64,000 nt of DNA from Bacteroidota bacterium (GTDB lineage Bacteria; Bacteroidota; Rhodothermia; Rhodothermales; UBA10348), in NCBI GenBank assembly GCA_022567305.1, contig JADFHF010000010.1, forward strand, positions 1-64,000, given 5' to 3'. The position numbers were made by a program, and so were the translations under genes. Under the pieces are notes generated by a model. It ran no database searches. It was not told the DNA's origin and saw only the letters and a program-made list of their open reading frames with translations. Positions 1-64,000 of the stretch are shown piece after piece; within the stretch, counting starts at the first letter, position 1, and each line of letters opens with the position of its first letter.

Positions 1-75
1 GCCCTTCTCATCTTCGGAGCAATCTTCGTAGGCCTTCGCCCCGTAAACAAAAAGCCGAAGAACCTTAGCGGATGA
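1..75 (+). CDS. C-terminal end of a membrane protein (partial)
   Basis: An open frame enters from the left edge and stops with TGA at 73-75. Its last 24 residues are a hydrophobic stretch (ALLIFGAIFVGL) followed by a lysine-rich tail (NKKPKNLSG). This is what the last transmembrane helix and cytoplasmic tail of an integral membrane protein look like. Too little is present to name a family. A shadow frame cannot be excluded from 25 codons, so confidence is modest. Confidence 0.45.
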   Translation, partial: ALLIFGAIFVGLRPVNKKPKNLSG

Positions 76-81
76 GTTCCT

Positions 82-95
82 TAATAACGTTATTA
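82..95. promoter_or_regulatory. 14-bp perfect palindrome before the small zinc-ribbon gene
   Basis: TAATAACGTTATTA is a perfect palindrome ending 5 bases before the ATG at 101. Such a site can be an operator for a dimeric regulator, or can fold in the 5' leader. No -35/-10 pair is clear around it. The function is inferred from symmetry and position only. Confidence 0.3.
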
Positions 96-100
96 CGCTA

Positions 101-301
101 ATGCATCCAACTGTGATACCGTGTATTAAGTGCGGAGCGCGCCAACTGAAGACGTTCCGTCATTACGCGTGGCTTGAATATCTGCGAGACAATCCGGAAA
201 TGGCAACGCGAATCGGCGCCCTCTCTCCTACTCCAACAGGTCATTACACCGTTACGGTCTGCGAGCAATGCGCTCACACGGTGGTTACTCAGATTGGCTG
301 A
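101..301 (+). CDS. small zinc-ribbon-like protein, unknown function
   Basis: This gene encodes 66 residues with two CxxC knuckles, CIKC near residues 8-11 and CEQC near residues 54-57, about 43 residues apart. That spacing suggests a single zinc-binding ribbon. There is no signal peptide or membrane segment, so it should be cytoplasmic. I do not recognise the family. It starts with ATG right after the palindrome at 82-95 and lies 25 bases behind the partial membrane-protein gene on the same strand. The overlapping minus-strand frame has no such motif. It is probably real because of the paired cysteines, but no function can be assigned. Confidence 0.5.
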   Translation: MHPTVIPCIKCGARQLKTFRHYAWLEYLRDNPEMATRIGALSPTPTGHYTVTVCEQCAHTVVTQIG

Positions 302-305
302 GTTT

Positions 306-324
306 CGATAATTGAGGATTATCG
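306..324 (+). terminator. AT-rich stem-loop after the zinc-ribbon gene
   Basis: CGATAAT and ATTATCG form a 7-bp stem around the 5-base loop TGAGG, starting 5 bases after the stop codon at 301. No T-run follows directly, so it is a weak terminator candidate or an RNA 3'-end stabiliser. The rest of the gap to 511 shows nothing I can name. Confidence 0.3.
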
Positions 325-511
325 ACACACACTTTTAACTAGAATCTAAACCTTTTTTTGAAGTGAGGGCGGGCAGGATTAGAGACATTAAGGATCGGAG
401 TCGGCCTAGGATCCCCGCTATTCTGGCAACTCGAAAATCCGCAGCGCCGAGTGTCTCGTCTATCCGCTACCTCACGCTCAGATTACAGCCGTCCTAACCG
501 GCTATACATCA

Positions 512-1114
512 TTATTTAAGAGTGTAAACAACGTCGCCGAATTCGACTATGCCGGCACTAATGATTTCTTTTTTTACTTTTCGGGTCATTTCTAATGCGG
601 CATCAATGTGAAAAGTGAAGCCTCCTGAAAGGCTCCCGTCTGGATTCACCGGATCGATGTCACCGTCGGAAAAAGGCAAGGTTCCTGTATCATAAATGTC
701 ACTACCTTTACGCGCATCCCACAACCAAAAACGGAATGTCTTTTTCTTCATCACAAGGTTAAGTAGCCCATTACCCGCGAAGATATGGCTACCGGTGTAG
801 TAATTGAACGGGGTGTTTTCGCCTTCACAATCGTGTGTAAACCAACTTGCATGAAACTTGGAGTCTGCGAACCCGGGGCAGCGAGATTCGAGTTGTAGAA
901 TTAACGGGTCAGTATCCGGATCGGCTACTGCCGTTACCTCATATTCAACCCCGCTGCTCATAGGCTTCTTGCCAAGAAACAACTCGCTCGTTGATTGCGA
1001 CGCGTCGGATCGATCCGCAATCGGGGGAGACTCAGAGCTTACCGGTGGCTCGCTTACTAACTCACAGGATGCGAGAAAAGAGACGGCCACGACCGTCATC
1101 AGGATGTTTTTCAT
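512..1114 (-). CDS. secreted lipoprotein, unknown function
   Basis: The 200-residue product starts with a short signal peptide and a lipobox (FLASC, Cys17), so it should be lipidated and anchored in the envelope. A Ser/Pro/Glu-rich linker of about 25 residues follows. The rest contains CPGF and HDCEGE cysteines that could pair, and beta-rich stretches such as KKKTFRFWLW. I do not recognise a domain. It is on the same strand as the lipocalin-like gene at 1439-1903, but a 324-base gap with hairpins separates them, so a shared transcript is uncertain. The ATG at 1114 gives the complete signal peptide. Confidence 0.7.
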   Translation of the reverse strand: MKNILMTVVAVSFLASCELVSEPPVSSESPPIADRSDASQSTSELFLGKKPMSSGVEYEVTAVADPDTDPLILQLESRCPGFADSKFHASWFTHDCEGENTPFNYYTGSHIFAGNGLLNLVMKKKTFRFWLWDARKGSDIYDTGTLPFSDGDIDPVNPDGSLSGGFTFHIDAALEMTRKVKKEIISAGIVEFGDVVYTLK

Positions 1115-1249
1115 GGTAGGGTGTCGATTGGGATAAGAGTTTAAAAGTGCGTAAATCCGTAATCAAATGCAAGCCGCCCTTTAAAAAGGGGCGGGACTAC
1201 ATAGACATTAGAATGGAGTTCAAACTCGATAAATCAATATCACCGATTA

Positions 1250-1427
1250 CTCCGTGCTGTGATTTGAGCCATGATCACACGGAGATTTTGCAGGGGTTTT
1301 GGAGCGTAGTGGCCCCTGCGAAACACCGTCCGTGGTCGACCGGACGAGAGCCAGGGCAGGGCCACCATGACGGCCCGAGGGGAGCCTTGGCACAGAGGGA
1401 GCGGCCCGGCATCATTTCGCTCGCTCC
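1250..1427. ncRNA. candidate structured RNA or hairpin cluster in a 324-base gap
   Basis: The gap 1115-1438 has no convincing gene, but holds five consecutive inverted repeats in a GC-rich island. They are 1250-1254+1258-1263 with 1274-1284 (11 bp, 3-base bulge), 1286-1296 with 1313-1323 (11 bp, one wobble), 1327-1332 with 1341-1346 (6 bp), 1350-1357 with 1384-1391 (8 bp, one wobble) enclosing 1359-1363 with 1372-1376, and 1398-1403 with 1422-1427. The last sits just behind the stop of the lipocalin-like gene and could be its terminator. I found no hallmarks of tRNA, tmRNA, SRP RNA or RNase P RNA. Strand is undecided. It may be a small RNA, a long leader of the lipoprotein gene, or a series of terminators. 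Confidence 0.3.
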
Positions 1428-1438
1428 ATTTCTCTATT

Positions 1439-1903
1439 TCAGTGGAGTCGTTGTAGCGTCAATTCTGCTTCAAAGTCGACTCCTTTCAGGCTGAGTTCAT
1501 CACCCGAAATAGTGAATGTATATGTATTCGACCCTCCACTCATGAAGTTGGGGCTGATCGCTACCACCGGACTCATCGTGACTGTCGATCCATCAACCTC
1601 AAATTTACCCGAGTTTCCCTCTACTGGTAAAACGACGGAGCGCAGTCTTTCGAAGTCGACATTATCACGGTCCTCATCTTCTCCATACAAAGGACGTGGT
1701 TCGCCGGCCCACACGTGCAGGACACTGTAATACTCTCCGTGAAAGATATACAGACCAGGCTCCGTGGCTTCCTCGGATTCAAAGGTCGCGTGCGTTACCT
1801 CCCATACTCCCTCCAATTCGGACTGAGCAAATGCTGGCGTCGCACTAATCGCCATTCCCAGAACGAATGTTGCGACTATAAAATGATGAAAAGAGCGTGT
1901 CAT
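1439..1903 (-). CDS. secreted lipocalin-like protein
   Basis: The product has 154 residues. A signal peptide ends in PAFA|Q near residue 26. The mature protein opens with ELEGVWEVTHATF, the G-x-W strand typical of lipocalin-like domains, and continues as predicted beta strands (YTFTISGDELSLKG, EAELTLQRLH), consistent with a small beta-barrel. It is probably periplasmic or released and may bind a small hydrophobic ligand; the ligand cannot be read from sequence. The length suits a single lipocalin-like domain. It is followed on the same strand by the lipoprotein gene at 512-1114. Confidence 0.65.
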   Translation of the reverse strand: MTRSFHHFIVATFVLGMAISATPAFAQSELEGVWEVTHATFESEEATEPGLYIFHGEYYSVLHVWAGEPRPLYGEDEDRDNVDFERLRSVVLPVEGNSGKFEVDGSTVTMSPVVAISPNFMSGGSNTYTFTISGDELSLKGVDFEAELTLQRLH

Positions 1904-2284
1904 TTTGTACCCTCATTGATTAGGTGGGTGAGGCAGAGAGAATGCACATTATCTCTCGGAAAAGCAACAGAGTGGCTTAGCCAGTATTTCAGGGAGCTCC
2001 GCGACACGTGTGACCGACTGTGCGTGAGAAGCGTCTTGCGATAATTAGGTCTTACGGAGATATGGTTTCGCGGTAAATCCTGATTATCGCTAGAAAATCT
2101 TGCTCCGAGAATTAAATCTTTTCACTGAGAGAAAAACACCCCGCTCCCCGGCATCTCCGGAGGAGTAAATATTGAACTAAAATGAGTCTCGATCCTCACA
2201 TAGGCCCGCGCCAAATCCGTAACCTTTACGGTAACCCATCCAACTTTTATTGTATGTAAGTAATTAATTATTATCTACTTACAA
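1904..2284. other. 381-base gap without a supported gene
   Basis: The gap lies between the GT-C fusion gene and the start of the lipocalin-like gene, so it should contain the promoter of the latter. I see no clear -35/-10 pair. It holds a small 6-bp stem (CCGTAA/TTACGG, 2217-2231) and the longer repeat listed at 2255-2283. A 25-codon frame at 2182-2259 has a GGAGGAG too far upstream to be convincing. Confidence 0.5.
2255..2283 (-). terminator. inverted repeat directly after the GT-C fusion gene
   Basis: TGTAAGTA (2255-2262) and TACTTACA (2276-2283) are perfect 8-bp complements around a 13-base A/T loop. The repeat begins 1 base after the stop codon at 2285. It marks the end of the 26-kb minus-strand gene run. 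It lacks a proper T-run, so it is a weak terminator or an RNA end-protecting hairpin. Confidence 0.4.
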
Positions 2285-4156
2285 TTATATGGGTTTAGTC
2301 TCTTCTGAACTCGCAATGAGATGTTCAGCACCCAGGGTCGGCTCTATCAAATAATAGGCTTTTCTGTGGATGGGATTCCAGCGTTCGGCGACAGCAAGGA
2401 TATGGCCTCCCTGCTCACGGAACAGTGTTTCCCAGTCCGCCGCTTTTCTAAAGGACAGGAATTCTTCCTGATCCTTCATCTTCCCGAAGGATCGAATTCG
2501 ATTGGCGAGCGGGTCAAGTGTCTGGAGTAAAAAGTGCTCCCACCCGTTTCGATACACAGACTCGACGACGATCACGGACGTACGAGATACGCGCAGTGCT
2601 TCCGATATCACGCGATCCGGGTCCCTGGTATGATGCAGCACGAAATAAAGTACCGTGCAATCAACCGAATCATCTTTCACGGGGATCGTCTCGCCATCAT
2701 ACATCTGAAACGGTAGATCCACGCGATTCATGTCGATCACGTCCATAAGTTGTACGACCGATCCCCGTTGCCTCTGAATCTCTTCTCCCACGTACCCCTC
2801 TCCTGCCCCGAGGTCCAACACCGTTTTGTGCGGGCGCATATCGAGAAGCCAAAGAATATCCCGCACCTTTCTTTTCGCTCTGCGCCGCTGAATCCATTGA
2901 AGGATGCGCTCGCTCCGAAACACCAAATAGACGAACACGAAACCAATCCACGTGAGGTTGACGTAGAGCCAGTACGGCCCGCCCACGTACAGGAGATACG
3001 TTCCAATCGAAAGCAGCCCCACCCATTGCCAATGCCAGGACGGTTTTCCGTGCACGGCGATCAGTACCAACAGTCCAACGATATACCACGGGTGGATGGT
3101 GGTTGCCGTTAGTAGAAGTGCACCAGAGATAAAAAGGGCGGCCTTCGTGATGGACCACTTTCGGCGCCAATCCATCCAATAAATGACCGGCAATACGACC
3201 AAGAACATGAGGCGAAAAGCCGGGCCGAGCTGTTTGGACCAATCATCCTGCGTAAAGATGAAAAAGAGCTTTTTAACGCCATAGTAGGCTCCAGCGTTGA
3301 ATTCAAAGAGCCGGATGTAGAGCTCAAGCGAATCAGAGACGTTTCCCGGCACGTACGCGGCGGCGAGCGGAAGAGCGAGCAGAACTCCGACAACTCCCGA
3401 AACGATTACTGATTTTATCCCGAATCGCCGCCAGACCAACGGCAAGAAAAAAAAAGGAAAAAGCTTGACCCATCCGGCAACCGTAATTAGCGCTACGGCA
3501 ATAGACCCCTTCTCCCGAACAGCGTACACGATACCCGCGCCGAGAAAGAGCACCAAAAGGGCCTCCGTATGGCCCTGGCCCGCGGAAGCAATCAAAATGA
3601 TGGGGTGCCACGCTAAAAGAATCAGAGAACGAGTCGAAATCCACTGCGAAAGAAACCAAATTCCTCCAAACTCCAGCACGGCGATGACCACTTTGATTAC
3701 ATAGTAGCTGAGGCTCCAGTCGCCATTGTATACCAGCCCTCCGAGTACGAAAATGGCCTGGGAGACGGGCGGGTACACTGAATAGACGTCCCGTGAATTG
3801 AGCAGACGAAATAGCGTTTCCGAGTGGAGATGCGCGAGGGCTTCGTCAGATGGAAGGAACTCGAACGGGTTGATTCCGGACGACACCAAAATTCCATCCC
3901 AAATGTACCTGAACATGTCGTCGGACAGTCCAGGGACGAGTGGAAGAAAGAGAAATCGAAGGATGAGAGCCGTAATCAGAATGGCTGGAACCGATAATGA
4001 ATCGCGTCGCCAGAAATAGAGAACGAACCCTCCACCCAGGAATGCAAAAGCGACAAACTCTGCCCGAAGATCTCGAAATCCCGCAGCGTATGACATCGCT
4101 GCAAAAACGAAGAGCATGATTACGAGGACAGCGAGATCGCGCCGACCCATTTTCAT
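2285..4156 (-). CDS. GT-C membrane glycosyltransferase fused to a SAM methyltransferase
   Basis: The 623-residue protein has two parts. Residues 1 to about 415 are strongly hydrophobic with roughly ten membrane helices. They carry GT-C signatures: an acidic loop motif (LSDDMFRYIWDG, near 77-88), GINPF, YPPVSQ and HPWY, as in polyprenol-phosphate-dependent mannosyltransferases (GT87-like). Residues about 430-600 form a class I SAM-dependent methyltransferase with motif I VLDLGAGEGYVGEE (near 446) and a post-I/IV region DSVDCTVLYFVLHH. The acceptor is unknown; sugar transfer plus methylation of the same lipid or glycan is inference. The ATG overlaps the stop of the upstream ATPase gene (ATGA, 4153-4156), implying translational coupling. 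No frameshift or stop separates the two halves. Confidence 0.75.
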   Translation of the reverse strand: MKMGRRDLAVLVIMLFVFAAMSYAAGFRDLRAEFVAFAFLGGGFVLYFWRRDSLSVPAILITALILRFLFLPLVPGLSDDMFRYIWDGILVSSGINPFEFLPSDEALAHLHSETLFRLLNSRDVYSVYPPVSQAIFVLGGLVYNGDWSLSYYVIKVVIAVLEFGGIWFLSQWISTRSLILLAWHPIILIASAGQGHTEALLVLFLGAGIVYAVREKGSIAVALITVAGWVKLFPFFFLPLVWRRFGIKSVIVSGVVGVLLALPLAAAYVPGNVSDSLELYIRLFEFNAGAYYGVKKLFFIFTQDDWSKQLGPAFRLMFLVVLPVIYWMDWRRKWSITKAALFISGALLLTATTIHPWYIVGLLVLIAVHGKPSWHWQWVGLLSIGTYLLYVGGPYWLYVNLTWIGFVFVYLVFRSERILQWIQRRRAKRKVRDILWLLDMRPHKTVLDLGAGEGYVGEEIQRQRGSVVQLMDVIDMNRVDLPFQMYDGETIPVKDDSVDCTVLYFVLHHTRDPDRVISEALRVSRTSVIVVESVYRNGWEHFLLQTLDPLANRIRSFGKMKDQEEFLSFRKAADWETLFREQGGHILAVAERWNPIHRKAYYLIEPTLGAEHLIASSEETKPI

Positions 4157-4593
4157 TCCTTATCTGTCGCTTCAAGGTTGAAAACCATCCCGACGCGCCG
4201 ACCTCCCTTCTCATATTTTACCTCGTCCGCCATTTTTTCGATCAAGAATATTCCCCGACCACCCTCATTCATAAGGCGCTCAGAGGAAAGCGGATCGGGA
4301 ATGGCATCTCGATCAAAACCGTTTCCTTCATCCTCAACCCATACCTCGAGGGAATTTTCATGACACATGAAATCAACAACAACCGACTTGTTCTTGTCGA
4401 GTTGATTTCCGTGCTTCATTCCGTTGGTGACTGCTTCGGAGGTAAGTAGCATCACCTTGTGAAGGACATCCATGTTGTCCGTATGAGACTCAAAGAACGA
4501 AAGGGCTTGATTGATAACAGATTCGAGCTCAGAATAGGATGAGTCGACTACGAGTCTCATGAAGTTGGATCCTTCGTCCTCTGTCGATCTCAT
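4153..4593 (-). CDS. RsbW-like anti-sigma-factor-type ATPase
   Basis: This 146-residue single-domain protein has the Bergerat ATP-binding fold: N-box TSEAVTNGMKHGN (51-63), G1 box EDEGNGFD (87-94) and G2 box GGRGIFLI (111-118). There is no sensor, dimerisation or receiver domain, which places it with serine-kinase/anti-sigma regulators such as RsbW/SpoIIAB rather than with sensor histidine kinases. Known relatives bind a sigma factor and phosphorylate an anti-anti-sigma protein; neither partner is encoded nearby. It is translationally coupled to the GT-C fusion. Met12 is a possible later start. What it regulates is unknown. Confidence 0.75.
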   Translation of the reverse strand: MRSTEDEGSNFMRLVVDSSYSELESVINQALSFFESHTDNMDVLHKVMLLTSEAVTNGMKHGNQLDKNKSVVVDFMCHENSLEVWVEDEGNGFDRDAIPDPLSSERLMNEGGRGIFLIEKMADEVKYEKGGRRVGMVFNLEATDKE

Positions 4594-4677
4594 AAAATCG
4601 AATGGTTTGAACCGTGCTTTAAAGGGCCTGAATCGCCGGAATTAATCGGAGAAGCTACGAAAAGTATACGGCGTCGT

Positions 4678-5961
4678 CTATTTGTCTTCAGATTTTATTG
4701 ACTCGTTTAACACATTGGCGAGTTCTGCAGCCAGACGTTTTCGATTAAAAAGCGTGACAAATGCTTCGGGGGGTACCGGTAATGTTCCGGACTCCCACTG
4801 GCGATATAGATTGTAAATCGCAACGGCTACTCCATTCACATCATCCGGCTCGACAATGTAAGAGGCTTCGTACTCAACGAGTGTTTTCTTTGCAACCCCC
4901 TCAGGAATCAACCCCAGAATGGGCTTTCGGCTGCCCAAATACTCGTACAGCTTTCCTGTGGATATCCCTTCAGACCCAGCTTGTTTGCCGATCGTCATCC
5001 ATAATACATCTGCCTTTTGTAGTTCCTGAATCAAATCTTCGTGCGTCATGTACCCGCGATGATCCACAACATTTGACAGCTCCAGAATAGAGACCAATTC
5101 TACGGCTGAATCCGGCAAATAACCGGCAAATGTCGCCACTACGTGCTCTCGAGCCGCGGGATTCTGATCGAAGAAGCATTTCAATCCCCGCAAGAACGTG
5201 TCTGGCTGCTGCGCGTCGTAAAAGATGCCCCCGTAGAACAGGATCATTCGCCGGCCGTCTACCTCGACGGCGTCTCTGAAATCGTCAGGATCGAACCCAT
5301 GAGGAATTACATGATGCGATGTATCAGTCGGCCCGTCCCCCATTCTCGATCTAATATTTGCCTGAATAACAGAATTGATGCTAACGATGCTTTTCGCTAT
5401 CGAGATCACCCGCTTTTCTTGCAGACTTGCCCGGTTTTTGTGCCAGGAAGACGGATACGAGTGCCTTGGATTATCAATCCAATCATCGCGGTAGTCCAAA
5501 ACAAGGGGCAAACCAGCGGATTCGGCCAGCTTCGATGCGATCAGATGGTCCGTATATGGGGGCGCCGAAGAAAGAATGGCATCGTGAGGTGAATTCGCAA
5601 GAATTCGTCTTCCCTTTCTAATGGCGAATGGATACCAGCCAATCTTGTTGTCGGGTTGGAAAAGAACCTGGCTAATTCGAGAAAATAGATGACGACGGGA
5701 TTCACCGGGCATTCCGACATTTCGCTTTGGAAACAGGCGTGTGGGGTCGAGCGATGACGTGCGGTGGATGACAACTCCAGGTCGCTCGACATCCTGGAGA
5801 AGCGATGCGTCAAACGCAAAATAGGAGCGAGGCTTGACCGTCAATACGGAGACGTCCCAGCCATATGCAGGCAAGTACTTTACAAATTTAGAGACCCGCT
5901 GGACGCCGCTAAGTCCGAGCGGTGGGAAGTAATAGGCTACCAAAAGAACGCGTCGATTCAT
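4678..5961 (-). CDS. glycosyltransferase family 4 protein
   Basis: The 427-residue protein has a GT-B fold. The N-terminal half opens with RRVLLVAYYFPPLGLSGVQR, the glycine-rich loop usual for GT4 enzymes. The C-terminal half has GSEGISTGKLYEYLGS (about 327-342), the nucleotide-sugar-binding E-x7-E region. A soluble or membrane-peripheral enzyme moving a sugar from an NDP-sugar to a lipid, polysaccharide or protein is expected; donor and acceptor cannot be told. It lies 31 bases behind the deiodinase-like gene and 84 bases ahead of the RsbW-like ATPase on the same strand. With the GT-C fusion it makes a small glycoconjugate group. Confidence 0.8.
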   Translation of the reverse strand: MNRRVLLVAYYFPPLGLSGVQRVSKFVKYLPAYGWDVSVLTVKPRSYFAFDASLLQDVERPGVVIHRTSSLDPTRLFPKRNVGMPGESRRHLFSRISQVLFQPDNKIGWYPFAIRKGRRILANSPHDAILSSAPPYTDHLIASKLAESAGLPLVLDYRDDWIDNPRHSYPSSWHKNRASLQEKRVISIAKSIVSINSVIQANIRSRMGDGPTDTSHHVIPHGFDPDDFRDAVEVDGRRMILFYGGIFYDAQQPDTFLRGLKCFFDQNPAAREHVVATFAGYLPDSAVELVSILELSNVVDHRGYMTHEDLIQELQKADVLWMTIGKQAGSEGISTGKLYEYLGSRKPILGLIPEGVAKKTLVEYEASYIVEPDDVNGVAVAIYNLYRQWESGTLPVPPEAFVTLFNRKRLAAELANVLNESIKSEDK

Positions 5962-5992
5962 ACTCGTCGCAGGCGCATTTCCAGACGTTTTG

Positions 5993-6661
5993 TCAGACGT
6001 AAGAAATTACGTCTGACGCTGTTTTTTTGGTAAGCACAGGAACGCGTGCATCGTCAGCGGCATGCCCAACAACGAGTAACAGGTAAGCGCGTTCATGCTT
6101 GGGTCGTTCCAGGATTTTTCCCATAAACCCCATCGGGCTCGGCGTGTGTGTCAGGGTTGAGAGCCCGGCATGGTGGAGGGCGGCGATTAACATCCCGGTT
6201 GCAATTCCGACCGATTCCTGGACATAGTAGTTTTTCAGTCGCGCCCCATCTTTTCGAACCTCATAATTTTGCGCGAAGATAGCGATGAGCACCGGTGCCG
6301 TCTCAACGAAGGGCTTGTGATAGTCTGTACCTATATGTGCGAGGGCGTCGAGCCACTCCTGTGGTGCCCGTTTCGTATAGAACGCGATCTCTTCCTTTTC
6401 CACGGCTATCCTCATTTCGCGTTTAACAGACGGATCCGTAACCACAACAAAATGCCAGGGTTGCTTGTTCGCTCCACTGGGAGCAGTGGAGGCCGCTTCG
6501 ATACAAGCCTCAATCACTTCTTTCGGTATCTTTTTGGAGTCGTAGTCCCGGACGGTCCGTCTCAGCCTCAGTTCATCACGGATGGACCGCGCCCGATCTA
6601 TCATCTCCTCGTCATCGTAGTGAGGAAAAGGCGTGAAGGGTTCAAATACTGGCTCAGGCAT
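5993..6661 (-). CDS. nitroreductase-fold flavoprotein, iodotyrosine-deiodinase-like
   Basis: The 222-residue protein belongs to the FMN-dependent nitroreductase superfamily: RRTVRDYD (34-41) for phosphate binding and APSGANKQPWHFVVV (60-74). It also carries the lid signature of iodotyrosine deiodinases. Glu91, Tyr95 and Lys116 keep the spacing of the human residues Glu157, Tyr161 and Lys182 that hold the zwitterion of halotyrosine, and the region THTPSPMGFM (171-180) is close to bacterial members. Reductive dehalogenation of iodo- or bromotyrosine is therefore likely but not proven. The gene begins 5 bases after the stop of the pepP-like gene and probably shares its transcript. Confidence 0.75.
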   Translation of the reverse strand: MPEPVFEPFTPFPHYDDEEMIDRARSIRDELRLRRTVRDYDSKKIPKEVIEACIEAASTAPSGANKQPWHFVVVTDPSVKREMRIAVEKEEIAFYTKRAPQEWLDALAHIGTDYHKPFVETAPVLIAIFAQNYEVRKDGARLKNYYVQESVGIATGMLIAALHHAGLSTLTHTPSPMGFMGKILERPKHERAYLLLVVGHAADDARVPVLTKKTASDVISYV

Positions 6662-6666
6662 AACCG

Positions 6667-7749
6667 TTAAATAATTTTGAGTTCAGTCGACATCGTATTC
6701 AGGCGTGTCGCTCCGCCTTCCTCGAGTAGGATGAGGTCCTCTATTCTTATTCCAAATTTTTCAGGTAGATAGATTCCGGGTTCAATCGTGACTACGGCGT
6801 GATTGGGAAGCGTTGCGTTCGAAGACTGAGAGATACGAGGATATTCATGTACTTCAAGACCGACTCCGTGTCCAAGGCTATGCGTAAAATACTGTCCATA
6901 ACCGGCGTTTTCGATGCTGGATCGTGCCGCAGCATCCAATTCATCAGCCCGAATTCCAGAACGCCCATGGTTAACTGCGCTTTCACGAGCCGCTTCGACG
7001 GCGTCATATACTTTGATATACTCGTCAGGCGGTGGGCCGATGAAGTAATTCCGAGTGATATCTGATGAAAAGCCGTTTACGACACAACCAGTATCTACCA
7101 ATATATTCTCATCGTTAGTCAGCGTACGCTCGGTTGGCCGGGCATGAGGAAGAGCAGAATTTTCCCCGAATGCTACGATGGTCTGAAAGGCTGTCGACTC
7201 CGCGCCTGCAAGACGTTGCCGGTAATCAATTTCCGCTGCCAACTTTCTTTCTGTTATTCCCGGTCGAATCAGCGATGTAACTTTCTCAAGGACCCCTTCC
7301 GTAATGCGAAGCGCTTCCCGAATGCTCGCAATTTCCTCTGTGTTTTTTTCGGCCCTCAAGTGTTCAAGGAAATGGGTAACGGGCCGTAATTCAGTTTTTA
7401 GGAGAACGTTTTCAAGGCGCGACCGAACATCTCCAGTAACGTGATCACTCTGAATAGCGAGGCGATTAACCGAAAAACGGTCCATTTCATCCAGCACGTC
7501 ATTCGCTGCAATAAGGACGTCAGCACACACGACTTCCATCCCCGCCTGATGGGTATAGCGTCCATCCGTTATCAGGGTGCGGCTTCCTTGAAGGACAAGT
7601 AACAGTCCATTGGAACCAGTAAATCCACATGCCCAGCGAATGTCAGGCAGGTTAGAGATAAGAATACCGTCGGCACCCTTTTTTACTGCTAGTGAAAGAA
7701 CCAGATCGAGCCGCGCATCATACGGCGCATCCTGTTCAACGTCGCTCAC
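6667..7749 (-). CDS. pepP: M24 family aminopeptidase (Xaa-Pro peptidase)
   Basis: This 360-residue protein has a creatinase-like N-terminal domain and a pita-bread catalytic domain from about residue 140. All five expected metal ligands are present: Asp219 (VDTG), Asp230 (SSDIT), His294 (GHGVGLEVHE), Glu323 (IEPGIYL) and Glu337 (IRIEDL). It should remove N-terminal residues preceding proline from peptides in the cytoplasm. I chose the GTG at 7749 because it overlaps the guaB stop as GTGA; a longer frame from a TTG at 7881 would run 133 bases into guaB and adds a non-conserved leader. The exact subfamily (PepP or PepQ type) is uncertain. Confidence 0.82.
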   Translation of the reverse strand: MSDVEQDAPYDARLDLVLSLAVKKGADGILISNLPDIRWACGFTGSNGLLLVLQGSRTLITDGRYTHQAGMEVVCADVLIAANDVLDEMDRFSVNRLAIQSDHVTGDVRSRLENVLLKTELRPVTHFLEHLRAEKNTEEIASIREALRITEGVLEKVTSLIRPGITERKLAAEIDYRQRLAGAESTAFQTIVAFGENSALPHARPTERTLTNDENILVDTGCVVNGFSSDITRNYFIGPPPDEYIKVYDAVEAARESAVNHGRSGIRADELDAAARSSIENAGYGQYFTHSLGHGVGLEVHEYPRISQSSNATLPNHAVVTIEPGIYLPEKFGIRIEDLILLEEGGATRLNTMSTELKII

Positions 7750-9245
7750 GATCGCGAACTGTAATTGGGCGCTTCTCTCGTTATAAAGACGTCGTGTGGA
7801 TGACTTTCCTGATAACCGGACGCGGTAATCCGAACAAATTGTCCATGATCGAAGAGGTCGTCCACAACCCGGGCGCCGCAATATCCCATGGCCGAGCGCA
7901 GTCCGCCCATCATCTGGAACACAACCTCGTGAAGCGTTCCGCCGTAAGGCACGCGTCCTTCAATGCCCTCTGGAACCAATTTTTTAATATCGTCCTCAGC
8001 ATCCTGGAAATACCGGTCCTTACTGCCTGATTCCATCGCACCGATCGAGCCCATTCCGCGGTAACTCTTGTACTTTCGTCCTTCAAGCAGAATCGTTTCG
8101 CCTGGACTCTCCTCCACGCGGGCAAACAAACCCCCAATCATGATGCAGTGGGCGCCGGCAGCGAGAGCTTTCGGAATATCCCCAGTGTGACGAATCCCGC
8201 CATCGGCTACGATCGGAACTCCATACTTTCTACCTACTTCAGCGCATTCCAGGACGGCAGTCAACTGGGGTACACCGACACCAGCTACAATGCGGGTGGT
8301 ACAGATCGAACCCGGTCCGATTCCCACCTTGACGGCATCGGCACCCGCCTCAATTAAATCTTTTGTGCCTTCTTTAGTCGCCACGTTGCCTGCAACGACC
8401 TCCAGCTCAGGAATCTGCGATTTGACTCGTTCGACCGCTTCAATTACGCCTCGACTGTGGCCGTGCGCGGTGTCAATCGTAACGAAATCAACACCTGCAT
8501 CTATGAGGAGTGAAATGCGGTCAAGTAGGTCGGCAGTGACCCCGACGGCTGCTCCAACTCGAAGCCGACCGTGCTCGTCTTTGCATGCATACGGAAACTG
8601 TCGCTTTTTCTGAATATCCTTGAATGTAATCAGGCCTTTCAGCTGCTCGTTATCATCTACGACGGGAAGTTTTTCGATTTTGTGTTCTTGAAGCAGTGCT
8701 TCTGCGGCTTCGAGCGTTGTCCCAAGGGGTGCGGTGACTAGGGGTCCCGGGGTCATAATGTCTCCCAACTTCGCTCCTCCGTCAGTCTGGAAACGCAGAT
8801 CGCGGTTGGTCACGATTCCGATCAACACGGTGTCTTTATCTACGATGGGTATCCCGCCGATTGAAAATCTTGCCATCTGCGCGCGTGCAGCAGCGACGGT
8901 GTCATCGGCCGACAAAGTGATCGGATCCCGAATCATCCCGCTTTCCGATCGCTTAACCCTTCGGACTTCAGCAGCTTGCTGCTCAATCGACATATTCTTG
9001 TGCAGCACACCCACGCCGCCTTCCCGGGCCAGCGCGATGGCCAATTTTGACTCAGTCACGGTGTCCATCGCGGCCGAAACGACAGGAATATTCAGGGCAA
9101 TCGATTTCGTGATAAACGTACTGGTTGACACTTCTCGGGGCATCACCGACGATTCCCTTGGGACGAGAAGAACGTCGTCATAAGTGAGTCCTTCCCCCCT
9201 GAATTTGTCATTTCTGAATGAATAATCCAGTTTTCGGGATGGCAT
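7746..9245 (-). CDS. guaB: inosine-5'-monophosphate dehydrogenase
   Basis: The enzyme oxidises IMP to XMP with NAD+, the committed step of GMP synthesis. The 499-residue product has the TIM-barrel start [11 protein letters not shown], a CBS pair at about 102-216, and the active loop [11 protein letters not shown] with catalytic Cys315. The C-terminal flap region ([11 protein letters not shown], then EGRVPYGG) is present. I use the ATG at 9245, preceded by AGAAG; an ATG at 9266 is possible, and a GTG further up at 9332 would overlap rluB. It lies 29 bases behind rluB and overlaps the peptidase gene by 4 bases. Confidence 0.95.
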
Positions 9246-9274
9246 GCTTGAGCTTCTGGGCTGCATCAATCGAG

Positions 9275-10099
9275 CTATAATTTTACGCTTCGATACAATC
9301 GCGATATTTCTCTTTCCGTAAGTCGCCTCCACTTACCCCTACGGACGCCATTTGTTGTCAACCCGGCATATCTGACCCGCTCGAGCTTATCAACCTCATG
9401 GCCAATCGTTTCAAACATACGTCGGATCTGTCTATTCCGTCCTTCGTGAATTGAAATTCCAACATCCCTCCCATCCTTACCCGGCAACAGCTCAATCCGA
9501 TCAACCGACGCGGGTCCATCTTCCAGTTCCACTCCCTTTTGAAGGGTCTCAATTTGCTCTTCGCTTAGGGCCGATCGAGACCGGATCTGGTACATCTTAT
9601 TCACTTCAAACTTTGGGTGCGTGAGTCGATGAGCCAGCATTCCATCATTCGTGATGAGAAGCACTCCCGTTGTATTTCGATCGAGCCTTCCCACCGGGAA
9701 CAAGCCGATCTCCTTCAGGCGATCTCCGGAGACCAGATCCATTACGGTACGGCGGCCCCGCTCGTCGGATACGGTCGTGATCGTATCGGTGGGCTTGTTC
9801 AGCAGGATGTACTCAAATTTCGATGGTATAATTCTCTTACCGCGAACAAACACTTCGTCGGAGGCCCCGACCGTAACGCCGAGCGTACGCATGATGTCCC
9901 CGTTGACGGTAACAACTCCTCTGGAGATCAGCTCATCGGCCTCACGTCTCGAACAGATTCCGGCCCGTGCAATGAATCGATTCAAGCGAATTCGTTCTTC
10001 ACCCGTGGTCCATACATACCGACGCGAGTCGTCTCGCAGAACTTGGTGAACGTGACGTTTTCGTGACCCCCGTCGGTTTCGTTTATCAGGCTTCGGCAT
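9275..10099 (-). CDS. rluB: RluB/RsuA-family pseudouridine synthase
   Basis: The 274-residue protein begins with a basic tail of about 35 residues, then an S4 RNA-binding domain (IRLNRFIARAGICSRREADE, 37-56) and a pseudouridine synthase domain with GRLDRNTTG containing catalytic Asp140. It should isomerise a uridine in 23S or 16S rRNA; RluB is the most common assignment in this context. It overlaps the end of scpB by 14 bases, an arrangement (scpA-scpB-rluB) seen in many bacteria. Whether the target is RluB-, RluE- or RsuA-type cannot be settled from sequence alone. Confidence 0.88.
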   Translation of the reverse strand: MPKPDKRNRRGSRKRHVHQVLRDDSRRYVWTTGEERIRLNRFIARAGICSRREADELISRGVVTVNGDIMRTLGVTVGASDEVFVRGKRIIPSKFEYILLNKPTDTITTVSDERGRRTVMDLVSGDRLKEIGLFPVGRLDRNTTGVLLITNDGMLAHRLTHPKFEVNKMYQIRSRSALSEEQIETLQKGVELEDGPASVDRIELLPGKDGRDVGISIHEGRNRQIRRMFETIGHEVDKLERVRYAGLTTNGVRRGKWRRLTEREISRLYRSVKL

Positions 10100-10817
10100 C
10101 GTTGCCTACCTCCATGGAGGCCTCCTGCATCGTGTCCTCGGATTCTTCCGACGACAGCCGATCGAGCCCCGAGGTCATAAGTAGCTTGGCCCGCTCCTTT
10201 TGGAATGCAGGATCAGCCAGGATTTCCTCAATTTCTCTAAGATTTGGCAGGTCAGAGACGGAATTCAATCCGAACAATTCCAAAAAACGATCTGTCGTTC
10301 CATACAACAGAGGCCGACCAATGCCCTCTGATCTGCCAACGACATCAATCAATCCGTGCTCTAAAAGACGTCGAATCGCGTAGTCACAGTTGACTCCCCG
10401 CACCGATTCAATTTCAGATTTTGCGACGGGTTGGCGATAGGCAAGGATCGCCACTGTTTCCATGAGTGAGCGTGTTATTCGCTTTTTTTGGTCCTGGCTC
10501 TTGAGCGTCTGAATGTAGGGAGCCATCTCCGGGACGGTGGCCATCCGGAATCCTCCCGCCCACTCTCGAACCCGAAAGGCCCTATCAGCCGCTTCGTAGT
10601 AATCATTGATCCGTTCCACAGATTCATCAATATCAGCAGCAGATGGCAGCTCGTCGCCGCAAACCTCTGAGTAAATCCCGGCTATGACTGCCCTCGTCGT
10701 GGGCCTATCGGCTGCGAAAACAAGGGCCTCAATAACCTTGTCCAAGAGCGATGGTCCAATCCCATCAACATGAGAGAGATCCGGGTGTGCGGGTGATGTC
10801 TGTTTGTCGCTTTCCAT
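10086..10817 (-). CDS. scpB: segregation and condensation protein B
   Basis: ScpB is the winged-helix kite subunit that dimerises and joins ScpA and SMC in the chromosome condensation complex. The 243-residue product contains the family's N-terminal region (LDKVIEALVFAADRPTT) and the conserved ETVAILAYRQPVAKSEIESV, VRGVNCDYAIRRLLEHGLI and GRPLLYGTTDRFLELFGL. The acidic tail SSEESEDTMQEASMEVGNDAEA exceeds the usual length. It lies 36 bases behind scpA and overlaps rluB. Confidence 0.93.
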   Translation of the reverse strand: MESDKQTSPAHPDLSHVDGIGPSLLDKVIEALVFAADRPTTRAVIAGIYSEVCGDELPSAADIDESVERINDYYEAADRAFRVREWAGGFRMATVPEMAPYIQTLKSQDQKKRITRSLMETVAILAYRQPVAKSEIESVRGVNCDYAIRRLLEHGLIDVVGRSEGIGRPLLYGTTDRFLELFGLNSVSDLPNLREIEEILADPAFQKERAKLLMTSGLDRLSSEESEDTMQEASMEVGNDAEA

Positions 10818-10853
10818 CTGACTGCGAATCGCCTTTCTTAAGACTGAGGCTGG

Positions 10854-11591
10854 TTATGCTTCTGGTTTTTCAGAATGAACAGGAGTCATTGCTACGTAAA
10901 AATCGTATGGTTGACCCTGGAGGAAAATATCGATTTCGCCGACTTTTGCCATCTCGAGTATGGCAAGAAACGTCGTGATAATAAACGCTTTCGGTTTGCC
11001 GGTCACAATAGACACGAATGATGATTTGTTCTGAATCGATAGAATGGCGCGTAAGAACTCGCATTGTTCTTCCAGCGTGTAGGACTCTGCGCCAACTTCA
11101 TGAACATAGCCGTTTGTCTCAACGGTAGTCAGTACTCTCCTGAGAGCCGAAACCAGATCAAATACCGTGGCTTCCAAGAGCTCTTCTTTGGATTCCGGGT
11201 CCAGGGCCACGTCCGCAGAACTCAGTCCTCGTGTAAACTGTCTAGCTCGTTTGTCCCATTGAGACTCAAGGCACTCGGTGGCTTCTTTGAATCGAACATA
11301 TTCCAAAAGGTGATCGACGAGCTCACTCCGTGGATCAATGGGCTCTCCTTCTTCATCTCGTTCTTGACCGGGCAAAAGCATCCTGGCTTTGATATTCACC
11401 AGAAGCGACGCCATGTACAAGAACTCGCCCGATGAATCCAGATCTACTTCTTTAAGAAGCCGTACGTATTCAAGAAATTCGTCGGCGATGTCACCGATGG
11501 GTATGTCGTAGATATCGAGTTCGTCTCGGCGTATAAAAAACAGCAAGAGATCCAGTGGACCTTCAAATTCCTGTAAGCGAATACGATACAT
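10854..11591 (-). CDS. scpA: segregation and condensation protein A
   Basis: ScpA is the kleisin subunit bridging SMC heads during chromosome segregation. The 245-residue protein has the diagnostic start FEGPLDLLLFFIRRDELDIYDIPI (quoted in part: FEGPLDLLL) and the C-terminal winged helix with VTFLAILEMAK-like residues (TTFLAILEMAKVGEI). The smc gene is not in the window. The ATG at 11591 is 30 bases from the epimerase stop and begins the scpA-scpB-rluB-guaB run. Confidence 0.93.
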   Translation of the reverse strand: MYRIRLQEFEGPLDLLLFFIRRDELDIYDIPIGDIADEFLEYVRLLKEVDLDSSGEFLYMASLLVNIKARMLLPGQERDEEGEPIDPRSELVDHLLEYVRFKEATECLESQWDKRARQFTRGLSSADVALDPESKEELLEATVFDLVSALRRVLTTVETNGYVHEVGAESYTLEEQCEFLRAILSIQNKSSFVSIVTGKPKAFIITTFLAILEMAKVGEIDIFLQGQPYDFYVAMTPVHSEKPEA

Positions 11592-11621
11592 GATTCTAGC
11601 TGTTGTGGCAGAAACTCGTGT

Positions 11622-12551
11622 TTACTCGGCATCTCGATTTCGAAACCAGTCAACGGTATTTCGAAGCCCAGATACGACGTCGATTGATGGATTCCAACCA
11701 AGAACATCTGATGCCTTCGCATAAGACAGGACGCTCCTTTGCTGTTCACCCGGTTGTCCTTCGCGATGGTTTTCCGAGATTGAAGAGTCGATCACTTCTC
11801 TAATCATGGAGAATAACTCATTTACGCTGGTTTCAACGGACGTTCCTACATTAAATACGTCGGACCCCGAATGCTCCAGTGCCAGAAGGTTTGCCTGGAC
11901 GACATCCTGGACATAAACGTAGTCGCGCGTTTGATCTCCCGTTCCGTTTATGAACACTGAATCACCGGAGAGCATTCGCTCTGAAAATATGGCAACGACA
12001 CCTGCTTCTCCGTGCGGATTTTGCCTCGGTCCATAAACGTTACCGTAACGCAGAGCCACATATTCGATTCCATACGTATGGCGATAATACTCGAGATATT
12101 TCTCCGAACATAGCTTCGCGATCCCGTAAGGAGAAAGTGGTTGTAGCCGGTGATTTTCGTCTTGCGGGGCGTAGTCCGGCTCTCCATAGATGGCACCGCC
12201 TGTAGATGCGAATAGAACCTTTTGAAGACCAGCCGATCTTCCGGCTTCCATGAGGTTAAGTAGCCCACCGATATTTACGTCTGAATCGAACCGAGGGTCG
12301 GCTACCGACCTACGTACATCCATTTGAGCAGCATGGTGTACAAGGACCTCGAATCGCTCCTGATCGATGACACCAGCAATGTCATCTGAACGAATATCCA
12401 TCTCGTGAAAGGTCGCTGCTGAATTGATGTTGGCCCGAGAGCCCCCAGAAAGATCGTCTACAACATGAACCGAGTGCCCGGCTGAAATGAGTGCGTCTGT
12501 GATGTGAGACCCGATAAATCCTGCTCCGCCGGTAACGAGGATTTTCTTCAT
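11622..12551 (-). CDS. NAD-dependent sugar-nucleotide epimerase/dehydratase
   Basis: This 309-residue extended short-chain dehydrogenase has the NAD-binding motif TGGAGFIGSH (7-16) and the catalytic YGIAK (Tyr142, Lys146) with STGG (116-119) supplying the Ser/Thr. Its YGNVYGPRQNPHGEAGVV segment is typical of UDP-glucose/UDP-GlcNAc 4-epimerases, so GalE-like activity is the best guess. It could supply sugars to the glycosyltransferases further along the strand. It starts 3 bases after the stop of the M16 protease gene, suggesting cotranscription. Confidence 0.82.
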   Translation of the reverse strand: MKKILVTGGAGFIGSHITDALISAGHSVHVVDDLSGGSRANINSAATFHEMDIRSDDIAGVIDQERFEVLVHHAAQMDVRRSVADPRFDSDVNIGGLLNLMEAGRSAGLQKVLFASTGGAIYGEPDYAPQDENHRLQPLSPYGIAKLCSEKYLEYYRHTYGIEYVALRYGNVYGPRQNPHGEAGVVAIFSERMLSGDSVFINGTGDQTRDYVYVQDVVQANLLALEHSGSDVFNVGTSVETSVNELFSMIREVIDSSISENHREGQPGEQQRSVLSYAKASDVLGWNPSIDVVSGLRNTVDWFRNRDAE

Positions 12552-12554
12552 GGA

Positions 12555-13829
12555 CTAATTCAGATTTTGATTGAGCTTCTCTGGAATCAGTTCGACAATC
12601 GAAAACTGGTCAGGCTTAAAAAGTTGCTCCGCCAGGTTTCGCAGGTCATTCGAACTAACCGTCGCTACTTGCTCTAGGATCTCGTCAAGTGTCTTGTAAG
12701 TCTTGTAATATACTTCTTGTCTCCCCAGGCTCATCATCCGATTGTCCATGCTCTCAAGGCTTAGCATGACAGATCCTTTCACCTGATTTCGGACGGCCTG
12801 TAACTTACGGTCGCTCACACGATGGGAGGCCAGGTTGGAAAGTTCTCTAAAAATCAACTTTTTAGATCGTTCTATTTTTTTCGGGTCGGTTCCCACGTAG
12901 ATACCAAACTCACCACTATCGGAATGAAGATTTGCAAACGAGTAAATGTTATAACAGTATCCGTAACGCTCCCGAATATTCTGGTTAAGAGTGCTAGACA
13001 TACCGCCGCCAAGCAGGGTGTTCAAGACCGAAAGTGCTATTCGTCTGTGGTCGTGCGCTCCGAAGGTTCGAGTCCCGAGAATAAGGTGCGCCTGATGGAT
13101 TGGTTTCTCGGACACAATCGAACCGGGCACGTATCCATTCAAAGGAACACGAGGCGCTCGAGATTCTTGGCGGTCAGAGTGATCGAACCTCCTCTCGACC
13201 ATTTTTACAAGACGAGAATGGTTGACGTTGCCCGCGACTGTAACGACCGTTCGATTTGGTGAGAAGTAGGAGTTCACAAAATCAGCCAAACGCTGTCGAC
13301 TGAACGAGCGCACCGTCTTCTCATTTCCGATGATAGGTCGTCCCATGGGGTGCTCCTTGTAAAGCTGACTCTCCATCAAATCGAAGACAAAGTCCTCTGG
13401 TGAGTCCTCGTACATATGCATTTCTTCGATCACGACGTCTTTCTCCTTCTCGAGTTCACGGGTCGGGAAGGAAGGAGCAAGAATCAGATCACTCAAAGTA
13501 TCCAGGGCTCGTTCGAGGTGTTCATCCAACGAGCGGGCGTAGAAGCAGGTATACTCTTTCGTAGTGAAGGCATTTAAATAACCACCGACGCTTTCCATCC
13601 GCTGGGCAATCTGGTGCGCTCGACGGTTTGCGGTTCCTTTGAAAACCATGTGCTCGATAAAATGGCATATGCCCGCGTCCGAATCTGCTTCATCCCGGCT
13701 TCCGACGTCAATCCATATACCCATGGAGATGGAGCGCACGGATGGAATGGACTCCGACAGCACTCGAATTCCGCTAGGAAGTGTCGTTTTCTGAAAATGT
13801 CCCGTTGAAGAGCTATCTGAAATCGTCAT
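12555..13829 (-). CDS. M16 family zinc metalloprotease
   Basis: The 424-residue protein carries the inverted zinc motif HFIEH (His56, Glu59, His60) and the distal glutamate in VIEEMHMYED about 75 residues later, as in mitochondrial processing peptidase and bacterial PqqL/YmxG-type enzymes. It is a full-length single subunit with the second, inactive-type domain at the C-terminus. There is no signal peptide, so cytoplasmic peptide degradation is likely. I chose the ATG at 13829; the open frame extends to a TTG at 13904, but that adds 25 residues outside the conserved start LPSGIRVLSE. A pnp-rpsO neighbour with an M16 protease is common in Bacteroidota and Firmicutes. Confidence 0.85.
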   Translation of the reverse strand: MTISDSSSTGHFQKTTLPSGIRVLSESIPSVRSISMGIWIDVGSRDEADSDAGICHFIEHMVFKGTANRRAHQIAQRMESVGGYLNAFTTKEYTCFYARSLDEHLERALDTLSDLILAPSFPTRELEKEKDVVIEEMHMYEDSPEDFVFDLMESQLYKEHPMGRPIIGNEKTVRSFSRQRLADFVNSYFSPNRTVVTVAGNVNHSRLVKMVERRFDHSDRQESRAPRVPLNGYVPGSIVSEKPIHQAHLILGTRTFGAHDHRRIALSVLNTLLGGGMSSTLNQNIRERYGYCYNIYSFANLHSDSGEFGIYVGTDPKKIERSKKLIFRELSNLASHRVSDRKLQAVRNQVKGSVMLSLESMDNRMMSLGRQEVYYKTYKTLDEILEQVATVSSNDLRNLAEQLFKPDQFSIVELIPEKLNQNLN

Positions 13830-13931
13830 TATGGCATCCAACCTGTCCGTATACACCAGAGGCGAAGGCCTTACGGCATCCGCCCCCGTGATTAGCAAGC
13901 TCAATTTCTGAGTGAGTCGAGAATCCCGAAA

Positions 13932-16211
13932 TTAGCGTCGGCGGTCGCCGCCACCGCGACGATCTCTTCCGCGATTATCTCTTCCACTACCATTTCTTCT
14001 TCCGTCACCGCGACGTCTTCCGGCGCCACGCCGTTCATTGCGGGGCGGGCGCTCTTCATAACCCTCAGGCTTCTCAAGGAACGGTTTACGACTGAAACGA
14101 AGTTTTCCGTCGTCTCGAACTTCGATCAACTTCACTTTTACCTTGTCACCAACCTGGATATAATCGTCGACATTTTCAACGTATCCGTAATCGAGTTCGG
14201 AGACATGCAGGAGTCCTTCCTTGCCAGGCATGATTTCGACGATGGCTCCAAAGCCCTCCACTTTGCGAACCGTACCCTCGTAATCCTCACCTTCTTCTGG
14301 AACTGTTACGATCCCTTTGATGATTTCGAGAGCGGCCTCGGCATCTTCGCCGTTCGTTGCTGCGACTGTAACGATGCCAACACCTTCTTCTTCGTTGATT
14401 TCAATGACCGTATTCGTGTCGCGCTGAATGCCTTGAATAATCTTCCCGCCAGGACCGATAATCGCACCGATAAAGGATGCATCGATCGTAATCTGCGTTA
14501 GTCGTGGTGCATATGGAGAGAGATCAGGACGGGCTGCGTCGATGCCTTGGTCCATAATGTCCAGGATATGCATCCGGCCGTCTCGTGCTTGCTGCATGGC
14601 CTGACCCAGCAGCTCGCTGGTCAACCCGGAAATCTTGATATCCATCTGACAGGCCGTGATGCCGTCTCTCGTCCCCGTGACTTTGAAGTCCATGTCGCCC
14701 AGGTGATCCTCCGTTCCGAGGATATCAGTCAGAATAGCCGTGCGACCTTCCTCCTCGATTAATCCCATTGCGATTCCGGCTACGGGTTTCTTAATCGGAA
14801 CACCTGCATCCATCAACGCCATCGATCCGGAGCAGACACTCGCCATCGAAGAGGAACCGTTGGATTCCAATACGTCTGCAATGATTCGAATGGTGTACGG
14901 GAAATCCTCTTCAGCAGGAAGCATTTTAATGAGCGCGCGCTCGGCGAGTATTCCGTGTCCTACTTCCCGGCGGCTTGTGCCTCGTAAGAAACGGGCCTCT
15001 CCAACGCTGAACGGAGGAAAATTGTAATGGAGGTAGAATCGTTTGTCTTTGTCGTCGAATACCTGATCCACAGCCTGAACATCCCTACCTGTACCCAGGG
15101 TTACCGAGGCCAAAACCTGCGTTTCGCCGCGCGTGAATATGGCGGAGCCGTGTACTCGTGGCAGATAATTCACGTCTGTCCATATGTCGCGAACATCAGT
15201 AAGATTTCGTCCATCAATCCGGAGATTTTCGGACAGGATCATATTTCGCATAACGTCTTTCTCGACGATCCCCAAAGCCTCCTTGATATCTCCGGATGTG
15301 TAACCGTCCTCCGTCTCTGTGGCTCGCGTCTGACGGGTCTCTGGGTCATTCACACCGAGCAGTTCATCAAGAACTCCATCTCTGAGGTCTGAAATACCCC
15401 CGTAGAAGGTCTCTTTCGTGTATGGCTTTCGGATATGGTTATCGATCTTATCAGCCACCATAGACCGGACCTTCTCAACCAGCGCGTCTGGCGCGTTGTT
15501 GGTGGTGTACTCGAAGGATTTCGCGCCGCCCATATCGTCAACGAGCGCATTCTGACCCTCGCAAAGCAGTCGAATTGCGTCTTGTGCTACCTCGAGGGCC
15601 TCAATCATTTCTTCTTCGGAAACTTCATCCATTTCCCCTTCGACCATGACAACGGCATCGGATTTACCGGCCACAATGAGGTTGAAATCAGATTCCGCGA
15701 GTTCGGGAATCGTTGGGTTGACGATGAATGTTCCATCCACCCGGCCGATTCGAACCTCGGCGATGGGGCCGTCGAAAGGTGCACCAGCCAAGAGAAGGGC
15801 AGCCGATGCTCCGACTCCCGCCAGCACGTCTGCATCATTTTCCGCGTCCGCAGAGATCACGTTCGCGATGACTTGAACTTCGTGGAAAAAGTTGTCGACG
15901 AACATCGGGCGCAAAGCCCTGTCGATGAGTCGCGATGAAAGTACTTCTTTCTCGGTCGGGCGTCCCTCTCTCTTAATAAATCCGCCTGGAAATTTTCCGC
16001 CCGCCGAATATTTCTCGCGATAGTCCACGGTGAGTGGAAAAAAACTTTGTGCTTCTTTTGGTTCTCTATTCAATACAGCTGTGCAAAGTACCATGGTATC
16101 TCCCATTCGTACGACAACAGCGCCACCAGCTTGTTTGGCAAGTCGGCCAGTTTCGAGCGTAAGGCTTTTTCCGGGGCTTAATTCAATCTCCCGAATTTTT
16201 ATTTCTGACAT
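13932..16211 (-). CDS. pnp: polynucleotide phosphorylase
   Basis: PNPase degrades RNA 3' to 5' using phosphate. The 759-residue protein shows the two RNase PH domains (start GRLAKQAGGAVVVRMGDTMV; second copy from about 320, with FSVGEARFLRGTSRREVGHG), the KH domain (IIGPGGKIIQGIQ) and an S1 domain (YEGTVRKVEGFGAIVEIMPG). A basic RG-rich tail of about 35 residues (for example GAGRRRGDGRR) follows and may add RNA binding or partner contacts. It lies behind rpsO, as in many bacteria, with a conserved-looking hairpin leader in the gap. Confidence 0.96.
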   Translation of the reverse strand: MSEIKIREIELSPGKSLTLETGRLAKQAGGAVVVRMGDTMVLCTAVLNREPKEAQSFFPLTVDYREKYSAGGKFPGGFIKREGRPTEKEVLSSRLIDRALRPMFVDNFFHEVQVIANVISADAENDADVLAGVGASAALLLAGAPFDGPIAEVRIGRVDGTFIVNPTIPELAESDFNLIVAGKSDAVVMVEGEMDEVSEEEMIEALEVAQDAIRLLCEGQNALVDDMGGAKSFEYTTNNAPDALVEKVRSMVADKIDNHIRKPYTKETFYGGISDLRDGVLDELLGVNDPETRQTRATETEDGYTSGDIKEALGIVEKDVMRNMILSENLRIDGRNLTDVRDIWTDVNYLPRVHGSAIFTRGETQVLASVTLGTGRDVQAVDQVFDDKDKRFYLHYNFPPFSVGEARFLRGTSRREVGHGILAERALIKMLPAEEDFPYTIRIIADVLESNGSSSMASVCSGSMALMDAGVPIKKPVAGIAMGLIEEEGRTAILTDILGTEDHLGDMDFKVTGTRDGITACQMDIKISGLTSELLGQAMQQARDGRMHILDIMDQGIDAARPDLSPYAPRLTQITIDASFIGAIIGPGGKIIQGIQRDTNTVIEINEEEGVGIVTVAATNGEDAEAALEIIKGIVTVPEEGEDYEGTVRKVEGFGAIVEIMPGKEGLLHVSELDYGYVENVDDYIQVGDKVKVKLIEVRDDGKLRFSRKPFLEKPEGYEERPPRNERRGAGRRRGDGRRNGSGRDNRGRDRRGGGDRRR

Positions 16212-16255
16212 TTTCTCTTTGTTTTTCTTTTCTCTCTCTTCCTACACAAACAACG

Positions 16256-16279
16256 ATAGGGTCCTTCGTTAGGACCTAT
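16256..16279 (-). promoter_or_regulatory. hairpin in the pnp leader
   Basis: ATAGGGTCCT (16256-16265) and AGGACCTAT (16271-16279) form a 9-bp stem with one bulged G and loop TCGTT. In the pnp messenger it is followed by a long purine-rich, unstructured stretch up to the ATG at 16211. E. coli pnp is autoregulated through an RNase III-cut leader hairpin at this same place, so a similar role is plausible. A second, shorter palindrome lies at 16316-16329. Confidence 0.45.
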
Positions 16280-16357
16280 GCACAGCCTATCAGGTAGAGG
16301 TGCGTTGTAATTCGAGACGGCACCGTCTTAAAGAAAATGCCGTTCGTCGATGTGGTA

Positions 16358-16624
16358 TTACTTTCGAATACCAAGTTCTGCGATAAGAGTACGATATCGT
16401 TCAATATCACGCTCCATTACGTAATTCAGCAGACGCCGTCTCTTACCGACCAGCTTCAACAGCCCACGTCTAGTGGAATGGTCTTTGGAATGTACCTTAA
16501 GATGCTCGGTTAGATCTGCTATTCGGGCACTGAATATGGCGATCTGGACTTCAGGGGCCCCGGTGTCGGAGTTGCCCTGACCATATTTCCCGACGATTTC
16601 CTGCTTCTTCTCCTTTGATATCAT
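16358..16624 (-). CDS. rpsO: 30S ribosomal protein S15
   Basis: The 88-residue protein is full length for S15 and includes the 16S-binding signature [20 protein letters not shown] and [19 protein letters not shown]. It binds the central domain of 16S rRNA early in 30S assembly. The ATG at 16624 follows AGAGGATCTC, where AAGAG and CTCTT could pair and cover the ribosome-binding site. It sits between ribF and pnp and seems to have its own promoter. Confidence 0.97.
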
Positions 16625-16640
16625 TAAGAGATCCTCTTTA

Positions 16641-16650
16641 GATTATACCA
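16641..16650 (-). promoter_or_regulatory. extended -10 promoter for rpsO-pnp
   Basis: On the minus strand the sequence reads TGGTATAATC, a perfect extended -10 element (TGnTATAAT). No good -35 is present at the usual distance, which extended -10 promoters do not require. It would start transcription only about 10 bases before the rpsO ATG. It implies that rpsO-pnp can be transcribed apart from the upstream rimP-ribF genes. Confidence 0.55.
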
Positions 16651-16654
16651 TGCT

Positions 16655-16682
16655 AAAGAAGAACCCGCACTCCCTGCGTGGG
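16655..16682 (-). terminator. terminator-like hairpin between ribF and rpsO
   Basis: Minus-strand order: a 6-bp stem with one bulge (arms at 16675-16682 and 16664-16669) and loop GGGAG, then the T-rich run TTCTTCTTT. A second hairpin, ATTCGGC/GCCGAAT (16701-16720), lies just upstream. Together they could end or attenuate read-through from ribF, or form an S15-sensitive leader. The stem is short, so strength is uncertain. Confidence 0.4.
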
Positions 16683-16740
16683 AAACGAATTCAGTTCTAC
16701 ATTCGGCAAAATGGCCGAATTCTTATCCGAAGCTACAAAT

Positions 16741-17679
16741 TTAGGGCTTCGATTTAACAGAAGCGATGCAACGCACTCTATCTTCATTAAGTTGCTCCAC
16801 AAGCGCTTCAATTCCTTCGAATTTCTTTTCTGAACGAATTCTTGATACGAATTCAACACGGAGTCTGCTTCCATATAAGTCTTCGTCCAGACCCATAATG
16901 TGCACTTCCAGGTGGCGCCCGTCTTCTTCAAAGGTGGGCCTAACGCCAATATTCATCATCCCGGCGTACGACGTGTCGCGATCTTCCAAATAGACCGCCA
17001 CGGCGTAAACGCCGTTTTGGGGGATCACCTTATTCTGGTTTATCGTTCTGAGGTTTGCCGTGGGGAAACCAATTTCACGGCCTCGGCCAATCCCTTTTAT
17101 CACTTCGGCCGTTATTCCGAATCGGTAACCCAAGTAATCACGTGCAAGTGCCATATTTCCCTTCTCCTTTATCGTATGCCGAATGAGCGAAGAGGACACG
17201 ATATCATGATGAAATACTTTCGCAGGGATCACATCCACTGTGAACCGATGGTCTGATGCCATCTCGAGCAGAGTTTTCTCGCTTCCGGTCCGGTCCTGTC
17301 CAAAGTGATGATCGTCGCCAACGACCATCTCCTGCATACCGATACGCTTGATCAGCATATCTACCACAAAATCTTCAGCTCCGGTCTGAGAAAATTCTCG
17401 CGTAAACGGAATGACAACCATACGCTGAATCCCCAATTCTCCCAAGATTGTTGCACGCTCTTCGATGGTAGTGAGAAGCGAAACGGGATCTGGACCCACA
17501 ATTTCACGTGGATGTGGATCAAACGTGACCACCGTGCTGGTCCCCCCCCTTTCCGCACTTCTCTCGAGTAAATGGTCGAGAATCGCCCGGTGCCCCATGT
17601 GAACACCGTCAAATGTCCCTACCGTAACAACAGAAGAATCGTCACGAATCACATCCGCTATGTGCTCGAGAGGGTTCAC
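16741..17679 (-). CDS. ribF: bifunctional riboflavin kinase/FAD synthetase
   Basis: RibF turns riboflavin into FMN and then FAD. The 312-residue protein has the nucleotidyltransferase domain with VGTFDGVHMGHRAIL (21-35) and a C-terminal riboflavin kinase domain with GRGREIGFPTANL and the PQNGVYAV strand. The start is GTG at 17679, overlapping the truB stop as GTGA, so it is translationally coupled to truB. The truB-ribF order is common across bacteria. Confidence 0.95.
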   Translation of the reverse strand: MNPLEHIADVIRDDSSVVTVGTFDGVHMGHRAILDHLLERSAERGGTSTVVTFDPHPREIVGPDPVSLLTTIEERATILGELGIQRMVVIPFTREFSQTGAEDFVVDMLIKRIGMQEMVVGDDHHFGQDRTGSEKTLLEMASDHRFTVDVIPAKVFHHDIVSSSLIRHTIKEKGNMALARDYLGYRFGITAEVIKGIGRGREIGFPTANLRTINQNKVIPQNGVYAVAVYLEDRDTSYAGMMNIGVRPTFEEDGRHLEVHIMGLDEDLYGSRLRVEFVSRIRSEKKFEGIEALVEQLNEDRVRCIASVKSKP

Positions 17680-18404
17680 GACTTTGGAAGTGGCTGTTCC
17701 ATTCGAATGGGAACTCGAGTTTTAAGGTTCTCCAAGCTCCATGCACGATCCACTCCGATGTTGCCGATCCCCGTTCGTCGGAGAGCAATCAAATGCGCAC
17801 CGACTCCAAGCTCTTGCCCCAGTTCATGGGCGATGGATCGAACATAGGTACCCCTCGAGCACGTCATCCTAAAGGGTACGTCGGCACCCTCCAGATCGCC
17901 AAGATCCAACGAGTATACAGAGACATCCCTCGGCGGAGTCGTTACTTGTTCACCGCGTCGGGCCTTTTTGTATAGTCGTTCTCCGTGATGTCGGACCGCC
18001 GAGTAGATTGGGGTGGTTTGTCTTAACGACCCGACAAATTTGGTGGATGCAGCACGTATTTTTTCTGTCGTGAGTCCATCTATGTTTGTCGAAGAGTCGA
18101 CAGGCGTCTCTGCATCGTACGAGGCCGTCGTTTGGCCCATGCGAATGAGACCGTCGTATGACTTCTCCATTTCCATAAATTCCCTCATGCGTTTGGTAGA
18201 AGCTCCGAACAAACAAATGAGAAGACCTGTTGCCATTGGATCCAGGGTCCCCGCATGTCCAATTTTTCGTTGTCCGGTTATTTTCCTGAGCTCGCGTATA
18301 ACGTCGAAGGATGACAGTCCTTTTGTCTTGTCAACCGGTAGAACAACGGAATCCCAAGATGTTGGAAGTTCCGGATAGTAAAAGAGTTCACCACTTGATG
18401 ACAT
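17676..18404 (-). CDS. truB: tRNA pseudouridine-55 synthase
   Basis: TruB makes pseudouridine 55 in the T-loop of tRNAs. The 242-residue protein has VDKTKGLSSFDVIRELRK, KIGHAGTLDPMATGLL with the catalytic Asp, and CSRGTYVRSIAHELG. The C-terminal PUA-like extension is short. It lies 32 bases behind rbfA and overlaps ribF by 4 bases, in the conserved nusA-infB-rbfA-truB-ribF order. Confidence 0.95.
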   Translation of the reverse strand: MSSSGELFYYPELPTSWDSVVLPVDKTKGLSSFDVIRELRKITGQRKIGHAGTLDPMATGLLICLFGASTKRMREFMEMEKSYDGLIRMGQTTASYDAETPVDSSTNIDGLTTEKIRAASTKFVGSLRQTTPIYSAVRHHGERLYKKARRGEQVTTPPRDVSVYSLDLGDLEGADVPFRMTCSRGTYVRSIAHELGQELGVGAHLIALRRTGIGNIGVDRAWSLENLKTRVPIRMEQPLPKS

Positions 18405-18436
18405 GGTCGAGCGGCTGCGGAGGTTAGATCGATGAT

Positions 18437-18811
18437 TTAGGAAACGGCATCCGGGCCCTCCCGCTCTTCATTGATCTTACCGAACAGCTCCTCCAAGCGG
18501 GCAGCCTCGGTTAGGGATTCATCGAGAAAAAAGCGAAGGCTGGGGACAGATTTCAGTTGGTGCCGTATGCGAGCTGCCAAACTGAATCGGATCTGACTGG
18601 CTAAATCCTTCAGGTGCTCCAGAAGAGCTTTTCTTTGCTCATCGCCGTCACCTAAAATGCTTACATACACACTTGCGATAGAAAGGTCATTTGTCACTCG
18701 GACGCCCGTCACCGTAACGAGCGGCTTAAGCTGATCGGAGAAATCCTTGGACAAGATTTCAGCAATCTCTCGCTGAAGCATTCTGGAGACTCTCTCGGTG
18801 CGAATACTCAT
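18437..18811 (-). CDS. rbfA: 30S ribosome-binding factor A
   Basis: RbfA is a KH-like protein that helps mature the 16S rRNA 5' end and is important in cold adaptation. The 124-residue product has the usual size and features: RTERVSRMLQREIAEILSKD at the N-terminus, VTVTGVRVTNDLSIASVYVS, and RHQLKSVPSLRFFLDES. It is 45 bases behind infB. Confidence 0.94.
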   Translation of the reverse strand: MSIRTERVSRMLQREIAEILSKDFSDQLKPLVTVTGVRVTNDLSIASVYVSILGDGDEQRKALLEHLKDLASQIRFSLAARIRHQLKSVPSLRFFLDESLTEAARLEELFGKINEEREGPDAVS

Positions 18812-18856
18812 CTTTCTCCAATAGAATTGAATTGAAATAGACCTGGAACGACGGAT

Positions 18857-21667
18857 CTATACTTCGAGCGTGCGCTTGGTCTCTACGATTTCGTATGCTT
18901 CAATCTGATCACCCACCTTGATGTCATTAAAGTTCTCGATTCCGATTCCACACTCGTACCCATTCTGAACTTCTCTGACGTCGTCTTTGAATCGTCTGAG
19001 CGATGCAAGAGTCCCATCATAAATGACGACATCATCGCGGATCAGGCGAACATTATCAGATCGCTTAATTCGACCGTCCACCACAAAACAGCCAGCAACC
19101 ATTCCGATTTTCGGAACCTTAAACGTCTCACGCACATCCATCACACCGACAATGTTTTCGTGTTTCTCAGGCGTAAGCAGTCCCTCGAGTGCGTCGCGTA
19201 CCTCAGCAATTGCGTGATAAATTACGGAGTAGAGTCGAATATCGATCTCTTCCTTTTCGGCGAGACGGCGGGCACCCAATACGGGTCGGACCTGGAAACC
19301 GATAATAATGGCATTAGACGCAGTCGCAAGCATCACGTCGCTCTCATTGATGGCTCCGACACCTTTATGAATAATATTTACAACCACTTCTTCAGTGGAA
19401 AGCTTCAGTAGAGAATCTGAGAGCGCCTCCACAGACCCCCCTACATCTCCCTTAACAACCAGGTGAAGTTCGCGGAAATCGCCAAGGGCAAGACGTCGAC
19501 CAATTTCGTCGAGAGTGATGTGCTTCCTCTGACGGTGAGCTTGTTCTCTAGATATTTGTTGACGCTTTTGGGCAATAGCTTTCGCTTCTTTCTCATCATC
19601 CATAACAATGAAGGAATCTCCCACGTCTGGCGAACCATCGAGGCCTATAACCTGCGCCGGCATCGCCGGGCCAGCTTCATAAATACGATTATCCCGCTCA
19701 TCAAACATTGCACGGACTCGCCCGAAATAGATGCCGGCGATGAACGCATCTCCCAGCCTTAGGGTACCATTTTGTACGAGGACTGAGGCGACAACACCAC
19801 GTCCTTTCTCGAGCTTGCTTTCGATGACTGTTCCAACGGTGTTTCTGTTAGGATTCGCTTTCAAATCCAGTAACTCAGATTCCAACAAAACCCTGTCCAA
19901 GAGTTCATCAACACCCTTTCCAGTTTTGGCCGAAACCAACTCACACTGCACTTTTCCACCGAACTGCTCTACGAGAACATTTTCATCGGCAAGTTGCTGC
20001 ATGACCCGTTGTTCATTGGCGTCGGACTTATCGATTTTGTTGATGGCGACGACAATGGGTACGTTAGCTGCTCTAGCATGATTAATCGCCTCGACGGTCT
20101 GAGGCATAACCGCATCGTCTGCCGCAACCACTAGAATTACAAGGTCAGTAACCTGAGCCCCTCGCGCACGCATGGCCGTGAAAGCTTCGTGTCCAGGCGT
20201 GTCCAGGAACGTCAGCTCCCTATCGTTTTTGAGCTTTACGTGATAGGCTCCAATATGCTGAGTGATCCCTCCAGCTTCGCCGGCCACCACATTTTCGTTC
20301 CGGATATGATCCAACAGCGAGGTTTTCCCGTGGTCTACGTGACCCATCACGGTGACCACGGCAGATCTTGGTAGAAGGTCTTCGGGTGCATCTTCCTCGA
20401 CGATAATGTCCGAGACGGTGAACTCGCTGATAAATTCAACTTCGTACCCATACTCGTCAGCGACAAAGGTGATTGTGTCAGCATCGAGTCGTTGATTGAT
20501 GGATACGATCATTCCGGCCTCGAAGAGTACACTGATGACTTCCGTAACCGGAACATCCATCAAGTTTGCAAGCTCACCTGTGGAGAGATATTCGGTAAGT
20601 TCGAGGAGCGTTTCGCCTTCTTCCTTCTCGTCCATTTCCCGCTGACGCTCAGCTGCATGATCCTCTCGCTTCTGGCGTCTCCGGCGTTGACGGACACGGC
20701 TCGCGCCCATTTCCAATTCACGAAGGGTTTCCTGAAGCGTTTGTTCGACATCAGCCTCGTCAACCTTCGGTCCCTTCTTTTTCTTGGATTTCTTTTTTGA
20801 GACTTGGCCGTCCGGCTGATCGACCACACCTTTCTGAGGCTTACCTCCTCCACCGATTCTCTTTCTCTTTCGCTTTTTACCTCTCTTTCCAGCCGGGGGT
20901 CGGTCTTCCTCCTTTACCTTCTCAAGGTTAATCGTCCCTAGAATTTTAGTCCCAGCTAGTTTGTAGCGATCGGCAGCCAACAAACCTTCCTGCTCAACTT
21001 GTTCTTCAAGATCCTCGGCAGCTTCTATTGCCCCGTCTGAAGAATCCGGGGCTATGTCCGGTATTGCCTCGTCCGGTTTTGGTACGGCTTCCTCCGCTAG
21101 CATTTCTGTCGACTCTGCTACAATCTCGGCTTGGTCGACTAAAGGTTCGGGCTGTTTGTCGGGCTTTTCTGTCGGTTCAGAGATTACCGGTTCGACCTCG
21201 ACTGGAGCCTCGCCGATCACCTCGGCGACAGTCTCGGAGACCTCGTCAACTTTCGATTCTTCAGAAACTGCTTCCTCAGTATCCTCCTGAACATCTTCCG
21301 GAACGACTTCCGCCTTCAGAGTCTCAACGTATTCGTCTTCAAAGGATGTCGCTTCTTCAGATTCCGCTTCCTCGACGACCGCCTCTTCCTCAGGAATTTC
21401 TTTTTCTACGATTTCGCCCGTTTCCGAGACGACACGCGCAGCACGCTTCTTATCAATTCGGGCTGCCACTACCTTGTCTTCAGCGAATTCCTCGAGAAGA
21501 GCCAGATACGCGTCTTCATTTGTAATAGACGCATTGATTCCCTTGCCAGAAAGGGCATCAGCGAAACCGGCATCTGAAAGGTGCTCAACCAGAGAATCAA
21601 CGGCGATGTTTAACTCGCGCGAAACCCTAAATAAGCGAACTTTCTTAAAATTATCCGTCGTGGACAT
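18857..21667 (-). CDS. infB: translation initiation factor IF-2
   Basis: IF-2 is the GTPase that brings initiator tRNA to the 30S subunit. The 936-residue protein has an IF2_N-like start (VRLFRVSRELNIAVDSLVEH), a long Glu/Val/Pro-rich linker (about 85-240), a basic stretch (GKRGKKRKRKRIGGGGKPQ near 265), and the G domain with VMGHVDHGKTSLLDH (about 437), DTPGHEAF and NKID, followed by domains II-IV. The acidic linker is longer than in many species and resembles those of halophilic Rhodothermota. Operon position between nusA and rbfA is the standard one. Confidence 0.96.
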   Translation of the reverse strand: MSTTDNFKKVRLFRVSRELNIAVDSLVEHLSDAGFADALSGKGINASITNEDAYLALLEEFAEDKVVAARIDKKRAARVVSETGEIVEKEIPEEEAVVEEAESEEATSFEDEYVETLKAEVVPEDVQEDTEEAVSEESKVDEVSETVAEVIGEAPVEVEPVISEPTEKPDKQPEPLVDQAEIVAESTEMLAEEAVPKPDEAIPDIAPDSSDGAIEAAEDLEEQVEQEGLLAADRYKLAGTKILGTINLEKVKEEDRPPAGKRGKKRKRKRIGGGGKPQKGVVDQPDGQVSKKKSKKKKGPKVDEADVEQTLQETLRELEMGASRVRQRRRRQKREDHAAERQREMDEKEEGETLLELTEYLSTGELANLMDVPVTEVISVLFEAGMIVSINQRLDADTITFVADEYGYEVEFISEFTVSDIIVEEDAPEDLLPRSAVVTVMGHVDHGKTSLLDHIRNENVVAGEAGGITQHIGAYHVKLKNDRELTFLDTPGHEAFTAMRARGAQVTDLVILVVAADDAVMPQTVEAINHARAANVPIVVAINKIDKSDANEQRVMQQLADENVLVEQFGGKVQCELVSAKTGKGVDELLDRVLLESELLDLKANPNRNTVGTVIESKLEKGRGVVASVLVQNGTLRLGDAFIAGIYFGRVRAMFDERDNRIYEAGPAMPAQVIGLDGSPDVGDSFIVMDDEKEAKAIAQKRQQISREQAHRQRKHITLDEIGRRLALGDFRELHLVVKGDVGGSVEALSDSLLKLSTEEVVVNIIHKGVGAINESDVMLATASNAIIIGFQVRPVLGARRLAEKEEIDIRLYSVIYHAIAEVRDALEGLLTPEKHENIVGVMDVRETFKVPKIGMVAGCFVVDGRIKRSDNVRLIRDDVVIYDGTLASLRRFKDDVREVQNGYECGIGIENFNDIKVGDQIEAYEIVETKRTLEV

Positions 21668-21710
21668 ACAGTCAGGTTTTTGAGGATTATAACCGGTTCA
21701 AGACAACCGT

Positions 21711-23714
21711 CTAAGCCTCTATTTTCTCTTCTCCTTCTTCCTCGGTATTCTCTGTAGAGCTTGATTCCTCGTCTACATTCTCGGTGCCTTCCGTGTCGTC
21801 GGCCGTAGTCTCGTCACTGTTCTCGGCTTTGGCCTCTTCGCTGTCGTCGGCTTTGACCGCGTCGCCGCTGTCGGCCTTGGCCTCTTCGCTGTCGTCGGCT
21901 TTGACCGCGTCGCCGCTGTCGGCCTTGGCCTCTTCGCTGTCGTCGGCTTTGGCCGCGTCGCCGCTGTCGGCCGTAGTCTCGTCGCTGTTCTCGGCTTTGG
22001 CCTCTTCGCTGTCCTCGTCTTTGACCGCGTCGCCGCTGTCAGCCTTGACCTCTTCGCTGTCGTCGGCCTTGGCCTCTTCGCTATCGTCGGCTTTGGCCGC
22101 GTCGCCGCTGTCGGCCTTGGCCTCTTCGCTGTCGTCGGTCTTGGCCGCGTCGCCGGCGTCGGCTTTGGCCTCTTCGCTGTCGTCGGAGTCAGGGCTTTCC
22201 GGGTCTGATTCTGCAGAAGCTTTGTCCGCAGTTTCAGTCTCCGGGGATTCATCTGCGCCTTCTTCGGATGCACTTTCGCTCGTTTCCTCCTCGGCTGAAG
22301 CGTCATCCTCTTCCGAATCGAGTTTCACATCGGAGTCCGTATCGGAGTCCGCAGCAGAATCCTCCTTGGATTCTGCTTTCTCGTCAATTAATTCTGCGTC
22401 TTCTTTAGGAACCGTCGCTTCGGCACCCTCCACTGGCGGAGTTGCCAATTCTATCTTGTTGCCGTCATCCTCTTCCTCAAACTCGGATCGAATGACATCA
22501 ATCACTGCTGCAGCGATCTCGACGTCAAGCCCCGTCCTGCGGACCAATTCTTCCTTAGAGAGCTCTAGAACCGCACGCGCCGTGTCACACCCGATATCTC
22601 GCAATAGCTGAAGCGTATCGGCATCTATTTCGTCGGCAAACTCCCCAATCTCAACGTCCTCTTCTTTGTCCGAAATCTCTCGATAGACATCGATCTCGTA
22701 TCCTGTAAGCATGGACGCGAGTCGGATATTAATACCGCCCCGGCCAATTGCCTGGCTGACTTCATCCGCTCTTACAACGACCTTTGCTCTTGGAGGATCG
22801 AGGTCATCGTTGATCTGAATCGAGAAGGGATTTGATGGAGACAGCGCGCGTTTGATCAGCTCTTCCTTGCTGTCGGACCACTGAACCACATCAATATTTT
22901 CATTTCCCAATTCTCGTACGACAGCATGAATACGTGAGCCCTTCATTCCGACACACGCCCCTACCGGGTCGATTCGTTCGTCATAACTGATAACAGCCAC
23001 TTTGGCTCGTTCTCCAGGTTCTCTGACGATTTGTTTGATCTCAACAATCCCTTCGTCGATTTCCGGTACTTCGAGCTCAAATAGTCTCTCCATGAACAGC
23101 GGATCTGCGCGACTCACAATAATCTGTGGATTTCCGGCGCTGTCTCGACTGACCTCCTTGATGACCGCGCGGATCATGTCCCCTTTCCTATAGCGGTCAC
23201 GATAGATTTGCTCGCTTCTGGGAAGAATCAATTCCACTTTGTTGTGGATGACGAGAATCTCCCGGCGCCTGATCTGATAGATTTCACCTACGACGACTTC
23301 GCCGACCAGTTCTTGATACCACTCGAAGACATTCTCCTTTTCTATGTCCCGAATACGCTGACTAAACGTCTGGCGCGCCGTCATTACAGCCCGGCGCCCA
23401 AAATCTTTGAAGTCAATCTCTTCGGCCACTTCATCGCCTACCACGAATTCCGGGTCGGTGCGAATTGCGTCGGAATATTCAATTTGTGTAACCGGATCGT
23501 GCAAATCCCAATCCTTTACCACTTCCCTGATATGCAAAATCTGCATATCGCCATGATCTGGATTCAGGATGATCTCGAATGAATCGTCTGATCCATACCT
23601 CTTTTTGATCATTGCCCGAAACACATCCTCAACGATTAATTGAAGGGTATCTCTATCAATTCCCTTTTCATGCGCAATCTCTGCGAATGAAGAAACAAGG
23701 ACTGAACTCTGCAT
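21711..23714 (-). CDS. nusA: transcription factor NusA with a long acidic repeat tail
   Basis: NusA binds RNA polymerase and controls pausing, termination and antitermination. Residues 1-410 contain the N-terminal polymerase-binding domain, the S1 domain, two KH domains (GMKGSRIHAVVRELGNENID and IGRGGINIRLASMLTGYEID) and a helix-hairpin-helix region. The protein continues to 667 residues with about 250 residues of almost only Asp, Glu, Ala, Ser and Lys, including imperfect copies of DDSEEAKADSGDAAKA. Typical NusA proteins of this group end near 410-500. Whether the tail mimics the acidic repeats that contact polymerase in other NusA proteins, or reflects salt adaptation, is unknown. Confidence 0.95.
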   Translation of the reverse strand: MQSSVLVSSFAEIAHEKGIDRDTLQLIVEDVFRAMIKKRYGSDDSFEIILNPDHGDMQILHIREVVKDWDLHDPVTQIEYSDAIRTDPEFVVGDEVAEEIDFKDFGRRAVMTARQTFSQRIRDIEKENVFEWYQELVGEVVVGEIYQIRRREILVIHNKVELILPRSEQIYRDRYRKGDMIRAVIKEVSRDSAGNPQIIVSRADPLFMERLFELEVPEIDEGIVEIKQIVREPGERAKVAVISYDERIDPVGACVGMKGSRIHAVVRELGNENIDVVQWSDSKEELIKRALSPSNPFSIQINDDLDPPRAKVVVRADEVSQAIGRGGINIRLASMLTGYEIDVYREISDKEEDVEIGEFADEIDADTLQLLRDIGCDTARAVLELSKEELVRRTGLDVEIAAAVIDVIRSEFEEEDDGNKIELATPPVEGAEATVPKEDAELIDEKAESKEDSAADSDTDSDVKLDSEEDDASAEEETSESASEEGADESPETETADKASAESDPESPDSDDSEEAKADAGDAAKTDDSEEAKADSGDAAKADDSEEAKADDSEEVKADSGDAVKDEDSEEAKAENSDETTADSGDAAKADDSEEAKADSGDAVKADDSEEAKADSGDAVKADDSEEAKAENSDETTADDTEGTENVDEESSSTENTEEEGEEKIEA
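21796..22186 (-). repeat. 48-base tandem repeat inside nusA
   Basis: The DNA for the NusA tail is a degenerate tandem array of about eight units, period 48 bases with some 24- to 30-base partial units, encoding variants of DDSEEAKADSGDAAKA. Units differ by in-frame swaps (AVK/AAK, ENSDETT). The array is likely to vary in length between strains through slippage or recombination. It also creates long open shadow frames in the other five frames. Confidence 0.85.
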
Positions 23715-23796
23715 TGGCTTACTTAATTGCCTTACTTATTTGCATAATTTAATTCGGTCATCCCCGACCGCTCGAACGATCTCACTCCCCGAATTT

Positions 23797-24282
23797 TTAC
23801 CAGGGCATGACAATTCGAGCCTCATCAATTTCTTCGAACGTAATCGTCATTATTTCGCCGGAGTCTAACTCCAGAACAACATCCTGGTCAGACGAAGAAA
23901 CGAGTTGTCCCCTCTCCTTGACTGAGTGAGCACCAGACGACGTCGGCCGAATCTGAACCTCAATCGTTTTCCCCGTATGCTGATGATATTGTCGTGGATT
24001 CATTAGCGCTTTTTGCTCACCGGGAGAAGACACGTTTAGGTGATATTTCCCTCGAATAAAATCTTCCGACTCCAATAAAAAGAAAAGTTGTTTGCTGATC
24101 AATGCGAGAACATCCACATTTACGCCCTGGTCGCCGTCTACGAAGACTTCGACGACACGGGAGCCCTGGCGACCTCGTACAACGACATCAACCAGGAATA
24201 CATCTAGTCCCTGCATCGCCTCAAGTGCGAGACGCTGAATCTTGGATTCGATATTTATCTCTGCCTTTATTCCCGTCACCAT
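23797..24282 (-). CDS. rimP: ribosome maturation factor RimP
   Basis: RimP is needed for 30S maturation. The 161-residue protein has the two-domain layout with VFLVDVVVRGRQGSRVVEVFVDGDQGVNVD, LNVSSPG and a C-terminal SH3-like domain (VVLELDSGEIMTITFEEIDEARIV). I chose the ATG at 24282; the frame begins at a TTG at 24294 that falls inside the T-run of a terminator. It is the first gene of the nusA-infB operon, preceded by two tandem terminators. Confidence 0.92.
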   Translation of the reverse strand: MVTGIKAEINIESKIQRLALEAMQGLDVFLVDVVVRGRQGSRVVEVFVDGDQGVNVDVLALISKQLFFLLESEDFIRGKYHLNVSSPGEQKALMNPRQYHQHTGKTIEVQIRPTSSGAHSVKERGQLVSSSDQDVVLELDSGEIMTITFEEIDEARIVMPW

Positions 24283-24292
24283 GCTATTCTGC

Positions 24293-24328
24293 AAAAAACG
24301 CCCGTTCCGGTTTTTACTCGGACGGGCG
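24293..24328 (-). terminator. strong intrinsic terminator directly before rimP
   Basis: On the minus strand, CGCCCGT plus CCG pair with CGG plus ACGGGCG (arms 24319-24328 and 24299-24309, one bulged base) around an A-rich loop, followed by TTTTTT at 24298-24293. Only 10 bases separate the T-run from the rimP ATG. Because a promoter lies upstream, it would have to be read through for rimP-nusA-infB to be expressed, which points to attenuation or antitermination. Confidence 0.75.
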
Positions 24329-24350
24329 CCACCTACTTCCTTTCAGCAAC

Positions 24351-24378
24351 AAAAAAGGGCGGCATCGTGCCCCCCTTT
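24351..24378 (-). terminator. first of two tandem terminators ahead of rimP
   Basis: On the minus strand AAAGGGGGGC pairs with GCCGCCCTTT (10-bp stem with one mismatch, loop ACGAT), followed by a run of six T's, TTTTTTGTT. It lies 91 bases after the nadB stop and just after the putative rimP promoter. It could simply end nadB transcription, or form part of a two-step attenuator. Confidence 0.7.
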
Positions 24379-24391
24379 CACCGTAGCCAAC

Positions 24392-24421
24392 AATATACAC
24401 CGAATTCAGCTCGTTGTCCAA
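24392..24421 (-). promoter_or_regulatory. putative sigma-70 promoter for rimP-nusA-infB
   Basis: On the minus strand a TTGGAC -35 (24421-24416) and a TATATT -10 (24397-24392) are separated by 18 bases. Start of transcription would be near 24385, placing both terminators in the leader. This is the best-matching promoter in the nadB-rimP gap. It has not been tested against alternatives by computation. Confidence 0.5.
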
Positions 24422-24468
24422 CACACGACCGTCATCAAATCATGTGGAAACGTTGAACAAAAACAGCA

Positions 24469-26058
24469 TCAGAGTAGCGTAGGAGTCGTTTCTTCCTGTC
24501 TGAGTTCAGGGTAATCACTCATGTAGTGCAACCCTCGACTCTCTTTTCTGGACTGGGAACTGCGGATAATGAGATAAGCCACCGCAATCATATTTCGAAG
24601 CTCACATAAAGGAGCAGAAACACGCGATTTCTTAAAAAAATCCTCTGTCTCCTCGTAGAGAAGTCTCGTTCGTCTAAAAGCCCTGTCCAATCGTAATTCT
24701 GATCTCACGATGCCGACATAGTCCCACATCACACGCCTCAGTTCTTCCCTGTTGTGAGAAACAAGCACCCACTCCTGAGGATTCTCCGTGCCGCTTTCAT
24801 CCCAGTCCGGAATGTCTTCTCTCCAATTCGAATTTCTACGGATCTCGAGAGCATGTTGGACCGCGCGATGGCCAACGACAAGGGCTTCGAGTAGAGAGTT
24901 GCTAGCGAGGCGGTTTGCTCCATGCAGACCCGTACAGGCTACTTCACCGCAAGCAAGCAGGCGCTCGATGGACGACTGACCGTTCAAATCCGTTTTGACA
25001 CCTCCACACATATAGTGCGCCGCCGGTACGACCGGTATAGGATCTTTAGAGATGTCAATACCCACCGACAGGCAGGTAGAAAAAATCGTAGGGAAACGGG
25101 TTTGGAGAAAATCTTTGTTATGGTGGCTAACGTCCAGAAGGGCGTGGGTGTTGCCACTTATCTTTAGTTGTTCATCAATGGCCCGCGCTACAATGTCCCG
25201 CGATGCCATCTCACCTCGCTCGTCGTAGTCGTCCATGAAGCGCCGACCGTCGAGGTCAGTAAGAATGGCTCCTTCGCCCCGTACTGCCTCTGAGATCAGA
25301 AAGGCACTGGAATCTTCGTGGTAGAGTGTGGTCGGATGGAACTGTACGAACTCCAGATTTTCGAGGCGGGCTTTCGCCCGGTAAGCCATCGCGATCCCGT
25401 CTCCTGTTGCAACTACGGGATTCGTTGTGTGCTGATAAACCTGGCCGGCTCCGCCAGCCGCGAGCAGTGTCACTTTGGCGAGGATCTTTTTAACTCGAGC
25501 AGCATGGTCATCCAAAACGTATGCCCCAAAACAGTGCGTGGTTCTCCCGGCTCGGGTCTGCTGTTCTACAAGATGGTGTTCTGTGATCAGCTCCAGAGCA
25601 AAATGGTGTTCCAGAATCAGGATATTCTTGTGGGTCCTTACCCGTTCAAGAAGAGACCGCTCCACCTCCTTGCCGGTCGCGTCGGCGGCGTAAACAATTC
25701 GATTCTCCTGATGGCCTCCCTCACGACCGAGCAGAAACGTGTTTTCATCCGATTTCGAAAATTTGGCCCCAAGCCTTTCCAGGGCTTCGATGCGTGCCGG
25801 GCCATCTTGAATAATAACCCGGACCACGTTAGGGTCGCATAGTCCGGCTCCGGCGTGAATGGTATCCTCAATATGCTTCTCAAAAGAATCGGTATCACCT
25901 AGCACGACCGCGATCCCACCCTGCGCATAATTCGTATTGGATTCGACCGGCTCTTTCTTCGTTACGATGACCACGGTGCCAAACGAAGCCGCTTTGAGCG
26001 CGAACGTCAGCCCTGCGGCGCCGCTACCAATTACCAGAAAATCGAATCGATCGTCCAT
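24469..26058 (-). CDS. nadB: L-aspartate oxidase
   Basis: NadB oxidises L-aspartate to iminoaspartate, the first step of de novo NAD synthesis. The 529-residue flavoprotein has the FAD loop GSGAAGLTFAL (11-21), NTNYAQGGIAVVL, the substrate region EFVQFHPTTLY, and AAHYMCGGVKTDLNGQSS. The C-terminal helical domain of the succinate dehydrogenase/NadB family is complete. nadA and nadC are not in the window. It is 12 bases behind prfB. Confidence 0.93.
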   Translation of the reverse strand: MDDRFDFLVIGSGAAGLTFALKAASFGTVVIVTKKEPVESNTNYAQGGIAVVLGDTDSFEKHIEDTIHAGAGLCDPNVVRVIIQDGPARIEALERLGAKFSKSDENTFLLGREGGHQENRIVYAADATGKEVERSLLERVRTHKNILILEHHFALELITEHHLVEQQTRAGRTTHCFGAYVLDDHAARVKKILAKVTLLAAGGAGQVYQHTTNPVVATGDGIAMAYRAKARLENLEFVQFHPTTLYHEDSSAFLISEAVRGEGAILTDLDGRRFMDDYDERGEMASRDIVARAIDEQLKISGNTHALLDVSHHNKDFLQTRFPTIFSTCLSVGIDISKDPIPVVPAAHYMCGGVKTDLNGQSSIERLLACGEVACTGLHGANRLASNSLLEALVVGHRAVQHALEIRRNSNWREDIPDWDESGTENPQEWVLVSHNREELRRVMWDYVGIVRSELRLDRAFRRTRLLYEETEDFFKKSRVSAPLCELRNMIAVAYLIIRSSQSRKESRGLHYMSDYPELRQEETTPTLL

Positions 26059-26070
26059 GAGAGCGCCGGG

Positions 26071-27178
26071 TTACTTGCTTTCCCGGACTAGGAAAGCGCT
26101 GATAAAAGAATCCAGTTCGCCGTCCATCACCGCGTGAACATCCGTGATTTTTGTCTCCGTCCGATGATCGTTCACCATCGTGTATGGCTGGAATACGTAA
26201 GAACGGATCTGAGAACCCCATTCAATTTTTTTCTTGCTTCCTTCAATCTCAGTCTTAGCGGCTTCTTGAATTTCCTGCTCAAGCTGATAGACGCGGCTTT
26301 TCAGCATCGTCATTGCACGATCCTTGTTTTGAAACTGGCTCCGTTCCTCCGTGCACTCTGCTACCACGCGTGCGTCTTCTCCGTTGGATAACGCTCCCGT
26401 CCAGATGAGTCGGACACCGGTCTCGACTTTGTTTACATTCTGACCACCTGCACCCCCAGAACGAAACGTCTGTAATTCAATCTGATCGCTTCTCAGTTCG
26501 ATTTCTATTGTGTCATCTATTTCCGGATAAACAAAAACGCTTGCGAATGACGTATGCCGTCTACCGCTCGAATCAAATGGTGAAATTCGCACGAGTCGGT
26601 GCACGCCCGTCTCCGATTGCAGATACCCAAAAGCGTGACGTCCCGAAATGTGCAGCGTCGCAGACTTAATACCGGCGACGTCGCCTTCCTGGTATTCAAG
26701 CATCCGAACGTCGAACCCATTTCTTTCGCCATATCGGGTATACATTCTGAGCAGCATCTCGGCCCAGTCTTGACTCTCTGTACCCCCTGCGCCCGGGTGT
26801 ATGGTTAGAATGGCATCGCGATGATCATCCGGACCCGAAAGCATGCTCTTCAGCTCGAGCGCAGACAAAAGCTTTTCGAGGGGGTCGTACTCGGCGCTGA
26901 GTTCGGCGTCGAGATCTTCGCCTTCCTCGGTAGCGAGTTCAATGAGGGTCTCCACATCATCCGCGCGATTGCGAATAGCGCTCCATTCGTTTAGCCACAA
27001 TTTGAGGCCAGATATTTCCTTTTCGACCAATTGAGCCTGGGATGGATCAGACCAGAACTCTGGATCCAGGCGCTTCGCCTCGAGTTTTTCGACCTCCCTC
27101 TGCTTCGTATCTACGTCAAAGATACCTCCCGAGCGTGTCAACACGCTCTAAGAGGTTACGTATCTGATCCTTCTCCAT
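26071..27178 (-). CDS. prfB: peptide chain release factor 2 with programmed +1 frameshift
   Basis: RF2 reads UGA and UAA stops. The gene starts with ATG at 27178; twenty codons (MEKDQIRNLLERVDTLGRYL) lead to an in-frame TGA at 27118-27116. A +1 shift at CTT TGA C continues into the main frame at GAC (27117), giving a 368-residue protein, close to the E. coli length of 365. The main frame contains the specificity motif SPF (ISPFDSSGRRHTS) and the catalytic GGQ (GGAGGQNVNKVETG). A gene finder that ignores the shift will call a truncated protein from a GTG at 27144. Confidence 0.96.
27115..27130 (-). promoter_or_regulatory. prfB +1 frameshift signal
   Basis: The messenger reads GGG AGG TAT CTT TGA C. 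The purine-rich Shine-Dalgarno-like GGGAGG, 3 bases before CTT, the slippery CTT codon, and the TGA C context match the known RF2 autoregulatory site, in which low RF2 makes the ribosome stall at UGA and slip forward. Spacing is identical to that in E. coli. Confidence 0.95.
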
Positions 27179-27183
27179 GCCGG

Positions 27184-27579
27184 TTAACTAGTGTGATTCT
27201 GATTCGTTGAGATTATTTCTGAGCGTATGGTTGAACGCCTTGCTGAGCGTAATGCTGAGAGTGATGAACCAACCGCTCCGCCAAAAAGACCAAGCAGCGC
27301 ACCTAGAAGAACGGTCAGGGCGTAAGTCGTGAATGGCGGAAGGCCGCCGATCAATTCGCCAATAACGCGGGCCATTTCAGCAACCTGATACGATGCTTGA
27401 AGATAACTGTATATAATGATTGCAGCCCAAGCGATAGCGACCCCAATTGAACCGACGATCCATCCTTTTTCACCAATCAGCCATCCGCCCAGTACAGCAC
27501 CGAGAACACCCCACATCCAGCCGATGAGGAGATGAAGAATCAGGGTGGAAATGGCAACAATTAGAATGCCCTTTGTCAT
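27184..27579 (-). CDS. small membrane protein, unknown function
   Basis: The 131-residue protein has about four hydrophobic segments: residues 4-22, 28-60 (glycine-rich), and a C-terminal pair around 85-110 rich in small residues (LLGALLGLFGGAVGSSL). A basic, polar tail follows. There is no signal cleavage site. I do not recognise the family. It lies between the aminotransferase gene and prfB, its stop 5 bases ahead of the prfB start, so it probably shares their transcript. Confidence 0.65.
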   Translation of the reverse strand: MTKGILIVAISTLILHLLIGWMWGVLGAVLGGWLIGEKGWIVGSIGVAIAWAAIIIYSYLQASYQVAEMARVIGELIGGLPPFTTYALTVLLGALLGLFGGAVGSSLSALRSARRSTIRSEIISTNQNHTS

Positions 27580-27615
27580 TATTGCTGGGGAGAATCGAGA
27601 AACAAGATGCTGATA

Positions 27616-28818
27616 TCAGCCGCGAATCGTTACAACTTCTTCCTGCCTTTGTTGAGCGAAGCGGGCAATACGCGCGACGGCCTCCTCAATATTTTCCAAA
27701 GAGTTGGCATACGAACAGCGTATGTACCCCTTTCCACTGGGTCCGAAAGCGTCACCCGGGACGACTGCGACATGTTCCGCCTCCAACAACTCCTGGGCGA
27801 AGTCTTCGGAGGAAAGACCGGTTGACGAAATATCCGGGAAGCAATAAAAGGCGCCTTCGGGCTCAAACGTAGGCAGACCTGTGCTTCGGAATCCGTCCAC
27901 AATGGTTCGTCTCCGCACGTCGTAGGCCTGACGCATTCGTTCTACGTCGTCCTGGCATTCCTGAAGACCCGCTACGGCGCCGTATTGCGCTGCCGAAGGT
28001 GCACTCATGATGATATACTGGTGCAGCTTGTACATCGCCTCGTAAATGGCACCCGGGGCGCAAGCGTAGCCCACTCTCCAACCGGTCATCGCATATGCTT
28101 TTGAAAATCCGCCAAGTAATATCGTACGCTCCCTGAGTGCCGGTATGCTCGAGAGACATGTGTGGCCCGCCTCATGCGCATCACCATAAATCAATCGATC
28201 ATAAATCTCATCAGAAAAAACAATCAAATCGTGCTTTACGACAACTTCAGCAATCTCTTCTAACGTTTCTCGGCGAAGTACCGCACCCGTCGGATTATTC
28301 GGATATGAAAGAAAGAGGACCTTTGATTTCGGCGTAATGCGAGATTCAATGTCTTCGGCTGTGACTTGAAAATCGTTAGTGACCAATGTGGGTACGTACA
28401 CCACGTCGGCCCCCGCAAAAATGGACGTCGGTCCATACGACACAAAGCAGGGTTCCGGAATAAGGATTTCATCACCAGGCTCGAGCAAAGCCAGCATAGC
28501 GAGTTGAACGGCCTCACTCACTCCGACGGTTACGAGTATTTCATGGTCCGGATCAAACGAAACGTCGTACAATCTTTTCAGCTCATCGGCAATGGCACTC
28601 CGAAGTTCAGGTATTCCGGCGTTGGCCGTATAGCCAGTGAACCCATTATCCATCGATTCCTTTGCCGCTTCGATGATTTTGGATGGCGAAACGAAGTCAG
28701 GCTCGCCAATGCCTAACGATATTACGTCCTCCATCGTAGCTGCAATCTCAAAAAAACGCCTGATACCACTAGGTGGAACAGAGGTGACCCGGTTCGTAAG
28801 TCGATCTTTTAGATTCAT
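27616..28818 (-). CDS. class I/II pyridoxal-phosphate aminotransferase
   Basis: The 400-residue enzyme belongs to the aspartate aminotransferase fold I family: GIGEPDF (37-43), YPNNPTGAVL (172-181), FSDEIYDRLIY, and SKAYAMTGWRVGYA with PLP-binding Lys240 and substrate-binding Arg248. It resembles the AspC/PatA-like group acting on aspartate or aromatic and aliphatic amino acids; exact substrates are not decided. It is the first gene of the long minus-strand run, divergent from the aldehyde dehydrogenase across a 270-base gap in which I see no clear promoter. Confidence 0.85.
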   Translation of the reverse strand: MNLKDRLTNRVTSVPPSGIRRFFEIAATMEDVISLGIGEPDFVSPSKIIEAAKESMDNGFTGYTANAGIPELRSAIADELKRLYDVSFDPDHEILVTVGVSEAVQLAMLALLEPGDEILIPEPCFVSYGPTSIFAGADVVYVPTLVTNDFQVTAEDIESRITPKSKVLFLSYPNNPTGAVLRRETLEEIAEVVVKHDLIVFSDEIYDRLIYGDAHEAGHTCLSSIPALRERTILLGGFSKAYAMTGWRVGYACAPGAIYEAMYKLHQYIIMSAPSAAQYGAVAGLQECQDDVERMRQAYDVRRRTIVDGFRSTGLPTFEPEGAFYCFPDISSTGLSSEDFAQELLEAEHVAVVPGDAFGPSGKGYIRCSYANSLENIEEAVARIARFAQQRQEEVVTIRG

Positions 28819-29088
28819 GATTTAGGCTCGGAGAACCCCCCCGGTGATACCATCGGTGTCGGTGATATGCGTGTTTCCACGGCTTCAACGACTAAATATA
28901 CGTCGAGACCAATAGGTGCGAGTGAACAATCCACGCAGAATCTTTGCTTGTCTCTCGGATGAACTCAGTCTAATTTTTTTAGGAAACAGGTAAATCCTGA
29001 AGAACACATTGAATCCATCTAAAGAATCAAACCGATAGAACTAGAAAACCCTCAGTAAGCTTCTAGGCTATCAGACTAACTTTAATTT

Positions 29089-30600
29089 ATGTCGGAACAG
29101 CACAAAAATTACATCGACGGCATCTGGCAGGATGCGGCAAGCAGGAAAACATTTGATGACATAAACCCAGCTGTGAATAGTGATAAGATCGGAGCGTTCC
29201 CCAATTCAGGTGTAGAAGATGTCGATGATGCCGTTCGAGCAGCACGCAGGGCGTTCCAATCGTGGAGCAGGATGCCTGCGCCTGAACGCGGAAATATTCT
29301 CAAGAACATCGGAGATATTCTGACGGATAGGAAATCTAAAATGGCGTTTGAAATGACCCGAGAAATGGGAAAGCCGTTTTTGGAGACCAAGGGCGACGTC
29401 CAGGAGGCCATCGATACCGCCTACTATGCCGCCAGTGAGACCAGGCGTCTTTTTGGGCACACGGTTCCGAGCGAACTTCCGAGCAAATTCAACATGAGCA
29501 TCCGACGACCGATCGGGGTTTGCGGAATCATTTCAGCCTGGAATTTTCCGGTTGCAGTACCCACGTGGAAGATATTTCCAGCCCTTGCATGCGGGAACAC
29601 GGTTGTTTTCAAACCTAGTTCCGATGCGCCGCATAGTGGTGCGTTGCTAATCAAGGCGATGGCAGACGCTGGCGTGCCACCAGGGGTCCTGAATCTTACA
29701 CAGGGAAGCGGGGGCGTTGGACGGGCCATCGTAGAGCACCCCGATGTTAATGTCGTTTCATTTACAGGATCGACCGCTGTCGGCTCCAAGATCGGCGAGG
29801 CGTGCGGTCGGATGCACAAGCGCGTAACTCTGGAACTTGGCGGAAAAAACCCGATGATTGTCATGCAGGACGCCAATCTAGATTTGGCGTTGGAGGGCCT
29901 TCTCTGGGGAGCGTTTGGAACGACAGGGCAGCGATGCACCGCCACGAGCAGACTGATCATACACGAAGATGTGCATGACGAGTTTGTGGGGATGCTGAAA
30001 GAAGCCTCTGAAAAACTGAAACTGGGTTATGGAAACGAGGAGACGACCGAAGTGGGTCCGGTGATCAATAAGCGTGCGCTTGAGACCATCATCAAATATG
30101 TTCAGGTAGGAAAAGACGAGGGCGCTACCATGATTTGCGGTGGAAATGTACCCAAGGGAGATGGCGTTGACGCCGGCTTCTTCTTCGAGCCCACCATCTT
30201 CACGGATGTAACACCTACCATGCGTATAGCGAAAGAAGAAATCTTCGGCCCCGTGCTGGCTGTCCTGAAGATCTCGTCGTATGAAGAAGCCATTGAAGTG
30301 GCCAACAACGTCGAGTACGGCCTTTCGTCATCGATCTATACACAAGACGTATCGGTGGCATTCAATGCGATGCACGATATTGAGGCTGGAATTACATACA
30401 TCAACGGTCCAACGATTGGCGCCGAAGCTCACATGCCGTTCGGAGGAGTCAAAGCCACCGGAAACGGACACCGAGAAGGAGGATGGGAGGTATACGATTT
30501 TTACACAGAAACGAAAACGGTATACGTGGACTACAGTGGTACACTCCAAAAGGCGCAGATCGACAATACGCGAGACCGGATCACGATACCAGCTCAGTAA
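29089..30600 (+). CDS. NAD(P)-dependent aldehyde dehydrogenase
   Basis: The 503-residue enzyme oxidises an aldehyde to an acid. It shows ISAWNFP with Asn152, the FTGSTAVGSKIG cofactor motif, the general base Glu249 in LELGGKNP and the catalytic Cys283 in GTTGQRCT. The C-terminus (PFGGVKATGNGHREGG) resembles enzymes annotated as 2-oxoglutarate-semialdehyde or aminoadipate-semialdehyde dehydrogenases, but substrate choice cannot be settled here. It is a single-gene unit; its stop overlaps the convergent polyphosphate kinase gene by 7 bases. Confidence 0.88.
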   Translation: MSEQHKNYIDGIWQDAASRKTFDDINPAVNSDKIGAFPNSGVEDVDDAVRAARRAFQSWSRMPAPERGNILKNIGDILTDRKSKMAFEMTREMGKPFLETKGDVQEAIDTAYYAASETRRLFGHTVPSELPSKFNMSIRRPIGVCGIISAWNFPVAVPTWKIFPALACGNTVVFKPSSDAPHSGALLIKAMADAGVPPGVLNLTQGSGGVGRAIVEHPDVNVVSFTGSTAVGSKIGEACGRMHKRVTLELGGKNPMIVMQDANLDLALEGLLWGAFGTTGQRCTATSRLIIHEDVHDEFVGMLKEASEKLKLGYGNEETTEVGPVINKRALETIIKYVQVGKDEGATMICGGNVPKGDGVDAGFFFEPTIFTDVTPTMRIAKEEIFGPVLAVLKISSYEEAIEVANNVEYGLSSSIYTQDVSVAFNAMHDIEAGITYINGPTIGAEAHMPFGGVKATGNGHREGGWEVYDFYTETKTVYVDYSGTLQKAQIDNTRDRITIPAQ

Positions 30601-31364
30601 ATCTCCGGTACAAATTTGTGTCCCTGTAATGGCGGCCGCTCGTTGGGCTTGTCTTCCGGACGGTCCGGGAAGTCTATCTCGTCGGGCGGCAGTTCTTTGT
30701 ATGGAATCTGTTGCAAGAGGTGGTGTATACAGTTTAGGCGCGCTCGCCTTTTGTTGTCAGCACGAACGATCGACCAGGGACATTCCTCCGTATCTGTCGA
30801 ATTCAGCATAATGTCCGTTGCCGTCGTGTACTCAGTCCACTTGAGGCGAGAGGCCAAATCAATCTGCGTTATTTTCCATCGTTTCGTGGGATCTTTGAGC
30901 CGTGCGCGTAGCCTACGTTCCTGTTCTTTCGCACTCACAAAAAACCAGAACTTGATCAGAATAATCCCTGACCGAACGAGCATTCGTTCAAAGTTTGGAC
31001 AGGCCTTCAAAAAATCCTGAACCTCGTCGTCGGAGCAAAATCCCATCACTTTCTCGACGCCGGAGCGGTTATACCAGCTTCGGTCAAAAAGAACCATTTC
31101 TCCTTCTGCGGGAAGGTGCGTTACGTATCGTTGGAAATACCACTGAGATGATTCTCGTTCGGTCGGTTTGTTCAGTGCGACGACCCGGCAAACTCGTGGA
31201 TTCATCACCTGGGTGATCCGTTTGATGGCTCCCCCCTTTCCCGCGGCATCGCGACCTTCAAAAATGACGGCAACCCGAAGATCTTGGTGCTTGATCCATC
31301 GCTGTAGATTTGTCAGCTCGAGATGAAGTTTAACCAGCTCTTTCTCGTACGTTTTTCTTTTCAT
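30594..31364 (-). CDS. ppk2: polyphosphate kinase 2 family protein
   Basis: PPK2 enzymes move phosphate between polyphosphate and nucleoside mono- or diphosphates. The 256-residue protein has Walker A EGRDAAGKGG (36-45), the lid Arg-rich segment, and Walker B MVLFDRSWYNRSG with Asp94, all diagnostic of a single-domain PPK2. ERESSQWYFQRYVTHLP is also well conserved. Its class, and so whether it favours NDP or NMP, cannot be assigned reliably. I use the ATG at 31364; a TTG at 31400 would add 12 residues. A porin-like gene starts divergently 198 bases away. Confidence 0.9.
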   Translation of the reverse strand: MKRKTYEKELVKLHLELTNLQRWIKHQDLRVAVIFEGRDAAGKGGAIKRITQVMNPRVCRVVALNKPTERESSQWYFQRYVTHLPAEGEMVLFDRSWYNRSGVEKVMGFCSDDEVQDFLKACPNFERMLVRSGIILIKFWFFVSAKEQERRLRARLKDPTKRWKITQIDLASRLKWTEYTTATDIMLNSTDTEECPWSIVRADNKRRARLNCIHHLLQQIPYKELPPDEIDFPDRPEDKPNERPPLQGHKFVPEIY

Positions 31365-31562
31365 ACTCGATATTTTCCAATCCCGATAAACGTTGTCCAA
31401 ATATAAGTCGAAAGTTCACTTCACCCTTGTGGCCTTCAAGAGGGGTACATGTAGATATTAGTACTCAGGTAACACGGACTCATGAACCGAGCAACTCGGA
31501 GCTGATTCACCATGGTTCGGTAGTACCATCACCTGCCCGAAGCAGGATTTAAGCTGAATAAA

Positions 31563-32573
31563 ATGAGGATGATTTTGCACAGAAAAAGATGGATCTACGT
31601 GGCGGGACTAACGATCTGCACCTTCATTCAGTTACCAAAAACATCAGCGATCGCCCAAAATGCGTTTAGCTTCGGTAGTCGCGTCTATGCTGACTACTCA
31701 TATGTTGTAAAATCAGCTTCAGGCGAGGAAGACGGTACCAATGCCTTCGGTTACAGACGGGTTTACTTTACTGCGAATTACGTAAAATCGGATCGTTTCT
31801 CTGGTCGTTTTCGGCTGGAAGCCAATGATGGTTCAACTACCGCTCAGGGCAAGCCCGCCCCATTCGTCAAGGACTTGTATTTAAAGTGGAAAGGCGCCCT
31901 GGGCTCCGGACATGATCTCGTCATGGGCGTAAGTCGCCCGCCGTCATGGGGAGTATCCGAGTCGGTGTGGGGATACCGGAGCCTCATCAAAGCGCTCCAG
32001 GACCGGGGTAAAATATTGTCGTCAAGAGACTTGGGAGTGGCCATAAAAGGGCCCCTCACGCCCAATGGAATCGTCCGTTATGGAGTAATGATTGCCAATA
32101 ATGAAAGTGTTTCGCGTGAGACGGATAAGCATAAGCGTTTGTATGGTCAGCTCGAAATCTATCCTTCTGACGGACTTTCCTTCACTGTAGGGGGCGATTT
32201 CGCGTCTTACGAAGATGGTAGCGCAATCAACGTAAATGCGTTTGCTGGGTATTCTTCTTTTGAATTCAGAGTCGGTGTAGAAGGATATTATAATCCCAGG
32301 TCATTTGACGATATCTCTGACGACCTGCTAAAGACAGGAATCTCAATATTCGTTGTTGCCCAGCCTTCTAGATTGTCGTCTGCGATCATCAGAATAGATA
32401 GACTGGCTCAAGATTTTCTCGGAGTCCGAACGACGAAGACGATGATTCTGGCAGGAATCGGTTTCACGATCGAACCCGGTGTCGAGATCATTCCGAACGC
32501 CATTGTTTCTAAGGAAAGCGAACAGGATGATCCCACAGTAACCGGGCGGGTGACACTTTATGTCAAGATCTGA
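31563..32573 (+). CDS. outer-membrane beta-barrel protein, porin-like
   Basis: The 336-residue protein has a signal peptide (basic start, hydrophobic 12-24, cleavage near SAIAQ) and then alternating beta strands with aromatic girdles (FGSRVYADYSYVV, FGYRRVYFTANYV, GRFRLEANDG, VTGRVTLYVKI at the end). It resembles phosphate-selective porin O/P-type barrels from Bacteroidota in length and strand pattern, but I cannot confirm that family. Divergent polyphosphate kinase 2 makes a phosphate link attractive, though only as inference. Confidence 0.65.
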   Translation: MRMILHRKRWIYVAGLTICTFIQLPKTSAIAQNAFSFGSRVYADYSYVVKSASGEEDGTNAFGYRRVYFTANYVKSDRFSGRFRLEANDGSTTAQGKPAPFVKDLYLKWKGALGSGHDLVMGVSRPPSWGVSESVWGYRSLIKALQDRGKILSSRDLGVAIKGPLTPNGIVRYGVMIANNESVSRETDKHKRLYGQLEIYPSDGLSFTVGGDFASYEDGSAINVNAFAGYSSFEFRVGVEGYYNPRSFDDISDDLLKTGISIFVVAQPSRLSSAIIRIDRLAQDFLGVRTTKTMILAGIGFTIEPGVEIIPNAIVSKESEQDDPTVTGRVTLYVKI

Positions 32574-32646
32574 TCACGTAAGAAATTGCGAAAAATTGTC
32601 ATCCACCCACTCTCGGATAAGACGCAAAGAGAAGCTGTGTCGAGAT

Positions 32647-33864
32647 TTAAGCTCCCTCCACCTCGCGGGATTCTGACTTGGATTCAGCTACCTCCGTTTG
32701 GGTAGAGATATCTCTTGCGACGTAGGCGGATATGGTCTGCATGATCGAACGAATCGCTTCATCCTCGTCGAAATTTTGAATAATCGGAATGTTGAAATGG
32801 TCCGCTTCGGCGAGCAGGAACGACTGCAGATTCCAAATATGGTCAAAATTTTCCAAGTAGCGCTCAGATCTTCGAGATGTGGCCTGCTGTCCACGGCCGA
32901 CGAGTCGATTTCTAAGTCTTTTCTTTTTGAGAACAGCCAGAATAATTGGGACGACAAGCGCATCGGACTGATCGGCAATCTGTTGCTGCGAGGCTGGATG
33001 TACATGCACACCTTCCAGAATCAGAGAAACCCGTTCGTTCTCTGCCCTCTTTAAGACGCCCTCAATTCCGACTCCAACCTGTTCCGACTGGCGCAGATAT
33101 CCCGCGATCATGGAAGGTTGGTCCAACCTTTCGTGCTCAGATTCCCCTTGAGGAAACGTCTTGTACGCGTTGAATGACGACGTATGGAGCGTCGGAGAGA
33201 GTCTGGCCGGAATCATCAATCGCATGACTTCCCGAAGCATGTCAGTCGACTGCGTACGAACGATATCTAAACGATGGGCTAATTCGGAGCCGAGCGTACT
33301 CTTCCCGCTTCCGTTCGTACCCCCTATCAAAAGGATAAGGGGCTTGCCACTCATACCGAATTCCCTCCACTGCAGATACCGTTCAGCAGTTTCATCTCCG
33401 GCGTTCTGTCGAATGGCCCGAAACGTCCTATCCGAGACTTCGGAGGAAGAAATTTCCGTCATATGTGCGGAAATGATACCCGCTTGAATAGACTGGGTGA
33501 TGTGGTACGTTTGATCCTGGTCCATCCCGCATATCTCCATGGACTGAGACAAGCGCCCTTTTGAGAAGGGTACCTCGCTACCGTCTCTTCGAATGATGTG
33601 TATCGTAGAAGCGGGGAGTGCTCCTTCTTGGTACGTCTCCAGTTGTTGTTCGTAACCGTGATCCTGAAGATATTTAGAGACGACCTCTCGAAGTTCGTTG
33701 GATGATATTTTGGAACGATCGGCGAGCGAGCGTCGGATTTTATCGGATATCTTGTACGCATCATCGAATGGAACTCCACTTCTCTGTAGGGAGCGCGTTA
33801 ATATTCCCCGGAGGAAGGGTATCTCACTACCGTCGCGTTCATCGATGACGTGAATCTTTTGCAT
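32647..33864 (-). CDS. 2-phosphoglycerate-kinase-like protein with two ATP-cone domains
   Basis: The 405-residue protein has two tandem ATP-cone-like domains (about 3-78 and 87-170; each with a DGSE-[IV]-PF start) and a P-loop kinase from residue 176 with GGTNGSGKST (181-190) and STDMLREVMR. The kinase part resembles archaeal 2-phosphoglycerate kinase, which makes 2,3-bisphosphoglycerate, precursor of cyclic 2,3-bisphosphoglycerate. In such proteins one ATP cone precedes the kinase; here two are present. ATP cones sense ATP/dATP, so allosteric control by nucleotides is likely. The natural substrate in this bacterium is unknown. It has its own promoter region, divergent from the cyclodeaminase-like gene. 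Confidence 0.75.
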   Translation of the reverse strand: MQKIHVIDERDGSEIPFLRGILTRSLQRSGVPFDDAYKISDKIRRSLADRSKISSNELREVVSKYLQDHGYEQQLETYQEGALPASTIHIIRRDGSEVPFSKGRLSQSMEICGMDQDQTYHITQSIQAGIISAHMTEISSSEVSDRTFRAIRQNAGDETAERYLQWREFGMSGKPLILLIGGTNGSGKSTLGSELAHRLDIVRTQSTDMLREVMRLMIPARLSPTLHTSSFNAYKTFPQGESEHERLDQPSMIAGYLRQSEQVGVGIEGVLKRAENERVSLILEGVHVHPASQQQIADQSDALVVPIILAVLKKKRLRNRLVGRGQQATSRRSERYLENFDHIWNLQSFLLAEADHFNIPIIQNFDEDEAIRSIMQTISAYVARDISTQTEVAESKSESREVEGA

Positions 33865-33974
33865 TTTGGAAACGAGTCAATAGGGGTCGATTATTGATTC
33901 ACAAGTTCGGAATATATTCAGATCAGACATCTCATACGTTCATTGTTGAAAAGTTCTAGTCTCCGTTACCTCCC

Positions 33975-34916
33975 ATGATAACCATTGACGATCGTGCGCT
34001 GGTTCGAATGTTGGACTTTCCATCACTAATCGATGCCATACAAGTGGCTTTTAGGTCGGATTCGATTGTCCCGGAGCGACATCATCATACGATTTCAGTG
34101 CCTGAACGCCTGGACGCGACTCTGCTTTTAATGCCGGCCTGGTGTAGTGGCCAATATGTGGGAATTAAAACCGCAACGATTTTTCCATCAAACGCTAGCG
34201 TCGGACTTCCCTCCGTGATGGCTACATACCTTTTACTCGACGGGAGTACGGGCTCTCCGCTCGCGACCATCGACGGGAAAATGTTAACCGTATTGAGAAC
34301 CGCTGCGACCTCCGCATGGGCCTCTCATATCCTTTCACGTTCGGATGCAACTACCATGACGATGGTTGGAGCCGGATCTTTGGCGATTCCTCTGGTCACC
34401 GCTCACGCATCCGTAAGATACTTTGAGCGGATTCATGTATGGAATCGGTCCACTGAAAATGCTGAACGAGTTGTGCAAGAGCTTTTAGAGAAAGGACTTC
34501 CTGCAAGCATTTCGACTGATCTGGAGGAATCTGTTCGGAGTTCGGATATTATTTCGTGTGCCACACTGAGCAGAGAGCCTCTCATTCTCGGTCGTTGGAT
34601 ACGCGAAGGGTCCCATATTGACCTGGTAGGCGCCTACACGGCCGAGATGAGAGAGTCCGACGACGCGCTCATCGCTATGAGTCAGGTCTTTGTGGACAGT
34701 TACGCGGGTGCAAAATCCGAAGCCGGTGACCTGGTTCAAGCCGCTGCAAGCGGAGTATGGAATTTCGACTCGATCAAGGCGGATCTCAAGGCACTTGCCA
34801 CGGGTCAGTCGAACGGTCGAATATCGGATTCCGAGATTACAGTGTTCAAATCCGTCGGTTCAGCCATCGAAGATTTAGCTGCTGCGAGTCTGGCCTTCGA
34901 AAAGATGCAAAGATAA
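33975..34916 (+). CDS. ornithine cyclodeaminase/mu-crystallin family protein
   Basis: The 313-residue protein has the family start (FPSLIDAIQVAFRSDS), the substrate segment YVGIKTATIFPSNASVGLPSV, DGKMLTVLRTAATSAWAS, and a Rossmann NAD motif VGAGSLAIPL. Members include ornithine cyclodeaminase, alanine dehydrogenase and imine reductases, so the exact reaction is open. Its end lies 1 base before the end of the convergent HD-domain gene. No operon partner is present. Confidence 0.85.
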   Translation: MITIDDRALVRMLDFPSLIDAIQVAFRSDSIVPERHHHTISVPERLDATLLLMPAWCSGQYVGIKTATIFPSNASVGLPSVMATYLLLDGSTGSPLATIDGKMLTVLRTAATSAWASHILSRSDATTMTMVGAGSLAIPLVTAHASVRYFERIHVWNRSTENAERVVQELLEKGLPASISTDLEESVRSSDIISCATLSREPLILGRWIREGSHIDLVGAYTAEMRESDDALIAMSQVFVDSYAGAKSEAGDLVQAAASGVWNFDSIKADLKALATGQSNGRISDSEITVFKSVGSAIEDLAAASLAFEKMQR

Positions 34917-34917
34917 T

Positions 34918-35745
34918 CTACTTCAAGTAGTATTTGGGCTCTTGTCCCTTCACATGGGCCACAATTTCCAAATGTGACATGATGGGGGACGCCTTGACCT
35001 TGGTCATGAGTACTTCCTCGACCTGAAAGAGTCCGGTTACATTGTCCATGTATACCGAGATGACTACGGGCTTCACTTGTCCCCGACTGATTTCCACTCT
35101 ACGTACTGAATTGGCTGAATAGCGATGCATGTCACCCACCATTGGATCGCGATCCATATTCAGGGGTACGCGTGACCGACCCCGAGTCATGTCGGTTCCG
35201 TCTGCGATGAGGACGACCCCAGCTTCTATGGAGTGAATTCGCGTGTGCGCCATATGACCGACGATCACCTCATGCGCAAGAGACCTAACCACGGTTTGTT
35301 TGGCGAGATCATCGGGGTACAAGTTTCTTACATACTTGGAAATCACGGAATCCATGAGATTGAGCGAATGCCACTCATGTTCATCGCGGGTAACCGACAT
35401 TCCTACGTCATGTATAAAACATCCAAGCAACGTCGCGACGGCTGAATCTTCAAAGGTGCCGATTTCTTCGCGTTCAAGAGACGTCTGAACACCCCCCTCC
35501 CGCAAGTAGTAGAGAATCTTGAGCGAATTGTACGTAGTGATGCGTGCGTGTACGGGGCCGTGGTCGTTATAACCCAGGCGACGGACGGATACCGCATTCG
35601 CGTAACTGTGAAAAAGATAGATTTCTTCGTCATTGAGAAGACCCGTTAAAAGGTCTTTGACTTTTCCCTCCGACTTATCGATTAAGGCTTGATCGAGCTG
35701 ATCTTCCTTTGGAGTCACCAGTTTCCAATCGGGATAGTGGGCCAT
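34918..35745 (-). CDS. HD-domain metal-dependent phosphohydrolase
   Basis: The 275-residue protein has His62 and His66 in NDHGPVHARI, the HD pair at 112-113 (CFIHDVGMS) and a distal ADGTDMTRGRSR containing the last metal-binding Asp. Such enzymes cleave phosphate esters of nucleotides or signalling nucleotides; the substrate is not evident. I start it at ATG 35745. The open frame extends 100 codons further, but that part is out-of-frame translation of the rpsA 3' end. A terminator lies between the two genes, so it may need its own promoter, or depends on read-through. Confidence 0.8.
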   Translation of the reverse strand: MAHYPDWKLVTPKEDQLDQALIDKSEGKVKDLLTGLLNDEEIYLFHSYANAVSVRRLGYNDHGPVHARITTYNSLKILYYLREGGVQTSLEREEIGTFEDSAVATLLGCFIHDVGMSVTRDEHEWHSLNLMDSVISKYVRNLYPDDLAKQTVVRSLAHEVIVGHMAHTRIHSIEAGVVLIADGTDMTRGRSRVPLNMDRDPMVGDMHRYSANSVRRVEISRGQVKPVVISVYMDNVTGLFQVEEVLMTKVKASPIMSHLEIVAHVKGQEPKYYLK

Positions 35746-35779
35746 TCCGTGATTCACATATAGAAATTTTATTGATGAG

Positions 35780-35811
35780 AAAGGGGACGGTACTTGCGTG
35801 CCGCCCCCTTT
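35780..35811. terminator. bidirectional-looking terminator after rpsA
   Basis: AAAGGGGACGG (35780-35790) and CCGCCCCCTTT (35801-35811) pair over 11 bp with one wobble. A T-run of six follows on the plus strand and a shorter T/C-run on the minus strand. Position 35 bases after the rpsA stop makes it the rpsA terminator, although its better T-run is on the plus strand. Confidence 0.6.
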
Positions 35812-35845
35812 TTTGCCAGATACCTGACTGTGATTTATCCGCTCA

Positions 35846-38455
35846 TTACTCAGAGGCGTCGCTATCCGAATCCTTCTTCGCCTTAGCTTTTGACTTTGTT
35901 TCTTTCTTCGCAGCAGTCTTTGACTTTGCAGTTGAAGTTGCTTTCTTAGCCGTGGACTTCTTCGCAACTGTCTTTTTCGCTGTTGTGCTCTTCTTAGTTC
36001 GAGTTGCCCTTTTTGGTTTTTCCTCTTCGTCGGAGGGTTCTGTCTCCGCATCTTCGGATTCTTCAGCCATTTCTTCCTTGTTCTTCCTGCGTCCGCGAGA
36101 TTTCGATTTCTCCTCTACTTCAAGTTCAGGTGCCGACTCTACTTCGAGTTCAGGTGCCGACTCTATTTCGAGTTCAGGTGCCGACTCTACTTCGAGTTCA
36201 GGTGCCGACTCAGCTTCAGTGACCGCTTCGGTATCTACTTCTGCTTCTGTCGCGGCTTCAACTTCGTTTGCAACCTCAGCGTTCTCCGTCGATGCCGTTG
36301 TCACCTTTGATGCCGACTCAACCTCCGCAGGCACTTCTACTTCTTCGGCCTCCATTTTCGCCTTTAAATCCGCAAGGCCACTGAGTTCTCCCAGCGTTGC
36401 AGAACCCGAAGCCGCTGCCTCCTTCCTCTTGTACTGAGAAGTCTCCTTTTTCTCTTGTGTCTTCTCCCTTTTTTCCTCGATTTTCACCGCTCTTTTTTCA
36501 GCCTGCTCCGCGCTACGCTCCGTGGCCTTCTCGCTGACTACGATTTCCTTTTGAGAAGCATTGAATCGAATAACGATAAGATTTTCGAGAGTCTGCCCTA
36601 TCAGATAGGACTCGTCCACGTTTGAGGGATGATTGAGTTCTTTGGTCGGCATAAAGGCCTCCACGTCGAGCGGAAGCTCTACAACCAATCCCCTTTCCTC
36701 AATTCTCGTGACCGTTGCGGTCGTTGTCTCGCCTTCGGCATACAATTCTTCAAACTGGCTCCACGGATTCGTGTCCACCTGTTTGTGACCGAGTGAAATT
36801 CTTCGATCGCTCGTATCGATATTCAGGACGACGACATCCAGCTCCTCTCCCTTCTTGACCATTTCACCCGGGTGTCGCACTCGTTTTGTCCAGCTGAGGT
36901 CACTGATATGGACCAATCCATCGATTCCGGGCTCAATCTCGACGAAAACGCCAAAGTTGGTGATATTTCGAATCGTTCCCTTCATGACGGTTCCGGGAGG
37001 ATATCGCTCGGCGATATTCTCCCATGGATCGGGCTCAAGCTGCTTCATTCCAAGGGAAATCTTCTTCCCTTCCGTATCAATGTTGAGAATTTTCACCGAA
37101 ACGATTTGGCCTAGTGACACCATCTGACTGGGGTGACGAATATGCTCCGTCCAGCTCATTTCGGAGATATGCACGAGGCCTTCGATTCCCTTTTCGAGTT
37201 CGATAAACGCGCCGTAATCGGTAATCGAAACGACCTTTCCTTCGACCGTGTCATCGGGACTGAACTTGACCGTGATTTCGTCCCACGGATGCGGCTGAAG
37301 TTGCTTGAGTCCAAGCGAGATACGCTGTCTTTCGCGATCGTAATCGAGAACGACGACATTCAATTTTTCATCCAGACTGACTAACTCAGAAGGATGCGAA
37401 ACCCGACCCCATGAAAGGTCCGTGATGTGAAGAAGTCCGTCGACGCCACCCAGATCGATGAAGACCCCGAAGTCAGTGATGTTCTTGACGGCACCTTCCA
37501 ATATTTGACCCGGTTCCATGGCTGAAAGAATACTCTCTCTCTGCTCTTGCAGATCTTTTTCAATCAGCGCCTTGTGTGAGACGACGATGTTTTCGTTGAC
37601 GGGATTGAGCTTGACAATTTTAAACTCCATCCGTTTTTCGAGATAGGCATCGAAATCGCGAACCGGTCGGACGTCGATTTGCGAGCCGGGAAGGAAGGCT
37701 TCCATCCCTTCGAAAAGCTCGACGATCATACCGCCCTTGATCCGACGAACAATCACTCCTTCAATAATTTCTTCGTTCTCGTAGGCTTCTTCTACGCGGT
37801 TCCAACGACGTAAAGTGTCCGCCTTGGTTTTTGAGAGAACAAGCTGTCCATGGTAATCCTCAATCCTTTCGAGAAAAACCTCGACTTCATCGCCCTCTGA
37901 GATTTCTTCGTCGAATTCATTTCTGGAAACGATGCCATCGCTTTTAAATCCAATGTCAATGATGACATCCTTTTCGGCGATGCTGACAATTTTACCCTTA
38001 ACAATCTCATGCTCAGCAACATGAACAAGGGTGGTCTCGATCATTTCCCTCAGTTCGTCGCTTCCAAGCTTATACAATTCGGGTTCTATTCCCGTATCGA
38101 GATCTTCAAGCTTGATCACGTCACCCAGAATCTGTCCCGTATAGCCGATCATTCCCTGGACAGGCGCTATTACGGACTTCTCATCCTCGTCTTGATCGGA
38201 TTCGGGTTCTGAATCGTCGGGCTGTGATTCGGGATCTTCGCTTGCCACAACTGGTTGAGGCTCTTCCTGAACGGTTGCCTCGGTAGCGGAATCGGGTGAT
38301 GGGCTTTCAGTCTCGGGCTCGATCGGTATCGGATCTATTTGATCTTCCGATGTGGCCTCTTCTTTCGTTTTTTCTGTAGATTCAGGCGGGTCTTCTACGG
38401 CGATATCTTCAGTCGATAATGTGTCTTCGGTTGTTTTTTGCTGATTTTCAGCCAT
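35846..38455 (-). CDS. rpsA: 30S ribosomal protein S1 with acidic arms and an H1-like tail
   Basis: S1 helps bind messenger RNA to the 30S subunit. The 869-residue protein has an acidic N-terminal arm of about 120 residues, then six S1 domains (best matches GAVKNITDFGVFIDLGGVDG, GKVVSITDYGAFIELEKGIE, GTIRNITNFGVFVEIEPGID). From about residue 660 it has a linker with four SAPELEVE units and a lysine/alanine/threonine-rich tail such as KKSTAKKATSTAKSK, like histone H1. E. coli S1 has 557 residues and neither arm. I use ATG 38455; a TTG at 38548 would add 31 residues with no family similarity. A TTGTCA/TAAACC pair near 38520-38550 is a weak promoter candidate. Confidence 0.93.
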   Translation of the reverse strand: MAENQQKTTEDTLSTEDIAVEDPPESTEKTKEEATSEDQIDPIPIEPETESPSPDSATEATVQEEPQPVVASEDPESQPDDSEPESDQDEDEKSVIAPVQGMIGYTGQILGDVIKLEDLDTGIEPELYKLGSDELREMIETTLVHVAEHEIVKGKIVSIAEKDVIIDIGFKSDGIVSRNEFDEEISEGDEVEVFLERIEDYHGQLVLSKTKADTLRRWNRVEEAYENEEIIEGVIVRRIKGGMIVELFEGMEAFLPGSQIDVRPVRDFDAYLEKRMEFKIVKLNPVNENIVVSHKALIEKDLQEQRESILSAMEPGQILEGAVKNITDFGVFIDLGGVDGLLHITDLSWGRVSHPSELVSLDEKLNVVVLDYDRERQRISLGLKQLQPHPWDEITVKFSPDDTVEGKVVSITDYGAFIELEKGIEGLVHISEMSWTEHIRHPSQMVSLGQIVSVKILNIDTEGKKISLGMKQLEPDPWENIAERYPPGTVMKGTIRNITNFGVFVEIEPGIDGLVHISDLSWTKRVRHPGEMVKKGEELDVVVLNIDTSDRRISLGHKQVDTNPWSQFEELYAEGETTTATVTRIEERGLVVELPLDVEAFMPTKELNHPSNVDESYLIGQTLENLIVIRFNASQKEIVVSEKATERSAEQAEKRAVKIEEKREKTQEKKETSQYKRKEAAASGSATLGELSGLADLKAKMEAEEVEVPAEVESASKVTTASTENAEVANEVEAATEAEVDTEAVTEAESAPELEVESAPELEIESAPELEVESAPELEVEEKSKSRGRRKNKEEMAEESEDAETEPSDEEEKPKRATRTKKSTTAKKTVAKKSTAKKATSTAKSKTAAKKETKSKAKAKKDSDSDASE
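36114..36209 (-). repeat. four 24-base tandem repeats inside rpsA
   Basis: Four back-to-back 24-base units (36114, 36138, 36162, 36186), differing at only one or two positions, encode four copies of an eight-residue unit, SAPELEVE or close variants. Near-identity at silent positions indicates recent expansion. It is a coding microsatellite, not a CRISPR, because there are no spacers. Confidence 0.9.
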
Positions 38456-38533
38456 GATCAAAGATACGAATCTCGATTCGCCGCGCCAGGGCACAGTAAG
38501 AAGAATCGAACGGATCCGCGGTTTAAAGTGAAT

Positions 38534-38569
38534 AAAAACCTCTGACAAATCTTCTCCAAATGGCAGAGG
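38534..38569 (-). terminator. terminator-like hairpin in the cmk-rpsA gap
   Basis: On the minus strand CCTCTG and CAGAGG (38569-38564 and 38544-38539) pair over 6 bp with a 19-base loop, followed by TTTTTATT. It lies 50 bases after the cmk stop and about 80 before the rpsA start. It could end cmk transcription or act in the rpsA leader. The large loop and short stem make it weak. Confidence 0.35.
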
Positions 38570-38619
38570 AATTGGGCCACACCGAAGTCAGGCGATCCTA
38601 AAAATGGCGTAGACTGCCT

Positions 38620-39306
38620 TCAAACAGCTCTTCTATCCATACGTTCCCGAACAATCGATTCGATCATTTCAATCTGCTCATTGAGGGAAAGATGCGTAGT
38701 ATCAATCAATATCGCATCGTCCGCTTTCTTGAGAGGCGAAATGGTTCGAGTCCGATCTCGTTCATCTCTTTCAACGAGAGCATTTTCGATGGCTTTCTGA
38801 TCGACTTCATGACCTCCTGATTCGAAATCGACCCATCGTCGACGGGCTCGAACTCCTGGTGATGCATCAAGAAATATCTTAACGTCTGCCGAAGGAAAGA
38901 CGACCGTTCCGATATCTCTCCCTTCTACAATTACACCTTTCCCCTCCTCCTCCCGACTGGCCGCAATTCTTTGCTGTTCCTGTACCATACGGGCCCGAAC
39001 GTCTGGAAGAACGCTCACCCTGGAAGACATATCGGTAACCTCCGGCGTTCGTATTTCTTTTGATACGTCGACGCCATTCAAGGAGATCTTCATTCCGTCT
39101 GCCGAATGGCTAAGGTCCAACGAGAATTTTTCCCACACCAAAGGGACATTCTCTTCCGAAGCATCGACTTGGAGTTGCAGAAACCGGAGGGCCACCGCCC
39201 GGTACATCGCACCAGTGTCCAGATAAATCAAGCCGGTACGATCTGCCAAGGCTCTGGCGGTAGAACTTTTGCCGGACCCCGCTGGTCCATCAATCGCGAC
39301 GATCAT
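38620..39306 (-). CDS. cmk: cytidylate kinase
   Basis: Cmk phosphorylates CMP and dCMP. The 228-residue protein has the P-loop IDGPAGSGKSS (5-15), LDTGAMYRAVAL, and VEGRDIGTVVFPSADVKIFLDAS, as expected. Length is normal. The cmk-rpsA neighbourhood is conserved in many bacteria. It is divergent from the SpoU methyltransferase gene across 102 bases. Confidence 0.95.
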   Translation of the reverse strand: MIVAIDGPAGSGKSSTARALADRTGLIYLDTGAMYRAVALRFLQLQVDASEENVPLVWEKFSLDLSHSADGMKISLNGVDVSKEIRTPEVTDMSSRVSVLPDVRARMVQEQQRIAASREEEGKGVIVEGRDIGTVVFPSADVKIFLDASPGVRARRRWVDFESGGHEVDQKAIENALVERDERDRTRTISPLKKADDAILIDTTHLSLNEQIEMIESIVRERMDRRAV

Positions 39307-39408
39307 AGAACGGTCTAAGACTGTACGGTGTAATCCTGTCCACGAGAATCGAGTGCGTAAGAAGACGGCGGCACTTGCATTTAATCAATATATCCTTGTT
39401 GTCTTTGA

Positions 39409-39963
39409 ATGCGAAAACTCAAACATGAAGAAATCAAGCGCTGTTCTCTCGATGAGCTGGCTCTGAAAGATCGATACCCGTTCTCCGTTTTACTTGAGAA
39501 TATTCGATCTGCGCAAAATGTAGGGTCGATACTTCGAACGGCCGATGCCGTGCGTGCAGCCAGAGTGACCATGGCCGGTGTTACTCCGGATGGTGAGCAT
39601 AAAGGCGTGCATAAATCAGCGCTGGGTGCGCAAGATGCGGTGCCATGGGAGACTAGCCCATCTGCTTTATCGGCAGTCGAGAGTGCTAGGGAAAACGGAA
39701 TCACGATTATTGCACTTGAAATCACGGACCAACCAACGCGGTTAGCCGAGATATCGGAGGATATTTTCCCCGCCTTGCTGATGGTAGGAAACGAGCTCTC
39801 CGGACTTTCCGCTGAACTCCTCGAACTGGCTGACTTTGCTCTCGAGATTCCGCAGTACGGCTTCAAGCAATCCCTAAACGTCTCGGTTGCTACGGGTATC
39901 GCTCTTTACGGTCTACTGGATCTATACCTAGCGAACCGTTGTGCCAAGCAGATAAATCATTAA
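39409..39963 (+). CDS. SpoU/TrmH-family RNA 2'-O-methyltransferase
   Basis: The 184-residue SPOUT enzyme has motif 1 NIRSAQNVGSILRTADA (31-47), motif 2 VGNELSGLS, and motif 3 IPQYGFKQSLNVSVATGIALY, which build the knotted SAM site. There is no extra RNA-binding domain, which suits TrmH- or TrmL-like enzymes acting on tRNA, but the exact nucleotide is unknown. It precedes mutA by 53 bases on the same strand. Confidence 0.85.
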   Translation: MRKLKHEEIKRCSLDELALKDRYPFSVLLENIRSAQNVGSILRTADAVRAARVTMAGVTPDGEHKGVHKSALGAQDAVPWETSPSALSAVESARENGITIIALEITDQPTRLAEISEDIFPALLMVGNELSGLSAELLELADFALEIPQYGFKQSLNVSVATGIALYGLLDLYLANRCAKQINH

Positions 39964-40016
39964 AAAGTGGATTCGCCGTATTATAGCAACCCACCATCGA
40001 TTGGTCCTCCAGCATC

Positions 40017-41246
40017 ATGAATTTCATGGAAAAGGGAAGCTTATTTTTTCAAGGTTTTCATTCTCCTCCTACCGAAGATTGGCTATCCGTGATCGAGAAA
40101 GAACTGGGGGATACGTTAGAGCTAGGCTCACTCAATTCCGTTATCGATGCGGGTCTCGTTCTTAAACCTTTCTATCGTCAGGAAGATATCGCTCTCGCTT
40201 ATCGAGACGCATCCACCAGAAAGGACGACTGGCTTATCGCTGATCGGATTGACATTGGAGATTCACCCGACGGCCTCGAATTTCTCGAGGACATTGAGTT
40301 AATCGAACTTTGTGGTATTTCGGCGGGGTCACTTTCGAAGACACTCCCGCATGCCGTCGCCGCGAACGTGCCCGTATTTATCAGTGGCGGAGCAGAGCTG
40401 ATGGGCCTTTCTGAATCGAATCTTGAGGATTTGCCTGGATCCGTCTCGGTACTCATCGATCCGTTTAACGAAACCCTGAAAGAGACCGAGAGGGCGGAGA
40501 TTTATGACTGGGCATATCAGGTTCTCCAGCAGAACACCGTGAATAAGTCACCACTTGCGATCGGCTCAGTGAACTCGAATTCTGCCATACAAAACGGAGC
40601 CGGGATCAGCACGTCGATCGCGGTGCTTCTAGCAGGCGTGAGTGAGTGGTGTCTGGAGCTGGGAAGCAGAGGACTCGAATGCGAACCCGTCGCGAGTCAG
40701 CTTACCGTCCAGCAGTCAATTGGCAACCAATTCTATACGGAAATCGCGGGATTAAGAGCGCTTCGGATATTACTTCCGCAAGTCGTTGATGCGTATGCGG
40801 ATTCAAGCTCATCAGATACCTGTCCACACATTCACGTGACGGTTCAGAGCCAACTGGCTCGTACGTCCGACCCGTATCAGGCATTCATACCCGGGACAAC
40901 GGGTGCAATCGCAGCCGTATTCGGTGAGCCAGACTCAATTTGTATTTTATCGCCGCCGTTACCCTTGGAGAGCGGCGGGAGCATGGAATCACGAAGGCTC
41001 GCAAGAAATATTCTCCTGTTGTTGCGCCATGAAGCCTATTTGTCAAGCGTTCGAGACCCGCTGTCGGGTTCCTATTACATTGAGAAGCTGACCGATCTGC
41101 TGGCCGAACGCGCCTGGGAATTATTTGTACAAATCGAAGAACGGGGCGGACTTTCGTCTGCGCTTAAAAACAACCTGATTGCGACCTGGATCAAGACCGA
41201 CCGAGCAGCGTCGGCATCGCGAAATACGGGTCCAGCCCGGACATAG
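40017..41246 (+). CDS. mutA: methylmalonyl-CoA mutase small (beta) subunit
   Basis: The 409-residue protein is the catalytically inactive partner of the B12-dependent mutase. It contains the TIM-barrel part of the family (for example [41 protein letters not shown]) in shortened form, but has no cobalamin-binding domain. Beta subunits with the full domain have about 615-640 residues; shorter ones are common in Bacteroidota. The ATG at 40017 has a second ATG at 40026. It lies 22 bases before mutB and forms an operon with mutB and meaB. Confidence 0.88.
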
Positions 41247-41268
41247 CGTTAATAGACAGGGTATAGAC

Positions 41269-43404
41269 ATGAATCGGCCCTCGTTTCCATCTAAACCATC
41301 GCTTGAGCGAATTCGGGAGTCAAACCGGGACACATGGACGACCGCCGAGTCGTTTTCTCTTATGCGAGCCTACTCGCCGAGGGCTGTGGAGAAGCTGGAG
41401 CACGTAGATTTCGCTGCTGGAATCCCTCCCTATTTGAGAGGTCCCTACGGGTCCATGTACGTCGTTCGACCATGGACCATCCGACAATACGCTGGTTTCT
41501 CAACAGCGGAAGAGTCCAATGTGTTTTATCGAAAGAACTTGAGCGCGGGTCAGACCGGACTCTCCATCGCCTTCGATCTTCCCACGCATCGAGGGTATGA
41601 CTCGGATCACCCAAGAGTGGCAGGAGACATCGGTAAGGCCGGGGTTGCAATTGATTCAGTTGAGGATATGAAGATCCTGTTCGACCAAATCCCCCTCGAC
41701 AAGATGTCCGTTTCCATGACCATGAACGGAGCCGTCCTTCCGATCATGGCCTTTTATATCGTGGCTGCTGAAGAGCAAGGAGTGTCGCGAGAGCACCTGA
41801 ATGGAACCATTCAGAATGACGTGCTGAAGGAATTCATGGTTCGGAACACGTACATATATCCGCCGGACGCTTCCATGCGAATTGTGCGAGACGTTATTTC
41901 GTTCACTTCTAAAGAACTGCCTCAGTTCAATTCCATTTCTGTGAGCGGATATCACATGTTGGAGGCGGGAGCCTCGGCCGAGCTCGAACTGGCTTATACA
42001 CTTGCAGACGGACTGGCATATGTCCGGGCGGGATTAGAGGCCGGTCTTGATATTGATGCATTCGCACCCCGGATCTCGTTTTTCTTCGGGATCGGGATGA
42101 ATCATTTTATGGAAATTGCTAAGCTGAGGGCGGCAAGAATGCTCTGGGCTGAATTGATCCGACCGTTCAATCCTCAGAATCCCAAGTCCATGGCGCTGCG
42201 GACGCATTGTCAGACTTCGGGGTGGAGCCTATCTGCCCAGGATCCTTTTAATAATATCGGACGGACTTGCCTTGAAGCACTGACAGCCGTTTTGGGGCAT
42301 ACCCAGTCGTTGCATACAAATGCTCTGGATGAAGCGATTGCCCTTCCAACCGATTTTTCAGCTAGAATAGCGCGCGAAACACAACTTCACCTTCGTGATC
42401 ACACAGGAATACCGAAGGCAGTCGATCCATGGGCAGGATCCTATTATCTTGAAACTCTCACGGATCTGCTGGCGGGAAAGGCACGGACCCTGATCGAAGA
42501 AGTGGAGGAACGTGGAGGAATGGCACGCGCAATCGAGGACGGGCTGCCTAAAATGCGAATTGAGGAGGCGGCAACCAGGCGACAAGCAAGAATTGACTCA
42601 GGAAGAGATGTACTCGTGGGTATCAATCGATACAGGCGGAGCGGCGAACCGGAGCTCCAGATTCGAAAAGTAGACGACAGATTGGTTCGCGACGCACAGA
42701 TTGAGCGTCTCCGTGCGGTCAAAGCGGCGCGCGATGTGAGTGCCGTTACGGAGAGTTTGAGTCAACTTGAGCAGGCCGCCTCCGGTAATGGTTCCAATCT
42801 TCTTGAAGCGTCTATCCGTGCCGCCCAAGACCGGGCGACGCTTGGTGAAATCTCATCCGCGCTCGAAAAAGTATTCGGTCGTTATACCGCCAGTATCCGT
42901 ACTTTTACGGGCGTTTATGCTTCCGAATCCGGTGATACTGAAAGAATGGGAAGAGTGCAACAATTGTCGGATGAGTTCCTTCGACTTGAGGGAAGACGTC
43001 CGCGAATTCTGGTTACGAAACTTGGACAAGATGGACACGATCGCGGCGCCAAGGTCATTGCGACTTCATTTGCCGACCTGGGATTCGATGTTGATATCGG
43101 ACCACTTTTTCAGTCTCCGTCGGAGGCAGCAAAGCAGGCGATAGAAAACGACGTGCATATTCTGGGCGTTTCGAGTCTCGCAGGTGCACATGGCACACTC
43201 ATTCCTGAAGTAATCAAGGAGTTGGATGGTTTCGGCCGTGGTGACATTATGGTCGTGGCTGGCGGAGTTATCCCGCGCTCTGACTATAAAGAACTTGAGG
43301 CCGCTGGTGTGGCGGCGATTTTCGGACCCGGCACGCAAATCCCGGAAGCCGCCAAAAGTTTGTTGACCATGATGCTTTCTAGAATCTCAGGCGAAACTGA
43401 ATGA
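41269..43404 (+). CDS. mutB: methylmalonyl-CoA mutase large (alpha) subunit
   Basis: The mutase interconverts (R)-methylmalonyl-CoA and succinyl-CoA with adenosylcobalamin, linking propionate metabolism to the citric acid cycle. The 711-residue protein has the substrate barrel ([41 protein letters not shown]-like residues, [11 protein letters not shown]) and a C-terminal B12-binding domain with DGHDRGAK containing the cobalt-ligating His, plus VAGGVIP and FGPGTQIP. I use ATG 41269; an upstream frame start would overlap mutA. Confidence 0.95.
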
Positions 43405-43444
43405 GTCGTCACTTTTATTCGATTCGGACCGATTGGATTGAAGC

Positions 43445-43465
43445 GTCAGACATTCTGACTGAATG
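43445..43465 (+). promoter_or_regulatory. hairpin covering the meaB start
   Basis: GTCAGA (43445-43450) and TCTGAC (43454-43459) form a 6-bp stem 3 bases before the meaB ATG. An alternative stem, CATTC (43451-43455) with GAATG (43461-43465), includes the start codon itself. The two are mutually exclusive, so initiation at meaB could be modulated or coupled to ribosomes leaving mutB. This is structural inference only. Confidence 0.35.
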
Positions 43466-44455
43466 TTGATGAACGTACCTGCCGAGCTGTTTGAAAAACT
43501 CCTGGAGGGTGACCGAGTCGCTCTTGCTCGCTCAATCACGTTGGTTGAAAGCAAACGGCCCGAGGATTACTTGGCCAAGCAGGAGCTAATCGAGCTGTGC
43601 AGCGGCAAGAAAACATCGTCGGTCCGGATCGGAATATCCGGACTTCCCGGCGCAGGCAAAAGCACGTTTATCGAGCAACTCGGCCTGTATCTGGTCCGTT
43701 CGGGATTGCGCGTGGCTGTCCTGGCTGTCGACCCCTCCAGCGAACGCACTGGAGGGAGCATTTTGGGTGACAAAACGAGGATGGAAGTGCTTGCCACGGA
43801 GGAAAACGCATACATACGCCCCTCCCCTAATTCCGGAATTCTGGGCGGCGTGGCGGAGATGACAAGAGAAGCAATTATTGTTTGCGAAGCGGCGGGATAC
43901 GACGTCGTTTTGGTTGAGACGGTGGGAGTCGGTCAGTCGGAATTTGGTGTTCATAGCATGACCGATTTCTTTCTTATCCTCACAATTTCGGGTGCGGGAG
44001 ACGTTCTTCAGGGTATCAAACGCGGTATCATGGAAATGACAGATGCGGTAGTCGTCAACAAGGCAGACGGCGATCGTATTGACGCAGCGCGGATAGCGGC
44101 TTCTGACATCAAAAGTGCGCTTCGTCTTTCGACCGGAGGCTCTGTGACGCCAAAGATTCCTGTGATGACCCTATCGTCTCTTTCACAGGACGGGTTCGAC
44201 GACGTTTGGAAGATGATTCAGGAGCACGTTGAACTCGCCCGAACGACGGGTGCGTTCGATGTAAGACGGTCGAATCAGATGAATTCATGGTTCGAGAATG
44301 CCGTCCAATTCCTGCTTCGTTCCAGGCTCGAAAACGACGAGAAGCTGACGGAACTAAGAGACCGGCTGCTTGAGGATATCGAAATGGGGCGCGTGCATCC
44401 CATAGCCGGTGCCAACTCATACGTTGATGCTCTTACTGGCGAAGCTTCCGACTAA
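43463..44455 (+). CDS. meaB: methylmalonyl-CoA mutase-associated GTPase MeaB
   Basis: MeaB is a G3E P-loop GTPase that protects the mutase and controls adenosylcobalamin loading. The 330-residue protein has Walker A GLPGAGKST (60-68), the switch regions with DPSSERTGGSILGDKTRM, the ETVGVGQSE motif, and NKADGDR. It lies 58 bases behind mutB. Its stop overlaps the convergent gltX stop by three bases. Confidence 0.94.
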   Translation: MLMNVPAELFEKLLEGDRVALARSITLVESKRPEDYLAKQELIELCSGKKTSSVRIGISGLPGAGKSTFIEQLGLYLVRSGLRVAVLAVDPSSERTGGSILGDKTRMEVLATEENAYIRPSPNSGILGGVAEMTREAIIVCEAAGYDVVLVETVGVGQSEFGVHSMTDFFLILTISGAGDVLQGIKRGIMEMTDAVVVNKADGDRIDAARIAASDIKSALRLSTGGSVTPKIPVMTLSSLSQDGFDDVWKMIQEHVELARTTGAFDVRRSNQMNSWFENAVQFLLRSRLENDEKLTELRDRLLEDIEMGRVHPIAGANSYVDALTGEASD

Positions 44456-45927
44456 CCGAGGATCTCTGCGGCCGCGCGCAACCGGCGGATGGTCGTCTCT
44501 TTGCCGAGCACTTCGAGCAGGTCGAAGAGTCCCGGTCCGAATCCTACACCACTGGTTGCCAGTCTCACGGAATGGATAATTCTCCCGGCTCCAGCTTCTC
44601 GCTCTTCAGCGAGCTCGCGAAGCGCGATTTCGATCGTGGTTGCATCGAACGGTTCTAGTGGGTCGAGCTTCTCCGAAAACAACAATATGAGATCTGACGA
44701 GTCCTCCTTCCACCTCTTCTTTTTCGTCTTGTCGTCGTAGGACGTCGGGTCCTGGAAAAAATACATCGCTTCTACGAGGTCCGATGGGATGCTGATTCTC
44801 TCCTTCATGACTTCAACCACTCGTTCGAGGTACTCATCGGACGGCTCGATTCCGGATTCCGCTAAGAGCGGTTTGACATCCGTTGCAATACTCTGGGCTG
44901 ACCGCTGCCTCAGATACTGCTCGTTATACCACTGCAGTTTATTCAGATCGAATTGCACACCCGACTGACCCACACGCTCAAGTGAGAAAGTTTCTATCAG
45001 ACCTTCCATGGAGAAAAGCTCTCTCTCGTCTCCGGGGTTCCACCCTAACAGCGCCAGAAAATTTATGAGGGCTCCGCTTTCGTATCCAGCGGAGCGGTAC
45101 TCGTTCACAAAAACTGGAATTCCTGCTCTCTCAGAGCTTCTTTTTGACAACTTCCCTCCTGTGGGACTCAGAATAAGTGGAAGGTGGGCCAGTTTTGGCG
45201 GATCCCATCCGAGCGCTTCATACAATAGAATATGTTTGGGTGTCGATGGGAGCCATTCTTCCCCTCGAATGACGTGTGACACCCCCATCATATGGTCGTC
45301 CACAATATTAGCGAGGTGATACGTCGGATGACCGTCTGACTTCATCAATATCTGGTCGTCCACGTTCTCCGTTGCAAACGCTATATCGCCACGTATCAGG
45401 TCGGTAAACGAAACGGTCTCGCCCGGAGTCACGTTTAACCGGATGACATGAGGGTGGGCCGATGCCAGACGAGAAGACACGTCCTCTTCGCTTAGAGAAA
45501 ACGAGTTCTGCATATGTTCGCGGGTGGAGCTCCCGTACCTCGGATTCGGATTCTCCTCGGTTGCAAAGCGCTCTCTCATCCCTGCTAACTCCTCTTCGGT
45601 GTCGAACGCGATATAGGCGTGCCCACTTTCTACAAGCTTTTCTGCGATCTCGCTGTAGATATCTGATCTCTCAGACTGGCGATACGGGCCAACCCCTCCA
45701 TCTCGCCCCGGGCCCTCATCGTATTCGATACCGGCCCATTGTAGCGATGCAATGATATCCTCTTCCGCATCGTCCACAAATCTCTTTTGATCTGTGTCCT
45801 CAATTCGCAGGATCACCGTGCCATCGTGCTTCCTGGCAAACAGATAGTTGTACAATGCCGTTCGCAACCCTCCAATATGGAGATAGCCGGTCGGGCTGGG
45901 AGCGAAACGGACGCGAACTGGGTTCAA
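44452..45927 (-). CDS. gltX: glutamyl-tRNA synthetase
   Basis: The enzyme charges tRNA-Glu. The 491-residue product is class I: HIGG (17-20) for HIGH and KLSKR for KMSKS, with RFAPSPTGYLHIGGLRTALY at the N-terminus. No ATG exists upstream of the conserved region before an in-frame stop, so a TTG at 45927 is the most likely start (an ATT is possible). The C-terminal anticodon-binding domain is complete. It is transcribed toward meaB. Confidence 0.93.
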   Translation of the reverse strand: MNPVRVRFAPSPTGYLHIGGLRTALYNYLFARKHDGTVILRIEDTDQKRFVDDAEEDIIASLQWAGIEYDEGPGRDGGVGPYRQSERSDIYSEIAEKLVESGHAYIAFDTEEELAGMRERFATEENPNPRYGSSTREHMQNSFSLSEEDVSSRLASAHPHVIRLNVTPGETVSFTDLIRGDIAFATENVDDQILMKSDGHPTYHLANIVDDHMMGVSHVIRGEEWLPSTPKHILLYEALGWDPPKLAHLPLILSPTGGKLSKRSSERAGIPVFVNEYRSAGYESGALINFLALLGWNPGDERELFSMEGLIETFSLERVGQSGVQFDLNKLQWYNEQYLRQRSAQSIATDVKPLLAESGIEPSDEYLERVVEVMKERISIPSDLVEAMYFFQDPTSYDDKTKKKRWKEDSSDLILLFSEKLDPLEPFDATTIEIALRELAEEREAGAGRIIHSVRLATSGVGFGPGLFDLLEVLGKETTIRRLRAAAEILG

Positions 45928-46050
45928 TGGACAACCGGAGCTAGTTGGAGTCGAAATCAGTCAGGCAAATTAATTCAAGATTTTTAAATCTGTCCTACTC
46001 GACTCCATTTTGGCGTGAATGAGTTGATAATAATGAAGAAGGGCTTTCGG

Positions 46051-46112
46051 AAACGGGATAGTAATAAAGGGGACTCAAAATGAGCTCTCCTTTAAAGGTG
46101 ACGGCCCCGTTT
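46051..46112 (-). terminator. nested inverted repeat after the anti-sigma gene
   Basis: An outer repeat AAACGGG/CCCGTTT (46051-46057 with 46106-46112) encloses a hairpin of AAAGG, GGA and CTC paired with GAG, TCT and CCTTT (46066-46093, loop AAAAT). It begins 9 bases after the stop of the anti-sigma gene on the minus strand and lies upstream of gltX. It may be the end of the sigma operon transcript, or part of a long gltX leader. T-runs are weak. Confidence 0.4.
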
Positions 46113-46121
46113 CTTATCTAC

Positions 46122-46676
46122 TTAGAACGTCTCTCTAGGGACTTGTGAATCGGCTCGAGTGGCTTCTACGGTGATGCCATCGACCCAGTGATAGATGGGC
46201 GACTCGATGACTACCAAGTCAGTCGGTTCGAACTGTACACGTTCGACTTCAAATTGAATCAACGCCGTTGCATAATCCGTCCGGGCGGGCATCGGGACAA
46301 GAAGTCCTATCAAAAATACGATGCTAGCCAGAGCCAGGGCTGATCGAAGAGAGATAGATCGCCTCGAATTCCACAACGGTTTTCGATCCTCTTCACGGTC
46401 AACCTGTTCCGTTCTGGTCTTCAGCTGCGCCAAGCGCTCAAAGAAAACGTCATCGGCTGCAGGCGGATAGGCCAAGTACTCCTGTCGACTCATTCGCCGA
46501 AACGCCAGTACGGATTCCATCAACCGGCGGCAGCCTTCGCAATCTGCCATATGTTCGAACAGTTCTGGCTGAACATCGAGCGAGAGTTCGCCGTCCAGAT
46601 ACCGATGCAGGACATCACTGCCGTCCAGCGAGCATGCTGCTCCTTGGGTGTCTGATGTATTGGGATTGTCGGGCAT
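46122..46676 (-). CDS. membrane-bound zinc-finger anti-sigma factor
   Basis: The 184-residue protein has an N-terminal cytoplasmic zinc-binding domain with HxxxCxxC (His42, Cys46, Cys49), a linker, one transmembrane helix around 111-128, and about 55 periplasmic residues. This is the ZAS architecture that sequesters an ECF sigma factor and releases it after proteolysis. It follows the sigma gene directly, and I use the ATG at 46676 as the start. No site-1 or site-2 protease gene is in the window. Confidence 0.85.
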   Translation of the reverse strand: MPDNPNTSDTQGAACSLDGSDVLHRYLDGELSLDVQPELFEHMADCEGCRRLMESVLAFRRMSRQEYLAYPPAADDVFFERLAQLKTRTEQVDREEDRKPLWNSRRSISLRSALALASIVFLIGLLVPMPARTDYATALIQFEVERVQFEPTDLVVIESPIYHWVDGITVEATRADSQVPRETF

Positions 46677-46682
46677 GATCAA

Positions 46683-47285
46683 TTAATTCTGTTGACGGAG
46701 TACGGCAACTTTTTTGCCGCGGTCCTTTTCCACCGCACTGGGATATTCCAACACCCACATGGGCTCCATCACTTTTCCCAACTTTCTGCGAGCTTTGAAC
46801 AATCTGGATTTCACGGCTGAAATTGAACTTCGAGTTACGGCTGCGATTTCTTCATACGTCAGATTCTGATACTCCCGAAGGATGAGCACCTCTCTATATT
46901 CGGGTTTTAGTGACTGAATAAACTGGGTTACGAAACGCACCTGTTCATTTTTCTCCATTTTCGAATAGGGTGTCTCCATGGCAGGAAGAGAAGACTCAAG
47001 GTTGACGTCAAACCCAGTGTGTCTCTTGGATCTTCGGAGCGAATTCAGACACTGATTGCGAGCGATCGTAAACAACCAAGATTTGAAGGAACTGGATTTC
47101 AGAAGCCGATCCCGATTCTCATAAATCCGAAGAAAGGTCTCTTGCGTAACATCCTGAGCCTGCTCGGAATCAACGAGCATTTTGCAACAGAAAGCGTATA
47201 CCGCCCCCTTGTATCGATTGTAGATACCAACAAAAGCAAACTCGTCGCCGGCCTGAAACGCTTCAATAAGAGCGTAGTCCTTCAT
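46683..47285 (-). CDS. ECF sigma factor
   Basis: The 200-residue sigma factor has region 2 (IYNRYKGAVYAFCCKMLVDSEQAQDVTQETFLRIYENRD, shown here as QAQDVTQETFLRIY) and region 4 (YREVLILREYQNLTYEEIAAVTRSSISAVKSRL), with no region 3 or extra domain. It should direct polymerase to envelope-stress-type promoters. It is upstream of its anti-sigma gene and divergent from a run of exported foldases; a sigma-E-like site precedes both. Confidence 0.92.
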   Translation of the reverse strand: MKDYALIEAFQAGDEFAFVGIYNRYKGAVYAFCCKMLVDSEQAQDVTQETFLRIYENRDRLLKSSSFKSWLFTIARNQCLNSLRRSKRHTGFDVNLESSLPAMETPYSKMEKNEQVRFVTQFIQSLKPEYREVLILREYQNLTYEEIAAVTRSSISAVKSRLFKARRKLGKVMEPMWVLEYPSAVEKDRGKKVAVLRQQN

Positions 47286-47330
47286 GAACTGAAAACGGGC
47301 TGGATCCAGATTTTATTGCGTATTCCAGCT

Positions 47331-47358
47331 TCAAGACCTTTTGTATATATGAAAGTTG
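47331..47358 (-). promoter_or_regulatory. ECF-type promoter candidate for the sigma operon
   Basis: On the minus strand CAACTT (-35; 47358-47353) and TCTTGA (-10; 47336-47331) are 16 bases apart. This differs by one base from the E. coli sigma-E pattern (GAACTT, 16-17, TCTGA). It would give an about 40-base leader for the sigma gene and autoregulation. Confidence 0.4.
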
Positions 47359-47384
47359 CCGTTGGTGTCATTTTATTCGTACAA

Positions 47385-47411
47385 GGAACCAGAGGTTGCA
47401 TGCCTGCGTGA
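47385..47411 (+). promoter_or_regulatory. ECF-type promoter candidate for the foldase operon
   Basis: On the plus strand GGAACC (-35; 47385-47390) and CGTGA (-10; 47407-47411) are separated by exactly 16 bases, as in many ECF promoters (GGAAC, 16-17 bases, CGTC or TCTGA). It lies 53 bases before the first foldase gene and points away from the sigma operon. It was found by eye. Confidence 0.45.
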
Positions 47412-47463
47412 ATGGACCGCTTTTTCAAATCCGACCGAATCCATACTCGGGACTCAAACAATA

Positions 47464-49524
47464 ATGGTGAATTATCAGTTTACCCGCTCCATTAACGTGT
47501 CTTTACTCCTTGGGCTGTCGGGCCTCGCGTTTCTGGTTTCTTTGAGCTGTTCGTCCGTCAATCGGCAAGGACCAAAGGTCGCTCCGATTTCCGACGAAAC
47601 CGCGGTTGCTACGATCGCTGGGAATCCAATTACCCTTTTGGAATTAAGTAGAGAGTATAAGAGAACAGCGGTTCTTGATTCAGATCCGGAGAGCGACAGC
47701 CTTGCCGCATATCGGGATTTCCTTGAGCGTTACGTCGACTTCAAATTGAAAGTCCTCGAGGCCAGAGAAGCGGGATACCATACGCTCGACGACTTTAAGT
47801 CTGAGATTGGCGGATATAGAAATCAGCTCGCCAGACCCTACATCCTAAAGGAAGAAGTGACCGATCCCCTTATCCGGCTGATCTACGCACGCCGTCAAGA
47901 GATGGTAGAGGCAAGTCATATTCTCATCAGACTAGGGCCTTCGGTAACACCCGCGGATACACTTGCCGCGTACGAACGACTGTACGCTATCAAAGACTCC
48001 GTTGCACTCGGCTATGATTTCGGGGAGATGGCGCTGCGCCATTCAGAAGACCCGTCTGCTAGGGGTGCGAAGGGATCTTCCGGATATCGCGGATATCTTG
48101 GCGCATTCGGTGGAGGCCGGATGGTCGATGAATTTGAGGATATGGCATACACCACGCCAATTGACAGCGTCTCAGAACTATTCCGGACCCAATTTGGATA
48201 TCATCTGCTCAAGATTCATGCGAAGAAGCCTTTGCCCGGTGATATTCTTTTGGCGCATATTATGATTCAGGTTTCAGACGGGACCGCTGAGGACACAACG
48301 GCTGCGCTCGATAAAATGAGTGAGATCAAGCGTAAGATCGCAGCAGGAGAAGATTTTGCCGATCTGGCTTCCGAGTATTCTAATGACAGAGGAAGCGCCT
48401 CAAATGGAGGAGAGTTGCAACGGATGTCATTCGATGGTGGTCTTCCCGTCAACATCCGTGATAAAGCGTATACAATGGCCGTCGGGGAGATCTCAGATGT
48501 CATCGAAACCCAATTCGGCTTTCATCTTATTCGCGTTCTTGAACGGTACCCTCCAGAATCATACGAAGACGCTCGAGAGCGACTCCGCGGAACCATTTCT
48601 CGGCTTCCTCGAGCTCGAAAAGCGGAAAAAGCGTTTGCAAGACAAAAGCGAATGGACCTTGGGGCGCGAGTAGACTCCCTTCGAATTGAGATATGGTTCG
48701 ATGAATTAGGTGCAGATTCCTTGCTGATGAGTCTCTCCGCCGAACCGTATTCGGCAACAGACCCGGATACGCCCATCGCCTGGATGGGGGATTCTACGTA
48801 TACCGTGGGGCAGTTGGCGGCTCATGTAAAACAAAACAGAATATCTGGAGCATCCAGCCCGTCCGATTCTTTCTGGCAATCCATGGATGATTTTCTCGAT
48901 ACACAAGCTCTTGAATATGAGATCGCAGCGCTGGAGGAGCGGGACCCTGCCTTTGCTCGAACGATGAACGAGTTCAGAGACGGCTTGATCTTGTTCAGAT
49001 TAATGGAAGACTCGGTCTGGACCGCAGCCTCCGTTGATTCGGTTGGACTTGAGGCGTTCTATCATCCTCGAGCGGATTCATATCGATTCCCAGATCGTTC
49101 CCGCATCATCACAATCGCACACTCTTCGGATTCACTTCTTCAAAAAATCGTTGCAGAACTTCGTACAGGTATGTCAATTTCATCGTTCACAGCGACGGTA
49201 CAGGCTGATTCGTTGTCTCGGGTTCGCATCGACACGACCATGATCGAAGGGCCGTCTAACTCGATTTTTGACGAGGCGTTGAGCCAGAACCCTGGTGAGG
49301 TCACTGATTCCCAACCCTACAACAACGGATTTCTCGCCTTGTACAACGACGGTATCGAGCCGGCTCGTGAGAAGACGTTCTCCGAAGCCCGCGCCCAAGC
49401 TGTCAACGACTTTCAAGACGTTTTGGAAAAGACGCTGATCGCCCGCCTGCGAAAGAAATATCAAGTCGTACTCTATCCTGATCGTCTTCAGTACCTTTTA
49501 GAATCCAACTCTGTTGATCGTTAG
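47464..49524 (+). CDS. exported peptidyl-prolyl isomerase with two rotamase domains
   Basis: The 686-residue protein has a signal peptide with a possible weak lipobox ending at Cys29 (VSLSC), a helical chaperone-like N-terminal part, and two parvulin domains (ASHILIRLG to GYHLLKI at about 156-260, and AHIMIQVSD to GFHLIRV at about 265-365). It is like PrsA/SurA/PpiD proteins that fold exported proteins. The remaining about 320 residues are of unknown fold. An earlier in-frame start exists at 47356, but ATG 47464 gives the signal peptide. First of three adjacent foldase genes. Confidence 0.85.
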   Translation: MVNYQFTRSINVSLLLGLSGLAFLVSLSCSSVNRQGPKVAPISDETAVATIAGNPITLLELSREYKRTAVLDSDPESDSLAAYRDFLERYVDFKLKVLEAREAGYHTLDDFKSEIGGYRNQLARPYILKEEVTDPLIRLIYARRQEMVEASHILIRLGPSVTPADTLAAYERLYAIKDSVALGYDFGEMALRHSEDPSARGAKGSSGYRGYLGAFGGGRMVDEFEDMAYTTPIDSVSELFRTQFGYHLLKIHAKKPLPGDILLAHIMIQVSDGTAEDTTAALDKMSEIKRKIAAGEDFADLASEYSNDRGSASNGGELQRMSFDGGLPVNIRDKAYTMAVGEISDVIETQFGFHLIRVLERYPPESYEDARERLRGTISRLPRARKAEKAFARQKRMDLGARVDSLRIEIWFDELGADSLLMSLSAEPYSATDPDTPIAWMGDSTYTVGQLAAHVKQNRISGASSPSDSFWQSMDDFLDTQALEYEIAALEERDPAFARTMNEFRDGLILFRLMEDSVWTAASVDSVGLEAFYHPRADSYRFPDRSRIITIAHSSDSLLQKIVAELRTGMSISSFTATVQADSLSRVRIDTTMIEGPSNSIFDEALSQNPGEVTDSQPYNNGFLALYNDGIEPAREKTFSEARAQAVNDFQDVLEKTLIARLRKKYQVVLYPDRLQYLLESNSVDR

Positions 49525-49579
49525 CCAATTCGATGGCCCGAATCGTTCAATCAGCGGCGCGCAAATAGTGACTTTTGAG

Positions 49580-50461
49580 ATGATTCTTCCGCGTGATTCC
49601 ATCCTAGTACGCACCCTCAATCTTGCTCGGATTTTCGTCCTTGCGTTCGTTCTTGCCGGGTGCGGCCCGGAAAGTTCGGAAGTTGACTATGTCGCCCGAC
49701 TTGGTGATCGATATTTGACGCGTGAGGACCTGGATTCGGCGCTTGAATCACTTACGGTGCTTCAAGACTCGGCGGAAGCAGCAGAACAGATCATGGAACA
49801 GTGGATAACGGATGAGTTGCTGTTCCGAGAGGCTGTTCGTCGTGGATTGCGAAACCAGGAAGGGGTCCAGAGTCTTCTTCTCGAAAATGAACGCTCTGTG
49901 CTGGTCAGCGCGCTGCTGACTGAACTGTATAAGGAGGAGGATTCGACGCCGGACGATCAGGATCTACTCACCTACTACGAGCAGAATAAAGACCAACTGA
50001 AACTGACTGAACCCTTCGTAAAGATCAGATACCTGGTTACTGAATCTGCTGACTCAGCGATGAGTGCCGTCGAATTGATGGAAGGAATAGAGAGCTCCCC
50101 CAACCCTGATTCAGCATGGAAGGCCGTTGCAAATAGATTTACGGAAGATCCGGATGGCACCACTACGCTTTCAGCATCGTTCTACCCTGAAACCAGGTTA
50201 CTGTCTTCAATTCCAGGGCTCAACACGGCCGTTCAGAGACTGGCTCCAGGTCAAATATTATCTCCATTCGAGCTCGACTCCCGGTATCACATTGTTCAGT
50301 TGGTTGAGCGAATACCCGTTGGAACCACTCCCGAGGTTGCCCTTCTGGAAGATCAATTACGGGCTCGTATCGCGATTGAGAACAGGAAACAGTTGTATGC
50401 ACGACAGGTTCAACGGCTGCGAAACGAAGCGCTTGCACGAGAAGAACTGGATATTAAATAG
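49580..50461 (+). CDS. lipoprotein related to SurA/PpiC foldases
   Basis: The 294-residue protein has a type II signal peptide with lipobox LAGC (Cys28). The sequence resembles the N-terminal chaperone module of SurA-like proteins (REDLDSALESLTVLQDSAEAAEQIMEQWITDELLFREAVRRG, in part: EQWITDELLFREAV) and a degenerate rotamase region (KIRYLVTESADSAMSAVEL to YHIVQLVERIPVG). It may be a chaperone without isomerase activity. ATG 49580 gives the signal peptide; a TTG at 49514 would overlap the previous gene. It lies between two true isomerase genes. Confidence 0.75.
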   Translation: MILPRDSILVRTLNLARIFVLAFVLAGCGPESSEVDYVARLGDRYLTREDLDSALESLTVLQDSAEAAEQIMEQWITDELLFREAVRRGLRNQEGVQSLLLENERSVLVSALLTELYKEEDSTPDDQDLLTYYEQNKDQLKLTEPFVKIRYLVTESADSAMSAVELMEGIESSPNPDSAWKAVANRFTEDPDGTTTLSASFYPETRLLSSIPGLNTAVQRLAPGQILSPFELDSRYHIVQLVERIPVGTTPEVALLEDQLRARIAIENRKQLYARQVQRLRNEALAREELDIK

Positions 50462-50598
50462 AATCTGCTCCGCCAGGATAACCGCAAATCTCAGGAAATA
50501 TCCTCCGCGTTCAAACGTTTGATAGAGCGAAGACCAGACGTGGTAAGCGTTTTAGCCGAGAAGGGATTATCGACCCACCAACTTCAGCATTTCAATCT

Positions 50599-51954
50599 AT
50601 GAGATTTACTCGTGCCTTTATTCTACTGTTCGTTCTCGTGCAGAGTGTGATCCTACCCAAGGCCTCGCATGCCCAGGAAGAAGAAGTATTGGATGAGATC
50701 GTCGCGATTGTAGGTGATTACATCGTATTAAAATCTGATGTGGACGGGTTCGTTCTCAATGCCATTAACGAGCAGCAGGCCGAGTACTCCGATGATCTCT
50801 GGCAAGCGGCTCTTGATCAGCTTATTGGAGAGAAGGTCCTTGTGATCTACGCTAAAAGGGATACGAATATCGTCATAACCGATGAACAGGTCGATCAGTT
50901 GCTGAATTCGCGTATTCAGCAAATGTCGCAGCGAATAGGTGGAGATTCGGAGCTGGAAAAACTCTACGGGAAAAGCATCGTCGAAATCCGGGCAGAATTG
51001 AGAGAAGAATTTCGAGATCAATTGCTTGCTGATAGGATTCGAAGCGAAAAAATCCGGAAAATCAAAGCAACCCCGGTAGATGTTGAAGCCTGGTTTACAC
51101 AGTTTCCGGCAGATTCACTCCCCACGCTGCCCGACATTGTTCGCGTGTCGCAGATCGTTCGAAAACCGGAGGTTACTGAAGAGGCCCGTGTGGAGGCCAG
51201 GGAGATCATTACGACGATCAGGGATACCGTCCTGACAGGCGCCGTAACCCTCGAAGAAATGGCGGAGCTTTTTTCAGATGATCCCGGGTCGGCCAGCAAC
51301 GGGGGTCTTTATGAAAACATGGGGCTTTCCGAGGTGGTCGCTGAGTTCGCGGCCGTTGCCTCCCGTGTTCCATTGGGATTACTCTCTCAAATCTTTGAGA
51401 CGGAATTCGGTCTTCATTTTCTTAGAGTAAACGCACGACGAGGAGATGTAATAGACTACAATCATATTCTAATTTCATTTGATGAGCGAAAATACGATGC
51501 CGCTCCTGCTATCGAGTTCTTAACTACACTTCGAGACTCTGTATTAAATGGTGGCGCGTCCTTCAACGTGCTCGCTCGAGATCATTCGGAAGAAGATGCC
51601 TCCGCCGCCCGAGGCGGCCGAGTCATGGATCCGAATACTGGAGACCGAAATCTGTACCTGGCAAATCTTGGCGGAAGTTGGCAATCGACGATTTTTCAGC
51701 TGGAGGAAGGCGAGATCAGCGAGCCACGGGAAGTGCAGCTTCGTGATAACAGTACGGCCTACCACATTGTGCTTCTTGAAAAGAGAATACCAGAACACAC
51801 GGTTAATCTCGAGACGGATTACGAACTCGTCGAAGGATTAGCACTTCGAGAGAAACAAGGCCGGATTATGGCGGAATGGCTGAATGAGTTGAAAGAAGGC
51901 GTCTATATTGATATGAGAGGACAGGCGCGCGAGTTATCGATAGCAGACAACTAG
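50599..51954 (+). CDS. surA: periplasmic chaperone SurA-like peptidyl-prolyl isomerase
   Basis: The 451-residue protein has a signal peptide (cleavage at SHA|QEE, near residue 25), a SurA N-terminal domain (EEVLDEIVAIVGDYIVLKSDV; IGEKVLVIYAKRD) and two parvulin domains (VSQIVRKPEVTEEARVEARE to GLHFLRV at about 193-275; YNHILISFDERK to YHIVLLEKRI at about 288-396). This is the SurA layout for outer-membrane protein folding. It lies 137 bases behind the lipoprotein gene, and the gap shows no obvious terminator. Confidence 0.9.
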   Translation: MRFTRAFILLFVLVQSVILPKASHAQEEEVLDEIVAIVGDYIVLKSDVDGFVLNAINEQQAEYSDDLWQAALDQLIGEKVLVIYAKRDTNIVITDEQVDQLLNSRIQQMSQRIGGDSELEKLYGKSIVEIRAELREEFRDQLLADRIRSEKIRKIKATPVDVEAWFTQFPADSLPTLPDIVRVSQIVRKPEVTEEARVEAREIITTIRDTVLTGAVTLEEMAELFSDDPGSASNGGLYENMGLSEVVAEFAAVASRVPLGLLSQIFETEFGLHFLRVNARRGDVIDYNHILISFDERKYDAAPAIEFLTTLRDSVLNGGASFNVLARDHSEEDASAARGGRVMDPNTGDRNLYLANLGGSWQSTIFQLEEGEISEPREVQLRDNSTAYHIVLLEKRIPEHTVNLETDYELVEGLALREKQGRIMAEWLNELKEGVYIDMRGQARELSIADN

Positions 51955-52037
51955 CGTCATTATTTTGCGATTCCCGTTAACCCATTCCTTTTTTGCCTTG
52001 CACATCTGTATGAATGCCACAGTATGAACGCGACTGT

Positions 52038-53030
52038 ATGAGCACAATTGCGGCTACGCCTGAAACGCTCGACTCCCTCGTCGCCGGGTATAACAGGCTC
52101 ACGAAGGAGATCGCCAAGGTAATTGTCGGCCAGAATGAGATAATCGAGCAAATATTTATCAGCCTGATCTGTAGAGGGCACGTACTCCTGGTCGGCGTTC
52201 CAGGCCTGGCCAAAACGCTGCTCGTTCATACCCTCTCGCAGGCCATCGATTTGTCGTTTGGGCGGATTCAATTCACGCCCGACTTGATGCCGAGTGATAT
52301 CACCGGAACGGAGATTATCGAAGAAGATGTATCGACGGGCCGTCGCGAGTTCAAGTTTGTAAAGGGGCCCATATTTGCCAACGTCATTCTGGCAGACGAA
52401 ATAAACCGGACACCACCTAAAACTCAAGCAGCGCTACTTGAGGCCATGCAAGAGCACCGTGTCACGGCCGCGGGAGAGACCTATTCGCTTCCTGATCCTT
52501 TCTTTGTTCTGGCTACCGAGAATCCTATCGAACAAGAGGGCACCTATCCCCTACCCGAGGCTCAGTTGGACCGTTTTATGCTCAACCTGTGGTTGGACTA
52601 TCCCACTTTTGATCAGGAGGTGGAAATCGTCCGGACCACGACCAGTGCCCATGAAGAAGAGATCGGCCATGTGATGTCCGGCGAAGACCTGTTATCGTAT
52701 CAGAACCTCATCCGCAGTATGCCGGTGGCTGAAAATGTGATAGAGCACGCTGTAAGACTGGTCGGAAAGACCCGGCCGAACGGAGAGGATACCTCTGATT
52801 TTATCACGAATTATATCAATTACGGTGCAGGTCCACGCGCCTCTCAGTATCTGATACTGGGCGCCAAGGCACTCGCCGCACTTGACGGACGATTGACTCC
52901 CCTGATTGAAGATGTCCATCACTTGGCCGTATCCGTACTCAGACATCGGATTGTCACGAATTTCAATGCAGAAGCAGACGGTGTGTCAACCGTCGATGTA
53001 ATCACGCGCCTACTTGGCGAAACTGAGTAA
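52038..53030 (+). CDS. MoxR family AAA+ ATPase
   Basis: The 330-residue ATPase has Walker A GVPGLAKT (53-60), Walker B ILADEINR (117-124), sensor-type ENPIEQEGTYPLPEAQLDRF, and the all-alpha lid. MoxR proteins act as chaperones, usually with DUF58 and von Willebrand-factor proteins encoded next to them. None of those follow here; hutF follows instead. It shares strand and close spacing with surA (83 bases). I use ATG 52038, with an in-frame start at 52014 as alternative. Confidence 0.9.
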   Translation: MSTIAATPETLDSLVAGYNRLTKEIAKVIVGQNEIIEQIFISLICRGHVLLVGVPGLAKTLLVHTLSQAIDLSFGRIQFTPDLMPSDITGTEIIEEDVSTGRREFKFVKGPIFANVILADEINRTPPKTQAALLEAMQEHRVTAAGETYSLPDPFFVLATENPIEQEGTYPLPEAQLDRFMLNLWLDYPTFDQEVEIVRTTTSAHEEEIGHVMSGEDLLSYQNLIRSMPVAENVIEHAVRLVGKTRPNGEDTSDFITNYINYGAGPRASQYLILGAKALAALDGRLTPLIEDVHHLAVSVLRHRIVTNFNAEADGVSTVDVITRLLGETE

Positions 53031-53062
53031 CCGCGCCTGGTGCGCCCATTCGAGGCAGATCT

Positions 53063-54376
53063 TTGCGTGAATCAGCCCCCAGAGGACTTCAAACGCCGGA
53101 CGTACTGCTACCAGACGGCTGGGCTCCCAATGTCGCAATTTACTGGGATGAATCAGGTCTCATTTCCGAAATCCGATTGTCTCACACGGATCCGGAATTG
53201 CCGTTGGCACAGGGTCCGGTCGTTCCCGGAATGGTCAATGCCCACTCGCATGCATTTCAACGATCCATTGTAGGGCGAACACACTCGTTTACCTCACCGA
53301 CCGATGATTTCTGGTCCTGGCGAGAAGTCATGTATGATCATCTGTCGACCATCGATCCCGACCGGCTGGAGCAAATTGCATCCGAGTTATACCTTGACAT
53401 GACTCGATCCGGCTACACATCCGTCTGCGAATTTCACTACGTGCACTGCGATCCGGATGGGAATCTGTACTCGGATCCCGACGCGATGAGCGTAGCTATC
53501 CTCAATGCTGCTGAAAAAGCAGGAATTGGCTTGACGCTGCTCCCTGTATTTTATGAGTTCGGAGGATTTGGAGAAAAGGATCTTGAAAATCATCAAAATC
53601 GCTTCGTGCTTTCACTCGGCGATTATTGCGATCTCATAACCCGGTTGCTGGATCGGACAAGAGATAACCCCGGCATTGAAATTGGATATGCCCCACACTC
53701 TTTACGCGCGGTAAACGCGAGGGGCATCCATCAACTGCTCGATCACCGAAGCCAGCATGCCCCATCTGCTCCCTTCCACATTCACGTGGCAGAACAGATA
53801 CGCGAGGTCGAAGAATGTACTGCGGTCCTCGGAAAACGACCGATAGAGTACCTCTTTGACAAAGTTGCGATAGACGAGCACTGGTGTCTCGTTCATGCGA
53901 CTCACGCGTCGAGCGAAGAACTTGCCCTGATCGCTGCTTCCGGCGCCACCGTTTGTCTTTGTCCGACTACAGAGGCGGATCTGGGAGATGGCGTCTTTTC
54001 TCTTTCCTCCTATTTGGAACTGGGCGGGACGATAGCCATCGGCTCGGACAGTAATATTTGCGTGTCTCCTTTTGAAGAGATCAGACTACTCGATTACGTC
54101 CAACGACTCAGGCTTCAAAAAAGAAATGTCGAAGGCATCACCTCCTCCATCGGTGCAGGTACCCGGCGATATCTTCAATCCCTGTTTGGAGGAAGCCAGG
54201 TGACAGGGCGACCGGTCGGACACATCAAAGAGGGCTTTTCGGCAGACCTTTTGGAACTGGATGCGCACCATTCACAACTCAGCGGAAAAAGCAGCGACGA
54301 GCAGCTCAATACCCTCATCTATTCGGGCGATTCTTCTGCGCTGGCTGCGGTCATCATACGCGGAGAAACTAAATAA
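53063..54376 (+). CDS. hutF: formimidoylglutamate deiminase-type amidohydrolase
   Basis: The 437-residue metal-dependent amidohydrolase has the metal pair HSHAFQR (His61, His63), the HutF marker DDFWSWREVMYDH, EFHYVHCDPDG, PFHIHVAEQ, VHATH and GSDSN (metal-binding Asp). HutF hydrolyses N-formimino-L-glutamate to N-formyl-L-glutamate in histidine breakdown. No other hut gene is in the window. The start is unclear: no ATG fits, so TTG 53063 is used. It is 32 bases behind moxR and 12 bases from the convergent permease stop. Confidence 0.82.
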   Translation: MRESAPRGLQTPDVLLPDGWAPNVAIYWDESGLISEIRLSHTDPELPLAQGPVVPGMVNAHSHAFQRSIVGRTHSFTSPTDDFWSWREVMYDHLSTIDPDRLEQIASELYLDMTRSGYTSVCEFHYVHCDPDGNLYSDPDAMSVAILNAAEKAGIGLTLLPVFYEFGGFGEKDLENHQNRFVLSLGDYCDLITRLLDRTRDNPGIEIGYAPHSLRAVNARGIHQLLDHRSQHAPSAPFHIHVAEQIREVEECTAVLGKRPIEYLFDKVAIDEHWCLVHATHASSEELALIAASGATVCLCPTTEADLGDGVFSLSSYLELGGTIAIGSDSNICVSPFEEIRLLDYVQRLRLQKRNVEGITSSIGAGTRRYLQSLFGGSQVTGRPVGHIKEGFSADLLELDAHHSQLSGKSSDEQLNTLIYSGDSSALAAVIIRGETK

Positions 54377-54388
54377 CTTCTAGACCCG

Positions 54389-55444
54389 CTAGTGAACGTC
54401 ACCCGGTTTTATGACGCCGCTCATCAGAACAGATAGCGGCTTCAACGGCTCGATGTTCTCGGTAATGATTTTTATCGTGGCTGTGAGTGGAACAGCTAGC
54501 ATCATTCCTAGCACACCCCAGAGCCATCCCCAGAAGATGAGCGACACCAGAATCAAGAGGGGGCTAAGATTCAAGCTGAATGCCATAATTCGGGGCTCGA
54601 TCACGTTCCCCATGAGCATTTGAATCCCGCCCAGGATGATGAGCACCAACATGGGAGCCACCAACGTGTCAAACTGAAGAAGCGACAAGAAGAACGGAAA
54701 GAGTACGGCGATAACGGATCCGACATTCGGGATGTAGTTGAGGACAAAAGCGAGCAGTCCCCATATGAGGGGAAAATCAACGCCTAATGCCAACAGGAAT
54801 AGAAAGGTGAGTAATCCTGTCCCGAGACTGATCAGGGTCTTCGTTACGAGATATTGCCGAACCTTTGTGTCAATGGTGGCCACAACATCGCCGATACGGT
54901 TTGCCTGTGCCTCCGGAAAGGCCATTCTGACCTTACCAGCCAAGTCGCCGGCTCCGGCCAGAATAAAAAGCATGAACAGTAGAATCAGAAACGTCGTGCT
55001 CAGAAATTTGATAAAGGAACCAACGCCCGTCGTCAAGACCGATGTTATCGAAGAAAATTCGATGGCATCCGTCCAGCGGAAGTCCGTCACCTGGATGTCG
55101 AATCGTTCGGCCAACGCAAGCACACTGGCCTGGATGTTAAACATGAATGCAGAAATTTTGGCCTCATACGATGGAAGCGTCTCTACGAGGGCCTCCGTGC
55201 TGGAAAAAACCACCCAGCCGAGGAGAAACAAGACCAGGAAAAAGATCAACAAAACACCAAACAACGAGATCGCCATTGGAACCCGCCCCTTCTTTAATCG
55301 AAGAACCACGGGTTTGAAAATGATGGATAGCAATAGCGAGATCGCGAATGGCAATAATACCGTCTTTAATTCGAGCAGAACGACACCGATCACAAAAACG
55401 GCTATTAATCCAAGTATGACTGCCAGTAAATTGTTATTTTTCAT
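54389..55444 (-). CDS. AI-2E family permease
   Basis: The 351-residue integral membrane protein has about eight transmembrane segments in the order typical of the TqsA/PerM family: a hydrophobic start (LLAVILGLIAVFVIGVVLLE), a cytoplasmic/periplasmic middle with amphipathic helices, then LLAFVLNYIPNVGSVIAVLFP and LILVSLIFWGWLWGVLGMMLAVPL, the signature part. Known members transport signalling molecules or Na+, but substrates vary widely. It is transcribed divergently from the M23 peptidase gene. Confidence 0.9.
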   Translation of the reverse strand: MKNNNLLAVILGLIAVFVIGVVLLELKTVLLPFAISLLLSIIFKPVVLRLKKGRVPMAISLFGVLLIFFLVLFLLGWVVFSSTEALVETLPSYEAKISAFMFNIQASVLALAERFDIQVTDFRWTDAIEFSSITSVLTTGVGSFIKFLSTTFLILLFMLFILAGAGDLAGKVRMAFPEAQANRIGDVVATIDTKVRQYLVTKTLISLGTGLLTFLFLLALGVDFPLIWGLLAFVLNYIPNVGSVIAVLFPFFLSLLQFDTLVAPMLVLIILGGIQMLMGNVIEPRIMAFSLNLSPLLILVSLIFWGWLWGVLGMMLAVPLTATIKIITENIEPLKPLSVLMSGVIKPGDVH

Positions 55445-55531
55445 GCGTATGCTGTCCTGGTCCGAAATCCGAATTTAAGGTATAAAAGTTGCTTTGAGGC
55501 AAGAAGGGAATGTCATATACATCATCCTCAA

Positions 55532-57325
55532 ATGCTTAGAAAGAATATCATTCCAGACTTTGTAAGAGTTTCTCTCCGCAGGATAGTTCCGCTTCTCGCC
55601 ATTTTGTTGTTCGGATCGTTTTATCCGAATCGATATCTGCAGAATTATTTTCGCTCTCCTCTTGGCATTCCGCTCAGTTTAGCTGGAAGTTTCGCCGAAA
55701 TGCGCTCCAACCACCTCCACTCCGGCCTGGATATCAAAACGAACGGTCGTTCCGGCTACCGGATTTATGCATCGGCCGATGGATGGGTATCACGTATATC
55801 GGTGTCTCCGGGTGGCTTCGGTAACGCGATCTACGTGACGCACCCGAACGGTTTTATGACCGTCTATGCCCACCTGGATCGGTTTAGCAAACCGTTTTCA
55901 GCTTACATAACAGACTTACAATACTCACGAGAGTCATTTGCCGTCGATGCATTCCCGACAGAGGGTCGCTTCCCGGTCATGAAAGGAGATGTGATTGCAT
56001 TTTCGGGAAACTCGGGTAGTTCATCGGGGCCTCACCTTCATTTTGAAGTCCGTGACGTAGCCACTGGATGGCCGGAGAATCCCTTATTGTTTGGTTTGGA
56101 CGTCCGGGATACTAGAGCACCCCGAATTCGTCGAATTAAACTCTATACCATGAGTGAAGGCAGTCGACTACGTATCCACGACACACGTACCGGAGGATGG
56201 AGAACGGTCCGAGGAAATGAGTCCGTCCTGCTCGACGTCGTTCGCAAGAATGGATCCTTTCAGTTTTCCCGAGCAGATCGTATTGAAGCTGCCGGCGAGA
56301 TTGGCTTCGGAATCCAGACATACGACTTTCATGATGATTCCCCCAACCGGCTGGGCACATACAGGATTGACCTGGAAAGTGGTGGTTCTCCGATTTTTAC
56401 GTCCGAAATGGATCGCTTTTCATTTAGCCTGACGCGTCATATTAACGCCCATGTTGACTACGCCGAATATGTCAGGAATAAGCGATGGATTCAGAGAAGC
56501 CATGTTTTACCCGGCAATCAGTTGCCGATTTATAACACGGTACGGCGCGGCATATTGCATGTCGTACAAGACAGCACGTATGATATTCAGTACCGCATTT
56601 CTGATGCGTACGGTAACGAAGCTGTACTTCCGTTTCAGATATACGGCGAGCTCGAGGTTGATTCGTCGACCATACTCCCGAGACAGAAAACAGCCGGAAT
56701 GACGGCTTACTATAATCGGCCGTTCACCTTTGAAAGGCCAGGAATCGTAGTCAGACTTTCATCGAAAACCCTCTACGAGGATACTGAGCTTCTTTATGCC
56801 CGGCGTAGCTCCGGCCCGAATAATCGATTTGCTCCTGTTCACCGGGTCCATGACGAAGCGACACCGGTTCAGGAGCCCTATTCGATCAGGCTAGACGGCC
56901 GAGATATCCCGGAGCACCTACGCAGTAAGGCCACTTTAGCTCGCGTTAACCGCCAGGGCAGAATGTCCTATGCGGGTGGGTCCTTTCGAGATGGCTGGGT
57001 TACATCGAGCGTACGGAGCTTTGGTGATTATACCATTACGGCAGATACGCTCGCACCGTCGATTCGCCCGATAAATATTTCGCCGGGCAAGAATATGCGT
57101 CGTTCCAGTAACATCCGAATCCGCATCAAAGACAATTTCTCAGGTATTAAACGCTATCGAGGAACGATCGACGGCGAGTGGGCCCTATTTGCGCTGGATG
57201 GGAAATCGGGGGTATTGCGCTACACATTCGACGATCGGATTCAACCAGGTACCCACGAACTTCGTTTGGAAGTTGAAGACCAACTTGGAAACGAAAGCGT
57301 GTACGAAACTACGTTCAAGCGCTGA
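55532..57325 (+). CDS. exported M23 (LytM-type) metalloendopeptidase
   Basis: The 597-residue protein has an N-terminal membrane anchor or signal (hydrophobic 19-31), then an M23 domain with HSGLD (His63, Asp67), YAHLD (His114) and SGPHLHFE (His168, His170), the complete zinc and catalytic set for peptidoglycan-endopeptidase activity. The C-terminal part from about 200 is beta-rich with Ig-like features (RRIKLYTMSEG, NIRIRIKDNFSGI, HELRLEVEDQLGN), fitting cell-wall hydrolases. It stops 9 bases before the convergent thrC stop. Confidence 0.88.
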   Translation: MLRKNIIPDFVRVSLRRIVPLLAILLFGSFYPNRYLQNYFRSPLGIPLSLAGSFAEMRSNHLHSGLDIKTNGRSGYRIYASADGWVSRISVSPGGFGNAIYVTHPNGFMTVYAHLDRFSKPFSAYITDLQYSRESFAVDAFPTEGRFPVMKGDVIAFSGNSGSSSGPHLHFEVRDVATGWPENPLLFGLDVRDTRAPRIRRIKLYTMSEGSRLRIHDTRTGGWRTVRGNESVLLDVVRKNGSFQFSRADRIEAAGEIGFGIQTYDFHDDSPNRLGTYRIDLESGGSPIFTSEMDRFSFSLTRHINAHVDYAEYVRNKRWIQRSHVLPGNQLPIYNTVRRGILHVVQDSTYDIQYRISDAYGNEAVLPFQIYGELEVDSSTILPRQKTAGMTAYYNRPFTFERPGIVVRLSSKTLYEDTELLYARRSSGPNNRFAPVHRVHDEATPVQEPYSIRLDGRDIPEHLRSKATLARVNRQGRMSYAGGSFRDGWVTSSVRSFGDYTITADTLAPSIRPINISPGKNMRRSSNIRIRIKDNFSGIKRYRGTIDGEWALFALDGKSGVLRYTFDDRIQPGTHELRLEVEDQLGNESVYETTFKR

Positions 57326-57333
57326 CGCTATCC

Positions 57334-58635
57334 CTATTTTGATTCATCCAGAATGGATCGAAGCGCACTCTGCGTAGCAGGTATGTCCACAACTGCGGTT
57401 GTCATGTCCTTGAGGCTACTCAGTTTCGCTGACGCCGCAGGGTTTCGACCCGTCGCCATCTGCACGGTATCCGAAAATTTTGCAGGGTGTGCCGTTGAAA
57501 GTGCCACAACGGGCCCGTTGAGTCTCTGCTCTTTCCTCATCCGCTGGATTCCTTCCAAAGCAACAGCTGTATGTGGATCGGCGAGGTAACCCGTTTCATC
57601 CGAAACACGTTTTATGGTCTCGGTTGTTTCGCGATCCGAGATTGAGATCCCGGTGAACAGCCGGCGCAATTCCTCCGGTGAGAACAGGGACGTAAGACGT
57701 TCCAGGTTTGATGGTGCGCCGACATCCATGGCACTGGAGAGCGTGCGTACGGACTCCCTCCTCGGAGTAGCGTCATCAATCAGGAATTCTGGAAAAAACG
57801 AATTAGCATTGTGGGCTGCGATAATCCTATTCACGACGAGGCCAGACCGTACCGCTAGGGCACCACCTGTGATGTTGCCTAAATTTCCGCTTGGAACACA
57901 AAAGGATGGCCGATCATCAAGCATTTGTGTCGCCCATGCGTAATAGACAGATTGCGGAAGGAGGCGTCCGATGTTCATTGAATTGCCAGACGACAGACTC
58001 ATCGGGGATGCACTGCCGGCTTCAAATGCGGATTTTACAAGCTGTTGACAATCGTCGAACGATCCGTCTACCCTACAGGCTGTAACACCCGTTCGCTTCA
58101 CGGTTAGCTGCCTTTCTTGAATCGAACTGACCTGGTCCTTCGGATACAGCAAAATTACGCCAATCCCTTTTAGACCAGAAAAGGCATCTGCTACAGCGCT
58201 GCCCGTGTCGCCGGACGTCGCTACGAGGATGGTAATCCTTCGCCCGTCTGATTCTATCAAGCTGCCCATAGCTCGAGCCATAAAGCGAGCGCCAAAGTCC
58301 TTAAAGGAGAGCGTGGGACCATGAAAGAGTTCCAGGACATAACAATCGGACCAGTTCCTGCCCGAAAGCGGAATCAAACGTATGTCGAAATCGAAAGCGT
58401 CTTTACAAATGTCAGCCAGGGATTCCCGCCCAATATCATCCGTGATCCAACGCGACAGAATGTCCGCTGCAAACAAGGGGTAGTCCGACGACCGAATGGT
58501 CGAATATGGAATCTGAGGGTATCCAGAGGGAAGATAAAGGCCCCCGTCCGGTGCGATTCCAGCGATCAAGGCTGTTTTGAAGTCAACGGGAGGTGACTTG
58601 CGCCTCGTACTCACGAACTGGATCACTTCACTCAT
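57334..58635 (-). CDS. thrC: threonine synthase
   Basis: ThrC makes threonine from O-phosphohomoserine using PLP. The 433-residue protein has PLP-binding Lys112 in GPTLSFKDFGARFMA, the phosphate-binding TSGDTGSAVADAFSGLKG and GNLGNITGGALA. It overlaps the homoserine kinase stop as ATGA, so it is translationally coupled to thrB. Convergent with the M23 peptidase gene. Confidence 0.94.
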   Translation of the reverse strand: MSEVIQFVSTRRKSPPVDFKTALIAGIAPDGGLYLPSGYPQIPYSTIRSSDYPLFAADILSRWITDDIGRESLADICKDAFDFDIRLIPLSGRNWSDCYVLELFHGPTLSFKDFGARFMARAMGSLIESDGRRITILVATSGDTGSAVADAFSGLKGIGVILLYPKDQVSSIQERQLTVKRTGVTACRVDGSFDDCQQLVKSAFEAGSASPMSLSSGNSMNIGRLLPQSVYYAWATQMLDDRPSFCVPSGNLGNITGGALAVRSGLVVNRIIAAHNANSFFPEFLIDDATPRRESVRTLSSAMDVGAPSNLERLTSLFSPEELRRLFTGISISDRETTETIKRVSDETGYLADPHTAVALEGIQRMRKEQRLNGPVVALSTAHPAKFSDTVQMATGRNPAASAKLSSLKDMTTAVVDIPATQSALRSILDESK

Positions 58636-59603
58636 TCCCCGAATCGTCTCGCCCCGAGTTCATCAATCCCCGAAACTTCCCCAGTCGCGGAGATATCGTG
58701 TGAATGGGTCGCCTCAATCATCGCCGCCACAATTTTTTCCGCTGAATGATATGACTCCGCGAGGGCGAACATGGCCGGTCCGGAACCAGATAGGGCACAG
58801 CCAAAAGCACCGAGCTCCATTGCCGCCATACGAACGTCCTCGTAAGCAGAAAGAATCTGGGCACGTACGGGCTCTACAATTCGATCGTTCATCATCAGTT
58901 GGCCGACCGTTATCCAATCAGATTCTGCCAAGGCAGCCACCATTACAGCAAGAAAGGACGCATTCGAAATGGCGTCTTCCATGGGAACGTTCTTCGGGAG
59001 CCTATTTCGTGCCTCCTTCGACAACACCTCCATGGCAGGAAGGCATAGTGAAAGAAAAGGCGCCGTCGTAGGAATCAGTCTTTTGAATATGGTAGGATCT
59101 GTCGACGATGAAATGACCACGCCGCCGTACAGGGATGGCAACACATTGTCACCATGCAACGAGCCCGACGCCACCTTCTCTCCGGCGAGTACGGCCGAAA
59201 CAAGATCGTCTTTCTCGAGACTACGGTCGAATAATAGATTCACGGCCCAAGCGGCGGCGGCGGCGCTGGCAGCTGAACTTCCAATCCCTGAACCAGGCAC
59301 GGCGCCTTTGCAAATGGTCAGATCCACGCCTTTTTTATCGTCCAGAAGAGCGAGTACGTGCTTGGCGGCCACGCCAGCCGTATTTCGCTCCCAGTCCGTT
59401 GGACCTTCCCACGCGCTGTCGGCATGATAGCTGATCCCGACCTCACCCGAATCATTGAGGCGTGCTTCGACCGAGTCGCCCCAGGGTTCAATGGCTATGC
59501 CCAGACAGTCAAAACCGGGTCCTAGATTAGAAAGAGATGCCGGTGCCCACGCGCGTGCATGCGCTGAATGCGGGGAATTACTTTCGTGACCTTTCGGGGT
59601 CAA
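58632..59603 (-). CDS. thrB: homoserine kinase
   Basis: ThrB phosphorylates homoserine with ATP in threonine synthesis. The 323-residue GHMP-family enzyme has ASLSNLGPGFDCLGIAI, the ATP motif GSGIGSSAAS (104-113) and GCALSGSGPAMFALAE. The likely start is TTG 59603, which overlaps the fbp stop as TTGA; alternative ATG codons inside are not at conserved places. It is coupled to both fbp upstream and thrC downstream. Confidence 0.92.
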   Translation of the reverse strand: MTPKGHESNSPHSAHARAWAPASLSNLGPGFDCLGIAIEPWGDSVEARLNDSGEVGISYHADSAWEGPTDWERNTAGVAAKHVLALLDDKKGVDLTICKGAVPGSGIGSSAASAAAAAWAVNLLFDRSLEKDDLVSAVLAGEKVASGSLHGDNVLPSLYGGVVISSSTDPTIFKRLIPTTAPFLSLCLPAMEVLSKEARNRLPKNVPMEDAISNASFLAVMVAALAESDWITVGQLMMNDRIVEPVRAQILSAYEDVRMAAMELGAFGCALSGSGPAMFALAESYHSAEKIVAAMIEATHSHDISATGEVSGIDELGARRFGE

Positions 59604-60634
59604 TCGCGCTCGCCTCTGAGAAACTGTTTTGCTGTGTCAACCATGCGCTCACTTCCAATATACAGCGGTGTCCTCTGGTGCAGTTTCTCTGGCTCGAGGT
59701 CAAGAATACGCGTATGACCGTCCGAAGCGGCTCCACCTGCCTGTTCCACAATGAATGCCATCGGATTTGCTTCATACATCAGGCGAAGCTTGCCTGATGG
59801 GTTCTTGGTCGTGGACGGATACATGTACAGACCACCCTTGAGGAGATTGCGATGAAAGTCTGCAACAAACGATCCAATGTATCTAGTACTCAACGGAAGT
59901 CCTTCTTCAGGAGACTCTTTCTGCATCCACTTAATGTATTGCTTTAATCCCCGTTCGAATGAATTATAGTTTCCTTCGTTTATCGAGTACATCGTTCCGT
60001 CGTCGGGGATGCGAATATCGGGGTGTGACAACAAAAATTCCCCAATGGACGGATCCAATGTAAAGCCATTGACCCCGTTCCCCGTCGTATAGACCAGGAT
60101 GGTCGACGAACCGTAAACCACATAACCTGCGCCAACCTGCTCGGCTCCTTTCTGAAGTGCTGCTTCGACGGTGGGAGTTCCGAATCCTTCGGGAAGCCGA
60201 TAAATACTGAATATTGTGCCGACAGACACGTTCACCTCAATGTTAGATGATCCATCAAGCGGATCCAGAAGAACGATATAGTCTCCACCGTCATTTCCAT
60301 TCGCGCGCAATGGAATCGCTTCTGCATGCTCTTCGGATCCAATGAGGCAACACTCGCCTCCTCGCTTGAGCGTTCGTACAAATTCCTTGTGGGCAAGCGC
60401 ATCCATGACCTGTTGCACTTCGCCCTGAACATTTATTTCACCTGTATCTCCGAATATATCCAGGATCCCGCCGCGTCGCATATGCCAATTAACGATTTTG
60501 GCAGCCACACTGAGGTCACGAATCAGTCGGGAGAAAGCTCCGGTTGAATGTTCTTGCTGCTCCTGGCGCTCAATAATGAACTGTTCGAGGGTTTTGAACG
60601 CCCCTATCTCTTCGACTCGGGTCCCAGTTTGCAT
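59600..60634 (-). CDS. fbp: fructose-1,6-bisphosphatase class I
   Basis: The gluconeogenic enzyme removes the 1-phosphate of fructose-1,6-bisphosphate. The 344-residue protein has the metal site LLDPLDGSSNIEVN (Asp124, Asp127), IGSEEHAEA, and YSINEGN, with the usual class I length. Its stop overlaps thrB. Pairing with threonine genes suggests a single transcript in this lineage. Upstream, 212 bases separate it from the cysteine desulfurase stop with nothing I can identify. Confidence 0.93.
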   Translation of the reverse strand: MQTGTRVEEIGAFKTLEQFIIERQEQQEHSTGAFSRLIRDLSVAAKIVNWHMRRGGILDIFGDTGEINVQGEVQQVMDALAHKEFVRTLKRGGECCLIGSEEHAEAIPLRANGNDGGDYIVLLDPLDGSSNIEVNVSVGTIFSIYRLPEGFGTPTVEAALQKGAEQVGAGYVVYGSSTILVYTTGNGVNGFTLDPSIGEFLLSHPDIRIPDDGTMYSINEGNYNSFERGLKQYIKWMQKESPEEGLPLSTRYIGSFVADFHRNLLKGGLYMYPSTTKNPSGKLRLMYEANPMAFIVEQAGGAASDGHTRILDLEPEKLHQRTPLYIGSERMVDTAKQFLRGERD

Positions 60635-60846
60635 AGTCAGAAATCCATCCGCCAGGTGAGTGGCTCTAGTAGAAGGGGAAAAGCGCCGTATTACTCGATA
60701 CAGTACGATTTCGACCTATCCACACAAATAATGTACCGGGGTACGAAGGTGAAACTTAAAAGTACAGACCCGCCCTGCTTCATCCAACCAGGAAGATCGA
60801 GAGGACTCGAGACCCAAGAAGCTCTTTAATCAACGAGAGCTATATC

Positions 60847-62016
60847 CTACGCAACGATACCCGCGCTGACCCGCGAAACTACCGTGCAGATTCGCTTCGA
60901 AGCCTGGACGATTTCGTCCTCATTCGTTTCTCGCCCGAGCGAAAACCGAATGGCTCCTTTCGCAAGAGAAGAAGAAATCCCCATGGCGGAAAGTACGTGA
61001 CTGGGCTCCAAGGCTCCGCTCGTGCATGCGGATCCGCTTGACACATAAACCCCTTCGAGATCCAATCCGAGAATGAGCATTTCACCGTCGACGCCGCAAC
61101 CGTCTTGATCAAGTACCAGGACGTGGAGTATGTGCGGCGCTGATTCGTTTGGCGTAGTAACACGAATCCCGTCGCCAAGCGAATCCTCCAGCAGACTCCT
61201 GAGTAGATCCCTCAGTCCTCGAACCCTCCGAGCATTTTCGACGTGTTCAGCTTGAGAAATCTCAAGTGCTTTCGAGAAACCGACGATGGCAGGTACATTT
61301 TCAGTTCCCGGTCGCCGTTTTCGCTCCTGAGAACCGCCATGTAGAATGGGATCGATGGGTAATCCTGATCGCGCATATAAAACTCCGATTCCCTTTGGCC
61401 CGCCCATCTTGTGGCCGGACAGAGTCATAAAATCCACCTGGGCCGCCAGCTCTTTCAAATCATAATACGGCCCGGCTTGGACGGCATCGGTATGTATTAC
61501 ACCTCCAGATTCGTGAACGGCGCGAGAGATTTCCGAGATCTGATTGAACGCCCCTGTTTCGTTGTTCACGAGCATCACAGAGACGAACGGCTTCTCTGCA
61601 CCTAGATGCCTCTTTATTGAATCCGCGTCCACTCCGCCTTGTCCATCAGGGTCAACGATCGTGACATCTACTCCTTGTTCCTTCAGATAAATTGCAGTCT
61701 GGCGAACGGCCTCGTGTTCTGATTCCGATGTGATCAGTCCAGAATACCCACCGCTACCAGAAACCGACATGAGCGCCATATTGTCGGCCTCAGTTCCACC
61801 ACTCGTGAAAATCACCTCTCCTGGATCAGTGCCCAAACATGCCGCGACCCGTTCTCTTGCATCCTCAACGGCATGTCGGGCCTTCCGTCCGGGTCCGTGA
61901 AGGGAGGACGGGTTTCCGTAATACTCAGAGACGAATGGCGTGATCGCATCCAAAACCCTGGGATCAGGGGGCGCAGTAGCTGCGTAGTCGAGGTAGATAG
62001 AGCCTATCTTCTTCAC
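60847..62016 (-). CDS. cysteine desulfurase (NifS/IscS type)
   Basis: Cysteine desulfurase takes sulfur from cysteine for iron-sulfur clusters and thiolation. The product, 389 residues from GTG 62016, has SIYLDYAATAP, TSGGTEADNMAL, LSGHKMGGPKGIG with PLP-binding Lys203, and SSGSACTSG with the persulfide Cys331. The SGSACTS loop is of the IscS/NifS type I. A TTG at 62034 would add six residues. It could serve as NifS or IscS; no iscU partner is next to it. It is divergent from murA. Confidence 0.88.
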   Translation of the reverse strand: MKKIGSIYLDYAATAPPDPRVLDAITPFVSEYYGNPSSLHGPGRKARHAVEDARERVAACLGTDPGEVIFTSGGTEADNMALMSVSGSGGYSGLITSESEHEAVRQTAIYLKEQGVDVTIVDPDGQGGVDADSIKRHLGAEKPFVSVMLVNNETGAFNQISEISRAVHESGGVIHTDAVQAGPYYDLKELAAQVDFMTLSGHKMGGPKGIGVLYARSGLPIDPILHGGSQERKRRPGTENVPAIVGFSKALEISQAEHVENARRVRGLRDLLRSLLEDSLGDGIRVTTPNESAPHILHVLVLDQDGCGVDGEMLILGLDLEGVYVSSGSACTSGALEPSHVLSAMGISSSLAKGAIRFSLGRETNEDEIVQASKRICTVVSRVSAGIVA

Positions 62017-62179
62017 GGGTATACGGGAAATCAATCAAGCGTCCATCGAAACGCTGGAACGACGGTCCTGATCCTGTTATCCATACCCTTTGCAGTCGAA
62101 CGACTGAATTAGGTATCGTCCTTTCTGAATGGTCCATGCAAGATCTGTCAGTCTTACATCTCAAGAGCAACGTTTCAAC

Positions 62180-63478
62180 ATGGATCGGCTAGTCATAGAA
62201 GGAGGGCGACCACTCACCGGCGTCGCGACGATCAGCGGTTCGAAAAATACGGCTCTCCCGCTCATGGCGGCCGCTCTTCTGGCTGACGGGGTTGTTTCTC
62301 TAGAGAACATCCCTGCGCTACGAGACATCAATACGTTTTCTCGCGTAATCGCCGTCACGGGTACCACGGTTGATTATCAGCTCGAGAAACGAATCGTCAC
62401 GATTGACCCTTCTAATCTAAATCGGCCGGAGGCGCCCTATGAACTGGTAAAGAGGATGCGCGCCTCGTTCTATATGCTGGGGGCTCTCCTCGGGCGTGAG
62501 GGCCGCGCGCGAGTCTCGCTGCCTGGCGGATGTGCCTGGGGTCCCAGGCCGGTCGACCTCCACCTGAAGGGAATTGAAGCCCTGGGCGCCGAGATTGCGC
62601 TTGAACAAGGATATGTTGTGGCCAGCGCACCAGGCGGACGGTTGCCAGGAGGTACGTTCGAATTGAATCCGTCCAGCGTTGGTGCAACCATCAATTTTCT
62701 CCTCGCCGCTTCCGGTGCTCGTGGATCTTCCTGCCTGAAGAATGCAGCTACCGAACCGGATGTTGAGGTCTTCTGTCAAATGCTGACCGCCATGGGTGCC
62801 CGGCTGTCCGGAGTAGGTACACGAACGATTGAAATAGAGGGCGTAGACCAACTGCACGCAACAACATTTTCCAACTGCCCGGATCGAATCGAACTCGGCA
62901 CATTTATGATTGCCGGTGCAATCTGCGGCGCGCCTGGATCTGCGATCCGTTTCGAAAATGCAGACCCGACTCATTTAGGTGAGTGCTTCATCGATGTGTT
63001 AAGACAAACAGGAACGGAACTCACGCTTGGAGAACATTTCGTCGAGGTTACGGCGCCGGAAAAACTGAGACCCGTAAGTATTGAGACCGGTATTTATCCC
63101 GGATTCCCGACAGATTTGCAGGCACAGTGGACGGTTCTGCTCGCGTGCACGGACGGAAATGCCAAGGTTAACGAGACCATTTACTACGATCGATTCAAGC
63201 ATATTCCAGAACTCCGTCGAATGGGCATCAACGCGATCATTGTTGGAAGCGAGGTAGTCGTAGAGGGCGGGAAACCTATACAGGGAGCCCAGGTGATGAG
63301 CACGGACCTGAGAGCCAGCGTTTCCCTTGTCCTCGCTGGTTTGGTTGCCGAAGGACAGACCACTGTTCTGCGTGTTTATCATCTCGACCGAGGATATGAA
63401 AACCTTGAGGGTAAACTCTCCGCCCTCGGGGCAGCAATCCGAAGAGAAAAATATGACGAGTGGGCTGATCCGGCGTGA
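62180..63478 (+). CDS. murA: UDP-N-acetylglucosamine 1-carboxyvinyltransferase
   Basis: MurA starts peptidoglycan synthesis by adding enolpyruvate to UDP-GlcNAc. The 432-residue product starts MDRLVIEGG, with SGSKNTALPLMAAALLADG (Lys22) and the loop LPGGCAWGPRP with Cys118, the fosfomycin-reactive residue. I chose ATG 62180 over an in-frame ATG at 62129 because the family begins here. It is convergent with the partial barrel gene, 11 bases between stops. Confidence 0.96.
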   Translation: MDRLVIEGGRPLTGVATISGSKNTALPLMAAALLADGVVSLENIPALRDINTFSRVIAVTGTTVDYQLEKRIVTIDPSNLNRPEAPYELVKRMRASFYMLGALLGREGRARVSLPGGCAWGPRPVDLHLKGIEALGAEIALEQGYVVASAPGGRLPGGTFELNPSSVGATINFLLAASGARGSSCLKNAATEPDVEVFCQMLTAMGARLSGVGTRTIEIEGVDQLHATTFSNCPDRIELGTFMIAGAICGAPGSAIRFENADPTHLGECFIDVLRQTGTELTLGEHFVEVTAPEKLRPVSIETGIYPGFPTDLQAQWTVLLACTDGNAKVNETIYYDRFKHIPELRRMGINAIIVGSEVVVEGGKPIQGAQVMSTDLRASVSLVLAGLVAEGQTTVLRVYHLDRGYENLEGKLSALGAAIRREKYDEWADPA

Positions 63479-63489
63479 TCAATACATCG

Positions 63490-64000
63490 CTAGAATCGAG
63501 CGCTCAGTTCAAAGCGCGCTGTGTGGATTACCTTGCGATCTTCGGGCGCGCGTCCATCATAAGAGATCGTGGCTGTGAGAACGTCGCTGAGATAACTCTG
63601 CAGGCTCAGTCGCCAGAGATACGATGTCCCGGCTCCTCTCCCATCCGTAAGTTCAAAGGCCGTCCGGCCTGCATACTGGCCTCTGAGGTCAACAGACGCT
63701 ACCTCAAAACGAGCAGCTAGATCAAATTTTCGCTCCAGCCGGTAACGAGCGTCGATTGGAATACGAACTGTTTTCGCCCTTCCCCCGAGGTTTTGTTCAT
63801 CTTTCTGACTGATTACAGTTGCCACTGTCACAAGAAGGGGTCGAGATGCGTTCCACGTAACGGAAGGCGAAAATCCTGTTGTTACGATGTCATAGTTTCT
63901 CGATACAAATGATTCGCTTTTCTGGGCTTCATTGGAGCGCTCAATCGTCGCTCTCAGACTCCATCTCGGGTGAAAGGTGAGTCGCCCGAATACACGAACG
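63490..64000 (-). CDS. C-terminal part of an outer-membrane beta-barrel protein (partial)
   Basis: The frame is open from the right edge to the stop at 63490, giving 169 residues. It shows alternating beta strands with aromatic ends (VRVFGRLTFHPRWSLRATIE, RRYRLERKFDLAARFEVASV-like segments) and ends in FELSARF, a C-terminal aromatic residue as the Bam machinery prefers. The protein family is not recognised; it may be a barrel of the type seen in gliding or porphyrin-sensing groups, but this is only a guess. It is convergent with murA. Confidence 0.65.
   Translation of the reverse strand, partial: VRVFGRLTFHPRWSLRATIERSNEAQKSESFVSRNYDIVTTGFSPSVTWNASRPLLVTVATVISQKDEQNLGGRAKTVRIPIDARYRLERKFDLAARFEVASVDLRGQYAGRTAFELTDGRGAGTSYLWRLSLQSYLSDVLTATISYDGRAPEDRKVIHTARFELSARF

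Follow-up and report, generated by a model that had tools for sequence, protein, structure and literature searches.

The interval between nadB and rimP in a Rhodothermales MAG (Bacteroidota) is best explained as an attenuator of the rimP-leader type that is set by transcription factors, most plausibly NusA, and we assign this whole explanation a probability of about 0.6. The leader contains a promoter-like box followed by two tandem terminator hairpins, here called T1 and T2, and both hairpins are found upstream of rimP in most Rhodothermales loci.

Layout of the rimP leader

The window, i.e., the whole stretch of 64,000 nucleotides that was analyzed, carries prfB, nadB, the leader, rimP, nusA, infB, rbfA and truB in this order on its minus strand. 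Read directly from the sequence, the nadB-rimP gap runs on this strand from TTGGAC-18-TATATT through T1 with T6 and T2 with T6 to a final 10 bases and the rimP ATG. The features are as follows:

24469..26058, minus strand: nadB, co-directional upstream neighbor, outside the leader (HMM)
24416..24421, minus strand: TTGGAC, putative -35 (or Bacteroidota -33 TTG) element (sequence; scan site 10 of 12; alone not above chance)
24391..24397 (TATATT 24397-24392), minus strand: TATATTG, putative -10 / Bacteroidota -7 box, TAnnTT[T/G] (sequence, scan, enrichment in relatives)
24354..24378, minus strand: T1 hairpin, AAAGGG-G-GGCA(CGA)TGCC-G-CCCTTT (10 pairs, 1x1 G24372.G24360 mismatch)
24351..24356, minus strand: T1 U-tract, T6 then GTT (sequence)
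24298..24329, minus strand: T2 hairpin, GCGCCCGUCCG...CGG.ACGGGCG(U), core CGCCCG...CGGGCG (sequence, fold, conservation)
24293..24298, minus strand: T2 U-tract, T6 (sequence)
23797..24282, minus strand: rimP, first gene of the putatively regulated operon (HMM)
21711..23714, minus strand: nusA, candidate feedback regulator (HMM)
18857..21667, minus strand: infB (IF-2) (HMM)
18437..18811, minus strand: rbfA (HMM)
17676..18404, minus strand: truB (HMM)

The promoter-like match given in the preliminary description was present (24421-24416, an 18-nt spacer, 24397-24392), and in a generic scan it was not above chance on its own (3 sites vs. 4.7 expected). The first stem, described there as a 10-bp G/C stem, does have 10 pairs and a T6, but only six of these pairs are G-C, arranged around one G.G mismatch. 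The second stem with its T6 ends 10 bases before the rimP ATG (24282), as had been stated; the 24-base stretch that had also been placed after this second T-run is really these 10 bases. T1 ends about 68 nt from the same ATG. The leader folded at -44.8 kcal/mol, compared to -31.8 for shuffled sequences (z = -3.8), while a simple terminator scan missed both T1 and T2. Since the generic promoter and terminator scan gave no signal above chance, the case rests on conservation.

Conservation of the hairpins upstream of rimP

A NusA protein search yielded about 60 Rhodothermales loci, in which the region upstream of rimP was then scanned for hairpins followed by a T-run. Both T1 and T2 were found in most of them (e.g., AGGGGGGCTACCAGCCGCCCT-T6 and GCGCCCGTCCGAGCTTCGGACCGGGCGT-T6). 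The T1 pattern AGGG[AG]GGC..GCCGCCCTTTT occurred in 27 of 114 genomes of the order, the MAG under study included, at exactly one place per genome, and the reversed-pattern control gave zero matches (27 Rhodothermales genomes with the T1 pattern). A strict T2 pattern, CGCCCG..CGGGCGTTTT, matched one place in the MAG itself, and a looser version was found in 107 of the 114 genomes, but with other places there too.

At a wider scale, 118 genomes of the phylum set were examined, of which 117 yielded RimP, and leaders were taken for a subset. In 132 of 141 distinct leaders (60/61 in the order, 18/18 in the class and 54/62 in the phylum), rimP had a terminator-like hairpin with a T-run no more than 200 nt away. 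The stems are therefore conserved in relatives, whereas their absence there had been named earlier as a sign that they only end nadB transcription. Outside the order the hairpin is usually single, e.g., GTGAGCGTCGGAAGGCACTCGC-T8 in Balneolales-like families and GAGGGGAC..GTCCCCTC-T or AGTGGGG..CCCCACT-T in others, and in some families the 5' arm is C-rich (TCGCCC..GGGCGA). From this distribution, taken without a formal tree, T1 would appear to be the shared element, to which T2 was added in Rhodothermales. Three Rhodothermales leaders (L008, L011 and L014) carry T2 alone, with no T1 call upstream of rimP; together with the single T1-type hairpin outside the order, they show that neither T1 nor T2 is, judged by its presence, indispensable. 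At the T1 position, L008 holds a hairpin remnant without a U-tract.

Anatomy of T1 and T2

A 1x1 mismatch was present at one register of the best T1 hairpin in 65 of 79 leaders (47/61 in the order and 18/18 in the class). The non-pair itself took nine different forms among 54 distinct sequences (A.G 15, G.G 14, C.A 10, G.A 5, A.C 3, A.A 2, U.U 2, C.C 2 and C.U 1), and the pairs around it change together, inner pair 2, for instance, being GC in 36, CG in 15, TG in 11 and TA in 2. The covariation check proposed beforehand was positive for this first stem: T1 arms fitted their own partner better than the arms of other species, with 0 of 500 permutations as good, in a test where the hairpin finder conditions on pairing and related genomes are not independent. 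No such 1x1 mismatch was seen in the single hairpins called beside rimP outside the class. With regard to the mismatch as a generic terminator trait, nine of 18 control hairpins from the flanks were mismatched, four of these being the antisense strand of T1, and the set is too small to decide the matter. In relatives, the T1 U-tract is mostly T6-8 followed by GT. The built-in stem mismatch and the G-interrupted U-tract suggest that T1 may be a terminator needing help. In four leaders (L015, L021, L022 and L030), A- and T-tracts flank T1, which makes it terminator-like on both strands.

The CGCCCG/CGGGCG core of T2 is nearly fixed in sequence, and two pairs never vary, so that T2 is evidence for a constraint on sequence rather than mainly for covariation. 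Pairing overall reached 90.8%; column shuffles gave 85.9%, and sliding gave 46% at most. When the whole leader was aligned with MAFFT and folded with RNAalifold, the result was only five T2 pairs, without covariation, and recovered no T1, since T1 is variable in length; this approach was replaced by the register-based counts and the own-vs-swapped partner test.

Promoter box in relatives

A TAnnTT[TG] box preceded the first hairpin by no more than 70 nt in 21 of 54 order, 17 of 18 class and 39 of 52 phylum leaders, where shuffles predicted 8.2, 6.1 and 21.3, respectively. The strict form TAnnTTTG was present in 24 of the 52 phylum leaders vs. 3.4 in shuffles. In the order, 33 of the 54 leaders had no recognizable TAnnTT[TG] box within 70 nt. 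Four leaders of one family (f2; L133, L137, L138 and L143) have T1 and T2 intact and no such box visible within 70 nt of T1. The box typically ends 6-15 nt before the first hairpin, which in Balneolales-type relatives begins only about 6-7 nt after it. In published data from flavobacteria, the box occupies -12 to -5 (PMC9723704), so that T1 would lie within a few bases of the 5' end. In the window, we infer from the position of the -7 box a transcript start near 24385, ~7 nt 5' of T1.

Attenuation and the candidate role of NusA

In the proposed mechanism, the leader would be transcribed and would serve as the attenuator of the rimP-nusA-infB-rbfA-truB operon. RNA polymerase, starting upstream of T1 as above, would meet T1 and then T2, and operon mRNA would be made only by polymerases that read through both. 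Read-through would set expression, since the order of promoter, hairpins and ORF means that polymerases must pass T1 and T2. Attenuation of rimP-nusA-infB, as put forward in the preliminary description, agrees with the finding that both hairpins are conserved, lie between the promoter-like box and rimP, and are kept where the upstream gene is divergent. That the leader attenuates at all is, as judged from sequence, very probable.

Because T1 and T2 show no selected alternative pairing with each other, we argue for an attenuator set by a protein. The factor would most likely be NusA, probably with NusG: ample NusA would bring about more termination and turn its own operon down, while scarce NusA would permit read-through. 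NusA is the leading candidate on account of its leader termination in B. subtilis, the transcript rise in E. coli and the class to which interrupted U-tracts belong. The B. subtilis operon is controlled through termination within its own leader, which NusA stimulates (Mondal 2016, as cited in PMC12288461), and in E. coli a weakening of NusA-dependent termination leads to more operon transcript (PMC6511841). Moreover, terminators that depend on NusA and NusG in B. subtilis are marked by interruptions in the distal part of the U-tract, suboptimal terminators with interrupted U-tracts being the factor-dependent class (PMC8060035), and such an interruption (T6-8 then GT) is kept in T1. The sign of the effect proposed beforehand, NusA-dependent read-through, has to be reversed: NusA promotes termination and thereby feedback repression. 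By analogy with these species, control of the attenuation by NusA is slightly favored. In this scheme, it is we who infer where transcripts start and stop, that termination is partial, and which factor is at work.

A more elaborate version, which we consider quite unlikely, would be an attenuator with two stages, evolved in Rhodothermales: T1, held below its optimum by a selected internal mismatch, would sense NusA levels at the very 5' end of the transcript, and the fixed T2 would answer a second factor, so that two signals are integrated.

Alternative explanations

The attenuator might instead be set by another protein, either cold-shock RNA chaperones that melt the hairpins, or RimP or a ribosomal factor that binds them; this we regard as rather unlikely. 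Csp antitermination at the E. coli nusA-infB operon counts in favor of the chaperones. A protein site could also explain the near-fixed T2 sequence, although this may also reflect the needs of the transcription machinery. The same E. coli operon is cold-induced and has leader terminators (PMC6511841), whereas the direct evidence from B. subtilis, as relayed by the citing paper, is for NusA.

It is very unlikely that the hairpins only terminate nadB and that rimP has its own start without attenuation. nadB is indeed upstream and co-directional both here and in most Rhodothermales, and in this window the hairpins could also serve it. However, in 34 leaders (6 in the order, 11 in the class and 17 in the phylum) the closest long ORF upstream is divergent, and the hairpins are still beside rimP. 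Nine of ten such divergent ORFs tested had a Pfam family (Sortilin-Vps10, DUF192 (three), MreB, MS channel, Usp, DUF3109 and DUF5694); at the MreB locus (L082) the automatic hairpin call is not the real one, and GAGGGGAC..GTCCCCTC is visible by eye. In another leader (L052), nadB is 1.28 kb away and the hairpins are kept by rimP. Further, no promoter fits into the 10 bases between T2 and the ATG, and a -7 box precedes the first hairpin more often than in shuffles.

An RNA switch, mentioned as a possibility in the preliminary description, would require that the T1 and T2 arms swap partners or that a ligand aptamer controls T1, and we consider it highly improbable. The G-rich 5' arm of T1 can pair with the C-rich 5' arm of T2 (-11.9 kcal/mol in the window), and an antiterminator has been proposed for gammaproteobacterial rimP leaders (PMC2965389). 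Nevertheless, own T1-5'/T2-5' pairs were no better than swapped ones, with 304 of 500 permutations as good, and this antiterminator was rejected as a pairing that is not selected; in addition, T1 is stronger than this pairing and forms first. Signals for linker/T2-5' (6/500) and linker/T1-5' (5/500) were weak and inflated by species relatedness. The short distance between the -7 box and the hairpin in Balneolales-type relatives leaves no room for an aptamer, and an Rfam covariance-model search of the leader gave no match at gathering or lax thresholds.

In leader-peptide attenuation, T2 would be opened by translation of a short ORF. A candidate ORF in the window has its GTG at about 24333, overlaps T2 and stops across the rimP ATG, with AAAGGA a few bases before the GTG and a TGA that overlaps the start of rimP. 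This explanation was rejected as hardly credible, because the GTG is missing in most relatives (GGG, GAA, AAA or GCT at the site) and single-base indels in the T2 loops break the frame.

Neighboring genes

NusA is 667 residues long here, compared to 419-545 in relatives when counted from the same start. Its C-terminal tail (window 21711-22680, minus strand) is unusually long and acidic, extending about 323 residues past the conserved part, with 125 D/E and EEAKADSGDA-type repeats. Upstream, prfB (window 27178-27115, minus strand) probably starts at ATG 27178 and has a classic RF2 programmed +1 frameshift site, GGGAGGTATCTTTGAC, with the TGA at 27118-27116; the listed prfB ORF with a GTG start at 27144 is the downstream frame only.

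Comparison with known rimP and nusA leaders

By position and gene, the predicted attenuator is of the known rimP-leader kind, the most ubiquitous predicted attenuator in the survey of Naville and Gautheret (2010), with a GGGc..gCCC stem and, in gammaproteobacteria, an extra CCCg..cGGG hairpin upstream (PMC2965389). The leader shares with this family a terminator hairpin directly before rimP-nusA-infB, a G-rich 5' arm with a C-rich 3' arm (in T1), and the tandem form with a CCCg..cGGG hairpin (T2-like here). A predicted intrinsic terminator lies in the 5' UTR of rimP-nusA-infB, as in rimP-leader attenuators, and the family's distance of 4-130 nt to the gene start includes those of both T2 and T1. 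T1 (GGG-G-GGC..GCC-G-CCC) shows the GGG..gCCC pattern, with a mismatched base at the place where the family stem has c after GGG. The order, in contrast, is reversed, GGG..CCC coming first and CGCCCG..GGGCG nearest rimP, whereas in gammaproteobacteria CCCg..cGGG is upstream. The conserved 1x1 mismatch, the lack of support for an antiterminator and the lack of an Rfam match likewise set this leader apart.

The nusA (ylxS-nusA) leader of B. subtilis belongs to the same operon and likewise has an intrinsic terminator ahead of rimP/ylxS; as far as the cited account goes, NusA dependence is reported there, in a leader of about 180 nt, while here it is our proposal. Two terminators (t1 and t2) upstream of rimP are also found in the E. 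coli metY-nusA-infB leader, together with NusA feedback on the operon, as may be the case here; that leader contains metY and RNase III sites (PMC6511841), whereas no tRNA gene or such sites were seen in ours. Closer in phylogeny, Flavobacterium psychrophilum has a structured 5' element at rimP without an Rfam match, which the main text of the study names only in a list (PMC9723704). Phylum, gene, a structured 5' element (transcribed there) and the missing Rfam match are common to both, while outside Rhodothermales most of the sampled leaders have just one hairpin.

The novelty seems to lie in the form seen in Rhodothermales, with tandem terminators in the order opposite to that of gammaproteobacteria and a mismatched T1 stem, which bears on whether imperfection in regulatory terminators is itself maintained by selection. 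The fact that Firmicutes, Gammaproteobacteria and almost all of the Bacteroidota sampled have a terminator in this position suggests that feedback control is an ancient solution of general use.
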